Assembly: GCF_022867865.1 (NCBI RefSeq)
Contig: NZ_JALIEC010000014.1
Location: 1 to 64,000 of the forward strand
Direction: 5' to 3'
Origin: Phaeobacter sp. J2-8
GTDB lineage: Bacteria; Pseudomonadota; Alphaproteobacteria; Rhodobacterales; Rhodobacteraceae
DNA length: 64,000 bases
Both the position numbers and the translations under genes were made by a program. Shown here one piece after another: positions 1-64,000 of this stretch. Position 1 is the first letter of the stretch, and each line of letters begins with the position of its first letter. The notes below the pieces were generated by a model that worked only from the letters and a program-made list of their open reading frames with translations, had not been told where the DNA came from and did no database searches.

Positions 1-323
1 CCCTTGGAGCCGCCAAACGGCGCTTCGACCAGAGAGCATTTATAGGTCATCAAAGCGGCAAGCGCCTCGACCTCGTCCTGATTGACCGCGTTGGAATAGC
101 GAATACCGCCTTTGACCGGTTCCATATGTTCGGAATGCACGGACCGATAGCCGGTAAAGGTCTGGATACGCCCCCGCAGGCGCACGCCAAAACGCACGGT
201 ATAAGTGGCGTTGCAGACCCGGATTTTCTCTTCCAGCCCCGGTGGAAGGTCCATCAGCGCCACGGCGCGATTGAACATCAGATCCACGCTTTCGCGAAAT
301 GTCGGCTCATTGGCAGGCTGCAT
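1..323 (-). CDS. Glu/Leu/Phe/Val dehydrogenase, N-terminal part (cut by window edge)
   Basis: The reverse strand reads 107 codons from an ATG at 323, preceded by a good GGAGG ribosome site. The fragment contains the GYRSVHSEHMEPVKGGIRYS region and ends at APFGGSKG, the hallmark start of amino-acid dehydrogenases of the glutamate dehydrogenase superfamily (oxidative deamination of glutamate or branched amino acids with NAD(P)). The catalytic lysine of this family lies just beyond the last residues visible. Substrate cannot be told from this part. It is transcribed away from the pilus genes, and a perfect 14-bp palindrome lies 59 bp upstream of its start. Confidence 0.85.
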   Translation of the reverse strand, partial: MQPANEPTFRESVDLMFNRAVALMDLPPGLEEKIRVCNATYTVRFGVRLRGRIQTFTGYRSVHSEHMEPVKGGIRYSNAVNQDEVEALAALMTYKCSLVEAPFGGSK

Positions 324-381
324 AGGGTGTCCTCCGTTAAGTGATGTGTGACTCGCCATCTATTTTGTTTTTGAACCAAGC

Positions 382-395
382 CTATGACGTCATAG
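382..395. promoter_or_regulatory. Perfect 14-bp palindrome, candidate operator
   Basis: CTATGACGTCATAG is its own reverse complement and is centred about 65 bp upstream of the dehydrogenase start codon. Its symmetry and position fit a binding site for a dimeric regulator. No known regulator motif is claimed. Confidence 0.45.
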
Positions 396-527
396 TTAAG
401 AGTTGCGAGTGAATTCTTTTCTGATTGCTTCACACGGTGAAAAAACTTTGTGAAACAGAACTTGCCTGCTCGGGTGCGGCGAGCCAGACCCGCCGGACCG
501 GCACCGCCAGACCAGACCCGCCGGGCC

Positions 528-610
528 AGTTTCAGCAGACCAGTGCCAGCAAACCAATATCAGCAGACCAGTATCAACAAATCGGGGTCAGCACATCAGG
601 ATCAGAAACC
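528..610. repeat. 14-bp tandem repeat, six units
   Basis: Six consecutive units of about 14 bp (starting at 528, 542, 556, 570, 584 and 598; the last is 13 bp) share the consensus AGTATCAGCAGACC. Because 14 is not a multiple of 3, the array is unlikely to be coding. It lies in the long leader region upstream of the pilus genes. Confidence 0.75.
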
Positions 611-888
611 GGAATGTGGCACCCCGCCCGGTGGCCGCCACAACAGGGCACAATTTCCGCCAAAAAAGGTTCAATTTGTTTCTATTGCCCGGACAATACC
701 GGAAACCCCCGCCCACTAATGCGCAACAAGAGACAAAAACCCCTTATTTGACAAAGGCTTGCCATATTTCCGCCGCCTTCTTCCCGCACAACAGACTGCA
801 GCGCGAAGTCTGCCCAGCGCCGCAATCTGCACCCGCCCTTTTGGCGACACACTGGTGAAGGCCGGGCAATTGTAATGAGGAATTTCGA

Positions 889-2527
889 ATGCAATTGGAC
901 ACCTGCGGTCCGCTGTCTTCCTGGGGGGAAGGGTCACAGCACGAACAAAAAGCTTTCGTTCCGACGAAACCGGCACCATCACGGTTCTGGCGATGATCAT
1001 CTTTGTCGGCATCATTGCCATCTGTGGCTTCGGCGTCGATCTGATGATGAACGAAATGAAACGCACAAAGCTTCAGGGCACGCTCGACCGGGCGGTTCTG
1101 GCGGCTGCCGACCTGGAACAGGAACTTGATCCGGCTTCGGTGGTGCAAGACTATTTCACCAAATCCGGTGTGGCCGATACATTGACCTCAACCACGGTGG
1201 ATGATGGCGTCAGCTACCGGACCGTGACCGCCACTGCGTCGCAAACTTCGGATTCCCTGTTTCTGGGGATCATTGGCATCGACGAAATGGTTGCCCCCGC
1301 TGCCGGTCAGGCCACAGAGATCATGGCCAATGTGGAAATCTCGCTTGTGTTGGACCGGTCGGGGTCGATGGGATCGAACAACAAGATCCAGAACCTGCGC
1401 GCCGCAGCACGTGAATTTGTCGACGCAGTGATCCAGCCCGCAATTCGCCCAGCCTGACCACCGTGAACCTGGTCAGCTATAACGCCACCGTAAATCTGGG
1501 CTCCATCGTCTCCCAGTATTTCAACCTCTCGGCGGAACATAACTATTCCAGCTGCGCGGTGTTTCCCGACAGTGCCTTCAACACCCTGGGCATTTCCCGC
1601 ACGGCGGAACTGGATCGGTTGAGCCACTTCGACATGAACAGTTCCAATGAAAATTCGACCGCGATTACCAATTCCTGGTGCCCGGATGACGATTACGGAT
1701 CTATGCTGGTGCACAGCAATGATGCGGATGCCCTGAACGCGCATATCGACGCCTTGGGCGCTGGCGGCAACACCGCCATCGACCTGGGGATGAAATGGGG
1801 CACGGCGCTGCTGGACCCCAGTGCCCAGGACCTTGTGACCGACATGATCAGCGATGGTCATATCGACCAGGTTGTCTCTGGACGCCCTGTGGCCTTCACA
1901 GACATGGATACGCTCAAGATCATCGTGCTGATGACCGACGGGGCCAATACCACCGAATACGACCTGAAGCCCGCCTATCAGACCGGCATGTCGCAAATCT
2001 TTATTGATGATCGCGGTGACAACGATGCGTCAAACGATCGGTTTTCCTCGCGGATCATTGACCTGCCGGGCACCGACGCAGACGTCTATTACTGGGACCG
2101 CTACGAAAACTCCTACTACAGCTACAAATATCGCACGACCCCCGATGGCGGCAACTCGGCCCGGCAAATGTCGAACGCAGAGGTATTCGCCCGCTGGGGC
2201 ACCCGTGCGCGCGCCTATAAATTCTTCCGCACGCCCTATCAGAACGGCCAGATCCCTTATGGCGACTATCGTGACGAATATTACGCCTATGAAAGCATTG
2301 TCGGCGCGGACCATGCCGACGCTCGCCTGGAGACCATCTGCCAAGGTGCCAGAGATGCAGGGATTGTGGTCTTTGCCATCGGATTTGAAGCGCCACAGCG
2401 TGGGTTGGACGCCATGCAGGACTGTGCCTCCTCTCCTTCGCATTACTTTGACGTGCAGGGCGTGGAAATCTCGGATGCCTTTGCATCCATTGCCCGCACC
2501 ATCTCTCAATTGAGGTTGACCCAATGA
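889..2527 (+). CDS. TadG-like pilus assembly protein with von Willebrand A domain (two frameshifts)
   Basis: The product is a membrane-anchored TadG-type protein: an N-terminal basic stretch with a RSDETGTITVLA signature and one transmembrane helix (about 969-1040), then an extracytoplasmic VWA domain whose DRSGS metal-site motif begins at 1353. The ATG at 889 has a GAGGA site 7 nt upstream but is in another frame from the helix, so one shift lies between 889 and about 960. A second shift lies near 1440: reading on with one extra base gives NSPSLTTVNLVSYNATV without a gap. TadG-like proteins help anchor or assemble Flp/Tad pili in the envelope. The stop overlaps the next gene by 4 nt. Both breaks may be sequencing errors. 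Confidence 0.75.
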
Positions 2528-3063
2528 CCCATCGGATAAACCAATATCTGCGCCGTTTCCGCCGGGACGAGGCCGGTTCGGTCGAAACAGTGGCCTTTGC
2601 CATCTGGTTGCCGCTGATCATTTTCACCCTGCTGGCCGCATTGGAGGTCGGGGCCTACACCGCACGGGCCACCATGCTTGAACGTGCATTGGATCAGGTG
2701 GTGCGCACCATTCGTCTCAGCACCGGCAGCGCCCCGCAGCATTCCCAGATCAAGGATATGATCTGTGACCGTGCGGTGATCCTGCCAAACTGTGAAGAAA
2801 ACCTGCGTCTGGAAATGGTGCAACGTGATCTGCGCAATTGGGCCGCCCTTCCCGCCACTGCGGATTGCACCGACAACTCGCTAGAGGTCGCCCCGGTCCG
2901 CGCCTTTGAAAACGGTCTGGAAAACCAGCTGATGGTGATGCGGGCCTGCGCCAAGATCTCGCCCATCTTTCCGCTGACCTGGTGGGCAGAGGCCGTGCAC
3001 AAGGATCAAGCAGGTGACTATGCGCTGCTTGCCGCCACCTCCTTTGTTCAAGAACCGAGGTAA
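2524..3063 (+). CDS. TadE-like pilus assembly protein
   Basis: The 179-aa product has the TadE layout: a short basic N-terminus, the signature RRDEAGSVETVAFAIWLPL with a single transmembrane helix at about residues 20-45, and a soluble extracytoplasmic remainder containing cysteines (CDR, NCEEN, DCTD, RACAK) that could form disulfides. The conserved glutamate after the small-residue run is as in TadE/TadF pseudopilins, which are cleaved by TadV-type peptidases. Translation is coupled to the TadG-like gene by an ATGA overlap, and the next gene starts 5 nt after its stop. No prepilin peptidase or Tad ATPase is present in the window. Confidence 0.75.
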   Translation: MTHRINQYLRRFRRDEAGSVETVAFAIWLPLIIFTLLAALEVGAYTARATMLERALDQVVRTIRLSTGSAPQHSQIKDMICDRAVILPNCEENLRLEMVQRDLRNWAALPATADCTDNSLEVAPVRAFENGLENQLMVMRACAKISPIFPLTWWAEAVHKDQAGDYALLAATSFVQEPR

Positions 3064-3068
3064 CAGGT

Positions 3069-3638
3069 ATGATCGTTAAAATTCTTAACAAACTCTCGCT
3101 TCATTTGCGCAAATTTGGCACGGATGCGCGCGGCGGCGTCAATGTCGAGGCCATGATCTTCCTGCCGTTCCTGCTGGCGACCATCGTGGCCACAATGGCC
3201 TTCTACGATGCATTCCGCAAAGACAGCCTGGGCGACAAGGCGACCTTTACTATCAGCGACATGCTTTCGCGGGAAACCAACTATATCACCCCGGTTTATG
3301 TCGACAGCGCCAAGTCGCTGTTCACCTTTCTGACCGGGTCAAGTGACGCCGAAAGCACGCTGCGGGTTTCCGTGGTGTCCTACAATGGCCGCGACGATCG
3401 CTATGAAATCGAATGGAGCCAGGTGCGCGGCGCGCATGCCCAACCGTTGACCGACAGCGATCTGATCAACGCGCAAGCGATGCTGCCCGTGATGGTGAAC
3501 GCCGAGCAGCTGATCGTTGTGGACAGCTTTCTGAACTACGAATGGCCGATTGACCTGGGGTTTGAAGACCATGTGATGAATTCACGTGTCTTCACACGCC
3601 CACGTTTTGCGCCTCAACTTGTCTGGTTGGGGAACTAA
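3069..3638 (+). CDS. TadE/TadF-like pilus assembly protein
   Basis: This 189-aa protein repeats the pseudopilin plan: basic N-terminus, TDARGGVNVEAMIFLPFLLAT with the conserved Glu, one transmembrane helix at about residues 25-45, and a soluble domain that is probably exported. It is the last gene of the three-gene operon and is followed by a strong hairpin. Which of TadE or TadF it corresponds to cannot be decided from sequence alone. Confidence 0.7.
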   Translation: MIVKILNKLSLHLRKFGTDARGGVNVEAMIFLPFLLATIVATMAFYDAFRKDSLGDKATFTISDMLSRETNYITPVYVDSAKSLFTFLTGSSDAESTLRVSVVSYNGRDDRYEIEWSQVRGAHAQPLTDSDLINAQAMLPVMVNAEQLIVVDSFLNYEWPIDLGFEDHVMNSRVFTRPRFAPQLVWLGN

Positions 3639-3679
3639 CCCCCAATCTGCTCTCTTTCCAGACAGGAAGTGGCCAGCGG

Positions 3680-3705
3680 CAGGCCGGGCAGAAATGCCCG
3701 GCCTG
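3680..3705. terminator. Strong hairpin between convergent genes
   Basis: Perfect 11-bp stem (CAGGCCGGGCA / TGCCCGGCCTG) closed by a GAAA tetraloop, lying between the ends of the pilus operon and the convergent membrane-protein gene. There is no long U-tract on either side, so it may act as a weak bidirectional terminator or an mRNA end stabiliser. Confidence 0.6.
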
Positions 3706-3714
3706 TTAAAGTGA

Positions 3715-4197
3715 TTACAACCGCCCTGCGCGTTCGGACAGTTTCATGTTCATCATGTCGGCCATGAATTTCGAATGCGATGCCGCCGTCACGCCGCCGA
3801 TTCCGATACGCCGCCCCATGATCCAATAGAGCCCCGGACGCCAGCGCCGCGCCTGTGGCGTCTTGGTGCGGATCATGAAACCGTTGGACGGTTTGAATGC
3901 CAGCATGCCGCGTTCGACCGCTTCGATATTGTCATATTCGGCAATCAACAGACCGTCGGAATCATACAGCCCCGTGTCGGTCAAACTCAACACCAGCGAT
4001 GTGGCGCGCTGCATCCGCATGGCGGCAAACATCGCGCCCGCAGCCAAGGCAATCAACAAAACCTGCCACAGCAGATTGGAAAAGGAATTGGCAAGCGCGA
4101 GGTAAAGCAACAGCGCCCCAAGCGCGAACATCATCACCACGCCAATCACCCGACGCACTGCGGACGCCCGCAGTTCCGCAACAACCTCTGACATCAT
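3715..4197 (-). CDS. Conserved two-helix membrane protein of unknown function
   Basis: The 160-aa product has two hydrophobic helices (about residues 17-37 and 42-62) followed by a cytoplasmic or periplasmic beta-rich domain that ends in ASHSKFMADMMNMKLSERAG. This layout resembles small PH-domain-like membrane proteins, but no family motif is certain. Two ATGs occur at 4197 and 4194; a GGGAGAGA site precedes them and fits the second slightly better. It stands alone, convergent with the pilus operon and divergent from the pirin gene. Confidence 0.6.
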   Translation of the reverse strand: MMSEVVAELRASAVRRVIGVVMMFALGALLLYLALANSFSNLLWQVLLIALAAGAMFAAMRMQRATSLVLSLTDTGLYDSDGLLIAEYDNIEAVERGMLAFKPSNGFMIRTKTPQARRWRPGLYWIMGRRIGIGGVTAASHSKFMADMMNMKLSERAGRL

Positions 4198-4373
4198 TCT
4201 CTCCCGACCGCTCTTTCGCTTCGCCCTATAGCCCGGATATCTTCCAGACGCGAGGGGGGCCGATAACAGGCTAACCTGTGAACTGACGCACAGTGACAGT
4301 TCAGCGGAAGGATTTGCCGAAATGAATGCGCAGGTCTATCTTTATGCCAACCGCATGAGCAAAGGAGACAGAC

Positions 4374-5285
4374 ATGTCCCTCAGACCCACTCTGGAGACC
4401 CGCAAAGCCATTCCCACAACCGAAGGGGCAGGCGTGAAGCTGCACCGCGCTTTCGGATTTCAGGATCCATCCGAGCTGGATCCGTTCCTGTTGTTTGATG
4501 ATTTTCGCGGCGATCGGCCAGAAGATTACACCGCCGGATTTCCCTGGCACCCCCATCGCGGGATTGAAACCATCACCTATGTGCTGAATGGCACGGTGGA
4601 CCATGGCGACAGTCTTGGCAATTCCGGCACGCTTGGCGCCGGGTCGGTGCAATGGATGACCGCCGGGTCGGGCATCCTGCATCAGGAAATGCCAAAAGGG
4701 AACGCCAAAGGCCAGATGCATGGCTTTCAGCTTTGGGCCAACCTGCCCTCTTCGCTGAAGATGACCGCGCCGCGCTATCAGGACATCCAAGGCTCCGACA
4801 TCCCCGAAGTGGTGGATGACGATGGCACACGCGTCAAGGTGATCACCGGTGCCTTCTGGGGCCAGCGTGGCCCGGTGGATGGCATTGCCGCCGATCCTCA
4901 GTACCTTGACATAACGGTGCAGGCCGGGGTGAAAAAAACGTTCAGGATCGACACCTATCGCCGGGCATTTGCCTATGTGTTTGACGGGGCTGGCGCGTTT
5001 GCCGATGCCTCTGGTCCCACGGGCGTATTGCTGGAAAAGGAAGTCGCAGGTCAGGAAGTGAACATTCGCGACCTGTCCGGCAACCGCACGCTGATCCGGT
5101 TTGGCACCGGGGATAAGGTCACGGTGCAGGCCGGCCCCGAAGGCATCCGGTTTCTGCTGATTTCAGGCGCGCCGATCCAGGAACCTGTGGCCTGGCACGG
5201 GCCCATCGTCATGAACACGCGCGAAGAGCTGATGCAGGCGTTTGCAGAATTGCGCAACGACACCTTTATCAAACCGGCCCATTAA
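4374..5285 (+). CDS. Pirin family protein
   Basis: The 303-aa product is a bicupin of the pirin family. The N-terminal cupin has the metal-binding set: HPHRG around residues 59-62, the GSVQWMTAGSGILHQE block around residues 88-103 and its terminal HQE. Known pirins bind Fe and either act as quercetin dioxygenases or as redox-sensitive regulators; which applies here is open. The ATG at 4374 follows an AAAGGAG site. It appears monocistronic, with a 10-bp-stem hairpin directly downstream. Confidence 0.85.
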   Translation: MSLRPTLETRKAIPTTEGAGVKLHRAFGFQDPSELDPFLLFDDFRGDRPEDYTAGFPWHPHRGIETITYVLNGTVDHGDSLGNSGTLGAGSVQWMTAGSGILHQEMPKGNAKGQMHGFQLWANLPSSLKMTAPRYQDIQGSDIPEVVDDDGTRVKVITGAFWGQRGPVDGIAADPQYLDITVQAGVKKTFRIDTYRRAFAYVFDGAGAFADASGPTGVLLEKEVAGQEVNIRDLSGNRTLIRFGTGDKVTVQAGPEGIRFLLISGAPIQEPVAWHGPIVMNTREELMQAFAELRNDTFIKPAH

Positions 5286-5289
5286 ACGT

Positions 5290-5322
5290 TTGCGGGGCGC
5301 CTTTGTATCGGACGCCCCGCAA
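5290..5322 (+). terminator. Hairpin after the pirin gene
   Basis: A 10-bp perfect stem (TTGCGGGGCG at 5290-5299 and CGCCCCGCAA at 5313-5322) with a 13-nt loop starts 5 nt after the pirin stop codon. The downstream sequence is only mildly T-rich. Confidence 0.5.
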
Positions 5323-5416
5323 CACTTTCTGTCTCTGCCAGAAGTCACAGGCAGAAGTCATGGGCAGAGGTGACGGGCCGCGCACAATGCTCCGCCCCTT
5401 CCCCTGTCGAAACGCC

Positions 5417-6814
5417 TTAGCGCGTCCAACTGCCATGATGCGCACCGTCGGAATCAAACCGCGCAAAACCATGATGGCCAAAGAAATCGCGCTGGGCCTG
5501 AATCATCGCCGCAGAGCCGCGCGCCTGACGCATAGCATCATACCAGGTCAAGGCCGCTGACATCACCGGCAACGGGTATCCCGCCGCAACGGCGGCCCCG
5601 ACCACCCGCCGCAGCGCCGGAAGTGTCTCTGCCAGACGGTCGCGCATCGCCGGGGCCAACATCAATGTTTGCTCCGGCACCGCATCCGCATAGGCCTCGG
5701 AAATCACATCCAGAAGCGCCGACCGAATGATACAGCCCGCCCGCCAGATCCGGGCAATTTGCCCCATGTCCAGATCCCAGCCATATTCATCCGACCCGGC
5801 CTGCATGACATCAAACCCCTGGGAATGGCCCAGAATACGGGTGGCAAGCAGCGCCTTTTCAAGATCGTCATCCGACAGCGGGGCAAGTGCGCCCGGCCCG
5901 TCGAACAGCTCCGCAGCCGCCGCGCGACGGCTCCGCTGCGCGGACCAGATACGCGCGCCCACCGCCGCTTCGATGGTGTTGGCCGATTGCCCAAGCTTCA
6001 GCGCCTCGATCACCGTCCAACGGCCGGTGCCTTTTTGGCCGGCGCTGTCGACAATCACATCCACCATCGGTTGCCCGGTCTGGTCATCGGTCGAGGCCAG
6101 CGTCTTGGCGGTGATTTCGGTCAGAAAGCTTTGCAGCGGGCCTTCGTTCCAAGTGGCAAAATGTGCGGCAATGGCCGCAGGCTCCTGTCCCGCGCCAAAA
6201 CGCAGCAGGCCGTACACCTCTGCAATCGCCTGCATGTCGGCATATTCAATGCCATTGTGGACCATTTTCACGAAATGCCCCGCCCCGTCCGGCCCGAGAT
6301 GCGCAACACAGGGCGCGCCCTCGAATTTGGCTGCAATCGCTTCGGCAACCGGCTGCAACAGCCCCCAGCTATGCACGGTGCCACCGACCATCATCGACGG
6401 GCCGACGCGCGCGCCTTCTTCGCCGCCGGACACGCCCATGCCAACAAAATGCAGATCATGTTCCGCCAGCCGTTGGGACCGCGCCCGCGTCGCGTGGAAA
6501 TCGGCATTGCCTGCGTCAATCACCGTGTCCCCCGCCGACAACAAGGGAATGACATGATCCATCATGTCGTCCATCGGTCCGGTTGACGGTATCATGAACA
6601 AAATGGTGCGCGGGCACGGCAATGCCTCGATCATCGCCTCAAGACTGTCATACCCCGCGATGCGGTCCGCCAATTGCCCGGCCTCGGCCAGAAATTCGGG
6701 CACCGCCGCAGCAGAGCGGTTCGAGACCGCGATCTGAATGCCTTTGTCCGCCATATTCAACGCCAGGGCGCTGCCCATGGTGCCAAGCCCGTAAATGCCG
6801 ATCTGGGACGTCAT
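5417..6814 (-). CDS. gnd: 6-phosphogluconate dehydrogenase, decarboxylating
   Basis: The 465-aa enzyme oxidises and decarboxylates 6-phosphogluconate to ribulose 5-phosphate with reduction of NADP+. The N-terminal Rossmann motif GLGTMGSALALNMADKG is at residues 8-24. The substrate-binding GVSGGEEGARVGPSMMVGG block and the catalytic KMVHNGIEYADMQ motif (around residue 183) are intact. The length matches the long, type I family. The gene is transcribed divergently from the Nudix gene with about 145 bp between them. Confidence 0.95.
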   Translation of the reverse strand: MTSQIGIYGLGTMGSALALNMADKGIQIAVSNRSAAAVPEFLAEAGQLADRIAGYDSLEAMIEALPCPRTILFMIPSTGPMDDMMDHVIPLLSAGDTVIDAGNADFHATRARSQRLAEHDLHFVGMGVSGGEEGARVGPSMMVGGTVHSWGLLQPVAEAIAAKFEGAPCVAHLGPDGAGHFVKMVHNGIEYADMQAIAEVYGLLRFGAGQEPAAIAAHFATWNEGPLQSFLTEITAKTLASTDDQTGQPMVDVIVDSAGQKGTGRWTVIEALKLGQSANTIEAAVGARIWSAQRSRRAAAAELFDGPGALAPLSDDDLEKALLATRILGHSQGFDVMQAGSDEYGWDLDMGQIARIWRAGCIIRSALLDVISEAYADAVPEQTLMLAPAMRDRLAETLPALRRVVGAAVAAGYPLPVMSAALTWYDAMRQARGSAAMIQAQRDFFGHHGFARFDSDGAHHGSWTR

Positions 6815-6960
6815 GTCGGTTTCCTATACTCTGTTGATGTCAGCCAAAATCAATCAAATTTCTCGAAAGCACCACCCATTATCGCAACGGTCTGGATTTC
6901 CAGGGCAGAAACGTATATACCTTGGAGATACAAGAGACGTAATGAACGAGCAAATTGTGT

Positions 6961-7419
6961 ATGACGAGTTTAATTCAGGCCGGAGATCCAAAGAGGTCGC
7001 CTGCTATTCCTGATCGAGAAAACCAACACCAGATCGCAGCGCTATGTTTGCGCGGCTCTGGCAAGAAGCGCCGTGTCTTGTTGATCACCAGCCGCGATAC
7101 CGGACGTTGGGTGCTGCCCAAAGGCTGGCCGATCGACGGGCTGGACGGCCCGGGCACCGCAGCGCAAGAGGCCTGGGAAGAGGCCGGTGTCAAACCGGTC
7201 AAAGTGAAAAAACGGCCCGTCGGCAGTTTTCAGTACCTCAAACGCATGTCAGCAGATCTTGCGGTGATTGTGCAAACTCAGGTCTACAAAATCCGGGTGG
7301 CCAGCCTTGCCGAGACATTTCCCGAAGCCGGGGAACGGATCCGCAAATGGGTCACACCCGACAAAGCCGCCATGATGGTCGAGGAACCCGGCCTGCGCGA
7401 AATTCTGCGCAACCTCTAA
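6961..7419 (+). CDS. Nudix hydrolase
   Basis: The product is about 152 aa and has a Nudix fold: [13 protein letters not shown] leads into the Nudix helix with [11 protein letters not shown]. The usual REUXEE arginine is replaced by glutamine (QEAWEE), as in diphosphoinositol-polyphosphate/diadenosine-polyphosphate-type members of this bacterial group. Such enzymes hydrolyse nucleoside or inositol diphosphates linked to another moiety. The ATG at 6961 is chosen although its ribosome site is weak; a TTG at 6955 is possible. It converges on argF across a hairpin. Confidence 0.8.
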
Positions 7420-7426
7420 GCCAAAG

Positions 7427-7456
7427 TGCCCGCCGCGATGCGCCCAGCGGCGGGCA
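7427..7456. terminator. Hairpin between convergent Nudix and argF genes
   Basis: A perfect 10-bp stem (TGCCCGCCGC / GCGGCGGGCA) with a 10-nt loop, located in the 57-nt gap between the Nudix stop and the repaired argF stop. It would fold on both strands and could serve both genes; no U-tract is present. Confidence 0.5.
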
Positions 7457-7476
7457 AAGAGCGTTTGTTGCAGGGC

Positions 7477-8402
<926 letters not shown>

Positions 8403-8432
8403 GGTGTTTCGCTTTTGATTAATGTCGGAATT

Positions 8433-8478
8433 GGGGGCCAGCCCCCAAACCCCCGGGATATTTTCAAACAGAAGAAGG
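8433..8478 (+). repeat. Dispersed intergenic repeat, copy A (GGATATTTT...AACAGAAGAAG family)
   Basis: GGGGGCCAGCCCCC forms a hairpin, followed by CCCCCGGGATATTTTCAAACAGAAGAAGG in two adjoining parts. The same layout recurs at 14793-14850 and, inverted, at 31190-31246. It fills the gap between argD and argF almost exactly and abuts the argD stop codon. Confidence 0.8.
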
Positions 8479-9654
8479 TCAGGACGCTTTTAACGCGGTG
8501 GCCGCGCTGTCGAGCCGCGAGATCGCCTGGGCGATGTCGTCTTCGGTGATGTTGAGGGGCGGCAGCAGGCGCACGACATTGTCGGCGGCAGGCACGGTGA
8601 TGACCTCAGACGCATAACCCGCCGCCACGACATCACCCGCAGGCACAACGCATTTCAAACCCAGCATCAGCCCCTGCCCGCGCACCCCGGAAAACACCCC
8701 CGGATGGCTGGCCACCAGCGCCTCGAGCTTTTGCCGCAGCAAACTGGCCTTGCGGTTGACGCCATCGAGGAAATCGGGATCGGTGACATGGTCCATCACA
8801 ACGCCGCCCACGGCACAGGCCAGCGGGTTGCCCCCGTAGGTGGAGCCATGGGTGCCAGCCACCATGCCATTTGCGGCCTGTTCTGTTGCCAGCACAGCGC
8901 CAAGCGGGAAGCCGCCGCCGATGCCCTTGGCCACCATCATGATGTCCGGTGTCACACCGGCCCATTCATGGGCAAACAACCGCCCGCTGCGCCCGATGCC
9001 GCATTGCACTTCGTCAAAAATCAGCAGGACACCATGCGCGTCGCACAGCGCCCGCAGCTCTTTCAGGAAGCTGTCAGAGGCCACGCGAATGCCGCCTTCG
9101 CCCTGGATGGGTTCGATCATGATGGCACAGGTCGTGTCGGTGATTGCCGATTTCACCGCATCCAGGTCGTCCCACGCCAGGTGGACAAACCCGGGCAGGA
9201 CCGGGCCGAAGCCCTTGATCATCTTTTCCGAGCCAGAGGCGGCAATCGCCGCAGAAGACCGGCCATGGAAACAGCCGTCAAAGGTCAGGATATCGACCCG
9301 CTGTGCGGCGCCGTTTTCATAATGGTGCTTGCGCGCCATTTTGACCGCCAGTTCACAGGCCTCTGTGCCGGAATTGGTGAAAAACACCGTATCGGCAAAA
9401 CTGGCATCGACCAGCTTCTGCGCCAGTGCCTCTTGCTGGGGAATTTCATAGAGGTTGGAGACATGCCAAAGCGCATTGGCCTGGTCGGTCAGGGCCGACA
9501 CCAGCGCGGGATGGGCATGGCCCAGTACATTGACCGCAATACCGGAGCCAAGGTCGAGAAATCGGCGGCCGCCTTCTTCGATCAGCCAGCTGCCTTCGCC
9601 TTTGACGAAATGCAATTTTGCCCGATTATAGGTCGGCAGAACGGAAGCGATCAT
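8479..9654 (-). CDS. argD: Acetylornithine aminotransferase
   Basis: The 391-aa PLP enzyme transfers an amino group between N-acetylornithine and 2-oxoglutarate in arginine synthesis, and may also act as succinyldiaminopimelate aminotransferase. Class III aminotransferase landmarks are present: the [18 protein letters not shown] block, [25 protein letters not shown], and the PLP lysine in [14 protein letters not shown]. The start [12 protein letters not shown] at 9654 is chosen over an upstream in-frame ATG at 9696 because it matches the usual N-terminus and has an AGAGGAT site. It is in tandem with argF. Confidence 0.93.
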
Positions 9655-9851
9655 GGAGGTATCCTCTGAAAGAAGCCCGATTGGTGCCAAGGGCACGCGG
9701 TCAAGTCAAGTTGTGATGGGAGATAACAGGCAAGCATATCCGCGCCCAAGGGCGCGAAGCGGAAGAGATCAGATATCTCGTCGGATGTGCTGCATGGCTG
9801 TCATGGCGGGTTTCATAGGGCCAATGCCCCCGCACGGCAAGGGGTTTTCCG

Positions 9852-10619
9852 TCAGGCAAACGGATCTTCGGGGTAGGACACCCCAACCAGGTAGAGCCCC
9901 TGCGGCGGGCACACCGGACCACAGGCGGCGCGATCACGCGCCAGCAATGCGGTGCGCACCTGATCCGGCGACCATGACCCGGACCCGACCCGTTCGAGCG
10001 AGCCGACGAAGCTGCGCACCTGATTGTGCAGAAAAGAGCGCGCCGCGAGATGAAAATGGAATTCGGAACCCGCCGCGGTTTCGACCTTGGCAATATCCAG
10101 ACGATCCAGAGTTTTGACCGGTGATTCTGCCTGACAGATCGACGAGCGGAAGGTGGTGAAATCATGTTTGCCCACCAAATGCGCCGCCCCGGCCTGCATC
10201 GCGGCAAGATCCAGCGAATTTTTGACCTGCCAGACCTGCCCGGCCTCCATCGTGGCGGGCGCACGACGCGACAACAGGCGAAAGAAGTAGCGCCGCTCGC
10301 GGGCTGAAAACCGGGCGTGCCAATCATCCTCCACCCGGGCGCAATCCCGGATCGCCACCGCCACCTTGCGCAGGTGATAGTTCAAGGCTTCGGACAGGCG
10401 AAACGGATCCCAATCGCGTTGCAGATCGCAATGGGCCACCTGGCTGCGGGCATGAACCCCGGCATCGGTGCGCCCGGCGGCGGCTATGGTATGTGCGCCC
10501 GGCTCCAGCTGGGCCAGCGCCGTTTCAATTGCGCCTTGCACCGACGGCAGGTTGGTCTGGCGCTGCCAGCCGACAAAACCGGCACCGTTATATTCGACTT
10601 TCAAGGCATATCTGGGCAT
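9852..10619 (-). CDS. truA: tRNA pseudouridine(38-40) synthase TruA
   Basis: The 255-aa product converts uridines 38-40 of tRNA anticodon arms to pseudouridine. The N-terminal motif [12 protein letters not shown] and the catalytic aspartate in [16 protein letters not shown] (around residue 52) are intact, and the length is normal for the family. It lies on the reverse strand, divergent from the ycjX operon with about 70-110 bp between starts. Confidence 0.94.
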
Positions 10620-10689
10620 GTCTGCGCCTTACCCCGACGCGCCGATGGGAACAATCCCCCAAAGCCCCCTCTGGTAACGCGCGGCGCGG

Positions 10690-12144
10690 ATGCCTATCCT
10701 TTGGCCAAGTGATTTGCGAGGGACGGATTTGATCATCAACACACTTGCCGACGGCGTATTGCGCAGCGTCGAGGCCGTGACAGATACGGTCAATTCCACC
10801 CTGTTCGAGCCGGTGATACGGCTTGGGGTGACGGGGCTTGCGCGATCCGGCAAGACCGTATTCATCACCTCACTGGTGGCCAATCTGATGGACCGGGGTC
10901 GCATGTCCGGTGTGGTGGCCGCCTCTGAGGGGCGGGTGCTGGCGGCCTATCTGCAACCGCAGCCCGACAATACCGTGCCGCGATTTGACTATGAAACCCA
11001 CCTCGGGGATCTGACATCCCGCAGCCCGAAATGGCCCGACAGCACCCGCGCGGTCAGCGAATTGCGCCTGTCGCTCAAGGTTCAGCCCGGCGGTTTTCTG
11101 GCCGGGCTGCAAGGGCCGCGGGTGATCCACCTCGACATTGTCGACTATCCCGGCGAATGGCTGTTGGATCTGGCCTTGCTCGACAAAAGCTTTGCGGAAT
11201 GGTCGATTGAGACCCTGGAAAGGATCAAGGACCGGCCGGTCGCTGCTGATTTCATGGCGCTGTCGCTTGGCACCGATGGCGCGGACATGATGGCAGAACC
11301 TGCGGCAAAGGCGCTGGCCCAAGCGTTTACCACCTATTTGAACGCGGCGCGCGAAGCGGGGTTTTATGACTGCACGCCGGGGCGGTTCATCCTGCCCGGC
11401 GATCTGGCGGGGGCGCCGGTGCTGACCTTTGCGCCGCTGGCCAAACCCGACAGCCCGCCGCGCCGGTCGCTATGGCGGGAAATGGAACGGCGGTATGAGG
11501 CCTATAAACGCGAGGTGGTGAAACCGTTCTTTCGCGATCATTTCGCCCGGATTGACCGGCAGGTGGTGTTGGTGGATGCGCTGGGCGCGATCAACAAAGG
11601 CCCGCAGGCAGTCGAGGATATGCGCCATGCCATGGCGGACATCCTGTCGGCCTTTCGTCCCGGTCGCAATGATTTCCTGACCCGGCTGTTGATGGGCAAA
11701 CGGGTGGAACGCATTCTGTTTGCCGCGACCAAGGCCGACCATCTGCACCACGGCCAACATGCGCGCCTGACCGCAATCATGGAGGCGCTGACGCGTGACG
11801 CGCGCGACCGGGCGCGCTTTGCCGGGGCAGAGACGGCGGCGATGTCCATCGCGGCGCTGCGTGCCACCACTGAACAGACGCTGGAGCATCAGGGCCAGAG
11901 CCTTGATTGTGTGCGGGGCATCCTGTTGGACAGCGGCAAACAGGCCGCGCTGTACCCCGGTGAGCTGCCAGAAGATCCCAATGCATTGCTGGGCCCGGCC
12001 CGCGACGGGGCGACGCGGTGGCTTGACGGCGACTATCAATCCATGCGCTTTGCCCCGGCACCACTGACCCTGAAACCCGGCGACGGCCCGCCGCACATCC
12101 GGCTGGACCGGGCGGCGCAATTCCTGATTGGGGACAAGTTATGA
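10690..12144 (+). CDS. YcjX-family P-loop ATPase
   Basis: The product (484 aa from ATG 10690) belongs to the YcjX/DUF463 family of stress-associated nucleotide-binding proteins. The P-loop GLARSGKTVFITSL lies around residues 50-63, and the family motif HLDIVDYPGEWLLDL follows. A TTG at 10729, preceded by GAGGGA, may be the true start and would give 471 aa. The gene overlaps the GNAT gene by 4 nt and is followed by the ycjF-type gene; ycjX and ycjF pair up widely in proteobacteria, but their molecular job is unknown. Confidence 0.88.
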   Translation: MPILWPSDLRGTDLIINTLADGVLRSVEAVTDTVNSTLFEPVIRLGVTGLARSGKTVFITSLVANLMDRGRMSGVVAASEGRVLAAYLQPQPDNTVPRFDYETHLGDLTSRSPKWPDSTRAVSELRLSLKVQPGGFLAGLQGPRVIHLDIVDYPGEWLLDLALLDKSFAEWSIETLERIKDRPVAADFMALSLGTDGADMMAEPAAKALAQAFTTYLNAAREAGFYDCTPGRFILPGDLAGAPVLTFAPLAKPDSPPRRSLWREMERRYEAYKREVVKPFFRDHFARIDRQVVLVDALGAINKGPQAVEDMRHAMADILSAFRPGRNDFLTRLLMGKRVERILFAATKADHLHHGQHARLTAIMEALTRDARDRARFAGAETAAMSIAALRATTEQTLEHQGQSLDCVRGILLDSGKQAALYPGELPEDPNALLGPARDGATRWLDGDYQSMRFAPAPLTLKPGDGPPHIRLDRAAQFLIGDKL

Positions 12145-12587
12145 ATTTGAAAATACGCCCGGCCCGCAGCACCGACGCAGGCAAGATCGGCGAGATCATG
12201 ACCGAAGGCAATGCCGCGCCCGACTGGAAGCCGCATTTGCATTCTGCAGCCCAGGACATCGCCTTTTGCGGGCGGATGATCGACCGGGGCTGGGTGCGGG
12301 TCGCGGAAAACAATGACGGGCGCATTGTCGGCTTCATTGCCCGCGACGGCGAAGAGATCAACACGCTGTATGTCCGCGCGACCGCCCAGGGCAGAGGCGT
12401 CGGCAAACAGCTTCTGCGCGAAGCGATGCGTGATGCGACACGGCTTGAGCTCTGGACCTTCCAGCTCAATACCGGGGCGCGCCGGTTTTATGAGCGCGAG
12501 GGATTTGTCGCGGTCAAGGAAACCGATGGCGCCGACAATCAGGAACAGCTGCCCGATGTCCGTTTTGCCTGGGAGCGCCCGAAATGA
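12141..12587 (+). CDS. GNAT family N-acetyltransferase
   Basis: The 148-aa protein has the acetyl-CoA binding motif of GNAT enzymes, VRATAQGRGVGKQLLREAM (around residues 76-94), followed by the C-terminal NTGARRFYEREGF signature. The acceptor substrate cannot be deduced. It is translationally coupled by ATGA overlaps to ycjX upstream and to ycjF downstream, so it is made with them. Confidence 0.85.
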   Translation: MNLKIRPARSTDAGKIGEIMTEGNAAPDWKPHLHSAAQDIAFCGRMIDRGWVRVAENNDGRIVGFIARDGEEINTLYVRATAQGRGVGKQLLREAMRDATRLELWTFQLNTGARRFYEREGFVAVKETDGADNQEQLPDVRFAWERPK

Positions 12588-13576
12588 GCCGCAAACCCGT
12601 CCTGATCGAATTGGAAGACGACGCCCCCTCGCCCGCCGAGGCACCACCAGTGCCGGAACTTGGCCCCCCGACGCCACAGGGACAGGCGATGCAGACCGCA
12701 GCTGTGCTGGCGGCGCGACGTGGTTCGCGGCTGGCACGTTGGTTCTGGGGATTGCTGGTTGCGGTGATCGGGGCGGCGGTGTCGGTGGCGGCCTGGGATT
12801 TTGCCACTGCGATGATTGCACGCCAGCCGATTTTGGGCTGGGCGATTACCGGGGTCATCGGCCTGTTGGTCTTTGTGATGTTGCTTATCGCGATCAAGGA
12901 ACTTGCGGCCTTTGGCCGCTTGCGGCGGGTCGATCGGTTTCGCCGCGCCGCCGATGATGCTTTGGCCGACAGTGACCTGAAGGCGGCACGCAAGCTGGCG
13001 CAGGATCTGATCGGGTTTTATTCCGGGCGCGAAGACACCCGCTGGGGCCGCGAAAAGCTCAAGGATGGCATGGCCGATTCCTTTGATGCCGAAGCGATGC
13101 TGGCGGAGGTCGAATTGGATCTTCTGGCCCCATTGGATGCCGCCGCCCGACGAGAGGTCGAGGCCGCCGCACGTCAGGTGGCCACAGTGACGGCCATCGT
13201 GCCGCTGGCGCTGGCCGATGTGGCGACCGCGCTGACCGCCAACCTGCGGATGATCCGCCGCATTGCCGAAATCTATGGCGGGCGGTCCGGCACATTGGGC
13301 AGCTGGCGGCTGACCCGCGCGGTCATGGCGCATCTGGTGGCCACCGGTGCTGTGGCGGTGGGCGATGACATGCTGGAACCACTGCTCGGCGGGTCGCTGC
13401 TGGGCAAACTGTCGCGCCGGTTCGGAGAGGGCATGGTCAATGGTGCCTTGACCGCCCGCGTTGGCGTCGCCGCGATGGATGTCTGTCGCCCGGTGCCCTT
13501 CCTGCGCAGCTCGCGGCCTTCGGTGCGGGGCATTATTCAAAGCGCCCTAGGTGGATTGTTCAAAAGCGGCAAATGA
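12584..13576 (+). CDS. YcjF/TIGR01620-family inner membrane protein
   Basis: The 330-aa protein has a proline-rich cytoplasmic N-terminus, two adjacent transmembrane helices at about residues 48-72 and 80-105, and a long C-terminal domain of the DUF697 type, whose end is SLLGKLSRRFGEGMVNGALTARVGVAAMDVCRP. That final block (GxxxNGALTARxGxxAxxVCRP) is diagnostic for this family. It is the partner of the YcjX ATPase encoded two genes upstream. Function is unknown. Confidence 0.85.
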   Translation: MSRKPVLIELEDDAPSPAEAPPVPELGPPTPQGQAMQTAAVLAARRGSRLARWFWGLLVAVIGAAVSVAAWDFATAMIARQPILGWAITGVIGLLVFVMLLIAIKELAAFGRLRRVDRFRRAADDALADSDLKAARKLAQDLIGFYSGREDTRWGREKLKDGMADSFDAEAMLAEVELDLLAPLDAAARREVEAAARQVATVTAIVPLALADVATALTANLRMIRRIAEIYGGRSGTLGSWRLTRAVMAHLVATGAVAVGDDMLEPLLGGSLLGKLSRRFGEGMVNGALTARVGVAAMDVCRPVPFLRSSRPSVRGIIQSALGGLFKSGK

Positions 13577-13642
13577 TGCCGCTGCTTGCCCCGACACAGG
13601 GCTGCTGCTAGGCCAAAGCCACAAGTTACGGGACAACAGATC

Positions 13643-14781
13643 ATGCGCACCTGCATCGTGACCGGGGAATACCATCTGCCCGGAGAGACATTCATCAACC
13701 GCCATATTCAGCATATTTTTGGCGGGGCGGCGGCGGTGGTCTGTGGGCGCTATCACGGCGAAAACCCCTTTGATGTGGCCTATTTCAACCGGCGTGGTCG
13801 CGACATGCCGATGGTGGACCGGGTGGCGATGCCGTTTGTCATGGCCGCCAATCGGATGATCCATGGCACCGGGCGCCTGCCCTTTGGCCAGGCGAAACGC
13901 GACCTGGCGGACTTTTTGCGTGCCGAGCGCATTGAGGTCATTTTGGCTGAATTCGGCACCCAGGCGCTGGCGATTGCGCCGCTGGCCAATGCGCTGGGCA
14001 TCCCTGCTTCAGCTATTTTCGCGGCACTGATGCCTCCAAGGCGTTGAACCAGGGCAATGTCCCGGGCGCCTATGCCAAGATGATGCCGCGTCTGGCGGGG
14101 GTGTTTTCGGTGTCGCAATTCCTGCTCGACAATCTGGCGGCACGTGATGTGCGCCACGAAAACGCCCATGTGATCCCCTCTGGTGTGGATGTGCGGCGGT
14201 TTCAGCCGGCTGCAAAAGCGCCGCTGTCCTGTCTGGCCGTGGGACGGATGGTCGAAAAGAAAGCGCCGCTGGTGACCCTGCGGGCGTTTCTGTTGGCGGC
14301 AAAGGCCAATGCGGGCGCGCATCTGGATTTCATTGGCGACGGCCCGCTCCTCGCGCCCGCAAGGGCGCTTGTCGCGGCGGCAGGGGCCGAGGATCAGGTG
14401 ACATTCCACGGCGCACAACCCCATGATGTGGTGCGCGCGAAACTGGCCACGACCGAATTCTTTTTGCAGCATTCGATCACCGCCGAGGATGGCAACACCG
14501 AAGGTCTGCCCACCGCCATTCAGGAGGCCATGGCCTCTGGCTGTTTGACGGTTTCGACCCGCCACGCCGGCATTCCCGAAGCGGTGGATGAGGGCGAGAC
14601 CGGTTGGTTGGTCGATGAGCATGACGAAGCCGGATTTGCCTCCGCGATAGCCGCAGCATTTCAGGCACCGGATCGGTCAGGGATGGCAATGGCCGCGCGG
14701 GCGGTGGCCGAAGCGCGGTTTGACAACCAACAGCTGTTGCAGAAGCTGGAGCGGATCATCCGCGAGACCCTGGCGGGCTGA
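13643..14781 (+). CDS. Glycosyltransferase family 4 (one frameshift)
   Basis: This enzyme of about 379 aa has the GT-B fold of family 4: an N-terminal half from MRTCIVTGEYH, and a C-terminal half with VIPSGVDVRRF, AVGRMVEKKAPL, the FIGDGPL motif and the donor-binding E-x7-E region EGLPTAIQEAMASG. The frame breaks near 14003; one added C gives GIPCFSYFRGTDASKALNQGN without a gap. It probably adds a sugar to a cell-surface polysaccharide or lipid. The ATG at 13643 is taken because conserved sequence starts there. No other polysaccharide gene is adjacent. Confidence 0.82.
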
Positions 14782-14792
14782 TCCTCTGGCTT

Positions 14793-14850
14793 GGGGGCGC
14801 TGCCCCCGTCCCGCTGGGACTCCCCCGGGATATTTTTCAACAGAAGAAGG
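14793..14850 (+). repeat. Dispersed intergenic repeat, copy B
   Basis: Two hairpins (GGGGGCGCTGCCCCC and GTCCCGCTGGGAC) are followed by CCCCCGGGATATTTTTCAAC and AGAAGAAGG. It sits between the convergent glycosyltransferase and MATE genes, and closely matches copies A and C. Confidence 0.8.
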
Positions 14851-14861
14851 ACCGGGTTTGG

Positions 14862-16220
14862 CTAGCTGGTGCGCGCCTCTGACAGGGCGGCCTTTTCCAG
14901 CGCCGGATAGCGCAGCAACAGGGTGACACCACGCGCCACAAAAGAGATATGCAGTGCCAGCCAGAGCCCGGCATAGCCCATCACCGGCATCAATGTGAAC
15001 ACTGCCGCGAAATAGATTGCGGTCGAAATGGCCATCATGTTGCGCATGTCCGCCGACCGGGTTGCACCGATGAAGATCCCGTCGAGCATCCAGGAGGCCA
15101 CGCCAGTCAGCGGCGCAAGCACCATCCAGGGCAGAAAGGCGATGGCCGTGTCCCGCACGCCGGGATCCTTGGCCATGAGGTGGATGATATCGGGGCCGAA
15201 GACCCAGAAAATCGCCATCAGGATCACCACCAGGATCGCCCCCCAAAACCCGGTCAGGAGACAGGCACGCCGCAGCGGTGCCACCGCGCCGGCCCCGAAG
15301 GCCCGCCCGACCAATGCCTCGGCCGCGAAGGCAAACCCGTCCAGCGCATAGCCGGTCACCGAGACAAATTGCAAAAGCACCTGATTGGCGGCCAATGTAA
15401 CATCCCCGAACCGCCCGCCAAACAGCAGAAAGCTGACGAAGATCGCCTGCAGCATCAGCGATCTGATCAGGATATCGGTATTGACCACAGCCATGCGGCG
15501 CAGGCGATGGCGGTCGAACACCCGCGCCCAGTCGCGCCAGGACGGGTGGCGGAAGGCGGATCGGCACAGCCACAACCCCATCACAAATCCGCTCCATTCC
15601 GCGATGAATGTCGCGATCGCAATCCCGTTCACCCCCCAGTCGAAGCCCAGCACAAACAGCAGGTCGAGGCCGATGTTCACGCCGTTCATCCAAAGTTGCA
15701 GCACCAGCACCGCACGGGCGCGTTCCTTGGCAATAAGCCAGCCGGTGACGCCATAGAGGGCGATTGCCGCCGGGGCCGACCAAATGCGGATCTGCATATA
15801 GCCACGCGCCAGGCCCTCGACCTCGGCCGAGGCCGGCGACAGCACAAAAGCGGCGCGATAGATCAGCGGTTGCAGCAGAATGATCAGCACCCCGCAGGCC
15901 AGTCCGATCATCAGCGCCCGGGTCAACAGCGCGGCCACCTCGGGGGCTTGTCCCTGCCCTTCGGCCTGGGCGGTCAACCCGGTTGTGCCCATGCGCAGAA
16001 AACCGAACACCCAATAGATGGCCGACAGAATGATTGCCCCCACCCCCACAGCAGCAATTGGTTCCGCCTGCGGGATCTGGCCCACCACACCGGTGTCCAC
16101 CACGCCAAGGATGGGCACGGTCACCGTGGCCAGCATGATCGGCAGGGCGATTTTCAGCACACGTTGGTGGCTTAGCGCGGGGGGCTCCTCCGCGCGGGCC
16201 GCCGGGGTTTGAGCTGACAT
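14862..16220 (-). CDS. MATE family efflux transporter (DinF type)
   Basis: The 452-aa protein shows twelve predicted transmembrane helices and the MATE pattern, with IALPIMLATVTVPILGVVDTGVVGQI at the start of helix 1 (shown in the protein at about residues 26-51) and a repeated VLLQFVSVTGYALDGFAFAAEALVGRAFGA-like block in the second half. MATE proteins export drugs or metabolites against Na+ or H+. The sequence is closest to the DinF branch. It lies upstream of the thioesterase gene in the same direction with a gap of about 40 nt reversed, so it may be co-transcribed. Confidence 0.87.
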   Translation of the reverse strand: MSAQTPAARAEEPPALSHQRVLKIALPIMLATVTVPILGVVDTGVVGQIPQAEPIAAVGVGAIILSAIYWVFGFLRMGTTGLTAQAEGQGQAPEVAALLTRALMIGLACGVLIILLQPLIYRAAFVLSPASAEVEGLARGYMQIRIWSAPAAIALYGVTGWLIAKERARAVLVLQLWMNGVNIGLDLLFVLGFDWGVNGIAIATFIAEWSGFVMGLWLCRSAFRHPSWRDWARVFDRHRLRRMAVVNTDILIRSLMLQAIFVSFLLFGGRFGDVTLAANQVLLQFVSVTGYALDGFAFAAEALVGRAFGAGAVAPLRRACLLTGFWGAILVVILMAIFWVFGPDIIHLMAKDPGVRDTAIAFLPWMVLAPLTGVASWMLDGIFIGATRSADMRNMMAISTAIYFAAVFTLMPVMGYAGLWLALHISFVARGVTLLLRYPALEKAALSEARTS

Positions 16221-16262
16221 GTCGGACCTTTCACAATCAGGGGATCTGAGGCGGGTGTCGCG

Positions 16263-16769
16263 TCAATCGCGGCGGGGCATCAGGAAATGCCCGGTCGCCT
16301 GGGCATGGGGGCGGCTGTGGTTGTCCTGCCACCCCACAACATGCACCGAGGCATAGCGCCGCCCCGACCGGGTGATGCTGGCACGGGCATAGCTGTCGCG
16401 CGGCAAACCAGAGCGCAGGAAATCCACGGTGAAATCAATTGTCTTCGGCGGACGTGGCAGATCACCGGTCTGTAGATCCTGTAATGGCAGAGCGCCGCTT
16501 TCGACCTCTTCCCAGAGAAAAGACCAGCTGAGACTGATGATCGACGTCACTTCCAGAAATGCCGCTGTGACCCCGCCATGCAGGGCCGGCAGACGTGGGT
16601 TGCCAATCAGCTTGTCCGTAAACGGCAGGATCGCTGTCAGCTCATCCCCGCGGCGGTCGAATTTGATGCCCAGATACTGCGCATAGGGCACGCCATTGGC
16701 CAGGGCATGCAAAGCAGCATCACGGCGTTGCTTCACCTGCTGCAGGGGTTCATGGCCGTTCTGATGCAT
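16263..16769 (-). CDS. PaaI-type hotdog thioesterase
   Basis: The 168-aa protein carries the hotdog-fold signature LPALHGGVTAAFLEVTS (around residues 59-75), in which HGG(V/A) and a following acidic residue form the thioesterase site. Such proteins hydrolyse acyl-CoA or aryl-CoA thioesters. It is the first of two neighbouring hotdog genes on this strand and is 42 nt upstream of the MATE gene. The exact acyl substrate is unknown. Confidence 0.82.
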   Translation of the reverse strand: MHQNGHEPLQQVKQRRDAALHALANGVPYAQYLGIKFDRRGDELTAILPFTDKLIGNPRLPALHGGVTAAFLEVTSIISLSWSFLWEEVESGALPLQDLQTGDLPRPPKTIDFTVDFLRSGLPRDSYARASITRSGRRYASVHVVGWQDNHSRPHAQATGHFLMPRRD

Positions 16770-16794
16770 CCGGTGTGCCCTCTTGCAGCCCAGT

Positions 16795-17214
16795 TCAGGA
16801 TCCTACGGTAAACGCCCCGGTGGCGGTGGCAACCGGTCGTTCAAGGTCAGCGTCAAAAGCCTGGGCGCGTACAAAGGCGACCGACCGGGTCAGTTGATGA
16901 CATTCGGCGCGGGCCGTGATGGTCTGGCCCGGTGTGGCGGCCCGCATGTAATCGATGCGCAGGTCAAGTGTCGCCGTCGCCCCGGGGCAGTCAGGATGGG
17001 TCATGACAGCCGCGCCGCAGCAGGTGTCCATCAACGCCGAAACCGCGCCGCCATGAATGACGCCGGTCTTGGGATCGCCGACAAAACGGGAATCATATGG
17101 CATGGTAATTTCCGCGGTGCCGTCGCCGATATCAGTCACCGCCATGGCCAATTCCCGCGCGTGCGGTATGGCCTGAATGAAATCACGGGCAATTTTGAAT
17201 TTGTCCTGGGCCAT
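16795..17214 (-). CDS. PaaI-type hotdog thioesterase
   Basis: The 139-aa product has the typical PaaI thioesterase core, VGDPKTGVIHGGAVSALMDTCCG (around residues 47-69), with the conserved His-Gly-Gly and Asp. It lies 25 nt upstream of the second thioesterase, and both probably belong to one transcript with the MATE gene. Divergence from the MerR/beta-oxidation cluster suggests a role in releasing CoA from acyl-CoA intermediates, but this is inference. Confidence 0.85.
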   Translation of the reverse strand: MAQDKFKIARDFIQAIPHARELAMAVTDIGDGTAEITMPYDSRFVGDPKTGVIHGGAVSALMDTCCGAAVMTHPDCPGATATLDLRIDYMRAATPGQTITARAECHQLTRSVAFVRAQAFDADLERPVATATGAFTVGS

Positions 17215-17442
17215 GAATGCGTCCTTGGTGAATGGCTATGTTATGCGCTGGCGGCATCCAGGGTTGCAAGGCACCTGCCACATTGCAACGGTTCAGAGCA
17301 TTGCGTACCCTGTGTGAGCAGCGGCCGGTTCGTGGATCAGTTTTCGACCATGACCGCTGCCGGGTGAGTTTGATCCTTGCCTGATTCCGAAACGGCGAAG
17401 GCGTGGACCCGGATAACCCGGACGGATCGAAATGAGGACAAG

Positions 17443-17820
17443 ATGAGCGACAGCAAGCTGAGTTTCAAAGACATGTGTGCCAAGTTCGACGTCACACCAC
17501 GCACCCTGCGGTATTATGAATATATCGAGCTGCTGGCACCGGAGCGTCAGGGGCGATCACGGTTTTATGGCGCCCGCGAAGTGGCCCGTATGGAACTGGT
17601 CATGCGCGGGCGTCGGTTCGGCTTCTCGCTTGAGGAATGTCGCCAGTGGTTGCAGATCTATGACCGCGACGGCACCGAAACCCAGATGCAGGTATTCCTT
17701 GGCATGGCGGACCGGCAATTGATTGCCCTGGCCGAGCAACAACAACAGCTGGACGAAGCCGTGCGCGAATTAAAAGAGCTACGCGCGCAAACCGCCGCGC
17801 GTTTGGCTCAGTCGGACTGA
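17443..17820 (+). CDS. MerR family transcriptional regulator
   Basis: The 125-aa protein has an N-terminal MerR winged-helix domain (MCAKFDVTPRTLRYYEYIELL at about residues 10-30) and a C-terminal coiled coil rich in Q, E and L. There are no metal-binding cysteines. The ATG at 17443 is chosen for its GAGGACAAG ribosome site and because conserved sequence starts right after it. The second MerR gene downstream is a clear paralogue (FDVTPRTLR and RFGFSLEE shared). Together they probably control the acyl-CoA degradation genes that follow. Confidence 0.87.
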   Translation: MSDSKLSFKDMCAKFDVTPRTLRYYEYIELLAPERQGRSRFYGAREVARMELVMRGRRFGFSLEECRQWLQIYDRDGTETQMQVFLGMADRQLIALAEQQQQLDEAVRELKELRAQTAARLAQSD

Positions 17821-17892
17821 CCTTTTTCGCCGCTCAAACTGCACGCGCGGCAAACTAAAATTTCACACTTGCAGCTTGACGCGCATTGATCT

Positions 17893-17932
17893 TACGTCAA
17901 CCTGAATGTGACGTAGCGTTTGAGTTACGTCA
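17893..17932. promoter_or_regulatory. Three alternating TACGTCA half-sites, candidate MerR operator
   Basis: TACGTCA (17893-17899), TGACGTA (17909-17915) and TACGTCA (17926-17932) are perfect inverted copies separated by 9 and 10 nt. They lie about 75-115 bp ahead of the second MerR gene. The arrangement suits a dimeric MerR regulator bound to overlapping palindromes. Which of the two MerR proteins binds is not known. Confidence 0.6.
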
Positions 17933-18006
17933 CCTGTTTTTCCCATTGTAGAGATAGGGAACGATTAATTACTCAGCCGGGATGACAAACGATCTCAGGT
18001 GCAGTG

Positions 18007-18408
18007 ATGAATGAAACAACAATGACGATCCGTGAAATGTGTGATGCATTTGATGTGACCCCGCGGACCCTAAGGTTTTATGAAGCAAAGGAGCTGCTTT
18101 TTCCAATTCGTGACGGATTGAAACGGCTGTTTACCCGCCGCGACCGTGCCCGGTTGAAACTGATTCTGCGCGGCAAACGGTTTGGTTTCTCACTCGAAGA
18201 AATCCGCCAGCTGCTCGATCTGTATGACGTTGGTGACCAACAGAACACGCAATTGCTGAAGACCTATGAAGTGGCCAGCGCCCGGTTGGCCGAACTTGAA
18301 AAACAACGCGCCGAACTCGACGCGAATATCGCCGATCTGAAGGGCCAGTTGAAATGGGCCGAAAAGATGATCGGTTCCATGTCTGTCCAGAACAAGGCGG
18401 CGGAGTAA
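18007..18408 (+). CDS. MerR family transcriptional regulator
   Basis: About 133 aa: MerR DNA-binding domain at the N-terminus (MCDAFDVTPRTLRFYEAKEL) and a C-terminal coiled coil. It lies 30 nt upstream of the acyl-CoA dehydrogenase gene and so probably heads that operon. The family includes LiuR-like regulators of acyl-CoA breakdown in alphaproteobacteria, to which the gene context is similar. An in-frame GTG precedes the ATG by 3 nt; the AGGT site fits the ATG. Confidence 0.87.
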   Translation: MNETTMTIREMCDAFDVTPRTLRFYEAKELLFPIRDGLKRLFTRRDRARLKLILRGKRFGFSLEEIRQLLDLYDVGDQQNTQLLKTYEVASARLAELEKQRAELDANIADLKGQLKWAEKMIGSMSVQNKAAE

Positions 18409-18438
18409 CCGCCAGCCAGAATTCCAAGGGAGCCCCCG

Positions 18439-20214
18439 ATGCCCAGCTACACACCCCCCACCAAGGATCTGCAATTTGTCCTGCATGAGGTGCTGAATGC
18501 ATCAACTCAGGATGTGCCAGGCTACGAAGATCTGGACGCCGAATTCACCGGGGCCGTCTTGGAAGAAGCGGGCAAAATCGCCCGCGACGTGCTTGCCCCG
18601 CTGAACGTGGTTGGGGATACCGAAGGCTGTGTGTTGGAAAATGGCGTAGTGCGCACGCCAAAAGGGTTCAAAGCTGCTTTCGATCAGATGCGCAACGGCG
18701 GCTGGACCGCCTTGGATTGCGACCCGGAATACGGCGGTCAGGGCCTGCCCTATCTGGTGCAAACCGCAGTGGGCGAAATGCTGACCTCGGCCAATATGGC
18801 GTTTCAGATGTATCCCGGCCTGACGCATGGGGCCTATTCCGCGATCCACGCCCATGGCACCGACGCGCAAAAGACGATGTATCTGCCAAAGATGGTCACC
18901 TGTGACTGGACCGGCACTATGAACCTGACCGAACCGCATTGCGGCACCGATCTGGGCCTGATGCGCACCAAGGCAGAGCCGCAGGATGATGGCAGCTACG
19001 CGATCACCGGGCAAAAGATCTTTATCTCGGCTGGCGATCACGACCTGTCGGACAATGTGATCCATCTGGTGCTGGCGAAAATCCCCGGCGGCCCCGAAGG
19101 CATCAAAGGCGTGTCACTGTTCATCGTGCCCAAATTCATGGTGAACGAGGATGGCAGCCTTGGCGACCGCAACGGCGTGTCGGTTGGCAAGATCGAAGAG
19201 AAAATGGGCATCCACGGCAATTCCACCTGTGTGATGGATTACGACAATGCGCGCGGCTTCCTTCTGGGGACCGAACACAAGGGCATGCGCGCCATGTTCA
19301 CCATGATGAACGAAGCCCGGATCGCCGTCGGCCTGCAAGGGTTGGGTCAGGCGGTTGTCGCCTATGACAATGCGCTGGCCTATGCCAAGGACCGGCTTCA
19401 GGGCCGCGCCGTGACAGACACCGAAAATCCCGATGGTCCCGCCGATCCGCTGATCGTGCACCCCGATATTCGCCGCAACCTGATGGACCAGAAAAGCTTT
19501 GTCGAAGGCGCGCGAGCCTTCGGTCTGTGGGGGGCGAACCTGATCGACCAGGCACATCGCAAAGAAGACGCCGCCGCCGAAGGGCTGGTATCGCTGCTGA
19601 CGCCGGTGATCAAAGGCTTCCTGACCGACAAGGGCTTTGACGGCACGATTGCCGCGCAGCAGGTCTATGGCGGTCATGGCTATATCGAGGAATGGGGCAT
19701 GTCGCAGTTTGCCCGCGATGCGCGGATAGCCATGATCTACGAAGGCGCAAACGGTGTTCAAGCGCTGGATCTGGTGGGGCGCAAGCTTGCCGCCGACGGT
19801 GGCAAACATGTGATGGCCTTCTTCGACATGGTCAAAACCTTCTGCAAGGAAAACGGCGAAGTCGACGGCATGTCGGATTTCGTCACACCGCTGAAAGCCG
19901 CGTCCAAGGATCTTCAGGCAGCGGGCATGTATTTCATGCAAAACGGCATGAAGAACCCGAACGAAGCCTTGGCCGGTTCTTATGACTTCATGCATCTGTT
20001 TGGCCATGTTTGCCTGGGGCTGATGTGGGGCCGGATGGCCAAGGCCTCGCTGGATGCGCTGGCCAATGGTGCGTCAGACAGCGCCTTCTATCAGGCGAAG
20101 CTGACCACCGGGCGGTATTACATGGCACGGCAACTGCCGATGACCGCAACGCATCTTGCGCGCATCCAAAGCGGCGCGGCCCCGGTGATGGAACTGGCAG
20201 CCGAGCAATTCTAA
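18439..20214 (+). CDS. Acyl-CoA dehydrogenase, long form with C-terminal extension
   Basis: The 591-aa flavoenzyme introduces the trans-2 double bond into acyl-CoA in beta-oxidation. Family landmarks: [19 protein letters not shown] (around residues 156-174), the ITGQKIFIS strand, and [18 protein letters not shown] with the catalytic glutamate near residue 435. The 591-aa length and the extra C-terminal domain place it with the FadE12/DmdC-like branch, which also includes 3-methylmercaptopropionyl-CoA dehydrogenase. A fatty-acid role is favoured by the thiolase and FadB-type genes downstream, but a DMSP-demethylation DmdC role cannot be excluded. Confidence 0.9.
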
Positions 20215-20257
20215 GGCCAGAGTGGGTCCAACCCAACTGTGCACAAGGAGACGCAGA

Positions 20258-20470
20258 ATGCCAAAACGCTTTCGCCTGACCCGCCGCTTCAACGCCGCAA
20301 TGACCGAAGACGGCTATCGCCGCTTACGTCGATTTGCGGACAACGCCGGGTTGGACGAAGGCGAGGCGCTGTCCTTTGTGTTCGAACATTTCGACAGCAT
20401 CACCGATGACGAGGCGCTGACCCACCGGCTGCGCCTGTTCAATTCGGAACTGGACGCGCGAAAAAGATGA
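20258..20470 (+). CDS. Small basic protein of unknown function (70 aa)
   Basis: The ORF starts at an ATG with AAGGAG 7 nt upstream and encodes a charged protein, beginning MPKRFRLTRRFNAAMTEDGY. The pattern of a basic strand followed by two helices (YRRLRRFADNAGLDEGEALSFVFEHF) would suit a ribbon-helix-helix-like fold, though this is a guess. It sits 43 nt after the acyl-CoA dehydrogenase gene and is likely in the same transcript. Confidence 0.65.
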   Translation: MPKRFRLTRRFNAAMTEDGYRRLRRFADNAGLDEGEALSFVFEHFDSITDDEALTHRLRLFNSELDARKR

Positions 20471-20522
20471 TCGGACATGCCACCCGCCACATTCAGGTTC
20501 CCCCTGCGGCGGAGGCCCGCGC

Positions 20523-20733
20523 ATTTGCGTATTTGAAAAGAGAAGAAGATGCGCAGAGCGATCCACCCCCATGTCCGGCCCGGTCGTATGACGGACCAAC
20601 GGCGGGACACAGGGGCTTCTCCTCTTGCGGTCATCGGCTCGCCAGCCTGTACCGCAACTGTGACGCTAGCGAGTTAACCTTAATGGTGTGTTACCGGGCG
20701 CCCGGCCCTTCTTCTCTTTCCAAATACGCAAAT
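20523..20733. repeat. Inverted repeat pair (ATTTGCGTATTTG...GAGAAGAAG family)
   Basis: Two 26-bp arms, 20523-20548 and 20708-20733, are inverted copies of each other with one mismatch (25/26). They enclose 159 bp without a credible gene. The whole structure fills most of the 301-bp gap between the 70-aa gene and the GST gene, and its right arm lies in the GST leader about 40 bp ahead of the start codon. The GAAGAAG end resembles the other dispersed repeat family in this window. Confidence 0.75.
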
Positions 20734-20771
20734 TCCAGACCCGCAACAGGCGGCTCACAGGAGGTTTTTTC

Positions 20772-21413
20772 ATGACTATGCAACTCTATTGCTTCGGTGA
20801 ATCCGGAAATGCCTATAAGGCCGCGCTGGCGCTGCAACTCAGCGGGCTGAAATGGGAACCCGTCTATGTGGATTTCTTCAACGGCGCCGCACGAAGCGAG
20901 GATTATCGCACAACATTGAACGAAATGGGCGAAGTGCCGGTTTTGGTGGACGGTGACACCCGCCTGACCCAATCCGGCGTGATCCAGATGTATGTGACCG
21001 AGAAGACCGGAAAATTCGGCGGCACAACTGCCGAGGAATTGCGCGAAATCATGCGTTGGGTGTTCTGGGACAATCACAAGTTTTCAAGCCAGGCGGGCGT
21101 CACCCGGTTTCTGATGAACTTCCTGCCGCCGGACCGCCGCCCCGGTCCGGTGATCGACTTTTTTCAGGGCCGGTTGAAAGCCGCTTATGGCGTGCTCGAG
21201 TCCCATTTGCAGGCGCGCGACTGGATTGTCGGCGACGGCCTCACCAACGCCGATCTCAGCTGTTGCAGCTATCTCTATTACCCAGAGCCATTTGGTTTTG
21301 ACCGGGCAGACTGGCCGAATATCGACGCTTGGTTGACCCGGATTTCCGAAACACCGGGATGGAAACATCCCTATGACCTGATGCCCGGCTCGCCAGCCGA
21401 CCGGGCGAAATGA
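20772..21413 (+). CDS. Glutathione S-transferase family protein
   Basis: The 213-aa product has a thioredoxin-fold N-terminus (QLYCFGESGNAYKAALAL) and the all-helical C-terminal domain. The cis-proline/ES pair, VPVLVDGDTRLTQSGVIQMY, is intact. The ATG at 20772 follows an AGGAGG site. Its stop lies 11 nt ahead of the thiolase start, so it is probably part of the beta-oxidation operon. The substrate is unknown. Confidence 0.85.
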   Translation: MTMQLYCFGESGNAYKAALALQLSGLKWEPVYVDFFNGAARSEDYRTTLNEMGEVPVLVDGDTRLTQSGVIQMYVTEKTGKFGGTTAEELREIMRWVFWDNHKFSSQAGVTRFLMNFLPPDRRPGPVIDFFQGRLKAAYGVLESHLQARDWIVGDGLTNADLSCCSYLYYPEPFGFDRADWPNIDAWLTRISETPGWKHPYDLMPGSPADRAK

Positions 21414-21424
21414 GGAGGACAGGC

Positions 21425-22636
21425 ATGACCGACGCCTATATTTACGACGCAATCCGCACTCCGCGCGGCAAGGGCCGCAAAGACGGCTCCCTGCATGAGG
21501 TGACCAGCCTGCGGCTGTCGTCGCAGGTGCTGAACGCGGTCAAGGACCGTAATGGACTAGAAGGCCATGCGGTCGAAGACGTGATCTGGGGCAATGTCAC
21601 CCAGGTCGGCGAACAGGGCGGTTGTCTTGCGCGGTCCGCTGTTCTGGCCTCTGATCTGGACGAACGTATTCCCGGGCTGGCGATCAACCGGTTCTGTGCC
21701 TCGGGCATGGAGGCGGTCAACCTGGCCGCCAATCAAGTGCGCGGCGGGGCCGGATCGGCCTATATCGCGGGCGGCGTTGAAATGATGGGCCGTGTGGCCA
21801 TGGGCAGTGACGGTGCCGCAATTGCCGTCGACCCCAGCCTGGCGATGGAGAGCTATTTTGTCCCGCAGGGCATTTCAGCCGACATCATTGCCACCGAATA
21901 TGGATTTTCCCGTGACGACGCGGATCGGTTGGCCGTGGCCAGTCAGGAACGCGCCGCCGCAGCCTGGGCCGACAAACGGTTCGACAAATCGCTGATCACC
22001 GTGCGCGACATCAACGGTCTCGCCATTCTGGATCATGACGAATACATGCGCCCCGGCACCGATATGCAAAGCCTCGGCGCGTTGAAACCCGCCTTCAAGG
22101 ACATGGGCGAGGTCATGCCCGGTTTCGACAAGGTCGCCCTGATGAAATACCCGCATCTGGAGCGGATCAACCACATCCACCATGCCGGCAATTCCAGCGG
22201 CATCGTCGATGGCGCCGCCGCCGTCCTGATCGGCAACAAGGCATTTGGCGAGGCCAATGGATTGAAACCGCGTGCGCGCATCCGCGCCACGGCCAAGATC
22301 GGCACAGATCCCACCATCATGCTGACCGGCCCGGTGCCGGTGACGCAAAAGATCCTGGCAGACAATGGCATGGCCATTTCCGACATCGACCTGTTCGAGG
22401 TCAACGAAGCCTTTGCCAGCGTCGTGCTGCGTTTCATGCAGGCGTTTGATGTCGATCACGACAAGGTCAATGTGAACGGCGGCTCTATTGCCATGGGGCA
22501 CCCGCTGGGCGCGACCGGCGCGATCATCATCGGCACCCTGCTGGATGAGCTGGAGCGCAGCGGCAAAGGCGTCGGCCTTGCCACGCTTTGCATCGCCTCC
22601 GGCATGGGCGCGGCCACGATCATCGAACGGGTCTGA
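21425..22636 (+). CDS. Acetyl-CoA C-acyltransferase (thiolase)
   Basis: The 403-aa thiolase cleaves 3-ketoacyl-CoA to acetyl-CoA and a shortened acyl-CoA. The nucleophilic cysteine is in [14 protein letters not shown] (around residue 90). Also present are [11 protein letters not shown], the [15 protein letters not shown] loop with the catalytic His, and the C-terminal CIASGMGAA cysteine. The start at 21425 has a GAGGACAGG site and gives the normal [16 protein letters not shown]-terminus. It precedes the FadB-like enzyme by 75 nt and is its expected partner. Confidence 0.93.
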
Positions 22637-22711
22637 TCCGCGACGACGCCAACAATCGAGACATCCGCCGGCAACGGCAGGACCAGGAATATCTGTGACA
22701 GGAGTTACAAG

Positions 22712-24901
22712 ATGAGTGATTTCACCATGACCACGGGCGACGACGGCGTCGCCACGATCACATGGGATGTGACCGACAAAAGCATGAACGTGCTGTCGCT
22801 GGAAGGTTTGGCCGAACTTGACAGCCATATCGAGGCCGCGCTGGGCGATGATGCAATCAAGGGGGTGATCATCACCTCGGCCAAGGCCGATTTTGCCGGC
22901 GGCATGGATCTGAACGTGATTGCCAAGATGAAGGAAAGCGCGGGCGACGATCCGGCGCGCGGGCTTTTTGACGGGATCATGCAGATGCATGGTTTGTTGC
23001 GCAAAATCGAACGGGCCGGCATGGACGCCAAGACCAACAAGGGCGGCAAACCGATTGCCGCCGCCCTGCCCGGCACTGCGCTGGGCATCGGGCTGGAAAT
23101 CCCGCTGGCCTGCCACCGGATCTTTGCCGCCGACAATCCCAAGGCCAAGATCGGCCTGCCGGAAATCATGGTTGGCATCTTTCCCGGTGCCGGCGGCACC
23201 ACCCGATTGGTGCGCAAGATGGGGGCGATGGCGGCCTCGCCCTTCCTGCTGGAGGGCAAGTTGTCGGACCCGAAAAAGGCCAAGATGGCTGGGATCATTG
23301 ACGAAGTCGCCGAAGACCCGGTTGCGGCCGCCCGTGAATGGATCTTGTCGGGGCCAAAGATCGTCAAACCCTGGGACGAAAAAGGCTATAAAATCCCCGG
23401 TGGCGCGCCCTATCACCCGGCGGGTTTCATGACGTTTGTGGGTGCATCCGCGATGGTCAACGGCAAGACCAAGGGCGTCTATCCGGCGGCCAAGGCATTG
23501 CTTTCGGCGGTCTATGAAGGCGCATTGGTGCCGTTTGACACCGCGTTGAAAATCGAAGCCCGCTGGTTCACCAATGTGCTGATGAATCCGTCGTCCAGTG
23601 CAATGATCCGGTCGCTGTTCATCAACAAGGAAGCGCTGGAAAAAGGCGCAAACCGCCCCGAGGCACCCGACCAACGGGTGAAGAAGGTTGGTGTTCTGGG
23701 GGCCGGCATGATGGGGGCCGGCATCACATTGGTCTCGGCTCTGGCGGGGATCAAGGTTGTGTTGATCGACCAGAAACAGGAAGCGGCGGACAAGGGCAAA
23801 GCCTATGCCGCCGAATACATGGATCAGGGCATCAAGCGCAAAAAGGCGACCGAAGAGAAAAAGACCGCCCTGTTGGGGCTGATCGAGGCGACCACAGATT
23901 ACGCGGCGCTGGCCGATTGTGATCTGATCATCGAGGCCGTGTTCGAAGACCCCAAGATCAAGGCCGAAGTGACCGCCGCGGTCGAAGCGGTTGTTGGCGC
24001 GGATTGCATCTTTGCCTCCAATACCTCGACCCTGCCGATCACCGAACTGGCCAAGGCCAGCAAACGGCCCGAGCAGTTCATCGGCATTCACTTCTTCTCG
24101 CCGGTCGAGAAAATGATGCTGGTCGAGATCATCAAAGGCAAGGCAACCGGTGATCGCGCGGTGGCCAAGGCGCTGGATTACGTGCGCCAGATCCGCAAGA
24201 CGCCGATCGTGGTCAATGACGCGCGCTTCTTCTATGCCAACCGCTGCATCATTCCCTACATCAACGAAGGCCTGCGCATGGTGGCCGAAGGGGTTGCCCC
24301 GGCGTTGATCGAAAATGCCGCCAAAATGGTGGGCATGCCGCTGGGACCGTTGCAATTGGTCGACGAAACCTCGGTCGATCTGGGCGCAAAGATCGCCCGC
24401 GCGACCAAGGCGGCGATGGGCGATGCCTATCCCGATGGCGCGGTGGACGAGGTGATCTTCTGGATGGAGGCGCAGGGCCGGTTGGGTCGCAAGACCGCTG
24501 CGGGCTTCTATGACTATGATGAAAAGGGCAAGCGCACCGGCCTCAGCGAAGCCGTCAAAGCGCAATACCCGGCATCCGATGACCAGCCTGACCTGATCGA
24601 GGTGCAGCATCGTCTGCTGTTCGCACAGGTGCTGGAGGCGGTGCGCGCGCTGGAAGAAGGCGTGCTTGAGGACATCCGCGAAGGCGACGTCGGTGCGATC
24701 CTTGGCTGGGGCTTTGCGCCCTGGTCCGGCGGCCCGTTCAGCTGGCTCGACATGTTGGGCGCGCCTTATGCGGCAGACCGCTGTGACCAACTGACCGCGA
24801 CGTATGGCGACCGGTTTGCCTGTCCTGATCTGCTGCGCGACATGGCGGCAAAAAATCAGGACTTCTACACCCGGTTCGCCAAGGCCCAAACCGCCGCATA
24901 A
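22712..24901 (+). CDS. 3-hydroxyacyl-CoA dehydrogenase/enoyl-CoA hydratase (FadB/FadJ type)
   Basis: The 729-aa multifunctional enzyme hydrates trans-2-enoyl-CoA and oxidises the 3-hydroxyacyl-CoA product with NAD+. The N-terminal crotonase domain (about residues 1-200) has the oxyanion-hole and acidic residues in ALPGTALGIGLEIPLACH and KIGLPEIMVGIFPGAGGT. The dehydrogenase domain starts with GVLGAGMMGAGITLVSALAG (around residue 330), followed by ASNTSTLPI, GIHFFSPVEKM and the C-terminal repeat. It ends the beta-oxidation operon and is followed by a strong convergent terminator. Confidence 0.93.
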   Translation: MSDFTMTTGDDGVATITWDVTDKSMNVLSLEGLAELDSHIEAALGDDAIKGVIITSAKADFAGGMDLNVIAKMKESAGDDPARGLFDGIMQMHGLLRKIERAGMDAKTNKGGKPIAAALPGTALGIGLEIPLACHRIFAADNPKAKIGLPEIMVGIFPGAGGTTRLVRKMGAMAASPFLLEGKLSDPKKAKMAGIIDEVAEDPVAAAREWILSGPKIVKPWDEKGYKIPGGAPYHPAGFMTFVGASAMVNGKTKGVYPAAKALLSAVYEGALVPFDTALKIEARWFTNVLMNPSSSAMIRSLFINKEALEKGANRPEAPDQRVKKVGVLGAGMMGAGITLVSALAGIKVVLIDQKQEAADKGKAYAAEYMDQGIKRKKATEEKKTALLGLIEATTDYAALADCDLIIEAVFEDPKIKAEVTAAVEAVVGADCIFASNTSTLPITELAKASKRPEQFIGIHFFSPVEKMMLVEIIKGKATGDRAVAKALDYVRQIRKTPIVVNDARFFYANRCIIPYINEGLRMVAEGVAPALIENAAKMVGMPLGPLQLVDETSVDLGAKIARATKAAMGDAYPDGAVDEVIFWMEAQGRLGRKTAAGFYDYDEKGKRTGLSEAVKAQYPASDDQPDLIEVQHRLLFAQVLEAVRALEEGVLEDIREGDVGAILGWGFAPWSGGPFSWLDMLGAPYAADRCDQLTATYGDRFACPDLLRDMAAKNQDFYTRFAKAQTAA

Positions 24902-24936
24902 AAAAGTCGGCCAGTGGAAGCGCTCCACTGGCCGAC
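24900..24936 (-). terminator. Rho-independent terminator of adk
   Basis: A perfect 13-bp stem (GTCGGCCAGTGGA at 24906-24918 and TCCACTGGCCGAC at 24924-24936) with a 5-nt loop is followed, on the reverse strand, by six T residues (24905-24900). It ends the adk transcript; the stem may also serve the convergent FadB-type gene. Confidence 0.85.
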
Positions 24937-24961
24937 CGCTGTTTGCCGGGCAATTTCCAAC

Positions 24962-25645
24962 CTACTTTACGTTGGTCACAATCGCCCCAAGCTCTGCCGC
25001 AACATCACCAATCTGCCCCATGGCATCCACGCGCTGCAACACGCCTTTGCCTTGGTAATAGTCGATCAGCGGGGCGGTTTGCGCGTGATAGGCCTCTAGC
25101 CGCGAGGCGACGGTTTCCGCATTGTCATCGGCGCGGCGTTTGAAATCGCTGCCGCCGCAATTGTCACAGACATCCGCCACCGCAAGAGGTTTGAAACTGT
25201 CGTGATACCCTTCACCGCAGCTGGCACAGGTAAACCGCCCGGAAATCCGGGTGACCATGGCGGCATCTTCGACATCCAGTGAGATCGCGGCATTGATGCC
25301 GGTGCCGGTCTCGCTCAGCAGTGTATCCAGCGCCTCGGCCTGCACAATCGTGCGCGGGAACCCGTCGAGGATCACACCCTTGGCGGTGTCCCCCTCGGCC
25401 AGACGATCGCGCAGGATGGCAATCACGATCTCGTCCGAAACAAGGCCGCCGGCCTCCATCACGGCTTTGGCGGATTTGCCGGCCTCGGTGCCCGCAGCCA
25501 CCGCAGCCCGCAGCAGATCTCCGGTCGAGAGCTGGGCAAGGCCGAACTTCTCTTCCAGCATCCGGGCCTGGGTGCCTTTGCCTGCGCCGGGCGGCCCAAG
25601 CAGAATGAGGATGACGTCGGGGGTCATTCGGGGTGTTCCATCCAT
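24962..25645 (-). CDS. adk: Adenylate kinase, zinc-type lid
   Basis: The enzyme (227 aa) interconverts ATP + AMP and 2 ADP. The P-loop ILLGPPGAGKGTQA and the DGFPRT motif are clear. The lid has two CxxC pairs (CASC and CDNC, about 20 residues apart), the Cys4 zinc-binding form. Start choice is uncertain: ATG 25645 is used; a GTG lies at 25648, and an ATG at 25627 gives a shorter N-terminus closer to some homologues. The gene begins about 5 nt after the acs stop and is in the same direction. Confidence 0.93.
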   Translation of the reverse strand: MDGTPRMTPDVILILLGPPGAGKGTQARMLEEKFGLAQLSTGDLLRAAVAAGTEAGKSAKAVMEAGGLVSDEIVIAILRDRLAEGDTAKGVILDGFPRTIVQAEALDTLLSETGTGINAAISLDVEDAAMVTRISGRFTCASCGEGYHDSFKPLAVADVCDNCGGSDFKRRADDNAETVASRLEAYHAQTAPLIDYYQGKGVLQRVDAMGQIGDVAAELGAIVTNVK

Positions 25646-25650
25646 CACGT

Positions 25651-27582
25651 TCAGGCCCTGTTCATGCGGTTTTCAATCAGATCATCCACCACCGACGGAT
25701 CTGCCAGTGTCGATGTATCGCCCAGCGCGCCAAAATCGTTTTCGGCGATTTTGCGCAGGATACGGCGCATGATCTTGCCCGAGCGGGTTTTTGGCAGGCC
25801 GGGGGCCCATTGCACCAGATCGGGGCTGGCAATCGGGCCGATTTCCGTGCGGACCCAGGTCCGCAGCTCTTTCATCAGCTCGTCTGACGGCTCGATCCCG
25901 TTCATCAGGGTGACATAGCAATAAATGCCCTGCCCCTTGATCGCATGCGGATAGCCAACCACCGCGGCCTCGGCCACCTTGGCATGGGCGACAAGCGCGC
26001 TTTCGACTTCGGCGGTGCCCATCCGGTGGCCAGACACGTTGATCACATCATCAACCCGACCCGTGATCCAATAATCCCCATCTTCGTCGCGACGGCAGCC
26101 ATCACCAGAGAAATAATAGCCTTTGTAATCGCTGAAATAGGTCTTCTCGAACCGCTCATGATCGCCCCAGACAGTGCGCATCTGTGCAGGCCAGCTGTCG
26201 GCGATGACCAGCACGCCCTCGACACCGTTGCCTTCGATCACCTCGCCGGTTGTCGGCTCCAGCACCAGGGGTTTCACCCCAAAGAAAGGCCGCTGGGCCG
26301 ATCCGGGCTTCAACTCATGCGCGCCGGGCAGTGGCGTCATCATGTGGCCGCCGGTTTCGGTCTGCCACCATGTATCGACGATCGGGCAATTGCCCTTGCC
26401 GACCACATCATTGTACCAATTCCAGGCTTCGGGGTTGATCGGCTCGCCCACGGTGCCCAGCAGGGTCAGCGACGACAGATCGCATTTTTCAACAAACTCC
26501 GGCCCCTGCCCCATCAGCGCACGAATGGCGGTGGGGGCGGTGTAGAACTGGTTCACCTTGTGCTTTTCACAGACCTGCCAGAAACGCGACGCATCCGGAT
26601 AGGTTGGCACGCCTTCGAACATCAGCGTGGTCGCGCCATTGGCCAGCGGGCCATAGACGATATAGCTGTGGCCGGTGACCCAGCCGACATCGGCCGTACA
26701 CCAATAAACATCGCCGTCGTGATAATCGAACGTGATTTCATGCGTCATCGCCGCATAGACCAGATAGCCGCCGGAACAATGCACCACGCCCTTTGGCTGG
26801 CCGGTGGAGCCAGAGGTATAAAGCACGAACAACGGATCTTCTGCATTCACCTCAACCGGGGAAAAGCTGCTGTCCGCCTCTGCTGACAGCGCATTGTAAT
26901 CATAGTCACGCCCATCGACCCAGGTGGTCTGGCCGCCGGTGCGTTTGACCACCAGACATTTGACCGTGTCCTTGGTGTGCAACAGCGCCTTGTCAGCGTT
27001 CGATTTCAACGCGGTCTTGCGTCCGCCGCGCGGGGCCTCGTCCGCGGTGATCAGAACCTTGGCATCACAGCCATTGATCCGCGCGCCCAGCGCATCGGGC
27101 GAAAACCCGGCAAAGACGATGGAATGAATCGCGCCAATCCGCGCACAGGCCAGCATGGCATAAGCCGCTTCGGGGATCATCGGCAGATAGATCACCACCC
27201 GGTCGCCCTTGGTCACGCCCATATCCGTCAGGACATTGGCCATCTTGCAGGTTTTGTCGTGCAATTCCTGATAGGTGATGTGCTGGGCGGCCTCGCCTGG
27301 ATCATCCGGTTCAAAAATGATCGCAGTCTGCGCGCCACGGGTCGCCAGATGCCGGTCAATGCAATTGGCCGATACGTTCAGCGTGCCGTCGTGATACCAT
27401 TTGATGCGAATATCACCGGGGGCAAAGCTGACATCCTTGATCTGAGTATAAGGTTTGATCCAGTTAATGCGCTTGCCCTGTTCGGCCCAGAATGCATCGG
27501 GATCAGCGATGGATGCGGCATACATTTCGTCATATTTCGCGGCATCGACATGGTACTGGCGTGCGGAATCAGTGTTGGGCAT
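25651..27582 (-). CDS. acs: Acetyl-CoA synthetase
   Basis: The 643-aa AMP-forming synthetase activates acetate (or propionate) to acyl-CoA. Landmarks: [14 protein letters not shown] (adenylate-forming core), the [10 protein letters not shown] loop, [20 protein letters not shown], and the acetylatable lysine in [15 protein letters not shown]. The ATG at 27582 is chosen over an upstream one at 27633 because it follows GAGGGGGGAG and gives the usual N-terminus. adk follows immediately. A long 658-bp upstream region separates it from the divergent ileS. Confidence 0.95.
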
Positions 27583-28240
27583 ATGCTCCCCCCTCGTATT
27601 TTCAGGATCCGGGGCGATCAATGGCTCCTCCATCTGCTCCGGACATCCTCGTTGGCGCGAGTTTACAGAGGAATGCGGGAATTGCCTCTAGGTCACGGCA
27701 ACCAGAGACTTTTTCTGTAAATAAATCCACAATACCATCTGAAAACCTGTAAAGCTTCGAACAACCTAGGCCTGTATTTCATCCTTATGTCAAACGGTTA
27801 CAAGTTCATTTGCAGAGCAGGCCGTGCTGTAAACTTTCGGTGATCAGCGCGACTTTGGCCGCTAACTTTCTTGCGTTTGACCTGCGACAAATGCGCATAT
27901 CTTGCCACGGCGACACCATCGGCGGTGTTTTCATTGCCCGTTACCCCGGCCTGTTTCCCGCAACTTGACCGGGGCCACGGTCCAGACCCGGCAGGCAATC
28001 GCCAACTGGATCTCGCGGCTGTCGGGCATCGACGCCACCCGCCGAAATGCGCCACTGGACGCCCGATCTTGCCAGGCCTATAAGCGAGACAAGATGGCTT
28101 ATTTCGCGATCATCATTCGAATTACATGCCCGGCGCTCTGATACATCGAGCCGCCGGGACAAGGCGTATGGGCAACCGCGCCGCCAGACCCCCACATAGT
28201 TGAAGACCCTGATAGAACAATCCGACGAAGGACGCCCAAA
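27583..28240. other. Intergenic region between acs and ileS
   Basis: No convincing gene is seen in these 658 bp on either strand. A weak promoter-like element for acs lies on the reverse strand, with a TTGACA (complement of 27788-27793) and a TAGGTT about 19 nt downstream. The rest, probably including the ileS promoter, shows no recognised motif. Confidence 0.45.
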
Positions 28241-31162
28241 ATGTGCGCCGATACGCCAGAAACACCCCAAGCCGACTATAAAGACACCCTGAACCTGCCG
28301 AAGACCGATTTCCCGATGCGCGCAGGCCTGCCCAAACGCGAGCCGACATGGCTCGACCGGTGGGAAAAGATCGGTGTCTATGACCGCCTGCGGGCCAAGT
28401 CAGAGGGCCGCCAGCCCTTTACCCTGCACGACGGCCCGCCCTATGCCAACGGCCATCTGCACATCGGCCATGCGCTGAACAAGACGATCAAGGACATGAT
28501 CGTCCGCTCGCATCAGATGATGGGATATGAGGCGCGTTATATCCCGGGTTGGGATTGCCACGGTCTGCCGATCGAATGGAAGATCGAAGAGCAATACCGC
28601 AAGAAGGGCAAGAACAAGGACGAAATCGACGTCATTGATTTCCGTCAGGAATGCCGGAAGTTTGCCGAAGGTTGGGTCGATGTACAGCGGGAAGAGTTCA
28701 AGCGCCTCGGCATCACCGGCAATTGGCCCAAGCCCTATCTGACAATGGATTTCCACGCCGAACGCGTGATCGCCGCCGAGTTCCAGAAATTCCTGATGAA
28801 CGGCACGCTGTATCAGGGTTCCAAACCGGTGATGTGGTCGCCGGTCGAAAAAACCGCCCTGGCCGAGGCCGAGGTGGAATACCACGACAAGGAAAGCTTC
28901 ACCATCTGGGTGAAATTCCGCGTACAAACCGCCGGTGATTTGCAGGACGCCAAGGTTGTGATCTGGACGACAACCCCCTGGACCATCCCGTCAAACAAGG
29001 CCGTGGTTTACGGTGCCGACTATTCTTATGGTCTTTATGAGGTCACAAGCACGCCGGACGAATGCTGGGCCGAGGTCGGCGAACGCTTCATCCTCGCGGA
29101 CAAGCTGGCCGCAGCCACCTTTGCCCGGGCCCGTCTTGAAGATGGCATGTGGACCCGCGTGCGCGATGTGCCCTCGGATGAATTGGCGGACCTGTCGCTG
29201 TCCCACCCGCTGGCGGGTGCCGAAGGCAGCAATGGCGAATGGGATGACCCCCGCGATTTCCGCGCCGCCGATTTCGTCACCGACGAAGAAGGCACCGGAT
29301 TCGTGCATTGCGCGCCCAGCCACGGGATGGAGGAATATGAACTCTATCGCGATCTCGGCATGCTTGAACAGGTCATCACCTACAATGTGATGGATGACGG
29401 CGGCTTCCGCGCCGACCTGCCGTTCTTTGGTGGCAAATACATCCTGAACCGCAAGGGCGGCGAAGGCGATGCCAACAAGACCGTGATCGACAAACTGGTC
29501 GAGGTCGGCGGCCTGTTGGCGCGTGGCAAGATCAAACACTCCTACCCGCACAGCTGGCGCTCCAAGGCGCCGGTGATCTATCGCAACACGCCGCAATGGT
29601 TTGCTGCGGTCGACAAAGCGGTGGGCGATGGCCAGGACACCTATGGCACCACCATCCGTGAACGCGCCCTGACATCCATCGACCAATTGGTGAACTGGAC
29701 GCCCAAAACCGGGCGCAACCGGCTCTATTCGATGATCGAAACCCGCCCAGATTGGGTTCTGTCGCGCCAGCGCGCCTGGGGCGTGCCGCTGACCTGTTTC
29801 ACCCGCAAGGGCGCGTTGCCGACCGACGATGATTACCTCTTGCGCGACGAAGCGGTGAATGCCCGCATCCTTGAGGCGTTCGAAGCCGAAGGCGCCGATG
29901 CCTGGTACAAGGATGGCGCCAAGGAACGTTTCCTCGGCGATGCCTACAACGCCGACGACTGGGATCAGGTGTTCGACATCCTCGATGTCTGGTTCGACAG
30001 CGGCTCGACCCATGCCTTTGTGCTGCGCGACCGCGAAGACGGCACCGAAGACGGCATCGCAGACGTCTATATGGAAGGCACCGACCAACACCGCGGCTGG
30101 TTCCATTCCTCGATGTTGCAGGCCTGCGGCACCAAGGGCCGCGCGCCCTATCGCAATGTGGTGACCCACGGCATGACCCTGGACGAAAAAGGGTTCAAGA
30201 TGTCGAAGTCCATCGGCAACACCATCGCGCCCGATCAGGTCGTGAAACAATATGGCGCAGACATCCTGCGGCTTTGGGTGTCGCAGACCGACTATACTGC
30301 GGATCAACGGATCGGGCCGGAAATCCTCAAAGGTGTGGCCGACAGCTATCGCCGCCTGCGCAATACCATGCGGTTCATGTTGGGGGCGCTGGCGCATTTC
30401 GAGGAAAGCGACCGGATGGACCCGGCCGATATGCCAGAGCTTGAACGCTATGTGCTGCACCGGCTGGCCGAATTGGATCATGCCGTGCGCAAGGGCTATG
30501 GCGCCTTTGATTTCCAGGGCGTGTTCCAGCAATTGTTCAACTTCGCCACGCTTGAGCTCAGCGCCTTCTACTTCGACATCCGCAAGGATGCGCTGTACTG
30601 CGATGGCGACACCGCTCGCCGCCGCGCGGCACGCACGGTGATGGACATCCTGTTCCAGCGTTTGACCACCTGGTTGGCCCCGGTGCTGGTCTTCACCATG
30701 GAAGAGGTCTGGCTGGAACGGTTCCCCGGCGAGGACAGCTCGGTCCACCTGGCCGATTTCCCCGATACCCCCGCCGATTGGCTGGACGAGCCGCTGGCGG
30801 CGAAATGGGCCCAGGTCCGTCGCGCACGGCGCTCCGTCACCGCCGCGCTCGAGGTGCAGCGCACAAACAAGGTCATCGGCGCCTCGCTTGAGGCGGCACC
30901 GGTGGTGCATGTGCGTGACCCGGACATGCTGGCGGCGTTGAAATCGGTCGACTTCGACGACATCTGCATCACCTCCGGCATGTCGCTGACCGGCGACCCG
31001 CAACCAAGCGAGGCCTTCCGCCTGCCGGAAATCGACGGTGTGGGCGTGGTGTTCGAAAGCGCCGAGGGCGACAAATGCCAACGCTGCTGGAAAATCCTGC
31101 CCGACGTTGGCAGCCACAGCCACCCCGCCACCTGCAAACGCTGCAACGACGCGCTGAGCTAA
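28241..31162 (+). CDS. ileS: Isoleucyl-tRNA synthetase
   Basis: The 973-aa class I synthetase charges tRNA-Ile. HIGH-type motif PYANGHLHIGHALNKT (around residues 66-81), the WDCHGLPIEWKIE block, the KMSKS loop as GFKMSKSIGN, and a C-terminal zinc site (CQRCWKIL and CKRCNDAL, the latter at the very end) are all intact. Length is normal for the bacterial type with a C-terminal zinc finger. It is monocistronic here and is followed by an inverted copy of the dispersed repeat. Confidence 0.96.
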   Translation: MCADTPETPQADYKDTLNLPKTDFPMRAGLPKREPTWLDRWEKIGVYDRLRAKSEGRQPFTLHDGPPYANGHLHIGHALNKTIKDMIVRSHQMMGYEARYIPGWDCHGLPIEWKIEEQYRKKGKNKDEIDVIDFRQECRKFAEGWVDVQREEFKRLGITGNWPKPYLTMDFHAERVIAAEFQKFLMNGTLYQGSKPVMWSPVEKTALAEAEVEYHDKESFTIWVKFRVQTAGDLQDAKVVIWTTTPWTIPSNKAVVYGADYSYGLYEVTSTPDECWAEVGERFILADKLAAATFARARLEDGMWTRVRDVPSDELADLSLSHPLAGAEGSNGEWDDPRDFRAADFVTDEEGTGFVHCAPSHGMEEYELYRDLGMLEQVITYNVMDDGGFRADLPFFGGKYILNRKGGEGDANKTVIDKLVEVGGLLARGKIKHSYPHSWRSKAPVIYRNTPQWFAAVDKAVGDGQDTYGTTIRERALTSIDQLVNWTPKTGRNRLYSMIETRPDWVLSRQRAWGVPLTCFTRKGALPTDDDYLLRDEAVNARILEAFEAEGADAWYKDGAKERFLGDAYNADDWDQVFDILDVWFDSGSTHAFVLRDREDGTEDGIADVYMEGTDQHRGWFHSSMLQACGTKGRAPYRNVVTHGMTLDEKGFKMSKSIGNTIAPDQVVKQYGADILRLWVSQTDYTADQRIGPEILKGVADSYRRLRNTMRFMLGALAHFEESDRMDPADMPELERYVLHRLAELDHAVRKGYGAFDFQGVFQQLFNFATLELSAFYFDIRKDALYCDGDTARRRAARTVMDILFQRLTTWLAPVLVFTMEEVWLERFPGEDSSVHLADFPDTPADWLDEPLAAKWAQVRRARRSVTAALEVQRTNKVIGASLEAAPVVHVRDPDMLAALKSVDFDDICITSGMSLTGDPQPSEAFRLPEIDGVGVVFESAEGDKCQRCWKILPDVGSHSHPATCKRCNDALS

Positions 31163-31189
31163 AGCCGCCCAAAATCTGGCCTTCCCCGG

Positions 31190-31246
31190 CTTCTTCTGTT
31201 CAAAAATATCCTGGGGGAGGCCAAAGGCCGGGGGCGAAGCCCCCTA
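31190..31246 (-). repeat. Dispersed intergenic repeat, copy C (reverse orientation)
   Basis: Read on the reverse strand it gives a GGGGGCTTCGCCCCC hairpin, a GGCCTTTGGCC hairpin, then CCCCCAGGATATTTTTGAAC and AGAAGAA. It matches copies A and B and starts 28 nt after the ileS stop. A further copy of GCGAAGCCCCCTA follows at about 31263. Confidence 0.8.
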
Positions 31247-31453
31247 AACTTTCAAAACTGAGGCGAAGCCCCCTATTTTTCTCTACTGGGGCCACTTTCT
31301 TCAACTGGGGCCACGGCCTCGGCATTTTCAAACCAAAACAATGCCACCGCCCCCCCCAGCCCCACATTAATGCACACTCGATGTGCACCCCTTGGGATCG
31401 GTGGGCATGCGCCTTACGTCCCATCCCAACTGGATGCAGCCAAGGATAGATCA

Positions 31454-32320
31454 ATGACCGATACCTACACCCCCCCCGAAGTCTGGACATGGGAAGCCCA
31501 AAACGGCGGTACTTTTGCCTCGACTAACCGGCCCATTGCCGGGGCGACCCATGACAAGGAGCTGCCGGTCGGCGAGCATCCCTTTCAGCTACACTCCCTG
31601 GCGACGCCCAATGGGGTCAAAGTGAACATCATGTTCGAAGAGTTGCTGGAGGCCGGATATGCCGCCGAATACGATGCCTGGCCAATCCGCATTGGCGACG
31701 GCGATCAATTCGGGTCCGGCTTTGTCGAAATCAACCCGAACTCCAAAATCCCGGCCCTGATCGACCGCTCGGGCGACAAACCGGTGCGCGTGTTCGAAAG
31801 CGCCGCAATCCTGATGCATCTGTCGGAAAAATTCGACAACGCGTTTCAGGTCAAGGATCCCGGCGATCGCGCCGAAATGCTATCCTGGCTGTTCTGGCAG
31901 ATGGGCAGCGCGCCATATCTGGGCGGCGGGTTCGGCCATTTCTACGCCTATGCGCCGGAAAAATGGCAATATCCGATTGATCGCTTCGCAATGGAGGTCA
32001 AGCGCCAGCTGGACGTATTGGACCGGCATCTCGCGGACAAGGATTGGATGGCGGGCGACACCTATACCATCGCCGATATCGCGATCTGGCCCTGGTACGG
32101 CAATCTTGTGCTGGGGCGCCAGTACAATGCCGGCAAATTCCTGGACGTCGACAGCTACACCAATGTTGTGGACTGGGCCAAACGGATCGACGCGCGCCCC
32201 GCGGTACAGCGCGGGCGCAAGGTGAACCGCCTGTTTGGCGAGCCTGAGACGCAACTGCACGAACGTCACGCGGCATCGGATTTCGACACCAAGACGCAGG
32301 ACAAGCTCGAAAGCGCCTAA
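31454..32320 (+). CDS. yghU: YghU-type glutathione S-transferase / disulfide-bond oxidoreductase
   Basis: The 288-aa product has the extended N-terminus of the YghU/nu-class family (EVWTWEAQNGGTFASTNRPIAG), followed by the GST thioredoxin fold with TPNGVKVNIMFEELLEAG and the SKIPALIDRSGDKPVRVFESAAIL segment. E. coli YghU, of the same length, has glutathione-dependent disulfide-bond reductase and peroxidase activity. The ATG at 31454 is preferred over an upstream in-frame codon because it matches the family N-terminus. It probably shares a transcript with the alkyltransferase gene that follows. Confidence 0.9.
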   Translation: MTDTYTPPEVWTWEAQNGGTFASTNRPIAGATHDKELPVGEHPFQLHSLATPNGVKVNIMFEELLEAGYAAEYDAWPIRIGDGDQFGSGFVEINPNSKIPALIDRSGDKPVRVFESAAILMHLSEKFDNAFQVKDPGDRAEMLSWLFWQMGSAPYLGGGFGHFYAYAPEKWQYPIDRFAMEVKRQLDVLDRHLADKDWMAGDTYTIADIAIWPWYGNLVLGRQYNAGKFLDVDSYTNVVDWAKRIDARPAVQRGRKVNRLFGEPETQLHERHAASDFDTKTQDKLESA

Positions 32321-32375
32321 GTGAAACAGCAGGAATCGGATTGTGCCTTGCCCCGGCAAAGGCCAATCTGATCCC

Positions 32376-32828
32376 ATGCCAGAACGCGCGATAAAAACAC
32401 CGGTCGGATATCTGACCTTGATCGAGACCGACGGCGCGATTTCGTCGGTCTCGTGGCGCGGCGGTGACAGGAATGCTTCGGATCTGTTGGACCGGGCCGA
32501 AATCCAAGTGAACGCCTATTTTTCAAACGAAATCACCGAATTCGACCTGCCGTTTGCGCCCCAAGGTTCGGATCTTGTCAAACGCACCTGCGCTGCGATG
32601 ACGCGCATTCCCTTTGGCGAAACCCGCACCTATGGCGATTTGGCCCGCGAGCTTGGCGCACCCGCCCAGGCAATTGGTCAGGCCTGCGGCGCCAACCCCA
32701 TTCCGGTGCTGATCCCCTGCCACCGCATACTTGCGGCAAACGGGCTTGGCGGTTTTTCCGGCGCGGGTGGTGTGGAAACCAAGGTCTGGTTACTTCGCCA
32801 CGAAGGCGCGGCCGGATTGCTGATCTGA
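32376..32828 (+). CDS. ogt: Methylated-DNA-protein-cysteine methyltransferase
   Basis: The 150-aa protein transfers methyl groups from O6-methylguanine in DNA to its own cysteine, in a one-use repair reaction. The active-site motif IPCHRIL and the helix-turn-helix arginine finger region RTYGDLARELGAPAQAIGQACGANP are present. The ATG at 32376 is used; a rare upstream start in the same frame at 32343 is less likely. It lies 55 nt after the YghU-type gene and converges on pheA with a gap of about 20 nt. Confidence 0.92.
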   Translation: MPERAIKTPVGYLTLIETDGAISSVSWRGGDRNASDLLDRAEIQVNAYFSNEITEFDLPFAPQGSDLVKRTCAAMTRIPFGETRTYGDLARELGAPAQAIGQACGANPIPVLIPCHRILAANGLGGFSGAGGVETKVWLLRHEGAAGLLI

Positions 32829-32848
32829 ACCGCGCCGCACGCCGCGTT

Positions 32849-33682
32849 TCAATCCCGGCGCGGGTCGCGCGGATAGGTGCCGAGGATTTCCAGCATATCG
32901 GTGAAATAATCCAATTCTTCCAACGCCCGTGCCACGGCCGGATCTTCGGGATGCCCCTCGATGTCGGCATAAAACTGCGTCGCGGTGAACGATCCGCCCA
33001 CCATATAGCTTTCCAGTTTGGTCATGTTGACGCCATTGGTGGCAAAACCGCCCATCGCCTTGTACAGCGCCGCCGGGATGTTGCGCACCTGAAACACAAA
33101 TGTCGTCAGCATGCCGTGATCGCCGCGCCGCGCCATATTGGCCTCGCGTCCCATCAACAGAAACCGGGTGGTGTTATGGGCGTGATCTTCGATATGGCGG
33201 GCCAGAATCTCCAGCCCGTGAATTTCCGCCGCCATGTCCGAGGCCAGCACGCCCGATGTGCGGTCCCCGCTGACCGCCAATTCCGCCGCAGCGCCGGCGC
33301 TGTCGGCGGCTGATTCCCCGTGAATGCCGTGCTGTTTCAAAAACGATGCACATTGCGGCAACAACACCAGATGGGCGCGCACTTTTTGAATGTCTTCGAT
33401 TATCACACCGGGATGCGCCATCAGGCTGACATGCACCCGCACAAAAGCCTCATCAACGATATGCAGACCGCTTTCCGGCAACAGGCGGTGAATGTCGGCC
33501 ACCCGGCCATACGTGGTGTTTTCCACCGGCAACATCGCCAGATCCGCCGCACCCGATGTCACCGCCGCAATCACATCGTCAAAACTGGCACAGGGCAGCG
33601 CCTCCATGTCGGGACGTGCATCACGACAGGCCTCATGACTGTAGGCCCCCGGTTCGCCCTGAAAGGCAATACGTCCGTTCAT
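32849..33682 (-). CDS. pheA: Prephenate dehydratase
   Basis: The 277-aa enzyme converts prephenate to phenylpyruvate in phenylalanine synthesis. The N-terminal catalytic half begins MNGRIAFQGEPGAYSHEA and ends in the active-site threonine motif NTTRFLL. The ACT regulatory domain follows (ESYMVGGSFTATQFYADIEGH, in which the usual ESRP is ESYM). ATG 33682 gives the normal start. No chorismate mutase domain is fused. It is divergent from the cytochrome c gene across 130 bp. Confidence 0.93.
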   Translation of the reverse strand: MNGRIAFQGEPGAYSHEACRDARPDMEALPCASFDDVIAAVTSGAADLAMLPVENTTYGRVADIHRLLPESGLHIVDEAFVRVHVSLMAHPGVIIEDIQKVRAHLVLLPQCASFLKQHGIHGESAADSAGAAAELAVSGDRTSGVLASDMAAEIHGLEILARHIEDHAHNTTRFLLMGREANMARRGDHGMLTTFVFQVRNIPAALYKAMGGFATNGVNMTKLESYMVGGSFTATQFYADIEGHPEDPAVARALEELDYFTDMLEILGTYPRDPRRD

Positions 33683-33812
33683 GGTATTTTTCCGTCTTTT
33701 TGGCCCGGTTTCAGCATGAGATGGGCGTTTCGTCGCGGCTTCTATACCTTGCCACCGGCAAGGGGAAGACGTAAGACCCGAAGCAAGGATCGGACGTAAG
33801 GACGCGCGTGTT

Positions 33813-34328
33813 ATGGATACAATGACCTCGACCAAGATTCTGGGTGGCTTCTGCGGAGCATTCCTGATCTTCCTCTTGGGCAAATGGGCCGCTGAAGAGC
33901 TTTATCATACCGGTGGTGGCCACGGCGACCACGCTGAACAGGCATATGTGATCGACACCGGCGAAGAGTCCGGCGGTGGCGATGTGGCCGAAGGCCCGAC
34001 ATTCGCCGAATTGCTGGCCAGCGCCGACATCGCCAAGGGCGAAAAAGTGTACGGCAAATGCCGGGCTTGTCACAAAATCGAAGACGGTGTGAACAGCACC
34101 GGACCATCGCTTTATGACATTGTTGGCCGCACGGTCGGCAGCGAAGAAGGTTTCGGCTATTCCGGCTCGCTTGTTGCGGTGGCCGATGTCTGGACCCCCG
34201 AGGCGCTTGACGGTTTCCTGGCCAATCCCAAGGGATTTGCACCGGGCACCAAAATGTCCTTTGCTGGTTTGAAAAAACCTGAGGACCGCGCCAATATCGT
34301 GGCTTGGCTGGACAGTCTCGACAACTGA
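33813..34328 (+). CDS. Membrane-anchored cytochrome c (class I, c552 type)
   Basis: The 171-aa protein has an uncleaved N-terminal membrane anchor (residues 8-24), an acidic linker (EQAYVIDTGEESGGGDVAEG) and one class I heme c domain with the CRACH motif (residues 75-79) and the methionine ligand in GTKMSFAGL. Membrane-tethered cytochromes of this type (CycM/CycY) pass electrons from the bc1 complex to terminal oxidases. The AAGGA site precedes ATG 33813. A perfect terminator follows. Confidence 0.9.
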   Translation: MDTMTSTKILGGFCGAFLIFLLGKWAAEELYHTGGGHGDHAEQAYVIDTGEESGGGDVAEGPTFAELLASADIAKGEKVYGKCRACHKIEDGVNSTGPSLYDIVGRTVGSEEGFGYSGSLVAVADVWTPEALDGFLANPKGFAPGTKMSFAGLKKPEDRANIVAWLDSLDN

Positions 34329-34354
34329 TCACTGCCAAAAACACAAGCTATTCG

Positions 34355-34387
34355 GCCGCTGCACCCCGGTGCAGCGGCTTTTTCTTT
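34355..34387 (+). terminator. Rho-independent terminator after cytochrome c gene
   Basis: A perfect 10-bp stem (GCCGCTGCAC at 34355-34364 and GTGCAGCGGC at 34369-34378) with a CCCG loop is followed by TTTTTCTTT. Confidence 0.9.
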
Positions 34388-34511
34388 GCCAATTGGCCGT
34401 GATCACCGTCGATCACGGAATATCAACTTGAATAAGGTCTCTCTGGCCATCTACCGTAATAACAACAGAGTATTGGCCACATCTTTGGCATGTCCAGCTT
34501 CGGAGGATTCC

Positions 34512-36478
34512 ATGATCAAGCCCCGCCAGCCCCTTCAAACCCCAAAGGCACAGGCCGCAGCCCGCCCCCGGCCCGTGGCCCTGCCCAGAGCGGTGACTGC
34601 GCTGAGCGGATTGATACTTGTGGCGGGTCTGGCCGCCGGTCTTGCCACCTCTGCCTTTGGTCAGGATGCGGCATCCGACGACACCACGATCATCAAAAGC
34701 CACGGCTATTCCTATTTTGGCAATCTCGACTATCCGCCAGACTATGCGCATTTCGACTTTGTGAACCCGGATGCGCCCAAGGGCGGGGAAATCACCCTGG
34801 CCGCGACCGGCACATTCGACAGCCTCAATCCCTATTCCCGCAAGGGGCGTTCGGGGGCTCTGACCTCGATCCAATACGATCAGCTGATTGAATCGGTCGA
34901 AGATTCGGTGGGGCAATACTATGGGATTCTCGCCCACAGCCTTGAATACCCCGAAAGCAAGGATTGGGTGATCTTCCACCTGCGCCCTGAAGCGACGTTT
35001 TGGGATGGCACGCCCGTGACCGCAGAGGATGTGGTCTATTCCCACAAATTATTCATCACCCAGGGCTTGCCGTCGTATGCACAGGCCGTCAGCCGCATGG
35101 TAACAAGCGCCGAGGCGCTGGATGATCACACGGTGAAATTCACCTTCAACCCGGAAACATCCAAACGGTCGCGGATTGAAACTGTGGGCTCGACGCCTGC
35201 GTTTTCCAAAGCCTGGTTCGAGGCGGACGAAACCCGCCGTCTGGATGAACCCCGGCTGGAAGTGGCAGTTGGATCAGGGCCTTACAAGCTCGACAATTAC
35301 GACATCAACCGCCGAATCGTCTACAAACGCCGCGACGATTACTGGGGCAAGGATCTGCCGTTCAACAAGGGTCGCTACAATTACGATTCGATCCGGCTGG
35401 AATATTTCTCTGATCAAACCGCCAGCTTCGAGGCCTTCAAAGCCGGCGAATATACCATCCGCGTCGAAAGCGACCCCAAGGTCTGGGCCTCGGGCTATGA
35501 CTTTCCCAAGGTGGATGAAGGTTCGGTCGTGAAAATGGAACTGCCCGACGGCAATCCGCCCAACCCGACGGGATTCGTTTTCAACCTGGGCAAGCCCAAC
35601 CTGCAGGACAAAACCGTGCGCGAGGCAATTGCCCTGGCGTTCAACTTTGAATGGACCAATGAATCGCTGCTTTACGGCCTGTATTCGCAGCGCTCCTCCT
35701 TTATCGAGGGCACCCCGCTGGAGGCCAAGGATATTCCCGAAGGCGAAGAACTCGCCTTCTTGCAGGGGTTGGGCGATGTGGTGCCGCCGGAATTGCTGAG
35801 CGAGCCTGTGCGCGTGTCGCATTCCTCGGGTGCTTCGCGGCTGAACGATCGCGGCAATCTGCGTCAGGCCTCCAAACTTCTGGAAGCGGCCGGTTGGGTT
35901 GTCGGTGATGACGGTGTGCGCCGCAATGCACAGGGTCAGACCCTGAAATTGACCATGCTCTATCCGTCCAACATCCAGGATTGGTGGATGCGATGCATGA
36001 CACCTATGCCCAGAACCTGACGCAGATCGGTGTTGATGTGAAATTGGACAAGGTCGATCCGGCGCAATACACCGACCGCCGCCGCGAACGTGACTTCGAC
36101 ATGCTCTATTCCACGACCTACGATCCTTTCCTGTCCACCGGGGGCGGGCTCAGCCAGATGTATGGCTCTCAGGAGGCTGAATTCAGCCTGTTCAACCCCG
36201 CCGGACTGGCCAGCCCGCTGGTCGATGCGATCATCGAAGCCTCCTTTGTCACTGACAATCAGGCCGATCAGGATGTTGCGTTGCGCGCGTTGGATCGGGC
36301 ATTGCGCTATGAGTTCTTTGTCGTGCCCACCGGCTATATCGCCGATTACTGGGTGGCGGCCTATGACATGTACCGCCATCCCGAAACGCTGCCGCCTTAT
36401 GCGCTGGGTTATCTTGATTTCTGGTGGATTGACCCCGACCGCGAAGCGGATCTGAAATCGAAAGGCATCCTGAAGTAA
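34512..36478 (+). CDS. yejA: Peptide/microcin C-type ABC transporter substrate-binding protein (frameshift)
   Basis: The product, of about 655 aa, is a family 5 solute-binding protein with an N-terminal signal peptide (hydrophobic core ALSGLILVAGLAAGLAT) and the family opening SYFGNLDYPPDYAHFDFVNPDAPKGG. It binds oligopeptides in the periplasm and passes them to YejBE. The frame breaks near 35982. Adding one G gives QGLVDAMHDTYAQNL and restores the C-terminal half. The start at 34512 has a CGGAGGA site. Its stop abuts the yejB start codon, so the four yej genes form one operon. Confidence 0.88.
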
Positions 36479-37627
36479 ATGGGCGCCTATATCCTACGAC
36501 GGCTGTTGCTGATCATTCCGACCCTTTTGGGCATCATGATCATCAATTTCGCTCTGATTCAGTTTGTGCCCGGTGGCCCGATTGAACAATATATCGCCCA
36601 GTTCGAAGGCGAAGGTGACGTGTTTGGCGGGTTTGCCGGTGGCGAATCCGGCGCCGGGCCGGAAACCGAAGACAACGATTATGTGGGCGGTCGTGGGCTG
36701 CCCAAGGAGTTCCTGGAAAAGCTGGAAATCGAATTCGGCTTTGCCCGTATCGTCTGTGAAGAAGGGTTCACCGGCACGCCTTCGCTGACCGATCCCGCCT
36801 GCGTCAAAGAAGCGATCGGCATGGGCGAACGGTTCCTCATCATGATGGGCAATTACATGCGGCTCGACTTCGGCGAGAGTTATTTCCGCTCGATCGGCGT
36901 GCTGGAACTGGTGGTGGAAAAACTGCCGGTGTCGATCACGCTGGGCCTTTGGTCGACGTTGATCGCCTATATGGTGTCGATCCCGCTGGGCATTCGCAAG
37001 GCGGTGCATGACGGATCGGCCTTTGATACCTGGACATCGGGCGTGATCATCGTGGCCTATGCCATTCCCGGCTTCTTGTTTGCCATTCTGTTGCTGGTGC
37101 TGTTCGCCGGCGGGTCGTATTGGCAGATCTTTCCCTTGCGCGGGCTGACATCGGAAAATTTTGACAGCCTCAGCTTGTTTGGCAAGATCGGCGATTACAT
37201 CTGGCATATCGCGCTGCCGGTGATTGCCTCGACAATCTCGGCCTTTGCCACATTGACGCTTTTGACCAAGAACAGCTTCATGGACGAGATCAAGAAACAA
37301 TATGTCATCACCGCCCGCGCCAAGGGACTGAGCGAGAGCCGGGTTCTTTACGGCCATATCTTCCGCAATGCCATGCTGATCGTGATTGCCGGTTTTCCGG
37401 CGGTGTTCATCGGTGTGTTCTTTGGCGGTTCGATCATCATCGAAACCATCTTTTCGCTCGACGGTTTGGGCCGGTTGGGGTTCGAGGCCACGGTCGCCCG
37501 TGACTATCCGGTGATCTTTGGCACGCTGTTTGTCTTTGGCCTGCTTGGGCTTGTGGTCGGCATTCTGTCGGACCTGATGTATGTCTTTGTCGATCCGCGC
37601 ATCGACTTTGAAAAGCGTGAGGGCTAG
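36479..37627 (+). CDS. yejB: ABC transporter permease YejB
   Basis: The 382-aa permease has an N-terminal helix ([20 protein letters not shown]) and a large periplasmic loop with [16 protein letters not shown], found in the YejB/peptide permease family. Core helices follow, with the EAA coupling motif [23 protein letters not shown] (around residues 275-297). Together with YejE it forms the membrane channel of a YejABEF-type peptide importer. It starts directly after the yejA stop and is 3 nt ahead of yejE. Confidence 0.93.
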
Positions 37628-37630
37628 ACC

Positions 37631-38737
37631 ATGGCGCTTTCCCCGATCAACCAGCGCCGCTGGCGCAATTTCAAGAAAAACCGCCGCGCGTTGTGGTCGT
37701 TGATCATCTTTCTGTTTGTCTTTGGTCTGACGCTCTTTGCCGAGTTTCTGGCCAACGACAAACCGATCATGGTCAAATATCGCGGCGAGATCTTCACGCC
37801 GGTGTTCAATTTCTATCCCGAAACCGCCTTTGGTGGTGATTTCAAGACCGAAGCGATCTATCGCGATATCGAGGTCAAATGCCTGATCCGCACCGGCGGG
37901 CTTGAGGCCTGCTGGGACGACCCCGAAGGCATGATCGAAACCGTCGATGCCGGTGGCACGCCAGAGGGCGATTTCGTCAAGGGCTGGGCGCTTTGGCCGC
38001 CCATCCCGTACAGCTTTGACACGCCCGTGGATCGCCCCGGCGCGGCCCCCCTGCCCCCGAACGGGCAGAACTGGCTGGGCACCGATGACACCAAACGCGA
38101 CGTGCTGGCCCGGATCATCTATGGTTTCCGGCTGTCGATCCTGTTCACGTTGATTGTCACGACGCTGGCCTCGGTGATCGGTATCATTGCCGGTGCCTTG
38201 CAGGGTTATTTCGGTGGCTGGCTTGACCTTATCTTCCAGCGGGTGATCGAAATCTGGGGCGCGACCCCCAGTCTTTATATCATCATCATCCTGTTCGCGA
38301 TTCTGGGGCGTGGTTTCTGGCTTCTGGTGTTCCTGATGGTGCTCTTTGGCTGGACCTCGCTGGTGGGTGTGGTGCGGGCCGAATTCCTGCGCGCCCGCAA
38401 TCTGGAATATGTTCGCGCGGCCAAGGCATTGGGCGTGTCCAACATCACCATCATGTTCCGCCACATGCTGCCCAATGCGATGGTGGCCACCGTCACCTTC
38501 CTGCCGTTCATCGTGACCGGCACCATTGGTGCGCTGGCTTCTCTCGACTTCCTCGGCTTTGGATTGCCATCGTCGTCGCCCTCGCTGGGCGAGCTGACAT
38601 TGCAGGCGAAACAGAACCTTCAGGCCCCCTGGCTGGCCTTCACCTCTTTCTTTGTCTTTGCCTTCATGTTGTCGCTTCTGGTCTTCATCTTCGAAGGTGT
38701 ACGCGACGCATTCGACCCAAGGAAAACATTCGCATGA
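37631..38737 (+). CDS. yejE: ABC transporter permease YejE
   Basis: The 368-aa protein has an N-terminal NQRRWRNFKKNRRALWSL stretch and helix, the long periplasmic insertion typical of YejE (KPIMVKYRGEIFTPVFNFYPETAFGG, residues 41-66), and a C-terminal permease core with the EAA motif YVRAAKALGVSNITIMFRHMLPNA. It is the second permease of the yej operon. Its stop overlaps the yejF start by 4 nt. Confidence 0.94.
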   Translation: MALSPINQRRWRNFKKNRRALWSLIIFLFVFGLTLFAEFLANDKPIMVKYRGEIFTPVFNFYPETAFGGDFKTEAIYRDIEVKCLIRTGGLEACWDDPEGMIETVDAGGTPEGDFVKGWALWPPIPYSFDTPVDRPGAAPLPPNGQNWLGTDDTKRDVLARIIYGFRLSILFTLIVTTLASVIGIIAGALQGYFGGWLDLIFQRVIEIWGATPSLYIIIILFAILGRGFWLLVFLMVLFGWTSLVGVVRAEFLRARNLEYVRAAKALGVSNITIMFRHMLPNAMVATVTFLPFIVTGTIGALASLDFLGFGLPSSSPSLGELTLQAKQNLQAPWLAFTSFFVFAFMLSLLVFIFEGVRDAFDPRKTFA

Positions 38738-40317
38738 CGGCGCTGCTTACGGTCAAAAATCTTGAGGTCGGCTTTCGTCAGGACGGCAAGCGTACGGCCG
38801 CCGTCAAAGGCGTATCGTTCGAAGTCGCGCGTGGCGAAACCGTGGCGCTGGTTGGGGAATCCGGCTCTGGCAAATCGGTGACCGCGCTGTCGACCGTGTC
38901 GCTTTTGGGTGGGTCATCGGATGTTTCGGGGTCTGTGACCTATGATGGTCGCGAAATGGTCGGCGCGGATGAACGCACCCTGCGCCAGATCCGCGGCAAC
39001 GACATTTCGTTCATCTTTCAGGAACCGATGACATCGCTCAATCCGCTGCACACGCTGGAAAAACAGCTGCGTGAAAGCATGGAGTTGCACCAGAATGTCA
39101 CCGGGGCGGAGGCGCGTTCGCGCATCATCGACCTGCTGCACAAGGTTGGCATTCGCAATCCAGAGGACCGGTTGGGCGCTTACCCGCATCAGCTGTCTGG
39201 CGGGCAACGCCAGCGGGTGATGATCGCCATGGCGCTGGCAAACGGCCCGCATCTCTTGATCGCGGATGAACCGACCACCGCGCTGGATGTGACCATTCAG
39301 GCGCAGATCCTCGACCTGCTGGCGGACCTCAAGACCAAAGAAAACCTCAGCATGTTGTTCATCACCCATGATCTGGGCATCGTGCGCCGCATCGCTGATC
39401 GGGTCTGTGTGATGAAGGATGGCGAAATCGTCGAAACCGGGCCGACGGATGAAATTTTCACCAATCCCAATCATCCCTACACCCAGAAATTGCTGGCCGC
39501 CGAAAGCACGGGCCACCCCGATCCGGTTGCTCCAGATGCGCCCGTGGTGGCCGAAGCCCGGAACCTGAAGATCTGGTTCCCGATCCAGAAGGGGCTGCTG
39601 AAACGCACGGTCGGCCATGTGAAGGCGGTGAACGACGCCACATTTTCGGTACGTGCCGGGGAAACCATCGGCATCGTTGGCGAAAGCGGCTCTGGCAAGA
39701 CAACTCTGGCGCTTGCGATGATGCGATTGATTGCCTCCGAAGGTGGGATGACCTTTGACGGTCAGGATCTGCGGCAATTCTCGACCCGCAATCTGCGCCG
39801 ATTGCGGTCTGAAATGCAGATCGTGTTTCAGGATCCCTTTGGCTCGCTCTCGCCGCGCATGTCCGCCGGTCAGATCATCGCCGAAGGGCTGGGCGTGCAT
39901 GGCACCGACGGCGACACCCGCCCAGAGCGGGACATCGTGGCAGAGGTGATGGCAGAGGTCGGGCTGGACCCCGCCATGATGGATCGCTACCCGCATGAGT
40001 TTTCCGGCGGTCAGCGTCAGCGGATCGCAATTGCCCGCGCCATGATCCTGCGCCCGAAACTGGTGGTTCTGGACGAACCGACCTCGGCATTGGATATGAC
40101 GGTACAGGTGCAGATCGTCGAACTGCTGCGCGACCTGCAACGCAAATACGGGCTGGCCTATCTGTTCATCAGTCACGACCTCAAGGTCGTCCGCGCCATG
40201 TCACATTACGTCATGGTGATGAAGCAGGGCGACGTGGTCGAGGCCGGTCCGGCGGATCAGGTGTTTTCCAACCCCCAAACCGATTACGCGCGCATTTTGC
40301 TGGAGGCGGTGGCCTAG
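38734..40317 (+). CDS. yejF: Dual ATPase of the yej ABC transporter
   Basis: The 527-aa protein contains two fused ABC ATPase domains. Walker A motifs are [12 protein letters not shown] (around residue 45) and [12 protein letters not shown] (around residue 320). Signatures are LSGGQRQR and FSGGQRQR, and Walker B motifs are [12 protein letters not shown] and [12 protein letters not shown]. It powers import of peptides (and, in enterobacteria, microcin C) by YejABE. It is the last gene of the operon. Confidence 0.95.
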
Positions 40318-40712
40318 GGCCTTTGCCCGGTCCCGCCCCTATCCGCGGCATTGGACCAATGGCTGTCGCGCCTCGCGCGACGGTGCTCTGCAAAAGCGGG
40401 TGGTCTCGGGGCGGGCGCGCCCTTTGGCGCTTTCCATCGAAGACTGCCGCAGGCTGCTGACGCTGTGGGCGGACAAGGCCCGGATCTCTGGCGATATGAC
40501 CCGTATCGCCAGCGTTACCCAATAGCTGACCGCGCGTTTGACCGGGGCACCGCAATGGGGCCCGGGGCCCCATTTGTATGCGCCCAAATGTATGCGCCCA
40601 AAGTCGCAAAACGGCTCGGCTTGACAATCCTTATCTTTTCAGTCAACTTTATACGCAAGACCCAGCCATCCTGCACGGACAGCCCGGTTCCCTTTGTAAC
40701 TGGAGACTGAAC
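40318..40712. other. Region with possible gene remnant and promoter-like sequence
   Basis: These 395 bp hold no complete gene. One forward frame ending at a TAG at 40523-40525 codes for a sequence that looks like a true C-terminus (PLALSIEDCRRLLTLW, then ADKARISGDMTRIASVTQ) but has no start codon back to inside yejF. The last 90 bp are AT-rich for this genome and contain TTGACA at 40621-40626 and TTATAC at 40649-40654. The 22-nt gap is too long for a standard promoter, yet this is the likely promoter zone for the hemP unit. The 14-nt phrase TGTATGCGCCCAAA is nearly doubled at 40575-40601. Confidence 0.4.
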
Positions 40713-40856
40713 ATGGCCCAACCGCGCCCGAAAACCCGTGGCATCACCTTGCCTATCCCACCCTGGCACGATCTTTTGCAAAACGCGCTCAGCGGATCTT
40801 TCCCGACGGAATTGCGACTGGAAGACATGCTTGACCGGTTGGAGGCAGACCGATGA
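40713..40856 (+). CDS. Small protein of unknown function upstream of hemP (47 aa)
   Basis: The ORF begins MAQPRPKTRGITLPIPPWHD and ends in LRLEDMLDRLEADR. Its stop overlaps the HemP start codon (ATGA), so HemP translation is coupled to it. A GGAGAC element lies about 10 nt ahead of the ATG. It has no recognised family, but the mix of a Pro-rich start and an acidic, helical end and its tight coupling to hemP argue that it is a real gene. Confidence 0.55.
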   Translation: MAQPRPKTRGITLPIPPWHDLLQNALSGSFPTELRLEDMLDRLEADR

Positions 40857-41026
40857 ACGCGATTGCCCGTCCCATCGACCTGATTCAAAACACCACGGAC
40901 GACGCCGGCCCGGCCTATGACGCACGGATGCTTGTGGGGCACAATGCCACCGCGCGTATCGTGCTGGACGGCAAGGTTTATACCCTGCGCATCACCAAAG
41001 CCGGGAAATTGATCCTGACCAAGTAA
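40853..41026 (+). CDS. hemP: Hemin uptake protein HemP
   Basis: This 57-aa protein matches the HemP family: a central YDARMLVGHNATARIVLDG followed by the diagnostic end KVYTLRITKAGKLILTK. In known cases HemP promotes expression of heme-uptake receptor genes and is itself induced under iron limitation. It overlaps the 47-aa ORF by 4 nt. The TonB gene lies 0.7 kb downstream, but no heme receptor or hmu transport gene is seen in the window. Confidence 0.9.
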   Translation: MNAIARPIDLIQNTTDDAGPAYDARMLVGHNATARIVLDGKVYTLRITKAGKLILTK

Positions 41027-41161
41027 ATGATCCGCGTTCCGGTGCCAATTCGGGCCTGTCCGATCAAAGCGGTGACTGAATTCGGAATCGAAATTGCCGC
41101 CTATTCCGGGTAAGAGATCCGGCAAACGCCCGTTCCGGGCCTTGCTGACAGGATCTTTGCC

Positions 41162-41611
41162 ATGCGTGTTGCCGATGTTATCCGTTGTGCCATCTGTGCC
41201 GCTCTGTCTATTGCCGCGCCGGTGGCGCAGGCACAGGCACAGGCGCAGGATGCTATCGGCCCGCGCGTTCAGGTCGAGCTGAACACCGCCCAAAGCCAGA
41301 CGGACAATTGCACGCTGACCTTTCTGATCCAGAATGGCCATGCGGCGGATATTGACCGTGCGGTATATGAGGCGGTGGTGTTTGACACCTCGGGTCAGGT
41401 CGAGCGATTGACGCTGTTTGATTTCGGCCCCCTGCCCGCCGCACGCCCCCGCGTCCGCCAGTTCGTGATTTCCGGGCTGTCCTGTGACGGCATCAGCCAG
41501 ATCCTGATCAACGGCGCACAGACCTGTGATGCGCCGGATCTGGACGCCACCGCCTGCGAAGACGGCTTGGCGGTCAGCAGCCGCAGCGCCACGCTCGGTC
41601 TGATCGGATGA
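41162..41611 (+). CDS. Exported protein of the TonB locus, unknown function
   Basis: The 149-aa product has a signal peptide with an AQAQAQAQDA region around residues 22-31 and a beta-rich mature part with cysteines (NCTLTF, LSCDG, TCDAPD, ACEDG) that could form two disulfides. Similar exported proteins occur next to exbB-exbD-tonB genes in this bacterial group, from memory of the gene neighbourhood. Here exbB and exbD are missing from the gap before tonB. Confidence 0.6.
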   Translation: MRVADVIRCAICAALSIAAPVAQAQAQAQDAIGPRVQVELNTAQSQTDNCTLTFLIQNGHAADIDRAVYEAVVFDTSGQVERLTLFDFGPLPAARPRVRQFVISGLSCDGISQILINGAQTCDAPDLDATACEDGLAVSSRSATLGLIG

Positions 41612-41759
41612 GCGCCCCTTCGGTCCTCTTGCGCCCAATCCCCGGATTGCACAGAGGTTGTGCATCCCCGTTTGCGCGGCGAACCCGTGTCGGTTCATCC
41701 ACCGATCAACACATGCCAGAGGCCGGTCGCCTTGTCGCCATGACCCCAAAGGACATGCG

Positions 41760-42953
41760 ATGGTCCTGACCTCCGGGTTTGTCAAAATCGGCGCAGCGCT
41801 CTCTGCCGTGGCGCTGCACGGGTTTTTGATCTGGGCGTTTCTGCCATCCTCGCAGCCCGTGGAAATCGCGGGGGGCGGGGCCAATGTGGCGGTCCAATTG
41901 GGCAACAGCTTTGCCGATCTGTCCGAAGGGACACTGACCGCCACCCCGACCAAGGCGCAGGCCGATCGCCCCGACGTGGCCCAGGCCGCCCCGCCCCTGC
42001 CGCCCCTGAATGCGGCACAACATCCGCCCGTCGCGATGGACACATTTGCCCCGCCCCCCGCTCTGGCCAAAACGAACACCGCTCCCGTGACCCAAAGCGT
42101 CACACCCGACAGGGTGACCGCGGCCCCCGCGCCGGAAAGGGCGGAGCTGGCACCGCTGGCACCCGCCCCCCAGCCGCAAGCGGCACGCACAGGCGCCACC
42201 GCGCCCGCCCCGGCGACAGCTCCCATGGTCACTGCCCCAGAGCCGCAGGTGGCACAGGCAGCACCACCCGCCGTTTCTGCGGCCATGGCACCCGCGCGCG
42301 CAATGGCCCCTGCACCCGCGCCGATGGCCGGTTCGATCACGGCCAATCAATCTGGCGATCCCCAAAAAGCCGAACGGCCAAGCCCCCCGGTGGCCACAGA
42401 ACCGCCTGTCAGCACAGAGCCAGCTGTCAGCCCCAAAGGCTCTGAACTCATCACTGCGCAAACGCCCGAAACCGCCGACCCCCATGCCTCCCTGCGGCCG
42501 AAAATCCGCCCGCCCGGATTGGAAAAGGTCGCGCCACCCGCGCCCAACCGCCCGAAAAAGACCACCACGACGCAAACGCCGCGCGGCACGGCCAAAACCA
42601 CCACCCGCGCCGGTGCGACCAAGGCCACCGGCACAAACCGCGCCGCCAGCGCAGCCACTCCGGCGCGAAAACAGGCGGTGAAGCCGGGCAATGCGGCGGC
42701 GGCAAATTACCCCGGCAAGGTGATGGCCCGCTTGCGCCGGGCCGGAACGCTAAAGGCCGGTGTCAAAGGCAAAGTGCGCGTGCAATTCACGATTGCCGCC
42801 AATGGCCGGTTGGCCGCCGCACGCGTGACCCGCAGCTCTGGATCGGGCAAGCTGGACAATGCCGCGCTGCGCGTGATCCGCCGCGCCGCGCCCTTTCCCA
42901 AGCCACCTGCGGGGGCACAACGCACCTTTTCCCTGACACTGCAGGGCGTCTGA
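41760..42953 (+). CDS. tonB: TonB energy transducer
   Basis: The 397-aa protein has one N-terminal transmembrane helix (about residues 6-26), a very long Pro/Ala-rich periplasmic spacer (about residues 60-300, with APAP, PPVATEPPVSTEP and KPR-type repeats), and a C-terminal TonB domain from NYPGKVMARLRRAG to the end. TonB transmits proton-motive energy to outer-membrane receptors for iron chelates, heme or vitamin B12. The ATG at 41760 follows AAAGGA. It normally works with ExbB and ExbD, which are not found nearby. Confidence 0.9.
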   Translation: MVLTSGFVKIGAALSAVALHGFLIWAFLPSSQPVEIAGGGANVAVQLGNSFADLSEGTLTATPTKAQADRPDVAQAAPPLPPLNAAQHPPVAMDTFAPPPALAKTNTAPVTQSVTPDRVTAAPAPERAELAPLAPAPQPQAARTGATAPAPATAPMVTAPEPQVAQAAPPAVSAAMAPARAMAPAPAPMAGSITANQSGDPQKAERPSPPVATEPPVSTEPAVSPKGSELITAQTPETADPHASLRPKIRPPGLEKVAPPAPNRPKKTTTTQTPRGTAKTTTRAGATKATGTNRAASAATPARKQAVKPGNAAAANYPGKVMARLRRAGTLKAGVKGKVRVQFTIAANGRLAAARVTRSSGSGKLDNAALRVIRRAAPFPKPPAGAQRTFSLTLQGV

Positions 42954-43022
42954 ACACCCGCCCGTAGGTTGCAAGACCGCGCTGTGATAGTCTGGTGGCA
43001 ATTGGCGTGGACGGAGGCCCCC

Positions 43023-43804
43023 ATGGCTGAGACAACCCTGTTGATCGGCACCAACAAAGGCGCGTTCCTGTTGAACGGCAATGCGGACCGCCAGCAATGG
43101 TCTGTCACCGGCCCATTCTGTGACGGCTGGCGCATCAACCACATGACCAGCGATCCTGAAACCGGCACCATTTGGGCGGCCGGTGGCGGCGAATTCTTTG
43201 GCGCAGGTGTCTGGCGGACCGACGATGGTGGGCAAACCTGGACCCTTAGCAAACTTGCCGATGGTCAGCTGGACGAAAGGGTGCGCAACGATCCCGAAGC
43301 GGCCCGGCTTTTTGACCTGTCCCCCGCCCCGCCCGCGCCCTTCAGTGGCCAGATCGACGCGCTTTGGTCCGTGCACCACACGCCGAATGCCATCTACGTC
43401 GGGGCAAAACCGGCCCAATTGTTCGCCAGCAAAGATGGCGGCACCACTTGGGAAAAACTGACAGCCGCATGATCTGGACATTGCCGTTGAACGGCGATTC
43501 CCAAGGGCGCTTTCCGCCCGGGGCCTCGGCCGCGATATGGAAATCGACCGACGGCGGCGACACATGGACAAAGAAGCAAACCGGCATGCCGGTGGAAAAC
43601 TGCTATTTCACCGTGCTGCGCCAGGCCATGGCCACCGACGGATCCTCGCCTGCCGGGGTATATTTCGGCACCAAGTCCGGGTCGATCTTTGCCAATTTTT
43701 CCGCCGGTGATTCCTGGTCCGAAATTGCCCGGCATCTGCCAACTGTTTTATGTGTCGAGGTCTTGGAGCGCAGGTCACGCGAGTTGCCCATGCCACCGCC
43801 CTGA
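43023..43804 (+). pseudogene. BNR/WD40-like repeat protein, damaged (deletion plus frameshift)
   Basis: The first part (149 codons from ATG 43023) begins AETTLLIGTNKGAFLLNG and carries BNR repeats (DDGGQTWTL, DGGTTWEKL). It ends at a stop at 43470-43472. The sequence then continues in another frame with MIWTLPLNGDSQGRFPPG, STDGGDTWTKKQTGMP and NCYFTVLRQAMA to the end. Family members of this kind are about 350-400 aa; here the two parts join without roughly 120-130 middle residues. So besides a frameshift, an internal deletion near 43455-43475 has occurred, in the organism or in assembly. Confidence 0.65.
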
Positions 43805-43950
43805 CCTGCAATTGGCCCACGCCAGCACATCGGTCGTGGATGTGTCAGAACACGAAGCCCGGCAAAATGGCCCAAACCCCAAGCCCGATTGGCCACAGGT
43901 CAAAGGGGGCTTTTCAGCCGGTTCAATGTCACGATCTTTGAGGGAAATAA

Positions 43951-44027
43951 TGGTAGCGGAGGAGGGACTTGAACCCCCGACACGCGGATTATGATTCCGC
44001 TGCTCTAACCAACTGAGCTACTCCGCC
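43951..44027 (-). tRNA. tRNA-Met (CAT), elongator
   Basis: The 77-nt reverse-strand sequence folds into a full cloverleaf: acceptor stem GGCGGAG/CTCCGCT, D-arm GCTCAGTTGGTTAGAGC, anticodon stem GCGGA/TCCGC with loop ATCATAA (anticodon CAT), T-arm GGGGG-TTCAAGT-CCCTC, and an encoded CCA end. It is an elongator rather than an initiator type. Confidence 0.93.
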
Positions 44028-44285
44028 ACAGGCCCGGCGGAATTAAGACAGCAGCCGGGGCGCGTCAAGGCAAAATCATTGTGCAACCGGGCTTTTTTCG
44101 ACTTCGGCCTATAAGAAGCGAAAATACAGCTGCAACCGGGGCTTGGTTCGCCGCAAAAGCCCGGCTTGTGGTGGTGCGGGATTTCGGTCGAAATTCGCCG
44201 TAAAACAAATCCTGCAAAAAGCATCGTTTTTCGTACAACAGGGCTTGAACCCCTTTGGCGATTTGCTTAATGAGACCCGCACAGT

Positions 44286-44360
44286 TGGGATGTAGCCAAG
44301 TGGTAAGGCAACTGTTTTTGGTACAGTGTACCGTAGGTTCGAATCCTACCATCCCAGCCA
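44286..44360 (+). tRNA. tRNA-Gln (TTG)
   Basis: The 75-nt sequence folds as a cloverleaf: acceptor stem TGGGATG/CATCCCA, D-arm with AGCCAAGTGGTAAGGCA, anticodon stem ACTGT/ACAGT with loop TTTTGGT (anticodon TTG), T-arm GTAGG-TTCGAAT-CCTAC, and an encoded CCA. It is divergent from tRNA-Met. Confidence 0.95.
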
Positions 44361-44555
44361 TTTACCGAATTCAACAGACACGCCCCGATGGGGCAATCGC
44401 GCCCCACAGACGGGGAACGCGGGCTTGGCCCAGCTGTCACGGCGTCTGGCACGCCAGCGTGATTGCAGCGCCCTCGATGGAATCATGTGACTGGTCAGCC
44501 GTCAGGTCATGGTCGCATTGATTGCGCGCGACCTGAGCGTGCCCCCTGTATGTCC

Positions 44556-44600
44556 GAGCGATGTTTGACCGTGCGATGTGTGACCTTGCGATCTGCACCC
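44556..44600. repeat. 15-bp tandem repeat, three units
   Basis: Three units of 15 bp (GAGCGATGTTTGACC, GTGCGATGTGTGACC, TTGCGATCTGCACCC) lie end to end. The first two differ at 3 positions; the third is more degenerate. The array lies downstream of dddT. Confidence 0.55.
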
Positions 44601-44651
44601 GATGGGCCAGCCCCACCTGCCCGCCCCAGGACCCGCAGGCAATTGGCCGAT

Positions 44652-44676
44652 AAAAAAAGGGGGCTCTAAAGCCCCC
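44652..44676 (-). terminator. Rho-independent terminator of the ddd operon
   Basis: On the reverse strand, a 7-bp stem GGGGGCT/AGCCCCC with a short loop is followed by seven T residues. It lies about 10 nt downstream of the BCCT gene stop. Confidence 0.9.
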
Positions 44677-44685
44677 CTTCAAAGA

Positions 44686-46341
44686 TCAGTCTTCGGAATG
44701 AACTGCCTGCACTCCGTTTCTCTCGCGGATGCCGTCTTTCCAGATCGCTTTGACAAGGGAAACGCACATCAACCCCATCACCAGCGAAAATGGCAACGCG
44801 CCGATCACCATGGCGGATTGGATCGCCCCGACACCGCCCGCGATCAGCAACCCGCCCACAACCAGGGACAGGGCCACCCCCCAGAAGATGATGTGCGGTC
44901 GGCCAGAGGGCTTCTCTGCACCGGCGGCGTTGATGGTGTTGACGATCAGGATCGCGGAATCCGCGGTTGTCACCAGATAGGTCAGCAACAAGACAACAAC
45001 GATCACCGCCATCACCCAGGCCGCCCCGGACCCAAGGATGAAATCAAGCATCGCAAACAGCTGGTTCTGTTGCCCCGCGCCGGAAATTGCATCGCCTGCG
45101 CCGCCGTTCAGGGTCAGATCAATCGCTGTGCCCCCCACAATGGTGAACCAGACGAAACACATGATGGAGGGAATAATGATCGCACCCAGAATGTATTCAC
45201 GAAGCGTACGACCCCGCGAGATCCGGGCAAGGAACACCCCGACAAACGGCGCAAATGCGATCCACCATGCCCAATAGAAAACAGACCACCCGCCCTGCCA
45301 GCTTGCCAGCTGCGCGGCTTCGCTGCCCTCGACGCCATCAGATGTCCAAACGGTGAACAGCAATTTTGGCAATTGGATGATGTAGGTGAACAGCCCCTCT
45401 ACGAGCGCGGTCAAACCAAAGAATGTGGACCCGAACACCAAGAAGAACGCGAGCAAGAAGAAGCTCAGCCCCATGTTGATGTTGGAAAGCCATTTGATGC
45501 CTTTGCCAACGCCCGACAACGCCGACAAGGTAGATGCACCCATGATGATCAAAAGCGCGGTGATCACACCGGCCGTGGACGGCGCGCCGGTGTCCGCAAC
45601 AATAAGCCAGTCACCAAAACCGATCCGGTGCAGACCGGATACGAATTGCTCGACCCCGAAACCAAGCGTCTGTGCCACGCCCAGAATGGTGGCCACCACG
45701 GCGACAACATCCACGACATGGCCCAGGATACCAGAGAGCTTCTCGCCGAACAGCGGCGTCAGCGCAGAGCGGATGGTCAGAGGCAAGTTGCGACGATAGG
45801 AAAAATACGCCAGCGACAGCCCAACGATGGCGTAACATGCCCAGGCGGAAAACCCCCAATGCAGGAATGACCAAAGATAGGCGTTGTTGACATTATCGGC
45901 GGCCGAGGCCCCGGTTTCGCCCATGATCACATTGGGGTTTGTGGCAAAATGATACATCGGTTCGGCGGTTGCAAAGGTCAGCATGCCAATGCCGATGCCC
46001 GCGCCGAACATCATCGAAAACCAGGAGAAACTGGAAAATTCCGGTGTATCCCCATCCAGCCCAAGTTTCAGACGGCCCGTGCTGGGGATCAGCGCCAGAA
46101 CGATACACACAATCAGGAAAAGCGCGACGACGTAGATATACCAGCTTGAAAATGTCCCAAGCAAAGACCCGTTGAGATCGCCAAGGATTGTTGCTGCTTT
46201 CTCTGGCACCGCAATGGCCCAGACGATCAGAGCCGCAATCAGAATTTTGGATGTGATCGCGACATCTTTGCTGAAACCAGCGTAAAATCCGCGCTCCGCG
46301 GTTCGGATAGGTAATTCCATCAATGGGGGTTTATTGGCCAT
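44686..46341 (-). CDS. dddT: BCCT family transporter, probable DMSP/betaine uptake
   Basis: The 551-aa protein has 12 predicted transmembrane helices and the BCCT hallmarks: MMFGAGIGIGMLTFATAEP in helix 3 and the HWGFSAWACYAIVGLSLAYF segment, where the tryptophan box for the trimethylammonium or dimethylsulfonium head lies. BCCT carriers import betaine, choline, carnitine or DMSP. Its place directly downstream of the DddD-type gene matches dddT in known DMSP clusters. ATG 46341 follows an AGGAGGAAAC site. Betaine or choline uptake is the main alternative. Confidence 0.88.
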   Translation of the reverse strand: MANKPPLMELPIRTAERGFYAGFSKDVAITSKILIAALIVWAIAVPEKAATILGDLNGSLLGTFSSWYIYVVALFLIVCIVLALIPSTGRLKLGLDGDTPEFSSFSWFSMMFGAGIGIGMLTFATAEPMYHFATNPNVIMGETGASAADNVNNAYLWSFLHWGFSAWACYAIVGLSLAYFSYRRNLPLTIRSALTPLFGEKLSGILGHVVDVVAVVATILGVAQTLGFGVEQFVSGLHRIGFGDWLIVADTGAPSTAGVITALLIIMGASTLSALSGVGKGIKWLSNINMGLSFFLLAFFLVFGSTFFGLTALVEGLFTYIIQLPKLLFTVWTSDGVEGSEAAQLASWQGGWSVFYWAWWIAFAPFVGVFLARISRGRTLREYILGAIIIPSIMCFVWFTIVGGTAIDLTLNGGAGDAISGAGQQNQLFAMLDFILGSGAAWVMAVIVVVLLLTYLVTTADSAILIVNTINAAGAEKPSGRPHIIFWGVALSLVVGGLLIAGGVGAIQSAMVIGALPFSLVMGLMCVSLVKAIWKDGIRERNGVQAVHSED

Positions 46342-46387
46342 GTTTCCTCCTGAATGGCTGGTGAACGCCAGGCGCAATCGGCCCTCC

Positions 46388-46408
46388 CACGTGATGTGTC
46401 ATCACGTG
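46388..46408. promoter_or_regulatory. Perfect inverted repeat ahead of dddT
   Basis: CACGTGATG (46388-46396) and CATCACGTG (46400-46408) are exact inverted copies separated by TGT. The element lies 47 bp upstream of the dddT start, in the 176-bp gap between dddD and dddT. It could be a regulator site or an mRNA hairpin that sets dddT expression. Confidence 0.55.
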
Positions 46409-46517
46409 ACCGATCAATTCATGCGGCTGGCTGGGAATTCGGGCATTGGCGTTGGTCAATGCCCGTCGCTGTGCGTCACTGGTGCTTGCCCGGATGTGCG
46501 GCAAACACATGATCCGA

Positions 46518-49025
46518 TCAACTTGGCAGGTATTCTTCGCTCCAGGAATTGGTCAGATTTCCGGATTTGAGTATCGCCTCTATCGCGCTTTCGGCGTAGC
46601 CGAGTTCCGAAAGGATTGCGCGGGTCGACGCGCCGAATTTCTCGGCTGGGGCCACGGCAACCACTTTTGCACGCGTGGATCGCACGGCATAGGGATCAAG
46701 CTGGATAACCTCATGGCCGCTTGGGTGATCGGGGTATCTTGAGAACGAATAGCTGCCGTTTTCGGTTCCCGCTGTGCCATCCGCATCGCGCAGGTTTTGC
46801 GCCCGAAGCGAATTGAGGTTTTCACAGATCACCGCACCGACATCTGCGGCTTGCAAACGTGCGACCCATTCCGTTGCGGGCTGTAATTGAAAGGCATTTG
46901 CCAAAAACGCGGCGCGCTCTTCCTCTGGCAAATCCGGCAGCTGTTCCAGCCCCTCGACATTGCGGAACAACGGCAGATCGCCCTCATAGGCGCTGAGCAG
47001 GATGTATTGCGACGCCGTGCTATAGAACCTTGCAAGCGCGTTATAGCCGCTTGCCTCCGGGCCGGAAGGTTCATCAAAAAGCCCCCTGCCCCGATAGTCA
47101 TAGGCAAACGGCACCTGCAACAATCCGCTGTTGGCGGTCAGCGACGTGCGCCCGCGACCAATGCGGCCATGGCGGTGTTTCTGATAAAGCGCCGCCGCAA
47201 CAGCCAGGGCGCCACCGAAACCGCACATCACGTCGATCGTGCCGACATGGGCGTGTTCCTCGGGGCGGTCCATCGCGCCGCCAAAGCGCAGCATGATGCC
47301 CGTTGCCGCCTGAACCAGATCGTCATAGCCGATGTAATCCGTTCGGGCACCGCGCCGCACACCGCTGAAACAATCCAGCTTGCAGAACAGCGCATCAGGA
47401 TTGAGCTTGCGCAGATTGTCGGCGTCCAGCCCCATCTTCTTGATCTGGTTGTCGGGGGCATTCCAGACAATGATATCAACGGATTTCACCAGATCTTCAA
47501 ACACCTGCCGCCCGTGGCGGGATGTGATGTCCGCCAGGATGGACCGTTTGCCGCGCATTTGCGACATGCCATAGATGACGGTGTTCCAGCTGTCATACAT
47601 CGGCTCTGCCGGTTCCAGTTTGATCACCTCGGCCCCGAAACGCGCCAGATAGCTGGCCGAATGTGGCCCCGCGATCACGTTGCACAGATCCAGAATACGC
47701 ACCCCCGACAACCATCCGTCCGGCACCGCGTCCTCTGTCACTTCGGGGATTTCGGTGCGTATCTTCCTTAAAATCTTCAGCGCCTCGTCATATTCCACCC
47801 AGCGACGCGGTTCGGGTTTCAGCGCCTCTTCGCCGCTTTCCTCCATCCATACGACGGGACCGGGTTGGGTCATTTCCCCATAAACAGGATCCCATACGTC
47901 GATCATCAAACCAGAGGCTTCGGCATATTCGTCGTGAATCCACTCTTGCAGCCACCGTTGCGGCGCGCCCGGAATAAGCCCGCGACCAAACATCTTTTTC
48001 CACTCGTGCGAGGTGCGGGTCATAAAGACCTCTTTCATCCGCTCCGAGATCTTGTCGGCCCAGTCCTTTGGCATCGGATACACCCCGAGCGAGGTTTTAT
48101 GCTCCCACTCCGACCACGGCCGATAGGTGTTTTCCTCGGATGTCAGCCCCTCTTCCAGCAGCTCATCATAGATGCCCAGCACCTCAAGACAGCGGCGCGC
48201 ATGGTTCTTGTGGCTGGGGCAGACCACATAGAACATGCGCCCGTCCTTGCACATGTAGCTGCGGAAAAACGGGTCCATCAGCTCTTGCAGCTCTTCATAG
48301 CTGACATTCATCGGAAGACCTTCGATGCGGCGGCGCTCTATCTCCATCTCGCGCTGGGTCAGATAGCGTTCGGGCATCCCGTCAACCTTGATCGAGTTAT
48401 AGCACAGCCCCTCCATCACGGCGGCGGCAAGCGGCACCTCGATCTGATCGCCAAGGCCGGTGACCTGACGTGATTGCAGCGCCAGCACCGTGGCCGAAGC
48501 GGCGATCTGTGACGCATAGGCCGAGGCCAGCGGCAGCGGCGAAAACGACGGGTTCAACCCCATCAGAACCCGGTTCAGCCCCATGTCGGTAAAGACGCCC
48601 GAACTGGCCGCGACAATGCTTTCATAGGCACGCAATTCGCGGCGCTCGGCATCATTCGAGGCAAACCCCGGCACCGAAATGGTGATCAGCTCTGGCCGCT
48701 CCGCGCGCATGGCGGCGAAATCAATGCCCAGCTTGGCCAGCTTGCCGGGGCGGAAATTCTCAACAATGATGTCGGCCTCGGCACAGAGCGCCAGCGCCTG
48801 TTCCAACCCGTCTTCGGTTTTCAGATCCAGATTTACGATGACCTTGTTCCGGTTCAACGTGGCATTGGCCGGGCTGTCCCATATCGCGCCCGCGGGCGGA
48901 TCAATATGCACGACCGTGGCCCCCAGATCGCCAAGAAGCATCGCAACAGCGGGGCCCGCAATATACTGGCCAAAATCCACGACTTTCACACCGGTAAGCG
49001 GCAGTTTGGAAAACGAATTTCGCAT
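46518..49025 (-). CDS. dddD: DddD-type DMSP CoA-transferase/lyase (double CaiB domains)
   Basis: The 835-aa protein consists of two fused class III CoA-transferase (CaiB/BaiF) domains, about residues 1-420 and 440-835. This length and fusion are typical of DddD, which converts DMSP (with acetyl-CoA) to 3-hydroxypropionate-CoA and volatile DMS. The text closely follows known DddD proteins: VVDFGQYIAGPAVAMLLGDL, GFASNDAERRELRAYESIVA, MNVSYEELQELMDPFFRSYM and the CNVIAGPHSASYLARFGAE start of domain 2. Asp598 in the HVGTIDVMCG context sits where these enzymes have their catalytic aspartate. Start ATG 49025 has a GGAGGTCAC site. It lies between dddA and dddT on one strand. Confidence 0.88.
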   Translation of the reverse strand: MRNSFSKLPLTGVKVVDFGQYIAGPAVAMLLGDLGATVVHIDPPAGAIWDSPANATLNRNKVIVNLDLKTEDGLEQALALCAEADIIVENFRPGKLAKLGIDFAAMRAERPELITISVPGFASNDAERRELRAYESIVAASSGVFTDMGLNRVLMGLNPSFSPLPLASAYASQIAASATVLALQSRQVTGLGDQIEVPLAAAVMEGLCYNSIKVDGMPERYLTQREMEIERRRIEGLPMNVSYEELQELMDPFFRSYMCKDGRMFYVVCPSHKNHARRCLEVLGIYDELLEEGLTSEENTYRPWSEWEHKTSLGVYPMPKDWADKISERMKEVFMTRTSHEWKKMFGRGLIPGAPQRWLQEWIHDEYAEASGLMIDVWDPVYGEMTQPGPVVWMEESGEEALKPEPRRWVEYDEALKILRKIRTEIPEVTEDAVPDGWLSGVRILDLCNVIAGPHSASYLARFGAEVIKLEPAEPMYDSWNTVIYGMSQMRGKRSILADITSRHGRQVFEDLVKSVDIIVWNAPDNQIKKMGLDADNLRKLNPDALFCKLDCFSGVRRGARTDYIGYDDLVQAATGIMLRFGGAMDRPEEHAHVGTIDVMCGFGGALAVAAALYQKHRHGRIGRGRTSLTANSGLLQVPFAYDYRGRGLFDEPSGPEASGYNALARFYSTASQYILLSAYEGDLPLFRNVEGLEQLPDLPEEERAAFLANAFQLQPATEWVARLQAADVGAVICENLNSLRAQNLRDADGTAGTENGSYSFSRYPDHPSGHEVIQLDPYAVRSTRAKVVAVAPAEKFGASTRAILSELGYAESAIEAILKSGNLTNSWSEEYLPS

Positions 49026-49066
49026 GTGACCTCCAGAAAGGCTTCTCATGTTTTTGATGATCGGGG

Positions 49067-50734
49067 TTATTGACCCGCCAAAATCCAGCCTGCCGCTTTT
49101 TCCGCGATCATGATGGTGGGGGAATTGGTGTTTCCGCTGGTAATCTCTGGCATGACAGAGGCATCAACGACGCGCAGCCCCGCGACACCCTTGAGCCGCA
49201 GATGCGGGTCCAGAACAGCGGTGTTGTCGTCCGCGCGGCCCATTTTGACGGTGCCGACGGGGTGGAAAATCGTGCTGGCAATATCGCCGGCAAGCCGGGC
49301 CAGATCCGCGTCGCTTTGGTATTGAATGCCGGGTTTGTATTCCTCGGGCTCATAAGGCTGCATCGCCGATTGCGCCATGATTTCACGCACCTGACGCAGG
49401 CTGTCTGCCGCCACCTTTCGATCATCTTCCGTGTCGAGATAGTTGGGCGAGATTTTCGGCGCATCCCGGAAATCGGCAGAGGCAATGCGCACATGGCCGC
49501 GGCTGGTGGGGTTCAGGTTGCAGACGCTGACGGTCATCGCCGGAAAATCATGCAGATCATCACCAAAAGCCTCAAGGCTGAGCGGTTGCACGTGATATTC
49601 CAGATTGGCATGAGAGCGCGAGGGATCAGACCGGGTGAAGGCGCCCAGCTGGCTGGGTGACATGCTCATCGGGCCCGACCGTTTGAACAGATATTCCAAC
49701 CCGATCTTGGCCTTTCCGATCATGGAATTGGCCAGGGTGTTCATGGTGCTTGTGCCCTTGACCTTGAACACCGCCCGGATTTGCAAATGGTCTTGCAGGT
49801 TCTCACCGACAAAGGGCTGGTCCATGACCACGTCGATGCCATGTGCCTTCAGCAATTCAGCCGGACCAATCCCCGAAAGCTGAAGGATCTGCGGCGAATT
49901 CACTGCCCCGGCAGACAAAACCACCTCGCGCGCGGCTTTGACGACGGTGGATGTGCCCGCACGCTGAACCTTGGCCCCGACACAGCGCAGTTTGCCGTCG
50001 TCCGTCTTGTCAAAGACAAGCTTTTCGACCTGTGCTTCGGTCCAGATGGTCAAGTTGGGGCGTTGTTTGGCCGGGCGCAGGAACGCCTTGGATGTGTTCC
50101 AGCGCCAGCCGGACCGCTGGTTCACATCGAAATAGCCGACACCGGCATTGTCGCCACTGTTGAAGTCGTCGGTTTTCTGGATGCCGGTTTCCACCGCAGC
50201 ATCGGCAAAGCTGTCCAGAACGTCCCAGCGCAGGCGCTGCTTTTCGATCCGCCATTCGCCGCCGTGGCCATGCATATCGGAAAACCGGCTGTTGTCACCG
50301 GTGACCGGATCGGCGCCATCATCCAGCTTGTAATGGTCTTCATGCGCTTTGAAATTGACCAGCGAATTTTCCCAGTTCCAGGCCTCCTCACCGGTCAACG
50401 CAGCCCAATTGTCGTAATCGCGCGCCTGACCGCGCATATAGATCATGCCGTTGATCGACGAACATCCACCCAGCGTTTTTCCGCGCGGATACAAAAAACT
50501 CCGCCCGTTCAAACCTTTGTCCGGCTCGGTCTTGTACATCCAATCGGCCCGTGGGTTGCCGATGCAGTAGAGATAGCCGACGGGAATGTAAATCCACGGA
50601 TAGGTGTCCGGCTTGCCAGCCTCCAGAAGCAGCACCCGGTTCGCTGGATCCGCGCTCAACCGATTGGCCATCAAACACCCGGCAGAGCCGCCACCAATTA
50701 CGATAAAGTCAAACCCGTTTGAAGCTTCGGACAT
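49067..50734 (-). CDS. dddA: GMC oxidoreductase, DddA-like/choline dehydrogenase-like
   Basis: The 555-aa FAD enzyme of the GMC family has the N-terminal dinucleotide motif VIGGGSAGCLMANRLS, the LGGCSSINGMIYMRGQA signature, and the C-terminal active-site motifs STIFHPVGTVKMG (catalytic His) and NTNSPTIMIAEKAA. In Halomonas, DddA of this family oxidises 3-hydroxypropionate made by DddD to malonate semialdehyde. The same family contains choline dehydrogenase. Its place 42 nt upstream of dddD makes the DddA role most likely. A dddC aldehyde dehydrogenase is not present here. Confidence 0.83.
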   Translation of the reverse strand: MSEASNGFDFIVIGGGSAGCLMANRLSADPANRVLLLEAGKPDTYPWIYIPVGYLYCIGNPRADWMYKTEPDKGLNGRSFLYPRGKTLGGCSSINGMIYMRGQARDYDNWAALTGEEAWNWENSLVNFKAHEDHYKLDDGADPVTGDNSRFSDMHGHGGEWRIEKQRLRWDVLDSFADAAVETGIQKTDDFNSGDNAGVGYFDVNQRSGWRWNTSKAFLRPAKQRPNLTIWTEAQVEKLVFDKTDDGKLRCVGAKVQRAGTSTVVKAAREVVLSAGAVNSPQILQLSGIGPAELLKAHGIDVVMDQPFVGENLQDHLQIRAVFKVKGTSTMNTLANSMIGKAKIGLEYLFKRSGPMSMSPSQLGAFTRSDPSRSHANLEYHVQPLSLEAFGDDLHDFPAMTVSVCNLNPTSRGHVRIASADFRDAPKISPNYLDTEDDRKVAADSLRQVREIMAQSAMQPYEPEEYKPGIQYQSDADLARLAGDIASTIFHPVGTVKMGRADDNTAVLDPHLRLKGVAGLRVVDASVMPEITSGNTNSPTIMIAEKAAGWILAGQ

Positions 50735-50921
50735 AACGCCCCCCATCCATAAGTCATAGCATTGTCGACCGCGCAGACAGGGGGAGTTGATGAACCAGAA
50801 ACCGCGTTTTGCCGCGTCGGCAAAAGCAGTTCGATCCGGTCACGTCCCCTCCCCGAACGCGAATTTCGATAAGCTTTGGGCGAGGGCCGCAAAAAAACCT
50901 AATGACAAATGCCACACAGTA

Positions 50922-50940
50922 ATATTAGGAATTTTAATAT
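50922..50940. promoter_or_regulatory. LysR-type inverted repeat between dddA and the LysR gene
   Basis: ATATTA (50922-50927) and TAATAT (50935-50940) form a perfect inverted repeat with a 7-nt spacer. It contains the T-N11-A core of LysR binding sites. It lies in the divergent dddA/dddR promoter region and overlaps the chosen LysR start codon at 50939, so it may serve for autoregulation. Confidence 0.6.
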
Positions 50941-51850
50941 GGATCGTTTCTCGAATATTAACAGCATCTTGGCCTTTGTGACCGTGGCACGAGAAGGGAG
51001 CGTTTCGCGCGCCGCCGAGGTTTTGAACCTGACGCAACCCGCGATCAGCCATCAGATAAAGCGGCTGGCCGAAGAGACCGGAATCGTCTTGTTCAACCGC
51101 ACCGCCACCGGGCTCCGGCTAAGTCATGATGGTGCCGCGGTGCTGGCCAAGGCGGAACATGTTCTTGAATCAATGAACGATTTCCACCGCAGCGCACGGC
51201 GGCGTTCCGGTCGCATCAGCGGAAAGCTCAAGATCGGGACAATTGTCGATCCCGAATTCATCCGCCTGGGTCGGATGCTGGCACGCCTGCGCACGGAACA
51301 CCCTGACATCGAAACCGAGCTGACCCATGGTGTCAGCGGCGATATTCTGGTCTGGCTGAAGCGCAACCAAATTGACGCCGGATTCTATCTGTGTGGTCCC
51401 ACGGATCTGGCGCAGATGGGATCAGAAGTCGAAGATCCAATACATGCGATCAAGCTTGCAGACTTCAGCTATCGCATCATCGGTCCGGTCGGTTGGCAGA
51501 ACAAGATCGAGAACGCCGACTGGACCTCGCTGGCGACGTTGCCCTGGATCGGCACACCGGACAGATCGGTGCATCACCGGCTTTTGGCCAAGGTGTATCA
51601 GGATCTCGATGAACGTCTGAACGTCGTTGCCCGTGTCGACCAAGAGGCCTCGATGCTGGAAATGGTGCGGTCTGGTATCGGGCTGAGCCTGTGCCGTGAA
51701 TCCATTGCCCTGCACCAAAAACAATCCTTTGGCCTTGCGGTCTGCAACTCTGTTTCGGTGCCGGCCTGTCTGTGTTTCGTCGCATTGGACCGCCGCAAGG
51801 ACAGCCCGGTGCTTACCGAGCTGTTCAATTTGCTGCAAAGCCTGTGGTAA
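50939..51850 (+). CDS. dddR: LysR family regulator of the ddd cluster
   Basis: The 303-aa protein has a LysR helix-turn-helix (VAREGSVSRAAEVLNLTQPAISHQIKRL, residues 17-44) and a C-terminal substrate-binding domain. It is transcribed away from dddA-dddD-dddT, the classic layout for a LysR activator of the opposing operon. DddR is of this family in Marinomonas and Halomonas. The start at 50939 gives MDRFSNINSILAF; an in-frame ATG at 50909 would add 10 residues. An AGGA site lies 12 nt ahead of 50939. Confidence 0.83.
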   Translation: MDRFSNINSILAFVTVAREGSVSRAAEVLNLTQPAISHQIKRLAEETGIVLFNRTATGLRLSHDGAAVLAKAEHVLESMNDFHRSARRRSGRISGKLKIGTIVDPEFIRLGRMLARLRTEHPDIETELTHGVSGDILVWLKRNQIDAGFYLCGPTDLAQMGSEVEDPIHAIKLADFSYRIIGPVGWQNKIENADWTSLATLPWIGTPDRSVHHRLLAKVYQDLDERLNVVARVDQEASMLEMVRSGIGLSLCRESIALHQKQSFGLAVCNSVSVPACLCFVALDRRKDSPVLTELFNLLQSLW

Positions 51851-52095
51851 CGAGAAGTCCACTCAAGCCCCTGAAATAAAATCGCTTTCACCACTTGGCC
51901 GTCGAATTTCCGCAGCCAAATCAATCAATTTCCCGGCGCGCGCCTTTTGCGCAACCAGTGGTTTACCTCAGACCCGGGACACATCGCAGACCCTACATTC
52001 ACAAAAGTTCTCACTGCCATAGCCGGGCGCTATTTGCGTGAAAACCGGGTTCGGTATTCCATGGACAAAATTGTTGTGTCCACAGGAGAGAAAAA

Positions 52096-53086
52096 ATAAA
52101 TCACTCAATCAAACGACTGAAAACCGGTGTTCTGGCGGCCTGCCTTGCGGCGCTTTCATCCACGACGGCGCTTGCCGCCGACGTGTCGGTGCGGCTGGGT
52201 CACGTCCTGCCGGAAAGCCACAGCTGGCATATCGCGGCGACCGGCTTTGCCGACGAAGTGACCGCCAAAACCGACGGCCGCGTCAAGATCGAGGTCTTTG
52301 CCTCGGGCCAGCTGGGCAGCGAAAAAGAGGTGATCGAAGGTCTGCAATTCGGCTCGGTTCAGGCCTGGCCTGATTGGATCGGGGTCGTTTCAGGCGATCG
52401 AGCCGCGCATGGGCATCATCGAAATGCCTTATGCCTGGGGCGCGCGGGATCAGGCCTTTGCCGCGCTTGACGGCGATCTTGGTGACGCGCTGGAAGAGAT
52501 GCTGGATGCCAAGGGCATCAAGGTTCTGGGCTGGTGGGAAAACGGCTTCCGCAACATCACCAACAGCGTGCGCCCGATTGAAAAACCTGCCGATCTGGAC
52601 GGTATCAAAATCCGCGTAACCCCGGACAAAGTGCGCCTCGCCACGTTTGAGGGCCTTGGGGCCGAACCCGCGCCGCTGTCGTTTGGCGAGCTGTATTCGG
52701 CGCTGCAACAGGGGGTATTTGACGCTCAGGAAAACCCGCTGGCGATCATCTATTCCTCGTCCTTCTTTGAGGTTCAGAAATACGTTTCGATGTCCGAACA
52801 CATCTGGGGTGCGGCGACATTGACCATGTCCAACGCCACATGGAACAAGATTTCGCCAGAAGATCAGGCCATCGTGACCGAGGCCGCCACCAGCTGGGGC
52901 GCGCAACAGCGTGATATGGTTGCCGCCGCCAATGCCGAATTGGTCGCGCAACTGGAAGCCAAGGGCATGATCTTCAACGAGGTCGATAAAGCCGCATTCA
53001 TCGAAGCGGTTGCGCCGATCTGGGAAGATCAAAAAGACGTCTACGGCGAAGATCTCCTGGCCATTTTGAATACCTACCGCAAATGA
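52096..53086 (+). CDS. dctP: TRAP transporter substrate-binding protein DctP (frameshift; atypical start)
   Basis: The product, of about 329 aa, has a signal peptide (RLKTGVLAACLAALSSTTALAA) and the DctP domain: VRLGHVLPESHSWHIAATGFADEV, then GLQFGSVQAW, and NPLAIIYSSSFFEVQKYVS. The frame breaks near 52370-52400; after it SFQAIEPRMGIIEMPYAWG continues normally. No ATG, GTG or TTG lies at the head of the frame. The best ribosome site, AGGAG, points to ATA at 52096. The gene overlaps the cupin gene by 4 nt. The ligand is unknown; TRAP proteins bind organic acids or zwitterions. Confidence 0.85.
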
Positions 53087-53457
53087 GCCTGCGTCCGGAA
53101 ATAACAGAAGTTGCATCGGTGGAGCCGGTGCAACTTTATGACTTCAGCCAAAAGGTGCTGTTTTCCCCGGCAGCGCGCGGCGAAGGATTTATCAAACTCT
53201 CCGTCACCACCGGCAAAAAGGGCGCGAAATCCACCGCCCACAGCCATCCGCGCGACGAGGTGACCCTGACGCTCAAGGGCGAGGCGATCCTGCGCGCGGG
53301 CGGCGAAGAATACCACATGACCGAAGGCACGGCGGTGCGCCTGCCCCCCGGGCTCGATCATACGGTCGAGGTGATTTCCGATGAATGGGTCGTTGTCGCC
53401 GCCTATTGCGACGAATGCATGCTGTGCCGCGGCCCCGAAGGGATTTTGAAACCATGA
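53083..53457 (+). CDS. Cupin domain protein inside the TRAP operon
   Basis: The 124-aa protein is one small cupin. The metal motif AHSHPRDEVTLTLKGEAIL and the second motif PPGLDHTVEVI supply His and Glu ligands. A C-terminal YCDECMLCRGPEG segment contains three cysteines. It starts inside the dctP stop (ATGA) and ends 4 nt into dctQ, so it is translated as part of the transporter operon. A cupin between dctP and dctQ is unusual; it may sense, isomerise or oxidise the imported substrate. Confidence 0.8.
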   Translation: MSLRPEITEVASVEPVQLYDFSQKVLFSPAARGEGFIKLSVTTGKKGAKSTAHSHPRDEVTLTLKGEAILRAGGEEYHMTEGTAVRLPPGLDHTVEVISDEWVVVAAYCDECMLCRGPEGILKP

Positions 53458-53927
53458 AGCTTTCTACAGCGTCGCTTCGCGCGGCACATGTGATTGACCG
53501 CGTTGTACGCTGGATGGGTGCGGGGCTGGTTGGCGGATTTGCGGTGATGGTGGTCTACGTCGTGGCGTCGCGCTATCTGTTTTCCTCCACCCCGCGCTGG
53601 GCCGAAGAATTGCCGCGCCTGTTTCTGGTCTGGTTGACCTTTGTCGGTGCGGTGTCGGGATTTGTGCGCAGCACCCATTTCCGCGCCGGATTGCTGGATT
53701 TGATCGCCATGCCACCCGCGCTGCGCCGGGTGTTTGGCCTGTTGGCCGGGCTGGCCAGTGTGACGTTTCTGATCGTGTTGATGATCACCGGCGCACGGCT
53801 GACCGGGATCACATGGTCACATCAAACCACCGCTTTGTCGCTGCCCGTTGGGCTGTTCTACCTGTCTTTGCCGGTCTGCTGCGGTTTGGCGCTGGTCGGA
53901 TTTCTGTTGAAAGGAGGCCGGGAATGA
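53454..53927 (+). CDS. dctQ: TRAP transporter small permease DctQ
   Basis: The 157-aa membrane protein has four predicted helices with the DctQ signature SSTPRWAEELPRLFLVWLTFVGA (around residues 43-65). It links the periplasmic binding protein to the large permease. It overlaps both the cupin gene and dctM by 4 nt. ATG 53454 fits the family N-terminus. Confidence 0.88.
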   Translation: MKLSTASLRAAHVIDRVVRWMGAGLVGGFAVMVVYVVASRYLFSSTPRWAEELPRLFLVWLTFVGAVSGFVRSTHFRAGLLDLIAMPPALRRVFGLLAGLASVTFLIVLMITGARLTGITWSHQTTALSLPVGLFYLSLPVCCGLALVGFLLKGGRE

Positions 53928-55207
53928 GCCTCGCCCTTGGCCTTCTTATTCTTGTATTCGTGCTGTTGGTGCTGATTGATGCGCCCATTGCCGTGGCGCT
54001 TGGCCTGTCGTCGATGTTTTACCTGTTGATTGCTGATACCGCGCCGATGATCGTGGTGGCCCAGCGGGCTGTGGCCGGCATCAACAGTTTCACTTTGCTG
54101 GCTATCCCACTGTTTTTGCTGGCGGGCCTGCTGATGGTGCATGGGGGCCTTGCGCCACGGATCATTGCGCTGTGTTCGGCGCTGATTGGGCGGCGCACCG
54201 GCGGTCTGGCCATGGTGATGATCATCGCCTGCATGTTGTTCGGCTCGCTCTCGGGCTCTGGTGTGGCGGATGTGGTGGCGATTGGCACAATGATGCTGCC
54301 CGCAATGCGCGATCAGGGCTATGCGCCGGGGTTCAGCGCCTCGGCCCTTGGCTGTGCTGGCTCACTTGGCACCGTCATTCCGCCGTCGATCGTGTTGATC
54401 GTTTATGGCACTGCCACCAACAGCTCAATCGGGCAGCTTTTCGTTGCCGCCATCATCCCCGGTATCCTGTTGGGGCTTGGTCTGATCCTCGTCGCATGGT
54501 GGATTTCGCGCAAAAATGGCTGGCAGGGTGGCGACCCTTTCACATGGGGCGAGCTTGGCCGCGCCGCCAAGGGCTCCATCCTGGCGATGCTGGCGCCGCT
54601 GATCATTGTTGGCGGCATCCGGCTTGGCTTTTTCACCCCGACCGAGGCGGCCGGCATCGGCGTGGCCTATGCGCTGTTCATCGGCGTCTTTGTGTACCGC
54701 GTGCTGACCCTGACGCTGTTGCTGCGGCTTCTGCGCGAAACCACCGAGATGACCGGCGTGATCCTGTTGGTGATTGCCTCGGCCTCCGTCTTTGGCTGGA
54801 TTCTCGCCGCCGAACAGGTGCCTCAACTGGCGGTGTCCGGCATCACCCAGGCCACCGAAAGCGGCACCGTTGCACTGCTGTTGATGATGGCCATCCTGTT
54901 GATCCTTGGCACCTTCATGGAATCGATTGCGATCATCCTGATCCTTGCGCCGGTGTTCCTGCCGATCCTGCATCACTATGGCATTGATCCGGTCTATTTC
55001 GGCATCCTGCTGACCATCAACCTTGCCATCGGGGCCAATACGCCGCCGCTGGGCATTGATCTTATGGCCGCTTGCCGCGTCGGGCAAATCCCGCTCAGCG
55101 CCTCGTTCCGTTACCTCGTGCCGTTCCTTGGCGTGATGGTTGGCGTGCTGCTGTTGCTGGTGCTGTTCCCGGCGCTGATCACCGACCTTCCCTCCATTCT
55201 GTTCTGA
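53924..55207 (+). CDS. dctM: TRAP transporter large permease DctM
   Basis: The 427-aa protein has about 12 predicted helices and the DctM motifs FALGLSSMFYLL-like start, FVAGLLMVHGGLAPRI, GSLSGSGVADVVAIGTMM and PAMRDQGYAPGFSAS, with the cytoplasmic TEAAGIGVAYALF turn. It uses an ion gradient to drive uptake of the ligand caught by DctP. Start ATG 53924 follows AAGGAGG. The hydrolase gene follows after 31 nt. Confidence 0.91.
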   Translation: MSLALGLLILVFVLLVLIDAPIAVALGLSSMFYLLIADTAPMIVVAQRAVAGINSFTLLAIPLFLLAGLLMVHGGLAPRIIALCSALIGRRTGGLAMVMIIACMLFGSLSGSGVADVVAIGTMMLPAMRDQGYAPGFSASALGCAGSLGTVIPPSIVLIVYGTATNSSIGQLFVAAIIPGILLGLGLILVAWWISRKNGWQGGDPFTWGELGRAAKGSILAMLAPLIIVGGIRLGFFTPTEAAGIGVAYALFIGVFVYRVLTLTLLLRLLRETTEMTGVILLVIASASVFGWILAAEQVPQLAVSGITQATESGTVALLLMMAILLILGTFMESIAIILILAPVFLPILHHYGIDPVYFGILLTINLAIGANTPPLGIDLMAACRVGQIPLSASFRYLVPFLGVMVGVLLLLVLFPALITDLPSILF

Positions 55208-55238
55208 TCCGAACATCCAAGATGAAAGAGCATACACC

Positions 55239-56483
55239 ATGCCGATGACCCCTGACGCCCGTGTGAACCTTGACCGGTTTTGGTCAACCATCGAAGCCTC
55301 TGCCGAAATCGGCGTGGGCCGTCCCGGTGGGCTGTCGCGGCTGACCTTGGGCGATGATGACAAGACCATGCGCGATCTGTTTCGCGAATGGTGTCTTGCG
55401 GCCGGCCTGTCGGTCGAGGTTGACGCCGCCGGCAATATCTTTGGCCGCCGCGATGGCACCGACAATGACCTGCCCCCAATCCTGATCGGCAGCCATCTGG
55501 ACACCCAGATCAACGGCGGGCGCTTTGATGGTATCGCCGGGGTTTTGGCCGGGCTTGAGGTGATCCGCAGCCTGAACGACCTGGGCCATGTCACCAAGCG
55601 CCCCATTGTCGTGGTCGATTGGACCAACGAGGAAGGCGCGCGGTTTTCGCCGCCGATGGTCGCCTCGGGCTGTTTCATCGGCAAGTATGACATCGACTGG
55701 GTGCATGACCTGATCGGCGACGATGGCGCGCGGTTTGGCGATGAGTTGGAGCGGATCGGCTACAAGGGCGCGCGCGCCTGCAAAGCGGGTGAGATCGACG
55801 CCTATTTCGAACTGCACATCGAACAGGGGCCGATTTTGGACGCGGAAAACCGCCAGGTTGGCATTGTCACCGGCGGCTATCCGGTGCGCGGCATGCGCGC
55901 CTCTTTCAAGGGGCAGACATCGCACACCGGCCCCACCCCGATGGACCTGCGCAAAAATGCGCTGGCGGCGGGGGCGCGTTGGCTGACCGCTGTCGATGAC
56001 ATCGGCTGGGATTTCGCGGTGCTGGATGGCAAGGCCACAGCGGCGCGGTTGACCGCCTGGCCCAACAAACCCGGCATCCTGTCCGACACAGCCGAAGCGG
56101 TCTGTGACGTGCGCCACCCCGATCCAATCACCACCCGCGCCATGGCCGAAAAGATGCGCCGTGCTCTGTATGAATCCGCAGCCCGCTGTGGCTGTGAGGC
56201 GGTGATCGAAGACGAATGGGAATGGGGCGGCGACATTTTCGACCACGAGATGATCGACGGCATCCGGCAACAGGCGGTGCGCATGGACTATAACTGGCGC
56301 GATATTCAAAGCCAGGCGGGCCATGACGCCTATTTCCTGGCCACGCATTGCCCGACGGCGATGATCTTTGCGCCGTGCAAGAACGGCATCACCCACAACA
56401 ACGAAGAAAGCTGCGATCCGGCGGATTTCGTGGCCGGGTTGAACATCCTTCTGCACGCCGTCGTGACGCGGGCCGATCGATGA
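55239..56483 (+). CDS. M20-family N-carbamoyl-L-amino acid hydrolase/amidohydrolase
   Basis: The 414-aa metallohydrolase belongs to the HyuC/AllC group of the M20 family. Metal ligands lie in GSHLDTQ (around residue 85) and NGGRFDGIAG, the DWTNEEGARFSPPMVAS block and FELHIEQGPILD; a TSHTGPTPMDLRKNAL turn leads to the dimerisation domain and a C-terminal HNNEES. Such enzymes hydrolyse N-carbamoyl amino acids, allantoate or ureidoglycine. Position after a TRAP operon suggests it acts on the imported compound. It overlaps the next gene by 4 nt. Confidence 0.87.
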   Translation: MPMTPDARVNLDRFWSTIEASAEIGVGRPGGLSRLTLGDDDKTMRDLFREWCLAAGLSVEVDAAGNIFGRRDGTDNDLPPILIGSHLDTQINGGRFDGIAGVLAGLEVIRSLNDLGHVTKRPIVVVDWTNEEGARFSPPMVASGCFIGKYDIDWVHDLIGDDGARFGDELERIGYKGARACKAGEIDAYFELHIEQGPILDAENRQVGIVTGGYPVRGMRASFKGQTSHTGPTPMDLRKNALAAGARWLTAVDDIGWDFAVLDGKATAARLTAWPNKPGILSDTAEAVCDVRHPDPITTRAMAEKMRRALYESAARCGCEAVIEDEWEWGGDIFDHEMIDGIRQQAVRMDYNWRDIQSQAGHDAYFLATHCPTAMIFAPCKNGITHNNEESCDPADFVAGLNILLHAVVTRADR

Positions 56484-57427
56484 CCGCCCTGATCGGACAT
56501 GCGGCGCTGGAATCGGCGCTGGACTGGCCGGCCCTGATCGCGGAATTGCGCGCGTGGTACAGGGCCGACACGGTCGAAGCGCCCGAGCGGCAGGTGTTGA
56601 GCATCCAACAACCGGACGGCAGCGAAGCGTCGCTGTTGATCATGCCCGCCTGGGTTCCGGGGCAAAACATCGGGGTCAAGGTTGTCACCTTCTTTCCCCA
56701 GAACGCGGACCAAGGCCGCCCCACCATCAACGCAGGCTATTTGCTGTTTGATGGCGCAACCGGCCAGATGCAGGCCGCGCTGGATGGGGACACGCTGACC
56801 GCGCGGCGCACGCCTGCGGCCTCGGCGCTGGCGGCGGATTACCTCGCCCGTGCTGATGCCAGCCGTCTTTTGGTGGTGGGCACCGGGCAATTGGCGGTGT
56901 CCTCGGCCGCCGCCCATTGCGCGGTCCGGTCCTATCGCGATGTCACGATCTGGGGCCGCACACCGGCAAAAGCCGCAAATATTGCCGCGACACTGCGCGA
57001 TCTGGGGATCAATGCCACCGTTTCGGATGATCTTGAAACCGCATGTGGCGCTGCGGATGTGATCACCACACTCACCGCCGCCACCCAGCCGATCATTTTC
57101 GGCGACTGGCTGCGCCCCGGCACCCATCTGGATCTTGTCGGAGCGTTCAAAGCCGACATGCGCGAAAGCGACGACAGGGCGATCATGCAGGCCGAGGTTT
57201 TTGTCGACCACCGCAAAGGCGCGATGCTGGCGGGCGATCTGGCACAACCGCTGGACAGCGGGGCGATCACCGACAGCCATATTCTTGCTGACCTGTCACA
57301 GCTTTGTCAGGGCGCCCATCCGGGCCGCCAATCCGATGACGCCTTTACCGTCTTCAAATCCGCGGGCATGGCGCTTCAGGATCTGGCCGCCGCAACCCTG
57401 GCGGCGGATCAGCTCATCTCTGGGTAA
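56480..57427 (+). CDS. Ornithine cyclodeaminase/mu-crystallin family protein
   Basis: The 315-aa enzyme has the family Rossmann motif LVVGTGQLAVSSAAAHCAV (around residues 123-141) and the N-terminal MPAWVPGQNIGVKVVTFFP substrate region. Members are ornithine cyclodeaminases, imine reductases or amino-acid (alanine, ectoine-pathway) dehydrogenases. The lysine in the NIGVKVV segment matches the substrate-carboxylate-binding Lys. It overlaps the hydrolase gene by 4 nt and its end overlaps the convergent LysR gene by 19 bp. An enzyme that forms an imine from the amino acid released by the hydrolase would fit RidA nearby. Confidence 0.85.
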   Translation: MTALIGHAALESALDWPALIAELRAWYRADTVEAPERQVLSIQQPDGSEASLLIMPAWVPGQNIGVKVVTFFPQNADQGRPTINAGYLLFDGATGQMQAALDGDTLTARRTPAASALAADYLARADASRLLVVGTGQLAVSSAAAHCAVRSYRDVTIWGRTPAKAANIAATLRDLGINATVSDDLETACGAADVITTLTAATQPIIFGDWLRPGTHLDLVGAFKADMRESDDRAIMQAEVFVDHRKGAMLAGDLAQPLDSGAITDSHILADLSQLCQGAHPGRQSDDAFTVFKSAGMALQDLAAATLAADQLISG

Positions 57428-58341
57428 AGCGCAATCAATTCCTGTGCCATCTGCACGAATTTCTGTTCCGACGGAGACAATTTCTCTGCCGGGGCATGAA
57501 CCAGATAGACATCGGCCCCGATGGTTTCATCGGTGATTTCAAGCGGCCAAAGATTGCCCTCGCGGATGTCATTTTGCGCACAGGCCAGCGGCAGGATGCC
57601 AATACCGATCCCGGCGGCAATCATCCGGCGCACTTCTTCCATATTGGTGGAAAGCCCATTGATGCGATCACCCAGCCGCGTGCCTTCGCGCAGGACCGAC
57701 ATCGGCTCCAGGCCCATGCCTTCGGTGGCGCAGGCAAAAGAGATGAACGGTTCACGCTGAAGTTCACGCACCGTCACCGTGTCCTGACCAAACAGGGGAT
57801 GTTCCGCGCCGCAGAACAGGCGAAATTCCTCGCGGAACAACCGGATAGACGTCAGATTGACCAGCGGTTTCGACAACAGACAAAACCCCAGACCAAGCCG
57901 ACCCTGCTGGATATTGCGCACGATTGCCTGACTGTTCTGAATCTCGCTTTGGAAGACAACAGAGGGGTGGCGCTGATGAAACAGACGCAGCATTTCGTCC
58001 AGCATCGGCGACACCAGATCGCTGATGATCTGATAGCGCACCTGCCCGCGTTCATGGCCGTCTTCTTCGCCGACCACATGGGCAATCCGTTCGGCGCTAT
58101 GAAAAATGTCGCGGCATTCCTGAAAGATCTTGTCCCCCGTCGGCGTCAGTTCAAACTGGCGGCTATCGCGGAACACCAACTGGCTGCCAAGCTGGGCTTC
58201 AAGCTTTTGCAAGGCATTGCTGACCGACGGTTGGCTCAGGCCCAGACGTCTTGCGGCCTTGGTAATGCCCTTTTCCTTGCCGATCATGTAAAACACACGC
58301 AACAGATTCCAATTCAGATCCGATTGCAAATTGCTGTTCAT
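57409..58341 (-). CDS. LysR family transcriptional regulator
   Basis: The 310-aa protein has the LysR helix-turn-helix (MIGKEKGITKAARRLGLSQPSVSNALQKLEAQLGSQLVFR region, residues 18-56) and a type 2 periplasmic-binding-like effector domain. It is transcribed toward the cyclodeaminase gene and divergently from ridA. A LysR-like dyad lies between the two starts (58425-58447). It is the likely local regulator of the TRAP-hydrolase-OCD-RidA module. Confidence 0.86.
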   Translation of the reverse strand: MNSNLQSDLNWNLLRVFYMIGKEKGITKAARRLGLSQPSVSNALQKLEAQLGSQLVFRDSRQFELTPTGDKIFQECRDIFHSAERIAHVVGEEDGHERGQVRYQIISDLVSPMLDEMLRLFHQRHPSVVFQSEIQNSQAIVRNIQQGRLGLGFCLLSKPLVNLTSIRLFREEFRLFCGAEHPLFGQDTVTVRELQREPFISFACATEGMGLEPMSVLREGTRLGDRINGLSTNMEEVRRMIAAGIGIGILPLACAQNDIREGNLWPLEITDETIGADVYLVHAPAEKLSPSEQKFVQMAQELIALYPEMS

Positions 58342-58424
58342 TGTTGATCTTTCGATTACACATCAGTATCGCCGTCAGTTGCGCCGGGGCTCCGGGCGCA
58401 TCAATCATTACCCTACGCTATACG

Positions 58425-58447
58425 CGGCATACGCCCAAGCTATGCCG
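58425..58447. promoter_or_regulatory. LysR-type dyad between LysR gene and ridA
   Basis: CGGCATA (58425-58431) and TATGCCG (58441-58447) are exact inverted copies separated by 9 nt, with a T-N11-A core. The element lies 66 bp upstream of ridA and 84 bp upstream of the LysR gene. A related half-site (GCTATACG) overlaps it on the left. Confidence 0.6.
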
Positions 58448-58512
58448 TAGATCTGTGCGAATTCCGGCAAGACGGCTACAACTGCACAAGTTTCCAGCAA
58501 GAAAGAGATCCA

Positions 58513-58857
58513 ATGACCATCACACGTTTGCACCCCGGCCCCCGCATGAGCCAAGCCGTTGTTCACAACAATACCGTCTACCTCGCCGGTCAGGTGGGCA
58601 CAGCAGGGGCAGATATTGCCACCCAGACACAGGATTGCCTTGACGCGGTGGACGCGCTTCTGGCCGAGGCGGGCAGCGACAAATCCAAGCTGTTGCAGGT
58701 GATTATCTGGCTGGCCGACATGGAAGATTTCGCCGCGATGAACGCGGTCTATGACGCCTGGGTCGACCCAGCCAACCCGGCCGCACGGGCCTGTGGCGAG
58801 GCCAAGCTGGCCACACCGGAATACCGGGTCGAGTTCATCGTAACCGCCGCCCTGTAA
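58513..58857 (+). CDS. ridA: RidA family imine/enamine deaminase
   Basis: The 114-aa protein of the RidA/YjgF family hydrolyses reactive 2-aminoacrylate-type enamines and imines to keto acids and ammonia. The family has a substrate-carboxylate-binding arginine; RACGEAKLA (residues 95-103) and the C-terminal PEYRVEFIVTAAL are present. Compared with the housekeeping RidA it is slightly shorter. In this context it may clear the imine made by the cyclodeaminase-like enzyme. It stands alone, divergent from the LysR gene. Confidence 0.88.
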   Translation: MTITRLHPGPRMSQAVVHNNTVYLAGQVGTAGADIATQTQDCLDAVDALLAEAGSDKSKLLQVIIWLADMEDFAAMNAVYDAWVDPANPAARACGEAKLATPEYRVEFIVTAAL

Positions 58858-59038
58858 CGCCGCCCTTTAGGGTCGCAGCGTAAAGATACACGCCAAAACA
58901 AGCGACCGGGTGGCCACCCGCCCGGTCGCGCAGATCCCCGCAAGGGCGGCTTTGAGCTCTTGCAGAGGACGCGGTTTGAATTCGCAGGGTGCCCCGCGAC
59001 AGGCACACCCCGACCGGCCGGATCAGACGTGAAACGTC

Positions 59039-59176
59039 TTAATCATCCAACAGAATACGCGACGCATTGCCCGCGTCATCGTCATATTGGTCGGACCGCA
59101 CGGTCCAAAGGAACGCCGCAAGGCCCAGCGCCCCAAGCACCAGCGAAACCGGGATCAGCACCACCAGAACGTTCAT
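59039..59176 (-). CDS. ccoS: cbb3 oxidase maturation protein CcoS
   Basis: This 45-aa protein has one transmembrane helix (LVVLIPVSLVLGALGLAAFLW, about residues 3-23) followed by TVRSDQYDDD, the CcoS signature. CcoS is needed for cofactor assembly into cbb3 cytochrome oxidase. Its ATG is directly next to the ccoI stop codon. It is the last gene of ccoGHIS. Confidence 0.9.
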   Translation of the reverse strand: MNVLVVLIPVSLVLGALGLAAFLWTVRSDQYDDDAGNASRILLDD

Positions 59177-61290
59177 CTACAGATACCTCATCCTTTGGGC
59201 ATTAAGCAGCACGGTGATCGACGACAGCGACATGGCCAGCGCCGCCGCCAGTGGCGTGGCAAAACCGGCCAGCGCGATTGGCACAGCGATGCAATTATAG
59301 ATCGCGGCAATGGCAAAATTCTGTTGTGACAACCGCCGCGTGGCGCGGGCGATTTTCAGCACCAATGGCAGTTCGGCAAAGCTGTCTTTCAGCACCACGA
59401 TGTCGGCGGCATTGCGCGATGCCTCCAGCGCTTTGGCAGGGGCAATTGATGCATGGGCGGCGGCCAGGGCACCTGTGTCGTTCAACCCGTCCCCGACCAT
59501 CATCACGTGATGCCCCTTGGCCGCGTGATCCGACAGAATGCGCAGCTTGTCCTCGGGGCGCGCGTTTGCGGTCACCGGGATGTTCAGGGCGCGGGCCAGC
59601 GCGCGGGCCGGTTCGTCGCTGTCCCCGGTCACCACCTCTGCCGTCAGATCCAGCCCAGCCAGCGCGGTCGCCACGCCCGGACGCAGCGCATCCAGCGTTT
59701 CAATCTGCACCGGCTCTGCCGCGCCAAAGCGATAGCCAAGCCCGGCAAAAGACGCGCCCAGCCAGGCCCCCGCCCCAAGCGCACCGTTTCGCCCTGATAA
59801 AGCGCACAGAGCCCCTGCCCCGCGACCTCGGTTATCTCGGTCACCGTGGCGACCGGCGCGTCGTTCAACGCTGTCACCAATGCCTTGGACATTGGGTGAT
59901 GCGATGTCTGCGCCAAGGCCCGCACAACGGAACGGTCGCGCATGTTCATGCCCAGTGGCAGGTCGATTGCCGGTTGGGTCAGCGTGCCGGTCTTGTCAAA
60001 GACCACATGATCGACCTCTGCCAACCGTTCCAGCGCGGTGGCGTGTTTGACCAGGAAGCCGTGTGAAAACAACCGGCTGATCGCGGCGGTCGACACCGCT
60101 GGCACCGCCAGCCCCAAGGCGCAGGGACAGGTGATGATCAGCACCGCGATCGCAATATTCAGCGCATGGCGCAGATCGCCGGTAGCCGCGACCCAGCCCA
60201 GAAAGGCCGCAAATGCCAACAGATGCACCGCCGGCGCATAGATCTGTGCGGCCCTGTCCGCCAGCGCGGTATAGCTGTTGCGGGCCTGTTCCGCGGTTTC
60301 GACCAGCGCCGCCATTTGCCGAAGCGAGCTGTCTTCGCCAACCGCGGTTGCCATGATCCTGACGGGCGCGGACAGGTTGACCTCTCCCGCTTGCAACATG
60401 TCGTGTTCCTGCACGTCCACCGCCGCGCTTTCGCCGGTCAGGATCGCACGGTCCATCAATGCAGTGGCATCCAAAAGCCGCCCATCAACAGGCACCCGCG
60501 CGCCGGTCGGCACCCAAAGCACATCCCCGACCGCCAGATCGGCAAGGTTGACCGTCTCGACCCGGCCATTGGTCTCACGCTCGGCGGTGTGCACCTCAAG
60601 CGCGTGCAATTCCTTGGCGGCGGATTGCGCAGCCGACCGGGTGCGGTGATCCATGTACCGCCCGATCAGCAAAAAAAACGTCAGCGACAGCGCGGCATCA
60701 AAATAGGCATGCGCGCCGCTGTTCAGCGTTTCATACAACGACATGCCCGCCGCCAGCAGGATGGCCAGCGAAATCGGCACATCCATGTTCAACCGGCCAA
60801 CACGCAGGGCGGCCCAGGCATTGTGAAAGAAGGGCTGACCGGCATAAGCCACCACCGGCAGGGCAATCATCGCCGAGATCAGGTGAAACAGATCCCGTGT
60901 CGCATCCGTCGCCCCGGACCAGACCGCAACCGACAGCAACATCACGTTCATCATCGCAAAGCCGGCCACCGCCAACCGCGTCAGCAGCGCCCTGCCCTGA
61001 TCGTCGCGCACCTTTTGCAGCGCCTCAAGATCCAGCGCATAGGCCTCGTAGCCAAGATCGCTCAGGGCGGACAAGACCTGAGCGGGGTCAATCGTGCCGG
61101 ACACCGTCAGCCGTTTCAGCGACAGGTTCACCCGCACGCCGGTCACGCCGACCAGACCGCGCAAGCCGCCCTCGATCTTGCCGATACAGGCGGCGCAATG
61201 GATTGTCGGCAACGAAAATTGCAGCGCCGGACCTTGGGCCATTTCCGCAGCCAGGGGCGCGGCCGCACAGGCCGGACAGGCCGCGGTCAC
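59177..61290 (-). CDS. ccoI: Copper-exporting P-type ATPase CcoI for cbb3 assembly (frameshift)
   Basis: The product, about 704 aa, supplies copper for cbb3 oxidase. It has a metal-binding N-terminus (CPACAAAP, and CAAC at residues 33-36 in TIHCAACIGKIEGG), the TGES actuator motif, the copper-conducting CPC in TCPCALGLAVPA, the DKTGTLT phosphorylation site and, beyond the break, DSDEPARALA and GDGLNDTGAL. One G is missing in the run at about 59773-59776; restoring it gives LGAGAWLGASFAGLGYRF. The GTG start at 61290 overlaps the ccoH stop. Confidence 0.9.
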
Positions 61291-61739
61291 GACACCACCC
61301 GCACAATGATACGTTGCTGAAACAATGTGCCATCCTCGGCCTGTGCCGTCAGACGCAGGTTCCAATTGCCCCCGCCGCCTTGCACATCGGCCAGAAACGC
61401 CCGGCCATCAAAGGCAAACACAGGCTGTTGATCTTCGCCCACATGGGTGGCACGGCCAAAAACCGCCTTTGTGATCCGGGGTTGCACCGGGATGCCATCC
61501 TGCGAGATTTCAAGCCGCAGCTGGTCGTTTTCCAAGGTCGCCGCAACATCCCAGGCCAAGGCCTCTTGCGCGTTGCGCTGAACATCAAAGGTCTGGCTGG
61601 CGACATAGGAATTCTTGACCTCCAGCCCCGGAAAGGTGCGCACGGCCTGAAACGCCAGGGTCAGATTGACCGAAATGATGATGCCAAAAGCCAGCGCAAA
61701 TGCGCCAAAGACATGCCAACCGGTGATCTTTTTCATCAT
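61287..61739 (-). CDS. ccoH: FixH/CcoH family protein
   Basis: The 150-aa protein has one transmembrane helix (about residues 8-30, WHVFGAFALAFGIIISVNLTLAF) and a FixH-type periplasmic domain. CcoH binds to and stabilises the cbb3 oxidase during assembly. Start ATG 61739 is part of ATGATGA overlapping the ccoG stop, and its own stop overlaps the ccoI start. It is the second gene of ccoGHIS. Confidence 0.9.
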   Translation of the reverse strand: MMKKITGWHVFGAFALAFGIIISVNLTLAFQAVRTFPGLEVKNSYVASQTFDVQRNAQEALAWDVAATLENDQLRLEISQDGIPVQPRITKAVFGRATHVGEDQQPVFAFDGRAFLADVQGGGGNWNLRLTAQAEDGTLFQQRIIVRVVS

Positions 61740-63147
61740 TGAACCCTTCCATTGAATACGGTGGCCTGGCTGGCGCGGGTGGTGGTGTCACCATCCGTCG
61801 CCTCGACCCAAAAGCGGAAATCGGTCACGGCACGTGTTGCCGCCGGATCCTGCGGACGCGCGGTGACATAGACCCGTTGCAGATGGGTGCTGTCCGCCGC
61901 GACATTGACCGAATATGTGTTTTCCTGCCCCTCCAGCCTGATCCTCAGAATGTCGTCGCTGGTCAGGCTGAGCCGGAAATCACGGTCATCGCCGGATTTG
62001 TTGCGCAGCCGCACATCATAGATATTGCGGATCGCACCATCGGATTGCACGACATACACCGGATTGCGCACCGGGCTGACCGTCAGTTCGATGTCGGTTC
62101 GGATAAACAGGGCATAGATCAGCCCAACCCCGATTGCCGACCACAGCGCGGTATAGATCAAGGTGCGCGGGCGCAGAACATGACGCCAGATTGGTTTGGG
62201 CGGGTCGCCTGCCGTTCGGCGGCCTCGTCCGACAGTGCAAGATAGTCGATCAACCCACGCGGTTTGCCGATTTTGCCCATCACATCGTCACAGGCATCAA
62301 TGCACAGCGCACAGGTAATACATTCCATCTGCTGGCCGTCGCGGATGTCGATCCCCATCGGACAGACATTGACGCAGGCCATGCAATCCACGCAATCGCC
62401 GGCGGTGCCGTCATGTTTCTTGCCGCGCGGTTCACCGCGCCAATCGCGATAGGCCACGGTGATCGTGTCGGAATCCATCATCGCAGATTGAATGCGCGGC
62501 CAGGGGCACATGTAGATACAGACCTGTTCACGCATGAAACCGCCAAAGACAAAGGTGGTCAGCGTCAACACCGCAATGGTGCCATAGGCAATTGGATGCG
62601 CCGAAAACGACCCAAGATCGGCCAGAAGGGTTGGCGCATCGGTAAAGTAGAACACCCAAGCCCCGCCGGTCGCGATGGAAATCAGCAACCAGACCGCCCA
62701 TTTCACCAACCGCAATCGCCATTTGCGGAACGACCAATTGGCGCGATGCAGGCGCACCCGCGCATTGCGGTCGCCCTCGATCCAACGTTCGACCAGAATG
62801 AAAAGATCCGTCCAGACCGTCTGGGGACAGGCATAGCCACACCAAACCCGCCCCAATGCAGAGGTGAACAGGAAAAGCCCCAAGCCCGCCATGATCAACA
62901 GACCGGCCACGAAATAGAATTCATGCGGCCAGATCTCGATCCAGAAGAAATAGAAACGACGGTGCATCATATCGACCAACACCGCCTGATCCGGCAGGTT
63001 CGGCCCGCGATCCCATCGGATCCAGGGGGTCAGATAATAGATCGCCAGGGTCACCCCCATGATCCACCATTTCAGGCGGCGGAACATGCCGGACACCCGA
63101 CGCGGGAAAATCGGCTCTCTGGCGGCATAAAGGCTTTGATTTGTCAT
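61736..63147 (-). CDS. ccoG: cbb3 oxidase accessory ferredoxin-like protein CcoG (frameshift)
   Basis: The product, about 470 aa, is a membrane protein of the RdxB/CcoG family with two 4Fe-4S clusters in CVDCMACVNVCPMG and CITCALCIDACDDVM. It reduces copper(II) for cbb3 assembly in Rhodobacter-type bacteria. The frame is lost near 62208; one added base gives GDPPKPIWRHVLRPRTLIYT and the normal C-terminal helix and domain. The start MTNQSLYAAREPIFPRR at 63147 has an AGGATAAC site. An FNR box lies 52 bp upstream of it. Confidence 0.9.
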
Positions 63148-63154
63148 GATGTTA

Positions 63155-63260
63155 TCCTGTTCGCAGGCCCCTGATACGCGGGCCGGTGGGCGCTTGCCTT
63201 GATCTGGATCAAGCAAGGGCCCCGAAGCGGCGTCGTTTTGCGAACAGGACCGCTTCGGGG
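63155..63260. repeat. Nested inverted repeats between ccoP and ccoG
   Basis: TCCTGTTCGCA (63155-63165) and TGCGAACAGGA (63239-63249) are exact inverted copies, as are CCCCGAAGCGG (63220-63230) and CCGCTTCGGGG (63250-63260). They overlap, so only one of the two hairpins can form fully at a time. The short one may end ccoP transcripts; neither has a U-tract. The FNR box lies inside the larger loop. Confidence 0.7.
63199..63212. promoter_or_regulatory. Perfect FNR box upstream of ccoG
   Basis: TTGATCTGGATCAA matches the FNR consensus TTGAT-N4-ATCAA exactly. It lies 52 bp ahead of the ccoG start codon, in the place where FnrL activates ccoGHIS under low oxygen in Rhodobacter relatives. Confidence 0.88.
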
Positions 63261-63294
63261 GTGGCTGCCGCGCATATGGCGGCCGCCAGTCTGT

Positions 63295-64000
63295 CTACTC
63301 GCCTCCTCCCAAGGAATGCACATAGACAGAAACAGCGCGAATATCGGCCTGACCAAGGCGTTGGCCCCAGGCTGGCATCACACCGTAGCGCGCATTGCGT
63401 ACGGTTTCTTCCACTGTTTCACGACTTCCGCCATAAAGCCAGATCGCATCTGCCAAATTTGGCGCGCCCAGCTCGCGGTCACCTTGGGCCGTATCGCCAT
63501 GACAGGCGCTGCAATTGTCGGCAAAGACCGTTGCCCCCTGTTCGGCCAGGGCCTTGTCAAAGTCCGGCGATGACAACCCATAGACATATTCAACCACGGC
63601 ATGGATGTCTTCGTCTTCCAGCATGTCGCCAAAGGCCGGCATTTCGGAATAGCGCGCATCGTCGTCGGTGTCGTTGCGCACGCCATGGGCCACGGTGGCG
63701 GAAATGCTTTCGATGTCCCCCCCCAGAGCCAATCGTCATCCAGCAGGTTGGGATAACCGACCGCCCCCGCCGCACCGGCACCGTGGCACTGGCTGCATTG
63801 CGCACGAAACACCGATCCGCCGCGCGCCACCGCATAACGATGCAGATCGTCGCCAGCCGAAAGCGTGGTCAGATCTGCCGCCAACAGCGCCTCGACCAGG
63901 CCCTGGTTCTTTGCCTCATGCTCGGCAATATCGGTCGCCACCGCCGCACGGGTCGAATAGCCCAGAACCCCTGCCGTAGCACCGGAAATCATCGGCCAGG
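63295..64000 (-). CDS. ccoP: cbb3 cytochrome c oxidase subunit III CcoP (partial; frameshift)
   Basis: The visible 235 codons cover the two periplasmic heme c domains of CcoP: CSQCHG near 63789-63806 and CSACHG near 63503-63520, with methionine ligands in MPAFGDML and MPAWGQRL. The frame changes at a run of eight C's at 63717-63724; joining there gives DDDWLWGGDIESISATVAHG. CcoP carries electrons from cytochrome c to the cbb3 oxidase core. Its N-terminus with the membrane helix is beyond the window, as are ccoN, ccoO and ccoQ presumably. Confidence 0.88.

Follow-up and report, generated by a model that had tools for sequence, protein, structure and literature searches.

The locus considered here, on a contig of Phaeobacter sp. 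J2-8, raises the question of whether a protein built from two CaiB-type halves is the DMS-releasing enzyme DddD and whether the genes around it form a unit for the use of DMSP. In the window (i.e., the whole stretch of DNA that was analyzed, 64,000 nt), the divergent LysR gene, the GMC dehydrogenase gene, the gene for the 835-aa double CaiB protein, and the BCCT gene described in the initial annotation were all present, and all four reading frames were open (Table 1). Sequence comparisons make it highly probable that these genes constitute a DMSP catabolic operon of the DddD type and that the operon is a self-contained cassette; the four-gene set very probably imports algal DMSP, splits off the gas DMS, and begins the use of the three-carbon remainder. 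Genes of this kind are already known; the present analysis adds the predicted site of their control and the sharp limits of the cassette. The cluster had been called complete-looking, which is loose wording because, as the initial annotation itself says, dddC is absent from the cluster. Gaps of 41 nt (GMC-DddD), 176 nt (DddD-BCCT), and 204 nt (GMC-LysR) separate the genes. The start of the BCCT gene was taken as the ATG behind GGAGG, giving 551 aa; a longer ORF of 563 aa begins at an upstream TTG. An alternative in-frame ATG of the LysR gene lies at 50909, and the annotated LysR ortholog of P. piscinae has 303 aa, the same length as the product starting at 50939.

Table 1. Features of the predicted DMSP unit, in positions of the window
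Feature	Position	Strand	Remarks
LysR-type regulator, dddR-like	50939..51850	+	303 aa; Pfam HTH_1 + LysR_substrate
Predicted LysR operator, inverted repeat	50898..50929	no strand	CCTAAT-N20-ATTAGG; core CTAATGACA-N14-ATATTA
GMC alcohol dehydrogenase, dddA-like	49067..50734	-	555 aa; Pfam GMC_oxred N + C; predicted 3-HP oxidation
DddD, predicted DMSP CoA-transferase/lyase	46518..49025	-	835 aa, two CaiB-type halves
BCCT carrier, dddT-like	44686..46341	-	551 aa; Pfam BCCT 488.7 bits
Intrinsic terminator, operon end	44651..44680	-	GC-rich hairpin then T run

Pfam recognized two CoA_transf_3 stretches in the double CaiB protein (373.1 bits), whose build and length agree with those of DddD, a fusion of two class III CoA-transferase domains with about 830 aa. 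Seven NCBIfam models matched it, all below cut-off and none a DddD model; a DddD call by this route was dropped, and the assignment therefore rests on the grouping of the protein and on its neighbors. The alignment with DddDs and other double CaiB proteins that had been proposed gave 66% identity over the full length to the Sinorhizobium fredii NGR234 protein and 68–69% to Psychrobacter DddDs (8 loci) vs 41–45% to a second double-CaiB family (Dinoroseobacter shibae and others); identity to Pseudomonadales DddDs was 52–55%. The DddD of NGR234 appears in a list of functionally ratified DddDs in the excerpted text of PMC8520302, and we infer that the accession ratified there and the gene compared here are the same gene. 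In a tree from the 116-row alignment (four row pairs are the same record, namely L170=L012, L174=L018, L175=L038, and L178=L062, and row L083 contains 31 unknown residues), the window protein fell into a 106-row group with the NGR234, Psychrobacter, Paraburkholderia, and Pseudomonas proteins. Supports, taken from splits of the unrooted tree, were 1.0 for the splitting off of the other family, 1.0 for Psychrobacter, and 0.986 for a group of 63 uniting the window protein with Psychrobacter; deeper nodes were weak (0.766 and 0.105). This grouping supports the original naming of the protein as DddD.

The name would be wrong if the protein were instead of the D. shibae type, whose members have the same domain build, a similar length, and the same aspartate. 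The double CaiB protein encoded on D. shibae pDSHI01, for instance, shares the two halves and the conserved Asp with the window protein but is 41% identical to it, has other neighbors, and lies on the other side of the tree. The fully supported branch that separates the second family has a length of 1.1, and 30 near-fixed differences distinguish true DddDs from that family. None of its 8 fetched regions contained GMC, BCCT, MMSDH, or iron-ADH neighbors, and two genomes (G121 and G172) carry both types together. On these grounds, a misnamed D. shibae-type protein is extremely unlikely. The distinction between true DddD and the 41–45% identical family matters wherever a survey counts all double-CaiB proteins as DddD. 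The initial annotation had the DddD route as rarer in the group than DddL/DddP/DddQ/DddW, which may be so; true DddD occurred in at least 14 of 296 genomes of the bacterial family (three candidates scored per genome). In the C half of the window DddD, Asp598 takes the place of an aspartate in formyl-CoA transferase (10uh) that we take to be the catalytic one, and the corresponding N-half residue is Ser168; both were invariant (116/116 rows). The catalytic aspartate of Marinomonas DddD is presumably Asp602, in the C-terminal half.

Genes lying no more than 7 kb from dddD were counted in the 80 best of 369 relatives, with contig ends uncorrected. Among these 80, a GMC or iron-ADH gene was found in 78, a GMC gene in 70, and a BCCT gene in 39 at a lax 30% threshold; only 25 of the 50 closest relatives had a BCCT gene nearby. 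The divergent LysR/GMC arrangement was seen in 64 of the 116 alignment rows. Iron-ADH, MMSDH, and BCCT genes adjoin dddD in 8/8 Psychrobacter loci (dddB-dddC-dddD-dddT type), and iron-ADH and MMSDH genes adjoin the 52–55% identical DddD in 12/14 Pseudomonadales regions; 14 of 19 match places were fetched, and two 69%-identical and three partial places were left out. Such neighbors (i.e., the 3-HP dehydrogenase type and MMSDH) reveal only the C3 remainder and not the leaving group, BCCT carriers move betaines (judging by the names of the matched models), and close DddD relatives are found in soil- or plant-associated Rhizobium, Agrobacterium, and Paraburkholderia. These points would suit a double-CaiB CoA-transferase/lyase whose main substrate is a different C3 onium acid, for example DMSOP or beta-alanine betaine (from which trimethylamine would be released), and which accepts DMSP only on the side. 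We regard that reading as quite unlikely because NGR234, in the same group, is listed as having a ratified DddD (excerpted text of PMC8520302) and because the Psychrobacter and Pseudomonadales relatives lie in clusters of the dddBCDT type, which the available portion of PMC9327192 ties to growth on DMSP. A wider reading is also unlikely, in which the dddA-dddD(-dddT) cassette of alphaproteobacteria, operator included, would be mobile and serve C3 onium acids generally, DMSP being for its enzyme no better a substrate than beta-alanine betaine or DMSOP, or even a poorer one; if true, this broad use would explain the cassette in soil and root bacteria.

Read as a DMSP operon, the unit can be compared with known systems. 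Marinomonas MWYL1 has dddBCDRT, and Halomonas HTNK1 and D47 have dddT-dddD and dddC-dddA with acu genes (excerpts of PMC9327192 and PMC13104084). Like the window, these clusters contain a DddD lyase, a BCCT carrier, and a LysR regulator, and those of Halomonas also contain dddA; the window differs in its order dddA-dddD-dddT, its divergent LysR, and the lack of dddC and acu genes in the unit, as compared by gene content. The statement that dddA, dddT, and dddR accompany dddD in both genera needs amendment for the dehydrogenase, as the one linked in Marinomonas is dddB and dddA belongs to Halomonadaceae (excerpt of PMC9327192). The ddd cluster of P. piscinae pP13_b has the same layout (LysR 82%, GMC 92%, DddD 88%, and BCCT 81% identical) but lies on a conjugative-typed plasmid, and behind it come another LysR gene and a dddC-like gene for a CoA-acylating MMSDH. 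The NGR234 locus likewise has a divergent LysR gene (48%), a GMC gene (73%), and DddD (66%), but no BCCT gene was found in its 18.5 kb and the operator motif is poorly kept. Rhodobacteraceae bacterium HTCC2083, a roseobacter with a DddD homolog whose lyase activity is predicted in the excerpted text of PMC3338564, matches in LysR (72%), GMC (84%), and DddD (85%) and differs in having no BCCT match in its 22.5-kb locus.

The BCCT protein was 62–92% identical to dddD-linked BCCTs of roseobacters, Leucothrix, and Psychrobacter. Against solved BCCTs it scored 317 bits with 8ybq, 300 with a trimethylamine transporter, and 258 with BetP; chains named DddT scored lower (185). Since these chains were outscored by other BCCTs, and two DddT-like carriers did not transport DMSP according to the excerpted text of PMC13270143, the substrate cannot be read from the sequence; by family and dddD linkage the carrier is DddT-like, and DMSP import is a prediction. 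The GMC protein, encoded 41 nt upstream of dddD by the predicted 3-HP dehydrogenase gene beside it, scored 469.9 bits with the betA model, less than the 732.1 bits required, and family and position point to dddA. No dddC (CoA-acylating semialdehyde dehydrogenase) was found in the window, and 46 of the 50 closest relatives likewise had none at up to 7 kb from dddD (contig ends uncorrected). A CoA-acylating MMSDH gene is located elsewhere in the genome (contig C10, C10:3004-4488), which fits the earlier proposal that DddC is missing and 3-HP oxidation finishes elsewhere. As for other DMSP routes, PF16867 (DMSP_lyase) had no match in the genome, with no positive control among the control genomes. 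DmdA was not found: the single GcvT-sized GCV_T protein is GcvT (75.3 vs a DmdA cut-off of 410), and of four long GCV_T proteins three were typed, which scored 41.6 or were unlisted for DmdA. The five M24 matches in the genome comprised two methionyl aminopeptidases, a DoeA-like gene in two halves, and a protein of 592 aa without a close model. DddD as the sole DMSP route is thus a tentative reading.

These assignments suggest a pathway whose catalytic, transport, and regulatory steps are all predictions. The BCCT carrier would import DMSP, probably with Na+, and DddD would transfer CoA from acetyl-CoA to DMSP via Asp598 with release of DMS. The remainder, 3-hydroxypropionyl-CoA/3-HP, would be oxidized to malonate semialdehyde by the GMC enzyme, and the CoA-acylating MMSDH encoded on C10 may convert this product into acetyl-CoA. 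Acting at the inverted repeat, the divergent LysR protein would regulate both the operon and its own gene.

The hairpin downstream of the BCCT gene had an MFE of -22.8 kcal/mol (z -3.53; 0/200 shuffles as good). It bears out the terminator of the proposed single operon; co-transcription of the BCCT gene over the 176-nt gap is a prediction. A simple consensus scan missed this hairpin. The inverted repeat that precedes the LysR gene was found by aligning 52 spacers. It occurred with ≤3 mismatches in 61/64 divergent LysR/GMC rows and with ≤2 in 52/64 (59/62 and 50/62 with same-record rows removed); the rows exceeding three were L008 (NGR234, 5), L072 (4), and L081 (4). Among the nine rows with three mismatches, seven (all rhizobial or Hoeflea-type) carry the motif at another offset. 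The 4.8-Mb genome contains only one exact match. The repeat is likely an operator, and the divergent LysR protein is a predicted regulator of the ddd genes of the DddR/AcuZ type, which may respond to DMSP or 3-HP. A regulon shared with mmsA through this motif was rejected, there being no second genome match with <3 mismatches. A promoter scan gave 2 sites vs 3.5 in shuffles.

The 7.2-kb unit was conserved between the terminator and the LysR stop, the flanks were not shared, and the conserved block ended at 44652-44656 in four relatives. The unit had no DNA match in three congeners, and that of the P. piscinae relative is on a plasmid typed conjugative (pP13_b); the four-gene set is apparently transferable. 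An empty site was sought in G090, G591, and G592, and none was demonstrable: G090 has the left flank and both tRNAs in the same order on a contig that ends 476 nt past tRNA-Gln, G591 has the tRNA pair inverted, and G592 has the flank and tRNAs on separate contigs. Integration at tRNA-Gln was rejected, as this gene is undamaged and a stretch of ∼290 nt separates it from the start of the conserved block. Foreign base composition was also discarded, the difference being weak (GC 0.56–0.59 in the unit vs 0.58–0.68 around it). Broken genes flank the unit on both sides (43019-43761 and a frame change in a TRAP binding-protein gene near 52370). This damage and the absence of the unit from the congeners would be compatible with a decayed or silent acquisition and no working DMSP use in the strain, but the four genes are open, ribosome sites are present, and the terminator and predicted operator are intact, which makes such decay very unlikely.

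As a DddD-type operon, the unit would bring DMSP carbon into growth with release of DMS, and its clean limits together with the predicted operator make its transfer and control directly testable.

The four genes of the cluster are separated by 204 nt (LysR/GMC), 41 nt (GMC/DddD) and 176 nt (DddD/BCCT), and the BCCT stop is followed by a GC-rich hairpin and T run that folds better than 200 of 200 shuffles. The gene set named in the initial annotation, an 835-aa double CaiB protein with a GMC oxidoreductase, a BCCT carrier and a divergent LysR gene, was present in full at 44686-51850. The genome assembly comprises 4.80 Mb in 17 contigs, one of which (64,501 bases) supplies the window as its first 64,000 bases, and the only full-length copy of this double CaiB protein found in it is that in the window. 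The grouping of the protein and its conserved neighbors make it very likely that the cluster encodes DddD-type DMSP catabolism, as first proposed, with an activity predicted from sequence.

Features of the cluster and unbroken blocks matched in relatives
Feature	Coordinates	Strand	Description
BCCT carrier	44686-46341	minus	open gene
Double CoA-transferase III protein (DddD)	46518-49025	minus	835 aa; two CoA-transferase III stretches
GMC oxidoreductase	49067-50734	minus	open gene
Predicted operator	50898-50929		perfect inverted repeat CCTAAT-N20-ATTAGG, nine nt 5′ of LysR start
LysR gene, divergent	50939-51850	plus	open gene
Unbroken block, relative L014	44652-51840		79%
Unbroken block, relative L015	44656-51852		80%
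Unbroken block, relative L019	44652-51801		77%
Unbroken block, relative L026	44654-51841		78%

When the double CaiB protein was compared with named plasmids by tblastn, identity among the best 40 of 1188 records was highest with Phaeobacter piscinae pP13_b (88%), followed by most of the Rhizobium, Agrobacterium and Sinorhizobium entries (65-67%; NGR234 pNGR234b, 66%), two from Ensifer (about 60%), Paraburkholderia (59%), Pseudomonas (52-53%) and, lowest, Ruegeria AD91A, THAF33, one Shinella record and Dinoroseobacter shibae (41-44%). The accessible text of PMC8520302 gives as functionally ratified the DddDs of NGR234, Burkholderia AMMD, Psychrobacter J466, Pseudomonas J465, Halomonas HTNK1, Marinomonas MWYL1 and Oceanimonas; the 66% match is probably to the first of these. 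In a 116-row tree, a split with support of 1.0 and a branch of 1.1 sets 106 rows (among them the window, NGR234, Psychrobacter and Pseudomonadales) apart from 10 D. shibae-type rows. Asp598 in the second half aligns with an aspartate of formyl-CoA transferase 10uh, which we take to be the catalytic residue of the family (presumably Asp602 in Marinomonas DddD), and the first half has Ser168; both residues were invariant (116 of 116 rows). With this aspartate only in the second half, the fusion seems to have lost one of its two ancestral active sites.

Neighbors within 7 kb were counted at 80 loci from named genomes, which were the top-scoring ones among 369 relatives. GMC was found at 70, iron-ADH (dddB-like) at 8 and either at 78, leaving L059 and L066 with neither; a LysR-type gene was present at 65, BCCT at 39 (with a lax 30% threshold) and MMSDH at 19. 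For the 50 loci whose DddD is at least 75% identical, the counts were GMC 49, LysR 49, BCCT 25 and MMSDH 4. Fourteen fetched Pseudomonadales regions contained iron-ADH plus MMSDH in 12, BCCT (33-39%) in 11 and GMC in none. All eight Psychrobacter loci had the order iron-ADH, MMSDH, DddD, BCCT, with a BCCT 62-68% identical to that of the window. These loci (L064, L067, L069, L071, L073, L077, L079 and L080) look mosaic, in that DddD and BCCT resemble the alphaproteobacterial proteins and the dehydrogenase is the iron-ADH type of other Pseudomonadales.

A second double-CaiB family in roseobacters (L012, L013 and L166-L173) is 41-45% identical to DddD and has the same Asp without ddd neighbors; no GMC, BCCT, MMSDH or iron-ADH gene was seen in any of its 8 fetched regions. 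Its surroundings varied, with cyanophycin genes near the Ruegeria AD91A copy and a dimethylformamidase-like gene in D. shibae. Among 296 genomes of the window's taxonomic family, true DddD occurred in 14 (at least 64% identity; one partial, 383 aa) and the other kind in 8, two genomes having both. According to the available text of PMC6309047, DMSP was not cleaved by a DddD-like protein of Microbacterium whose similarity to the Marinomonas enzyme is 35.64%, a result in favor of separating distant double-CaiB proteins from DddD. Ruegeria pomeroyi SPO1703 is used or labeled as DddD in the accessible passages of PMC5395565 and PMC4334477, and the R. pomeroyi gene SPO_RS08640 is termed 'DddD-like' (PMC9769926). 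The dddD primers in the accessible part of PMC7370799 have two forward mismatches and one reverse mismatch to the window gene, one or more reverse mismatches in each of the 90 rows with identity of 60% or above, and 0-1 reverse and 4-7 forward mismatches to the 41-45% family; against concern over these primers, NGR234 is among the strains tested there, and its locus has three reverse mismatches.

The earlier proposal that DddC is missing and that 3-HP oxidation finishes elsewhere fits the genome, since the cluster lacks MMSDH and a CoA-acylating MMSDH is encoded on contig C10 (TIGR01722, 668.6 bits; cut-off 448.5) beside a divergent LysR gene. As a rule, members of this group have no such gene close to dddD, 46 of the 50 closest relatives lacking one within 7 kb. 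PF16867 had no match in the genome, which scored 95% complete; four of its five GCV_T proteins were typed, three long ones that fell short of the DmdA model and a GcvT-sized one that is GcvT. For the carrier, the accessible text of PMC13270143 describes DddTs of both the BetP-like and the D2-like type next to lyase genes, and reports that two DddT-like carriers did not transport DMSP.

Comparison of window positions 34000-62000 with the 116 rows by blastn, in which the relatives' loci extend at most about 7-8 kb past the block on each side, gave only four short matches outside 44500-51900, two of them at tRNA genes; the conserved block begins at the terminator and ends with the LysR stop. Besides the four unbroken matches, ten further close relatives were listed: in six (L007, L016, L017, L020, L021 and L023) the match covers this span in two or three segments, in L018, L024 and L028 the BCCT portion is absent, and in L025 a BCCT match lies elsewhere. 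Three congeners gave no DNA match to the block at E 1e-10 except GMC-region pieces, and a protein search of one (G090) likewise found no match to DddD; all three do have the left-flank genes and the tRNA-Met/tRNA-Gln pair. In P. piscinae the unit sits on a plasmid classed as conjugative. In the tree, the DddDs of Psychrobacter (support 1.0) fall together with the group of 55 that contains the window (support 0.986), apart from the other Pseudomonadales rows, which with locus L011 form a group of 15 (support 1.0), and this placement suggests transfer. Together, the sharp limits, the lack of DNA matches in the congeners beyond GMC-region pieces, the conjugative plasmid and the Psychrobacter placement point to the four-gene block being a transferable unit.

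To the left of the two tRNA genes, the gene at 43019-43761 is pseudogene-like, split over two frames and missing about 400 nt from its middle relative to an intact 402-aa gene of congener G591. A TRAP substrate-binding protein gene (about 52090-53086) changes frame near 52370, which is either an assembly error or a real break; the same stretch is in a single frame in G591 (L207). Contig C16 (79057-79685; L110, L111) has a DoeA-like ectoine hydrolase gene that is likewise divided between two frames, its first half scoring 373.7 bits to DoeA, under the whole-protein cut-off of 613, and the assembly may therefore hold frame errors.

Alignment of 52 LysR-GMC spacers revealed a single strongly kept stretch, TAATAT-N14-TGTCATTAG; in the window it corresponds to the inverted repeat at 50898-50929, a candidate operator. 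When up to three mismatches are allowed, 61 of the 64 rows in which LysR and GMC are divergent have the motif in the spacer between the two genes (no mismatch in 29, one in 20, two in 3 and three in 9), NGR234 being among the three rows without it, and in the 52 rows with at most two mismatches its offset from the LysR start is identical. Elsewhere it occurred 25 times in 2.1 Mb; in the strain's own genome the only exact match is that of the window, with 19 others at three mismatches (11 for a reversed control). Clusters of this kind are already known, and what is added here is the limits of the cassette and the predicted operator.
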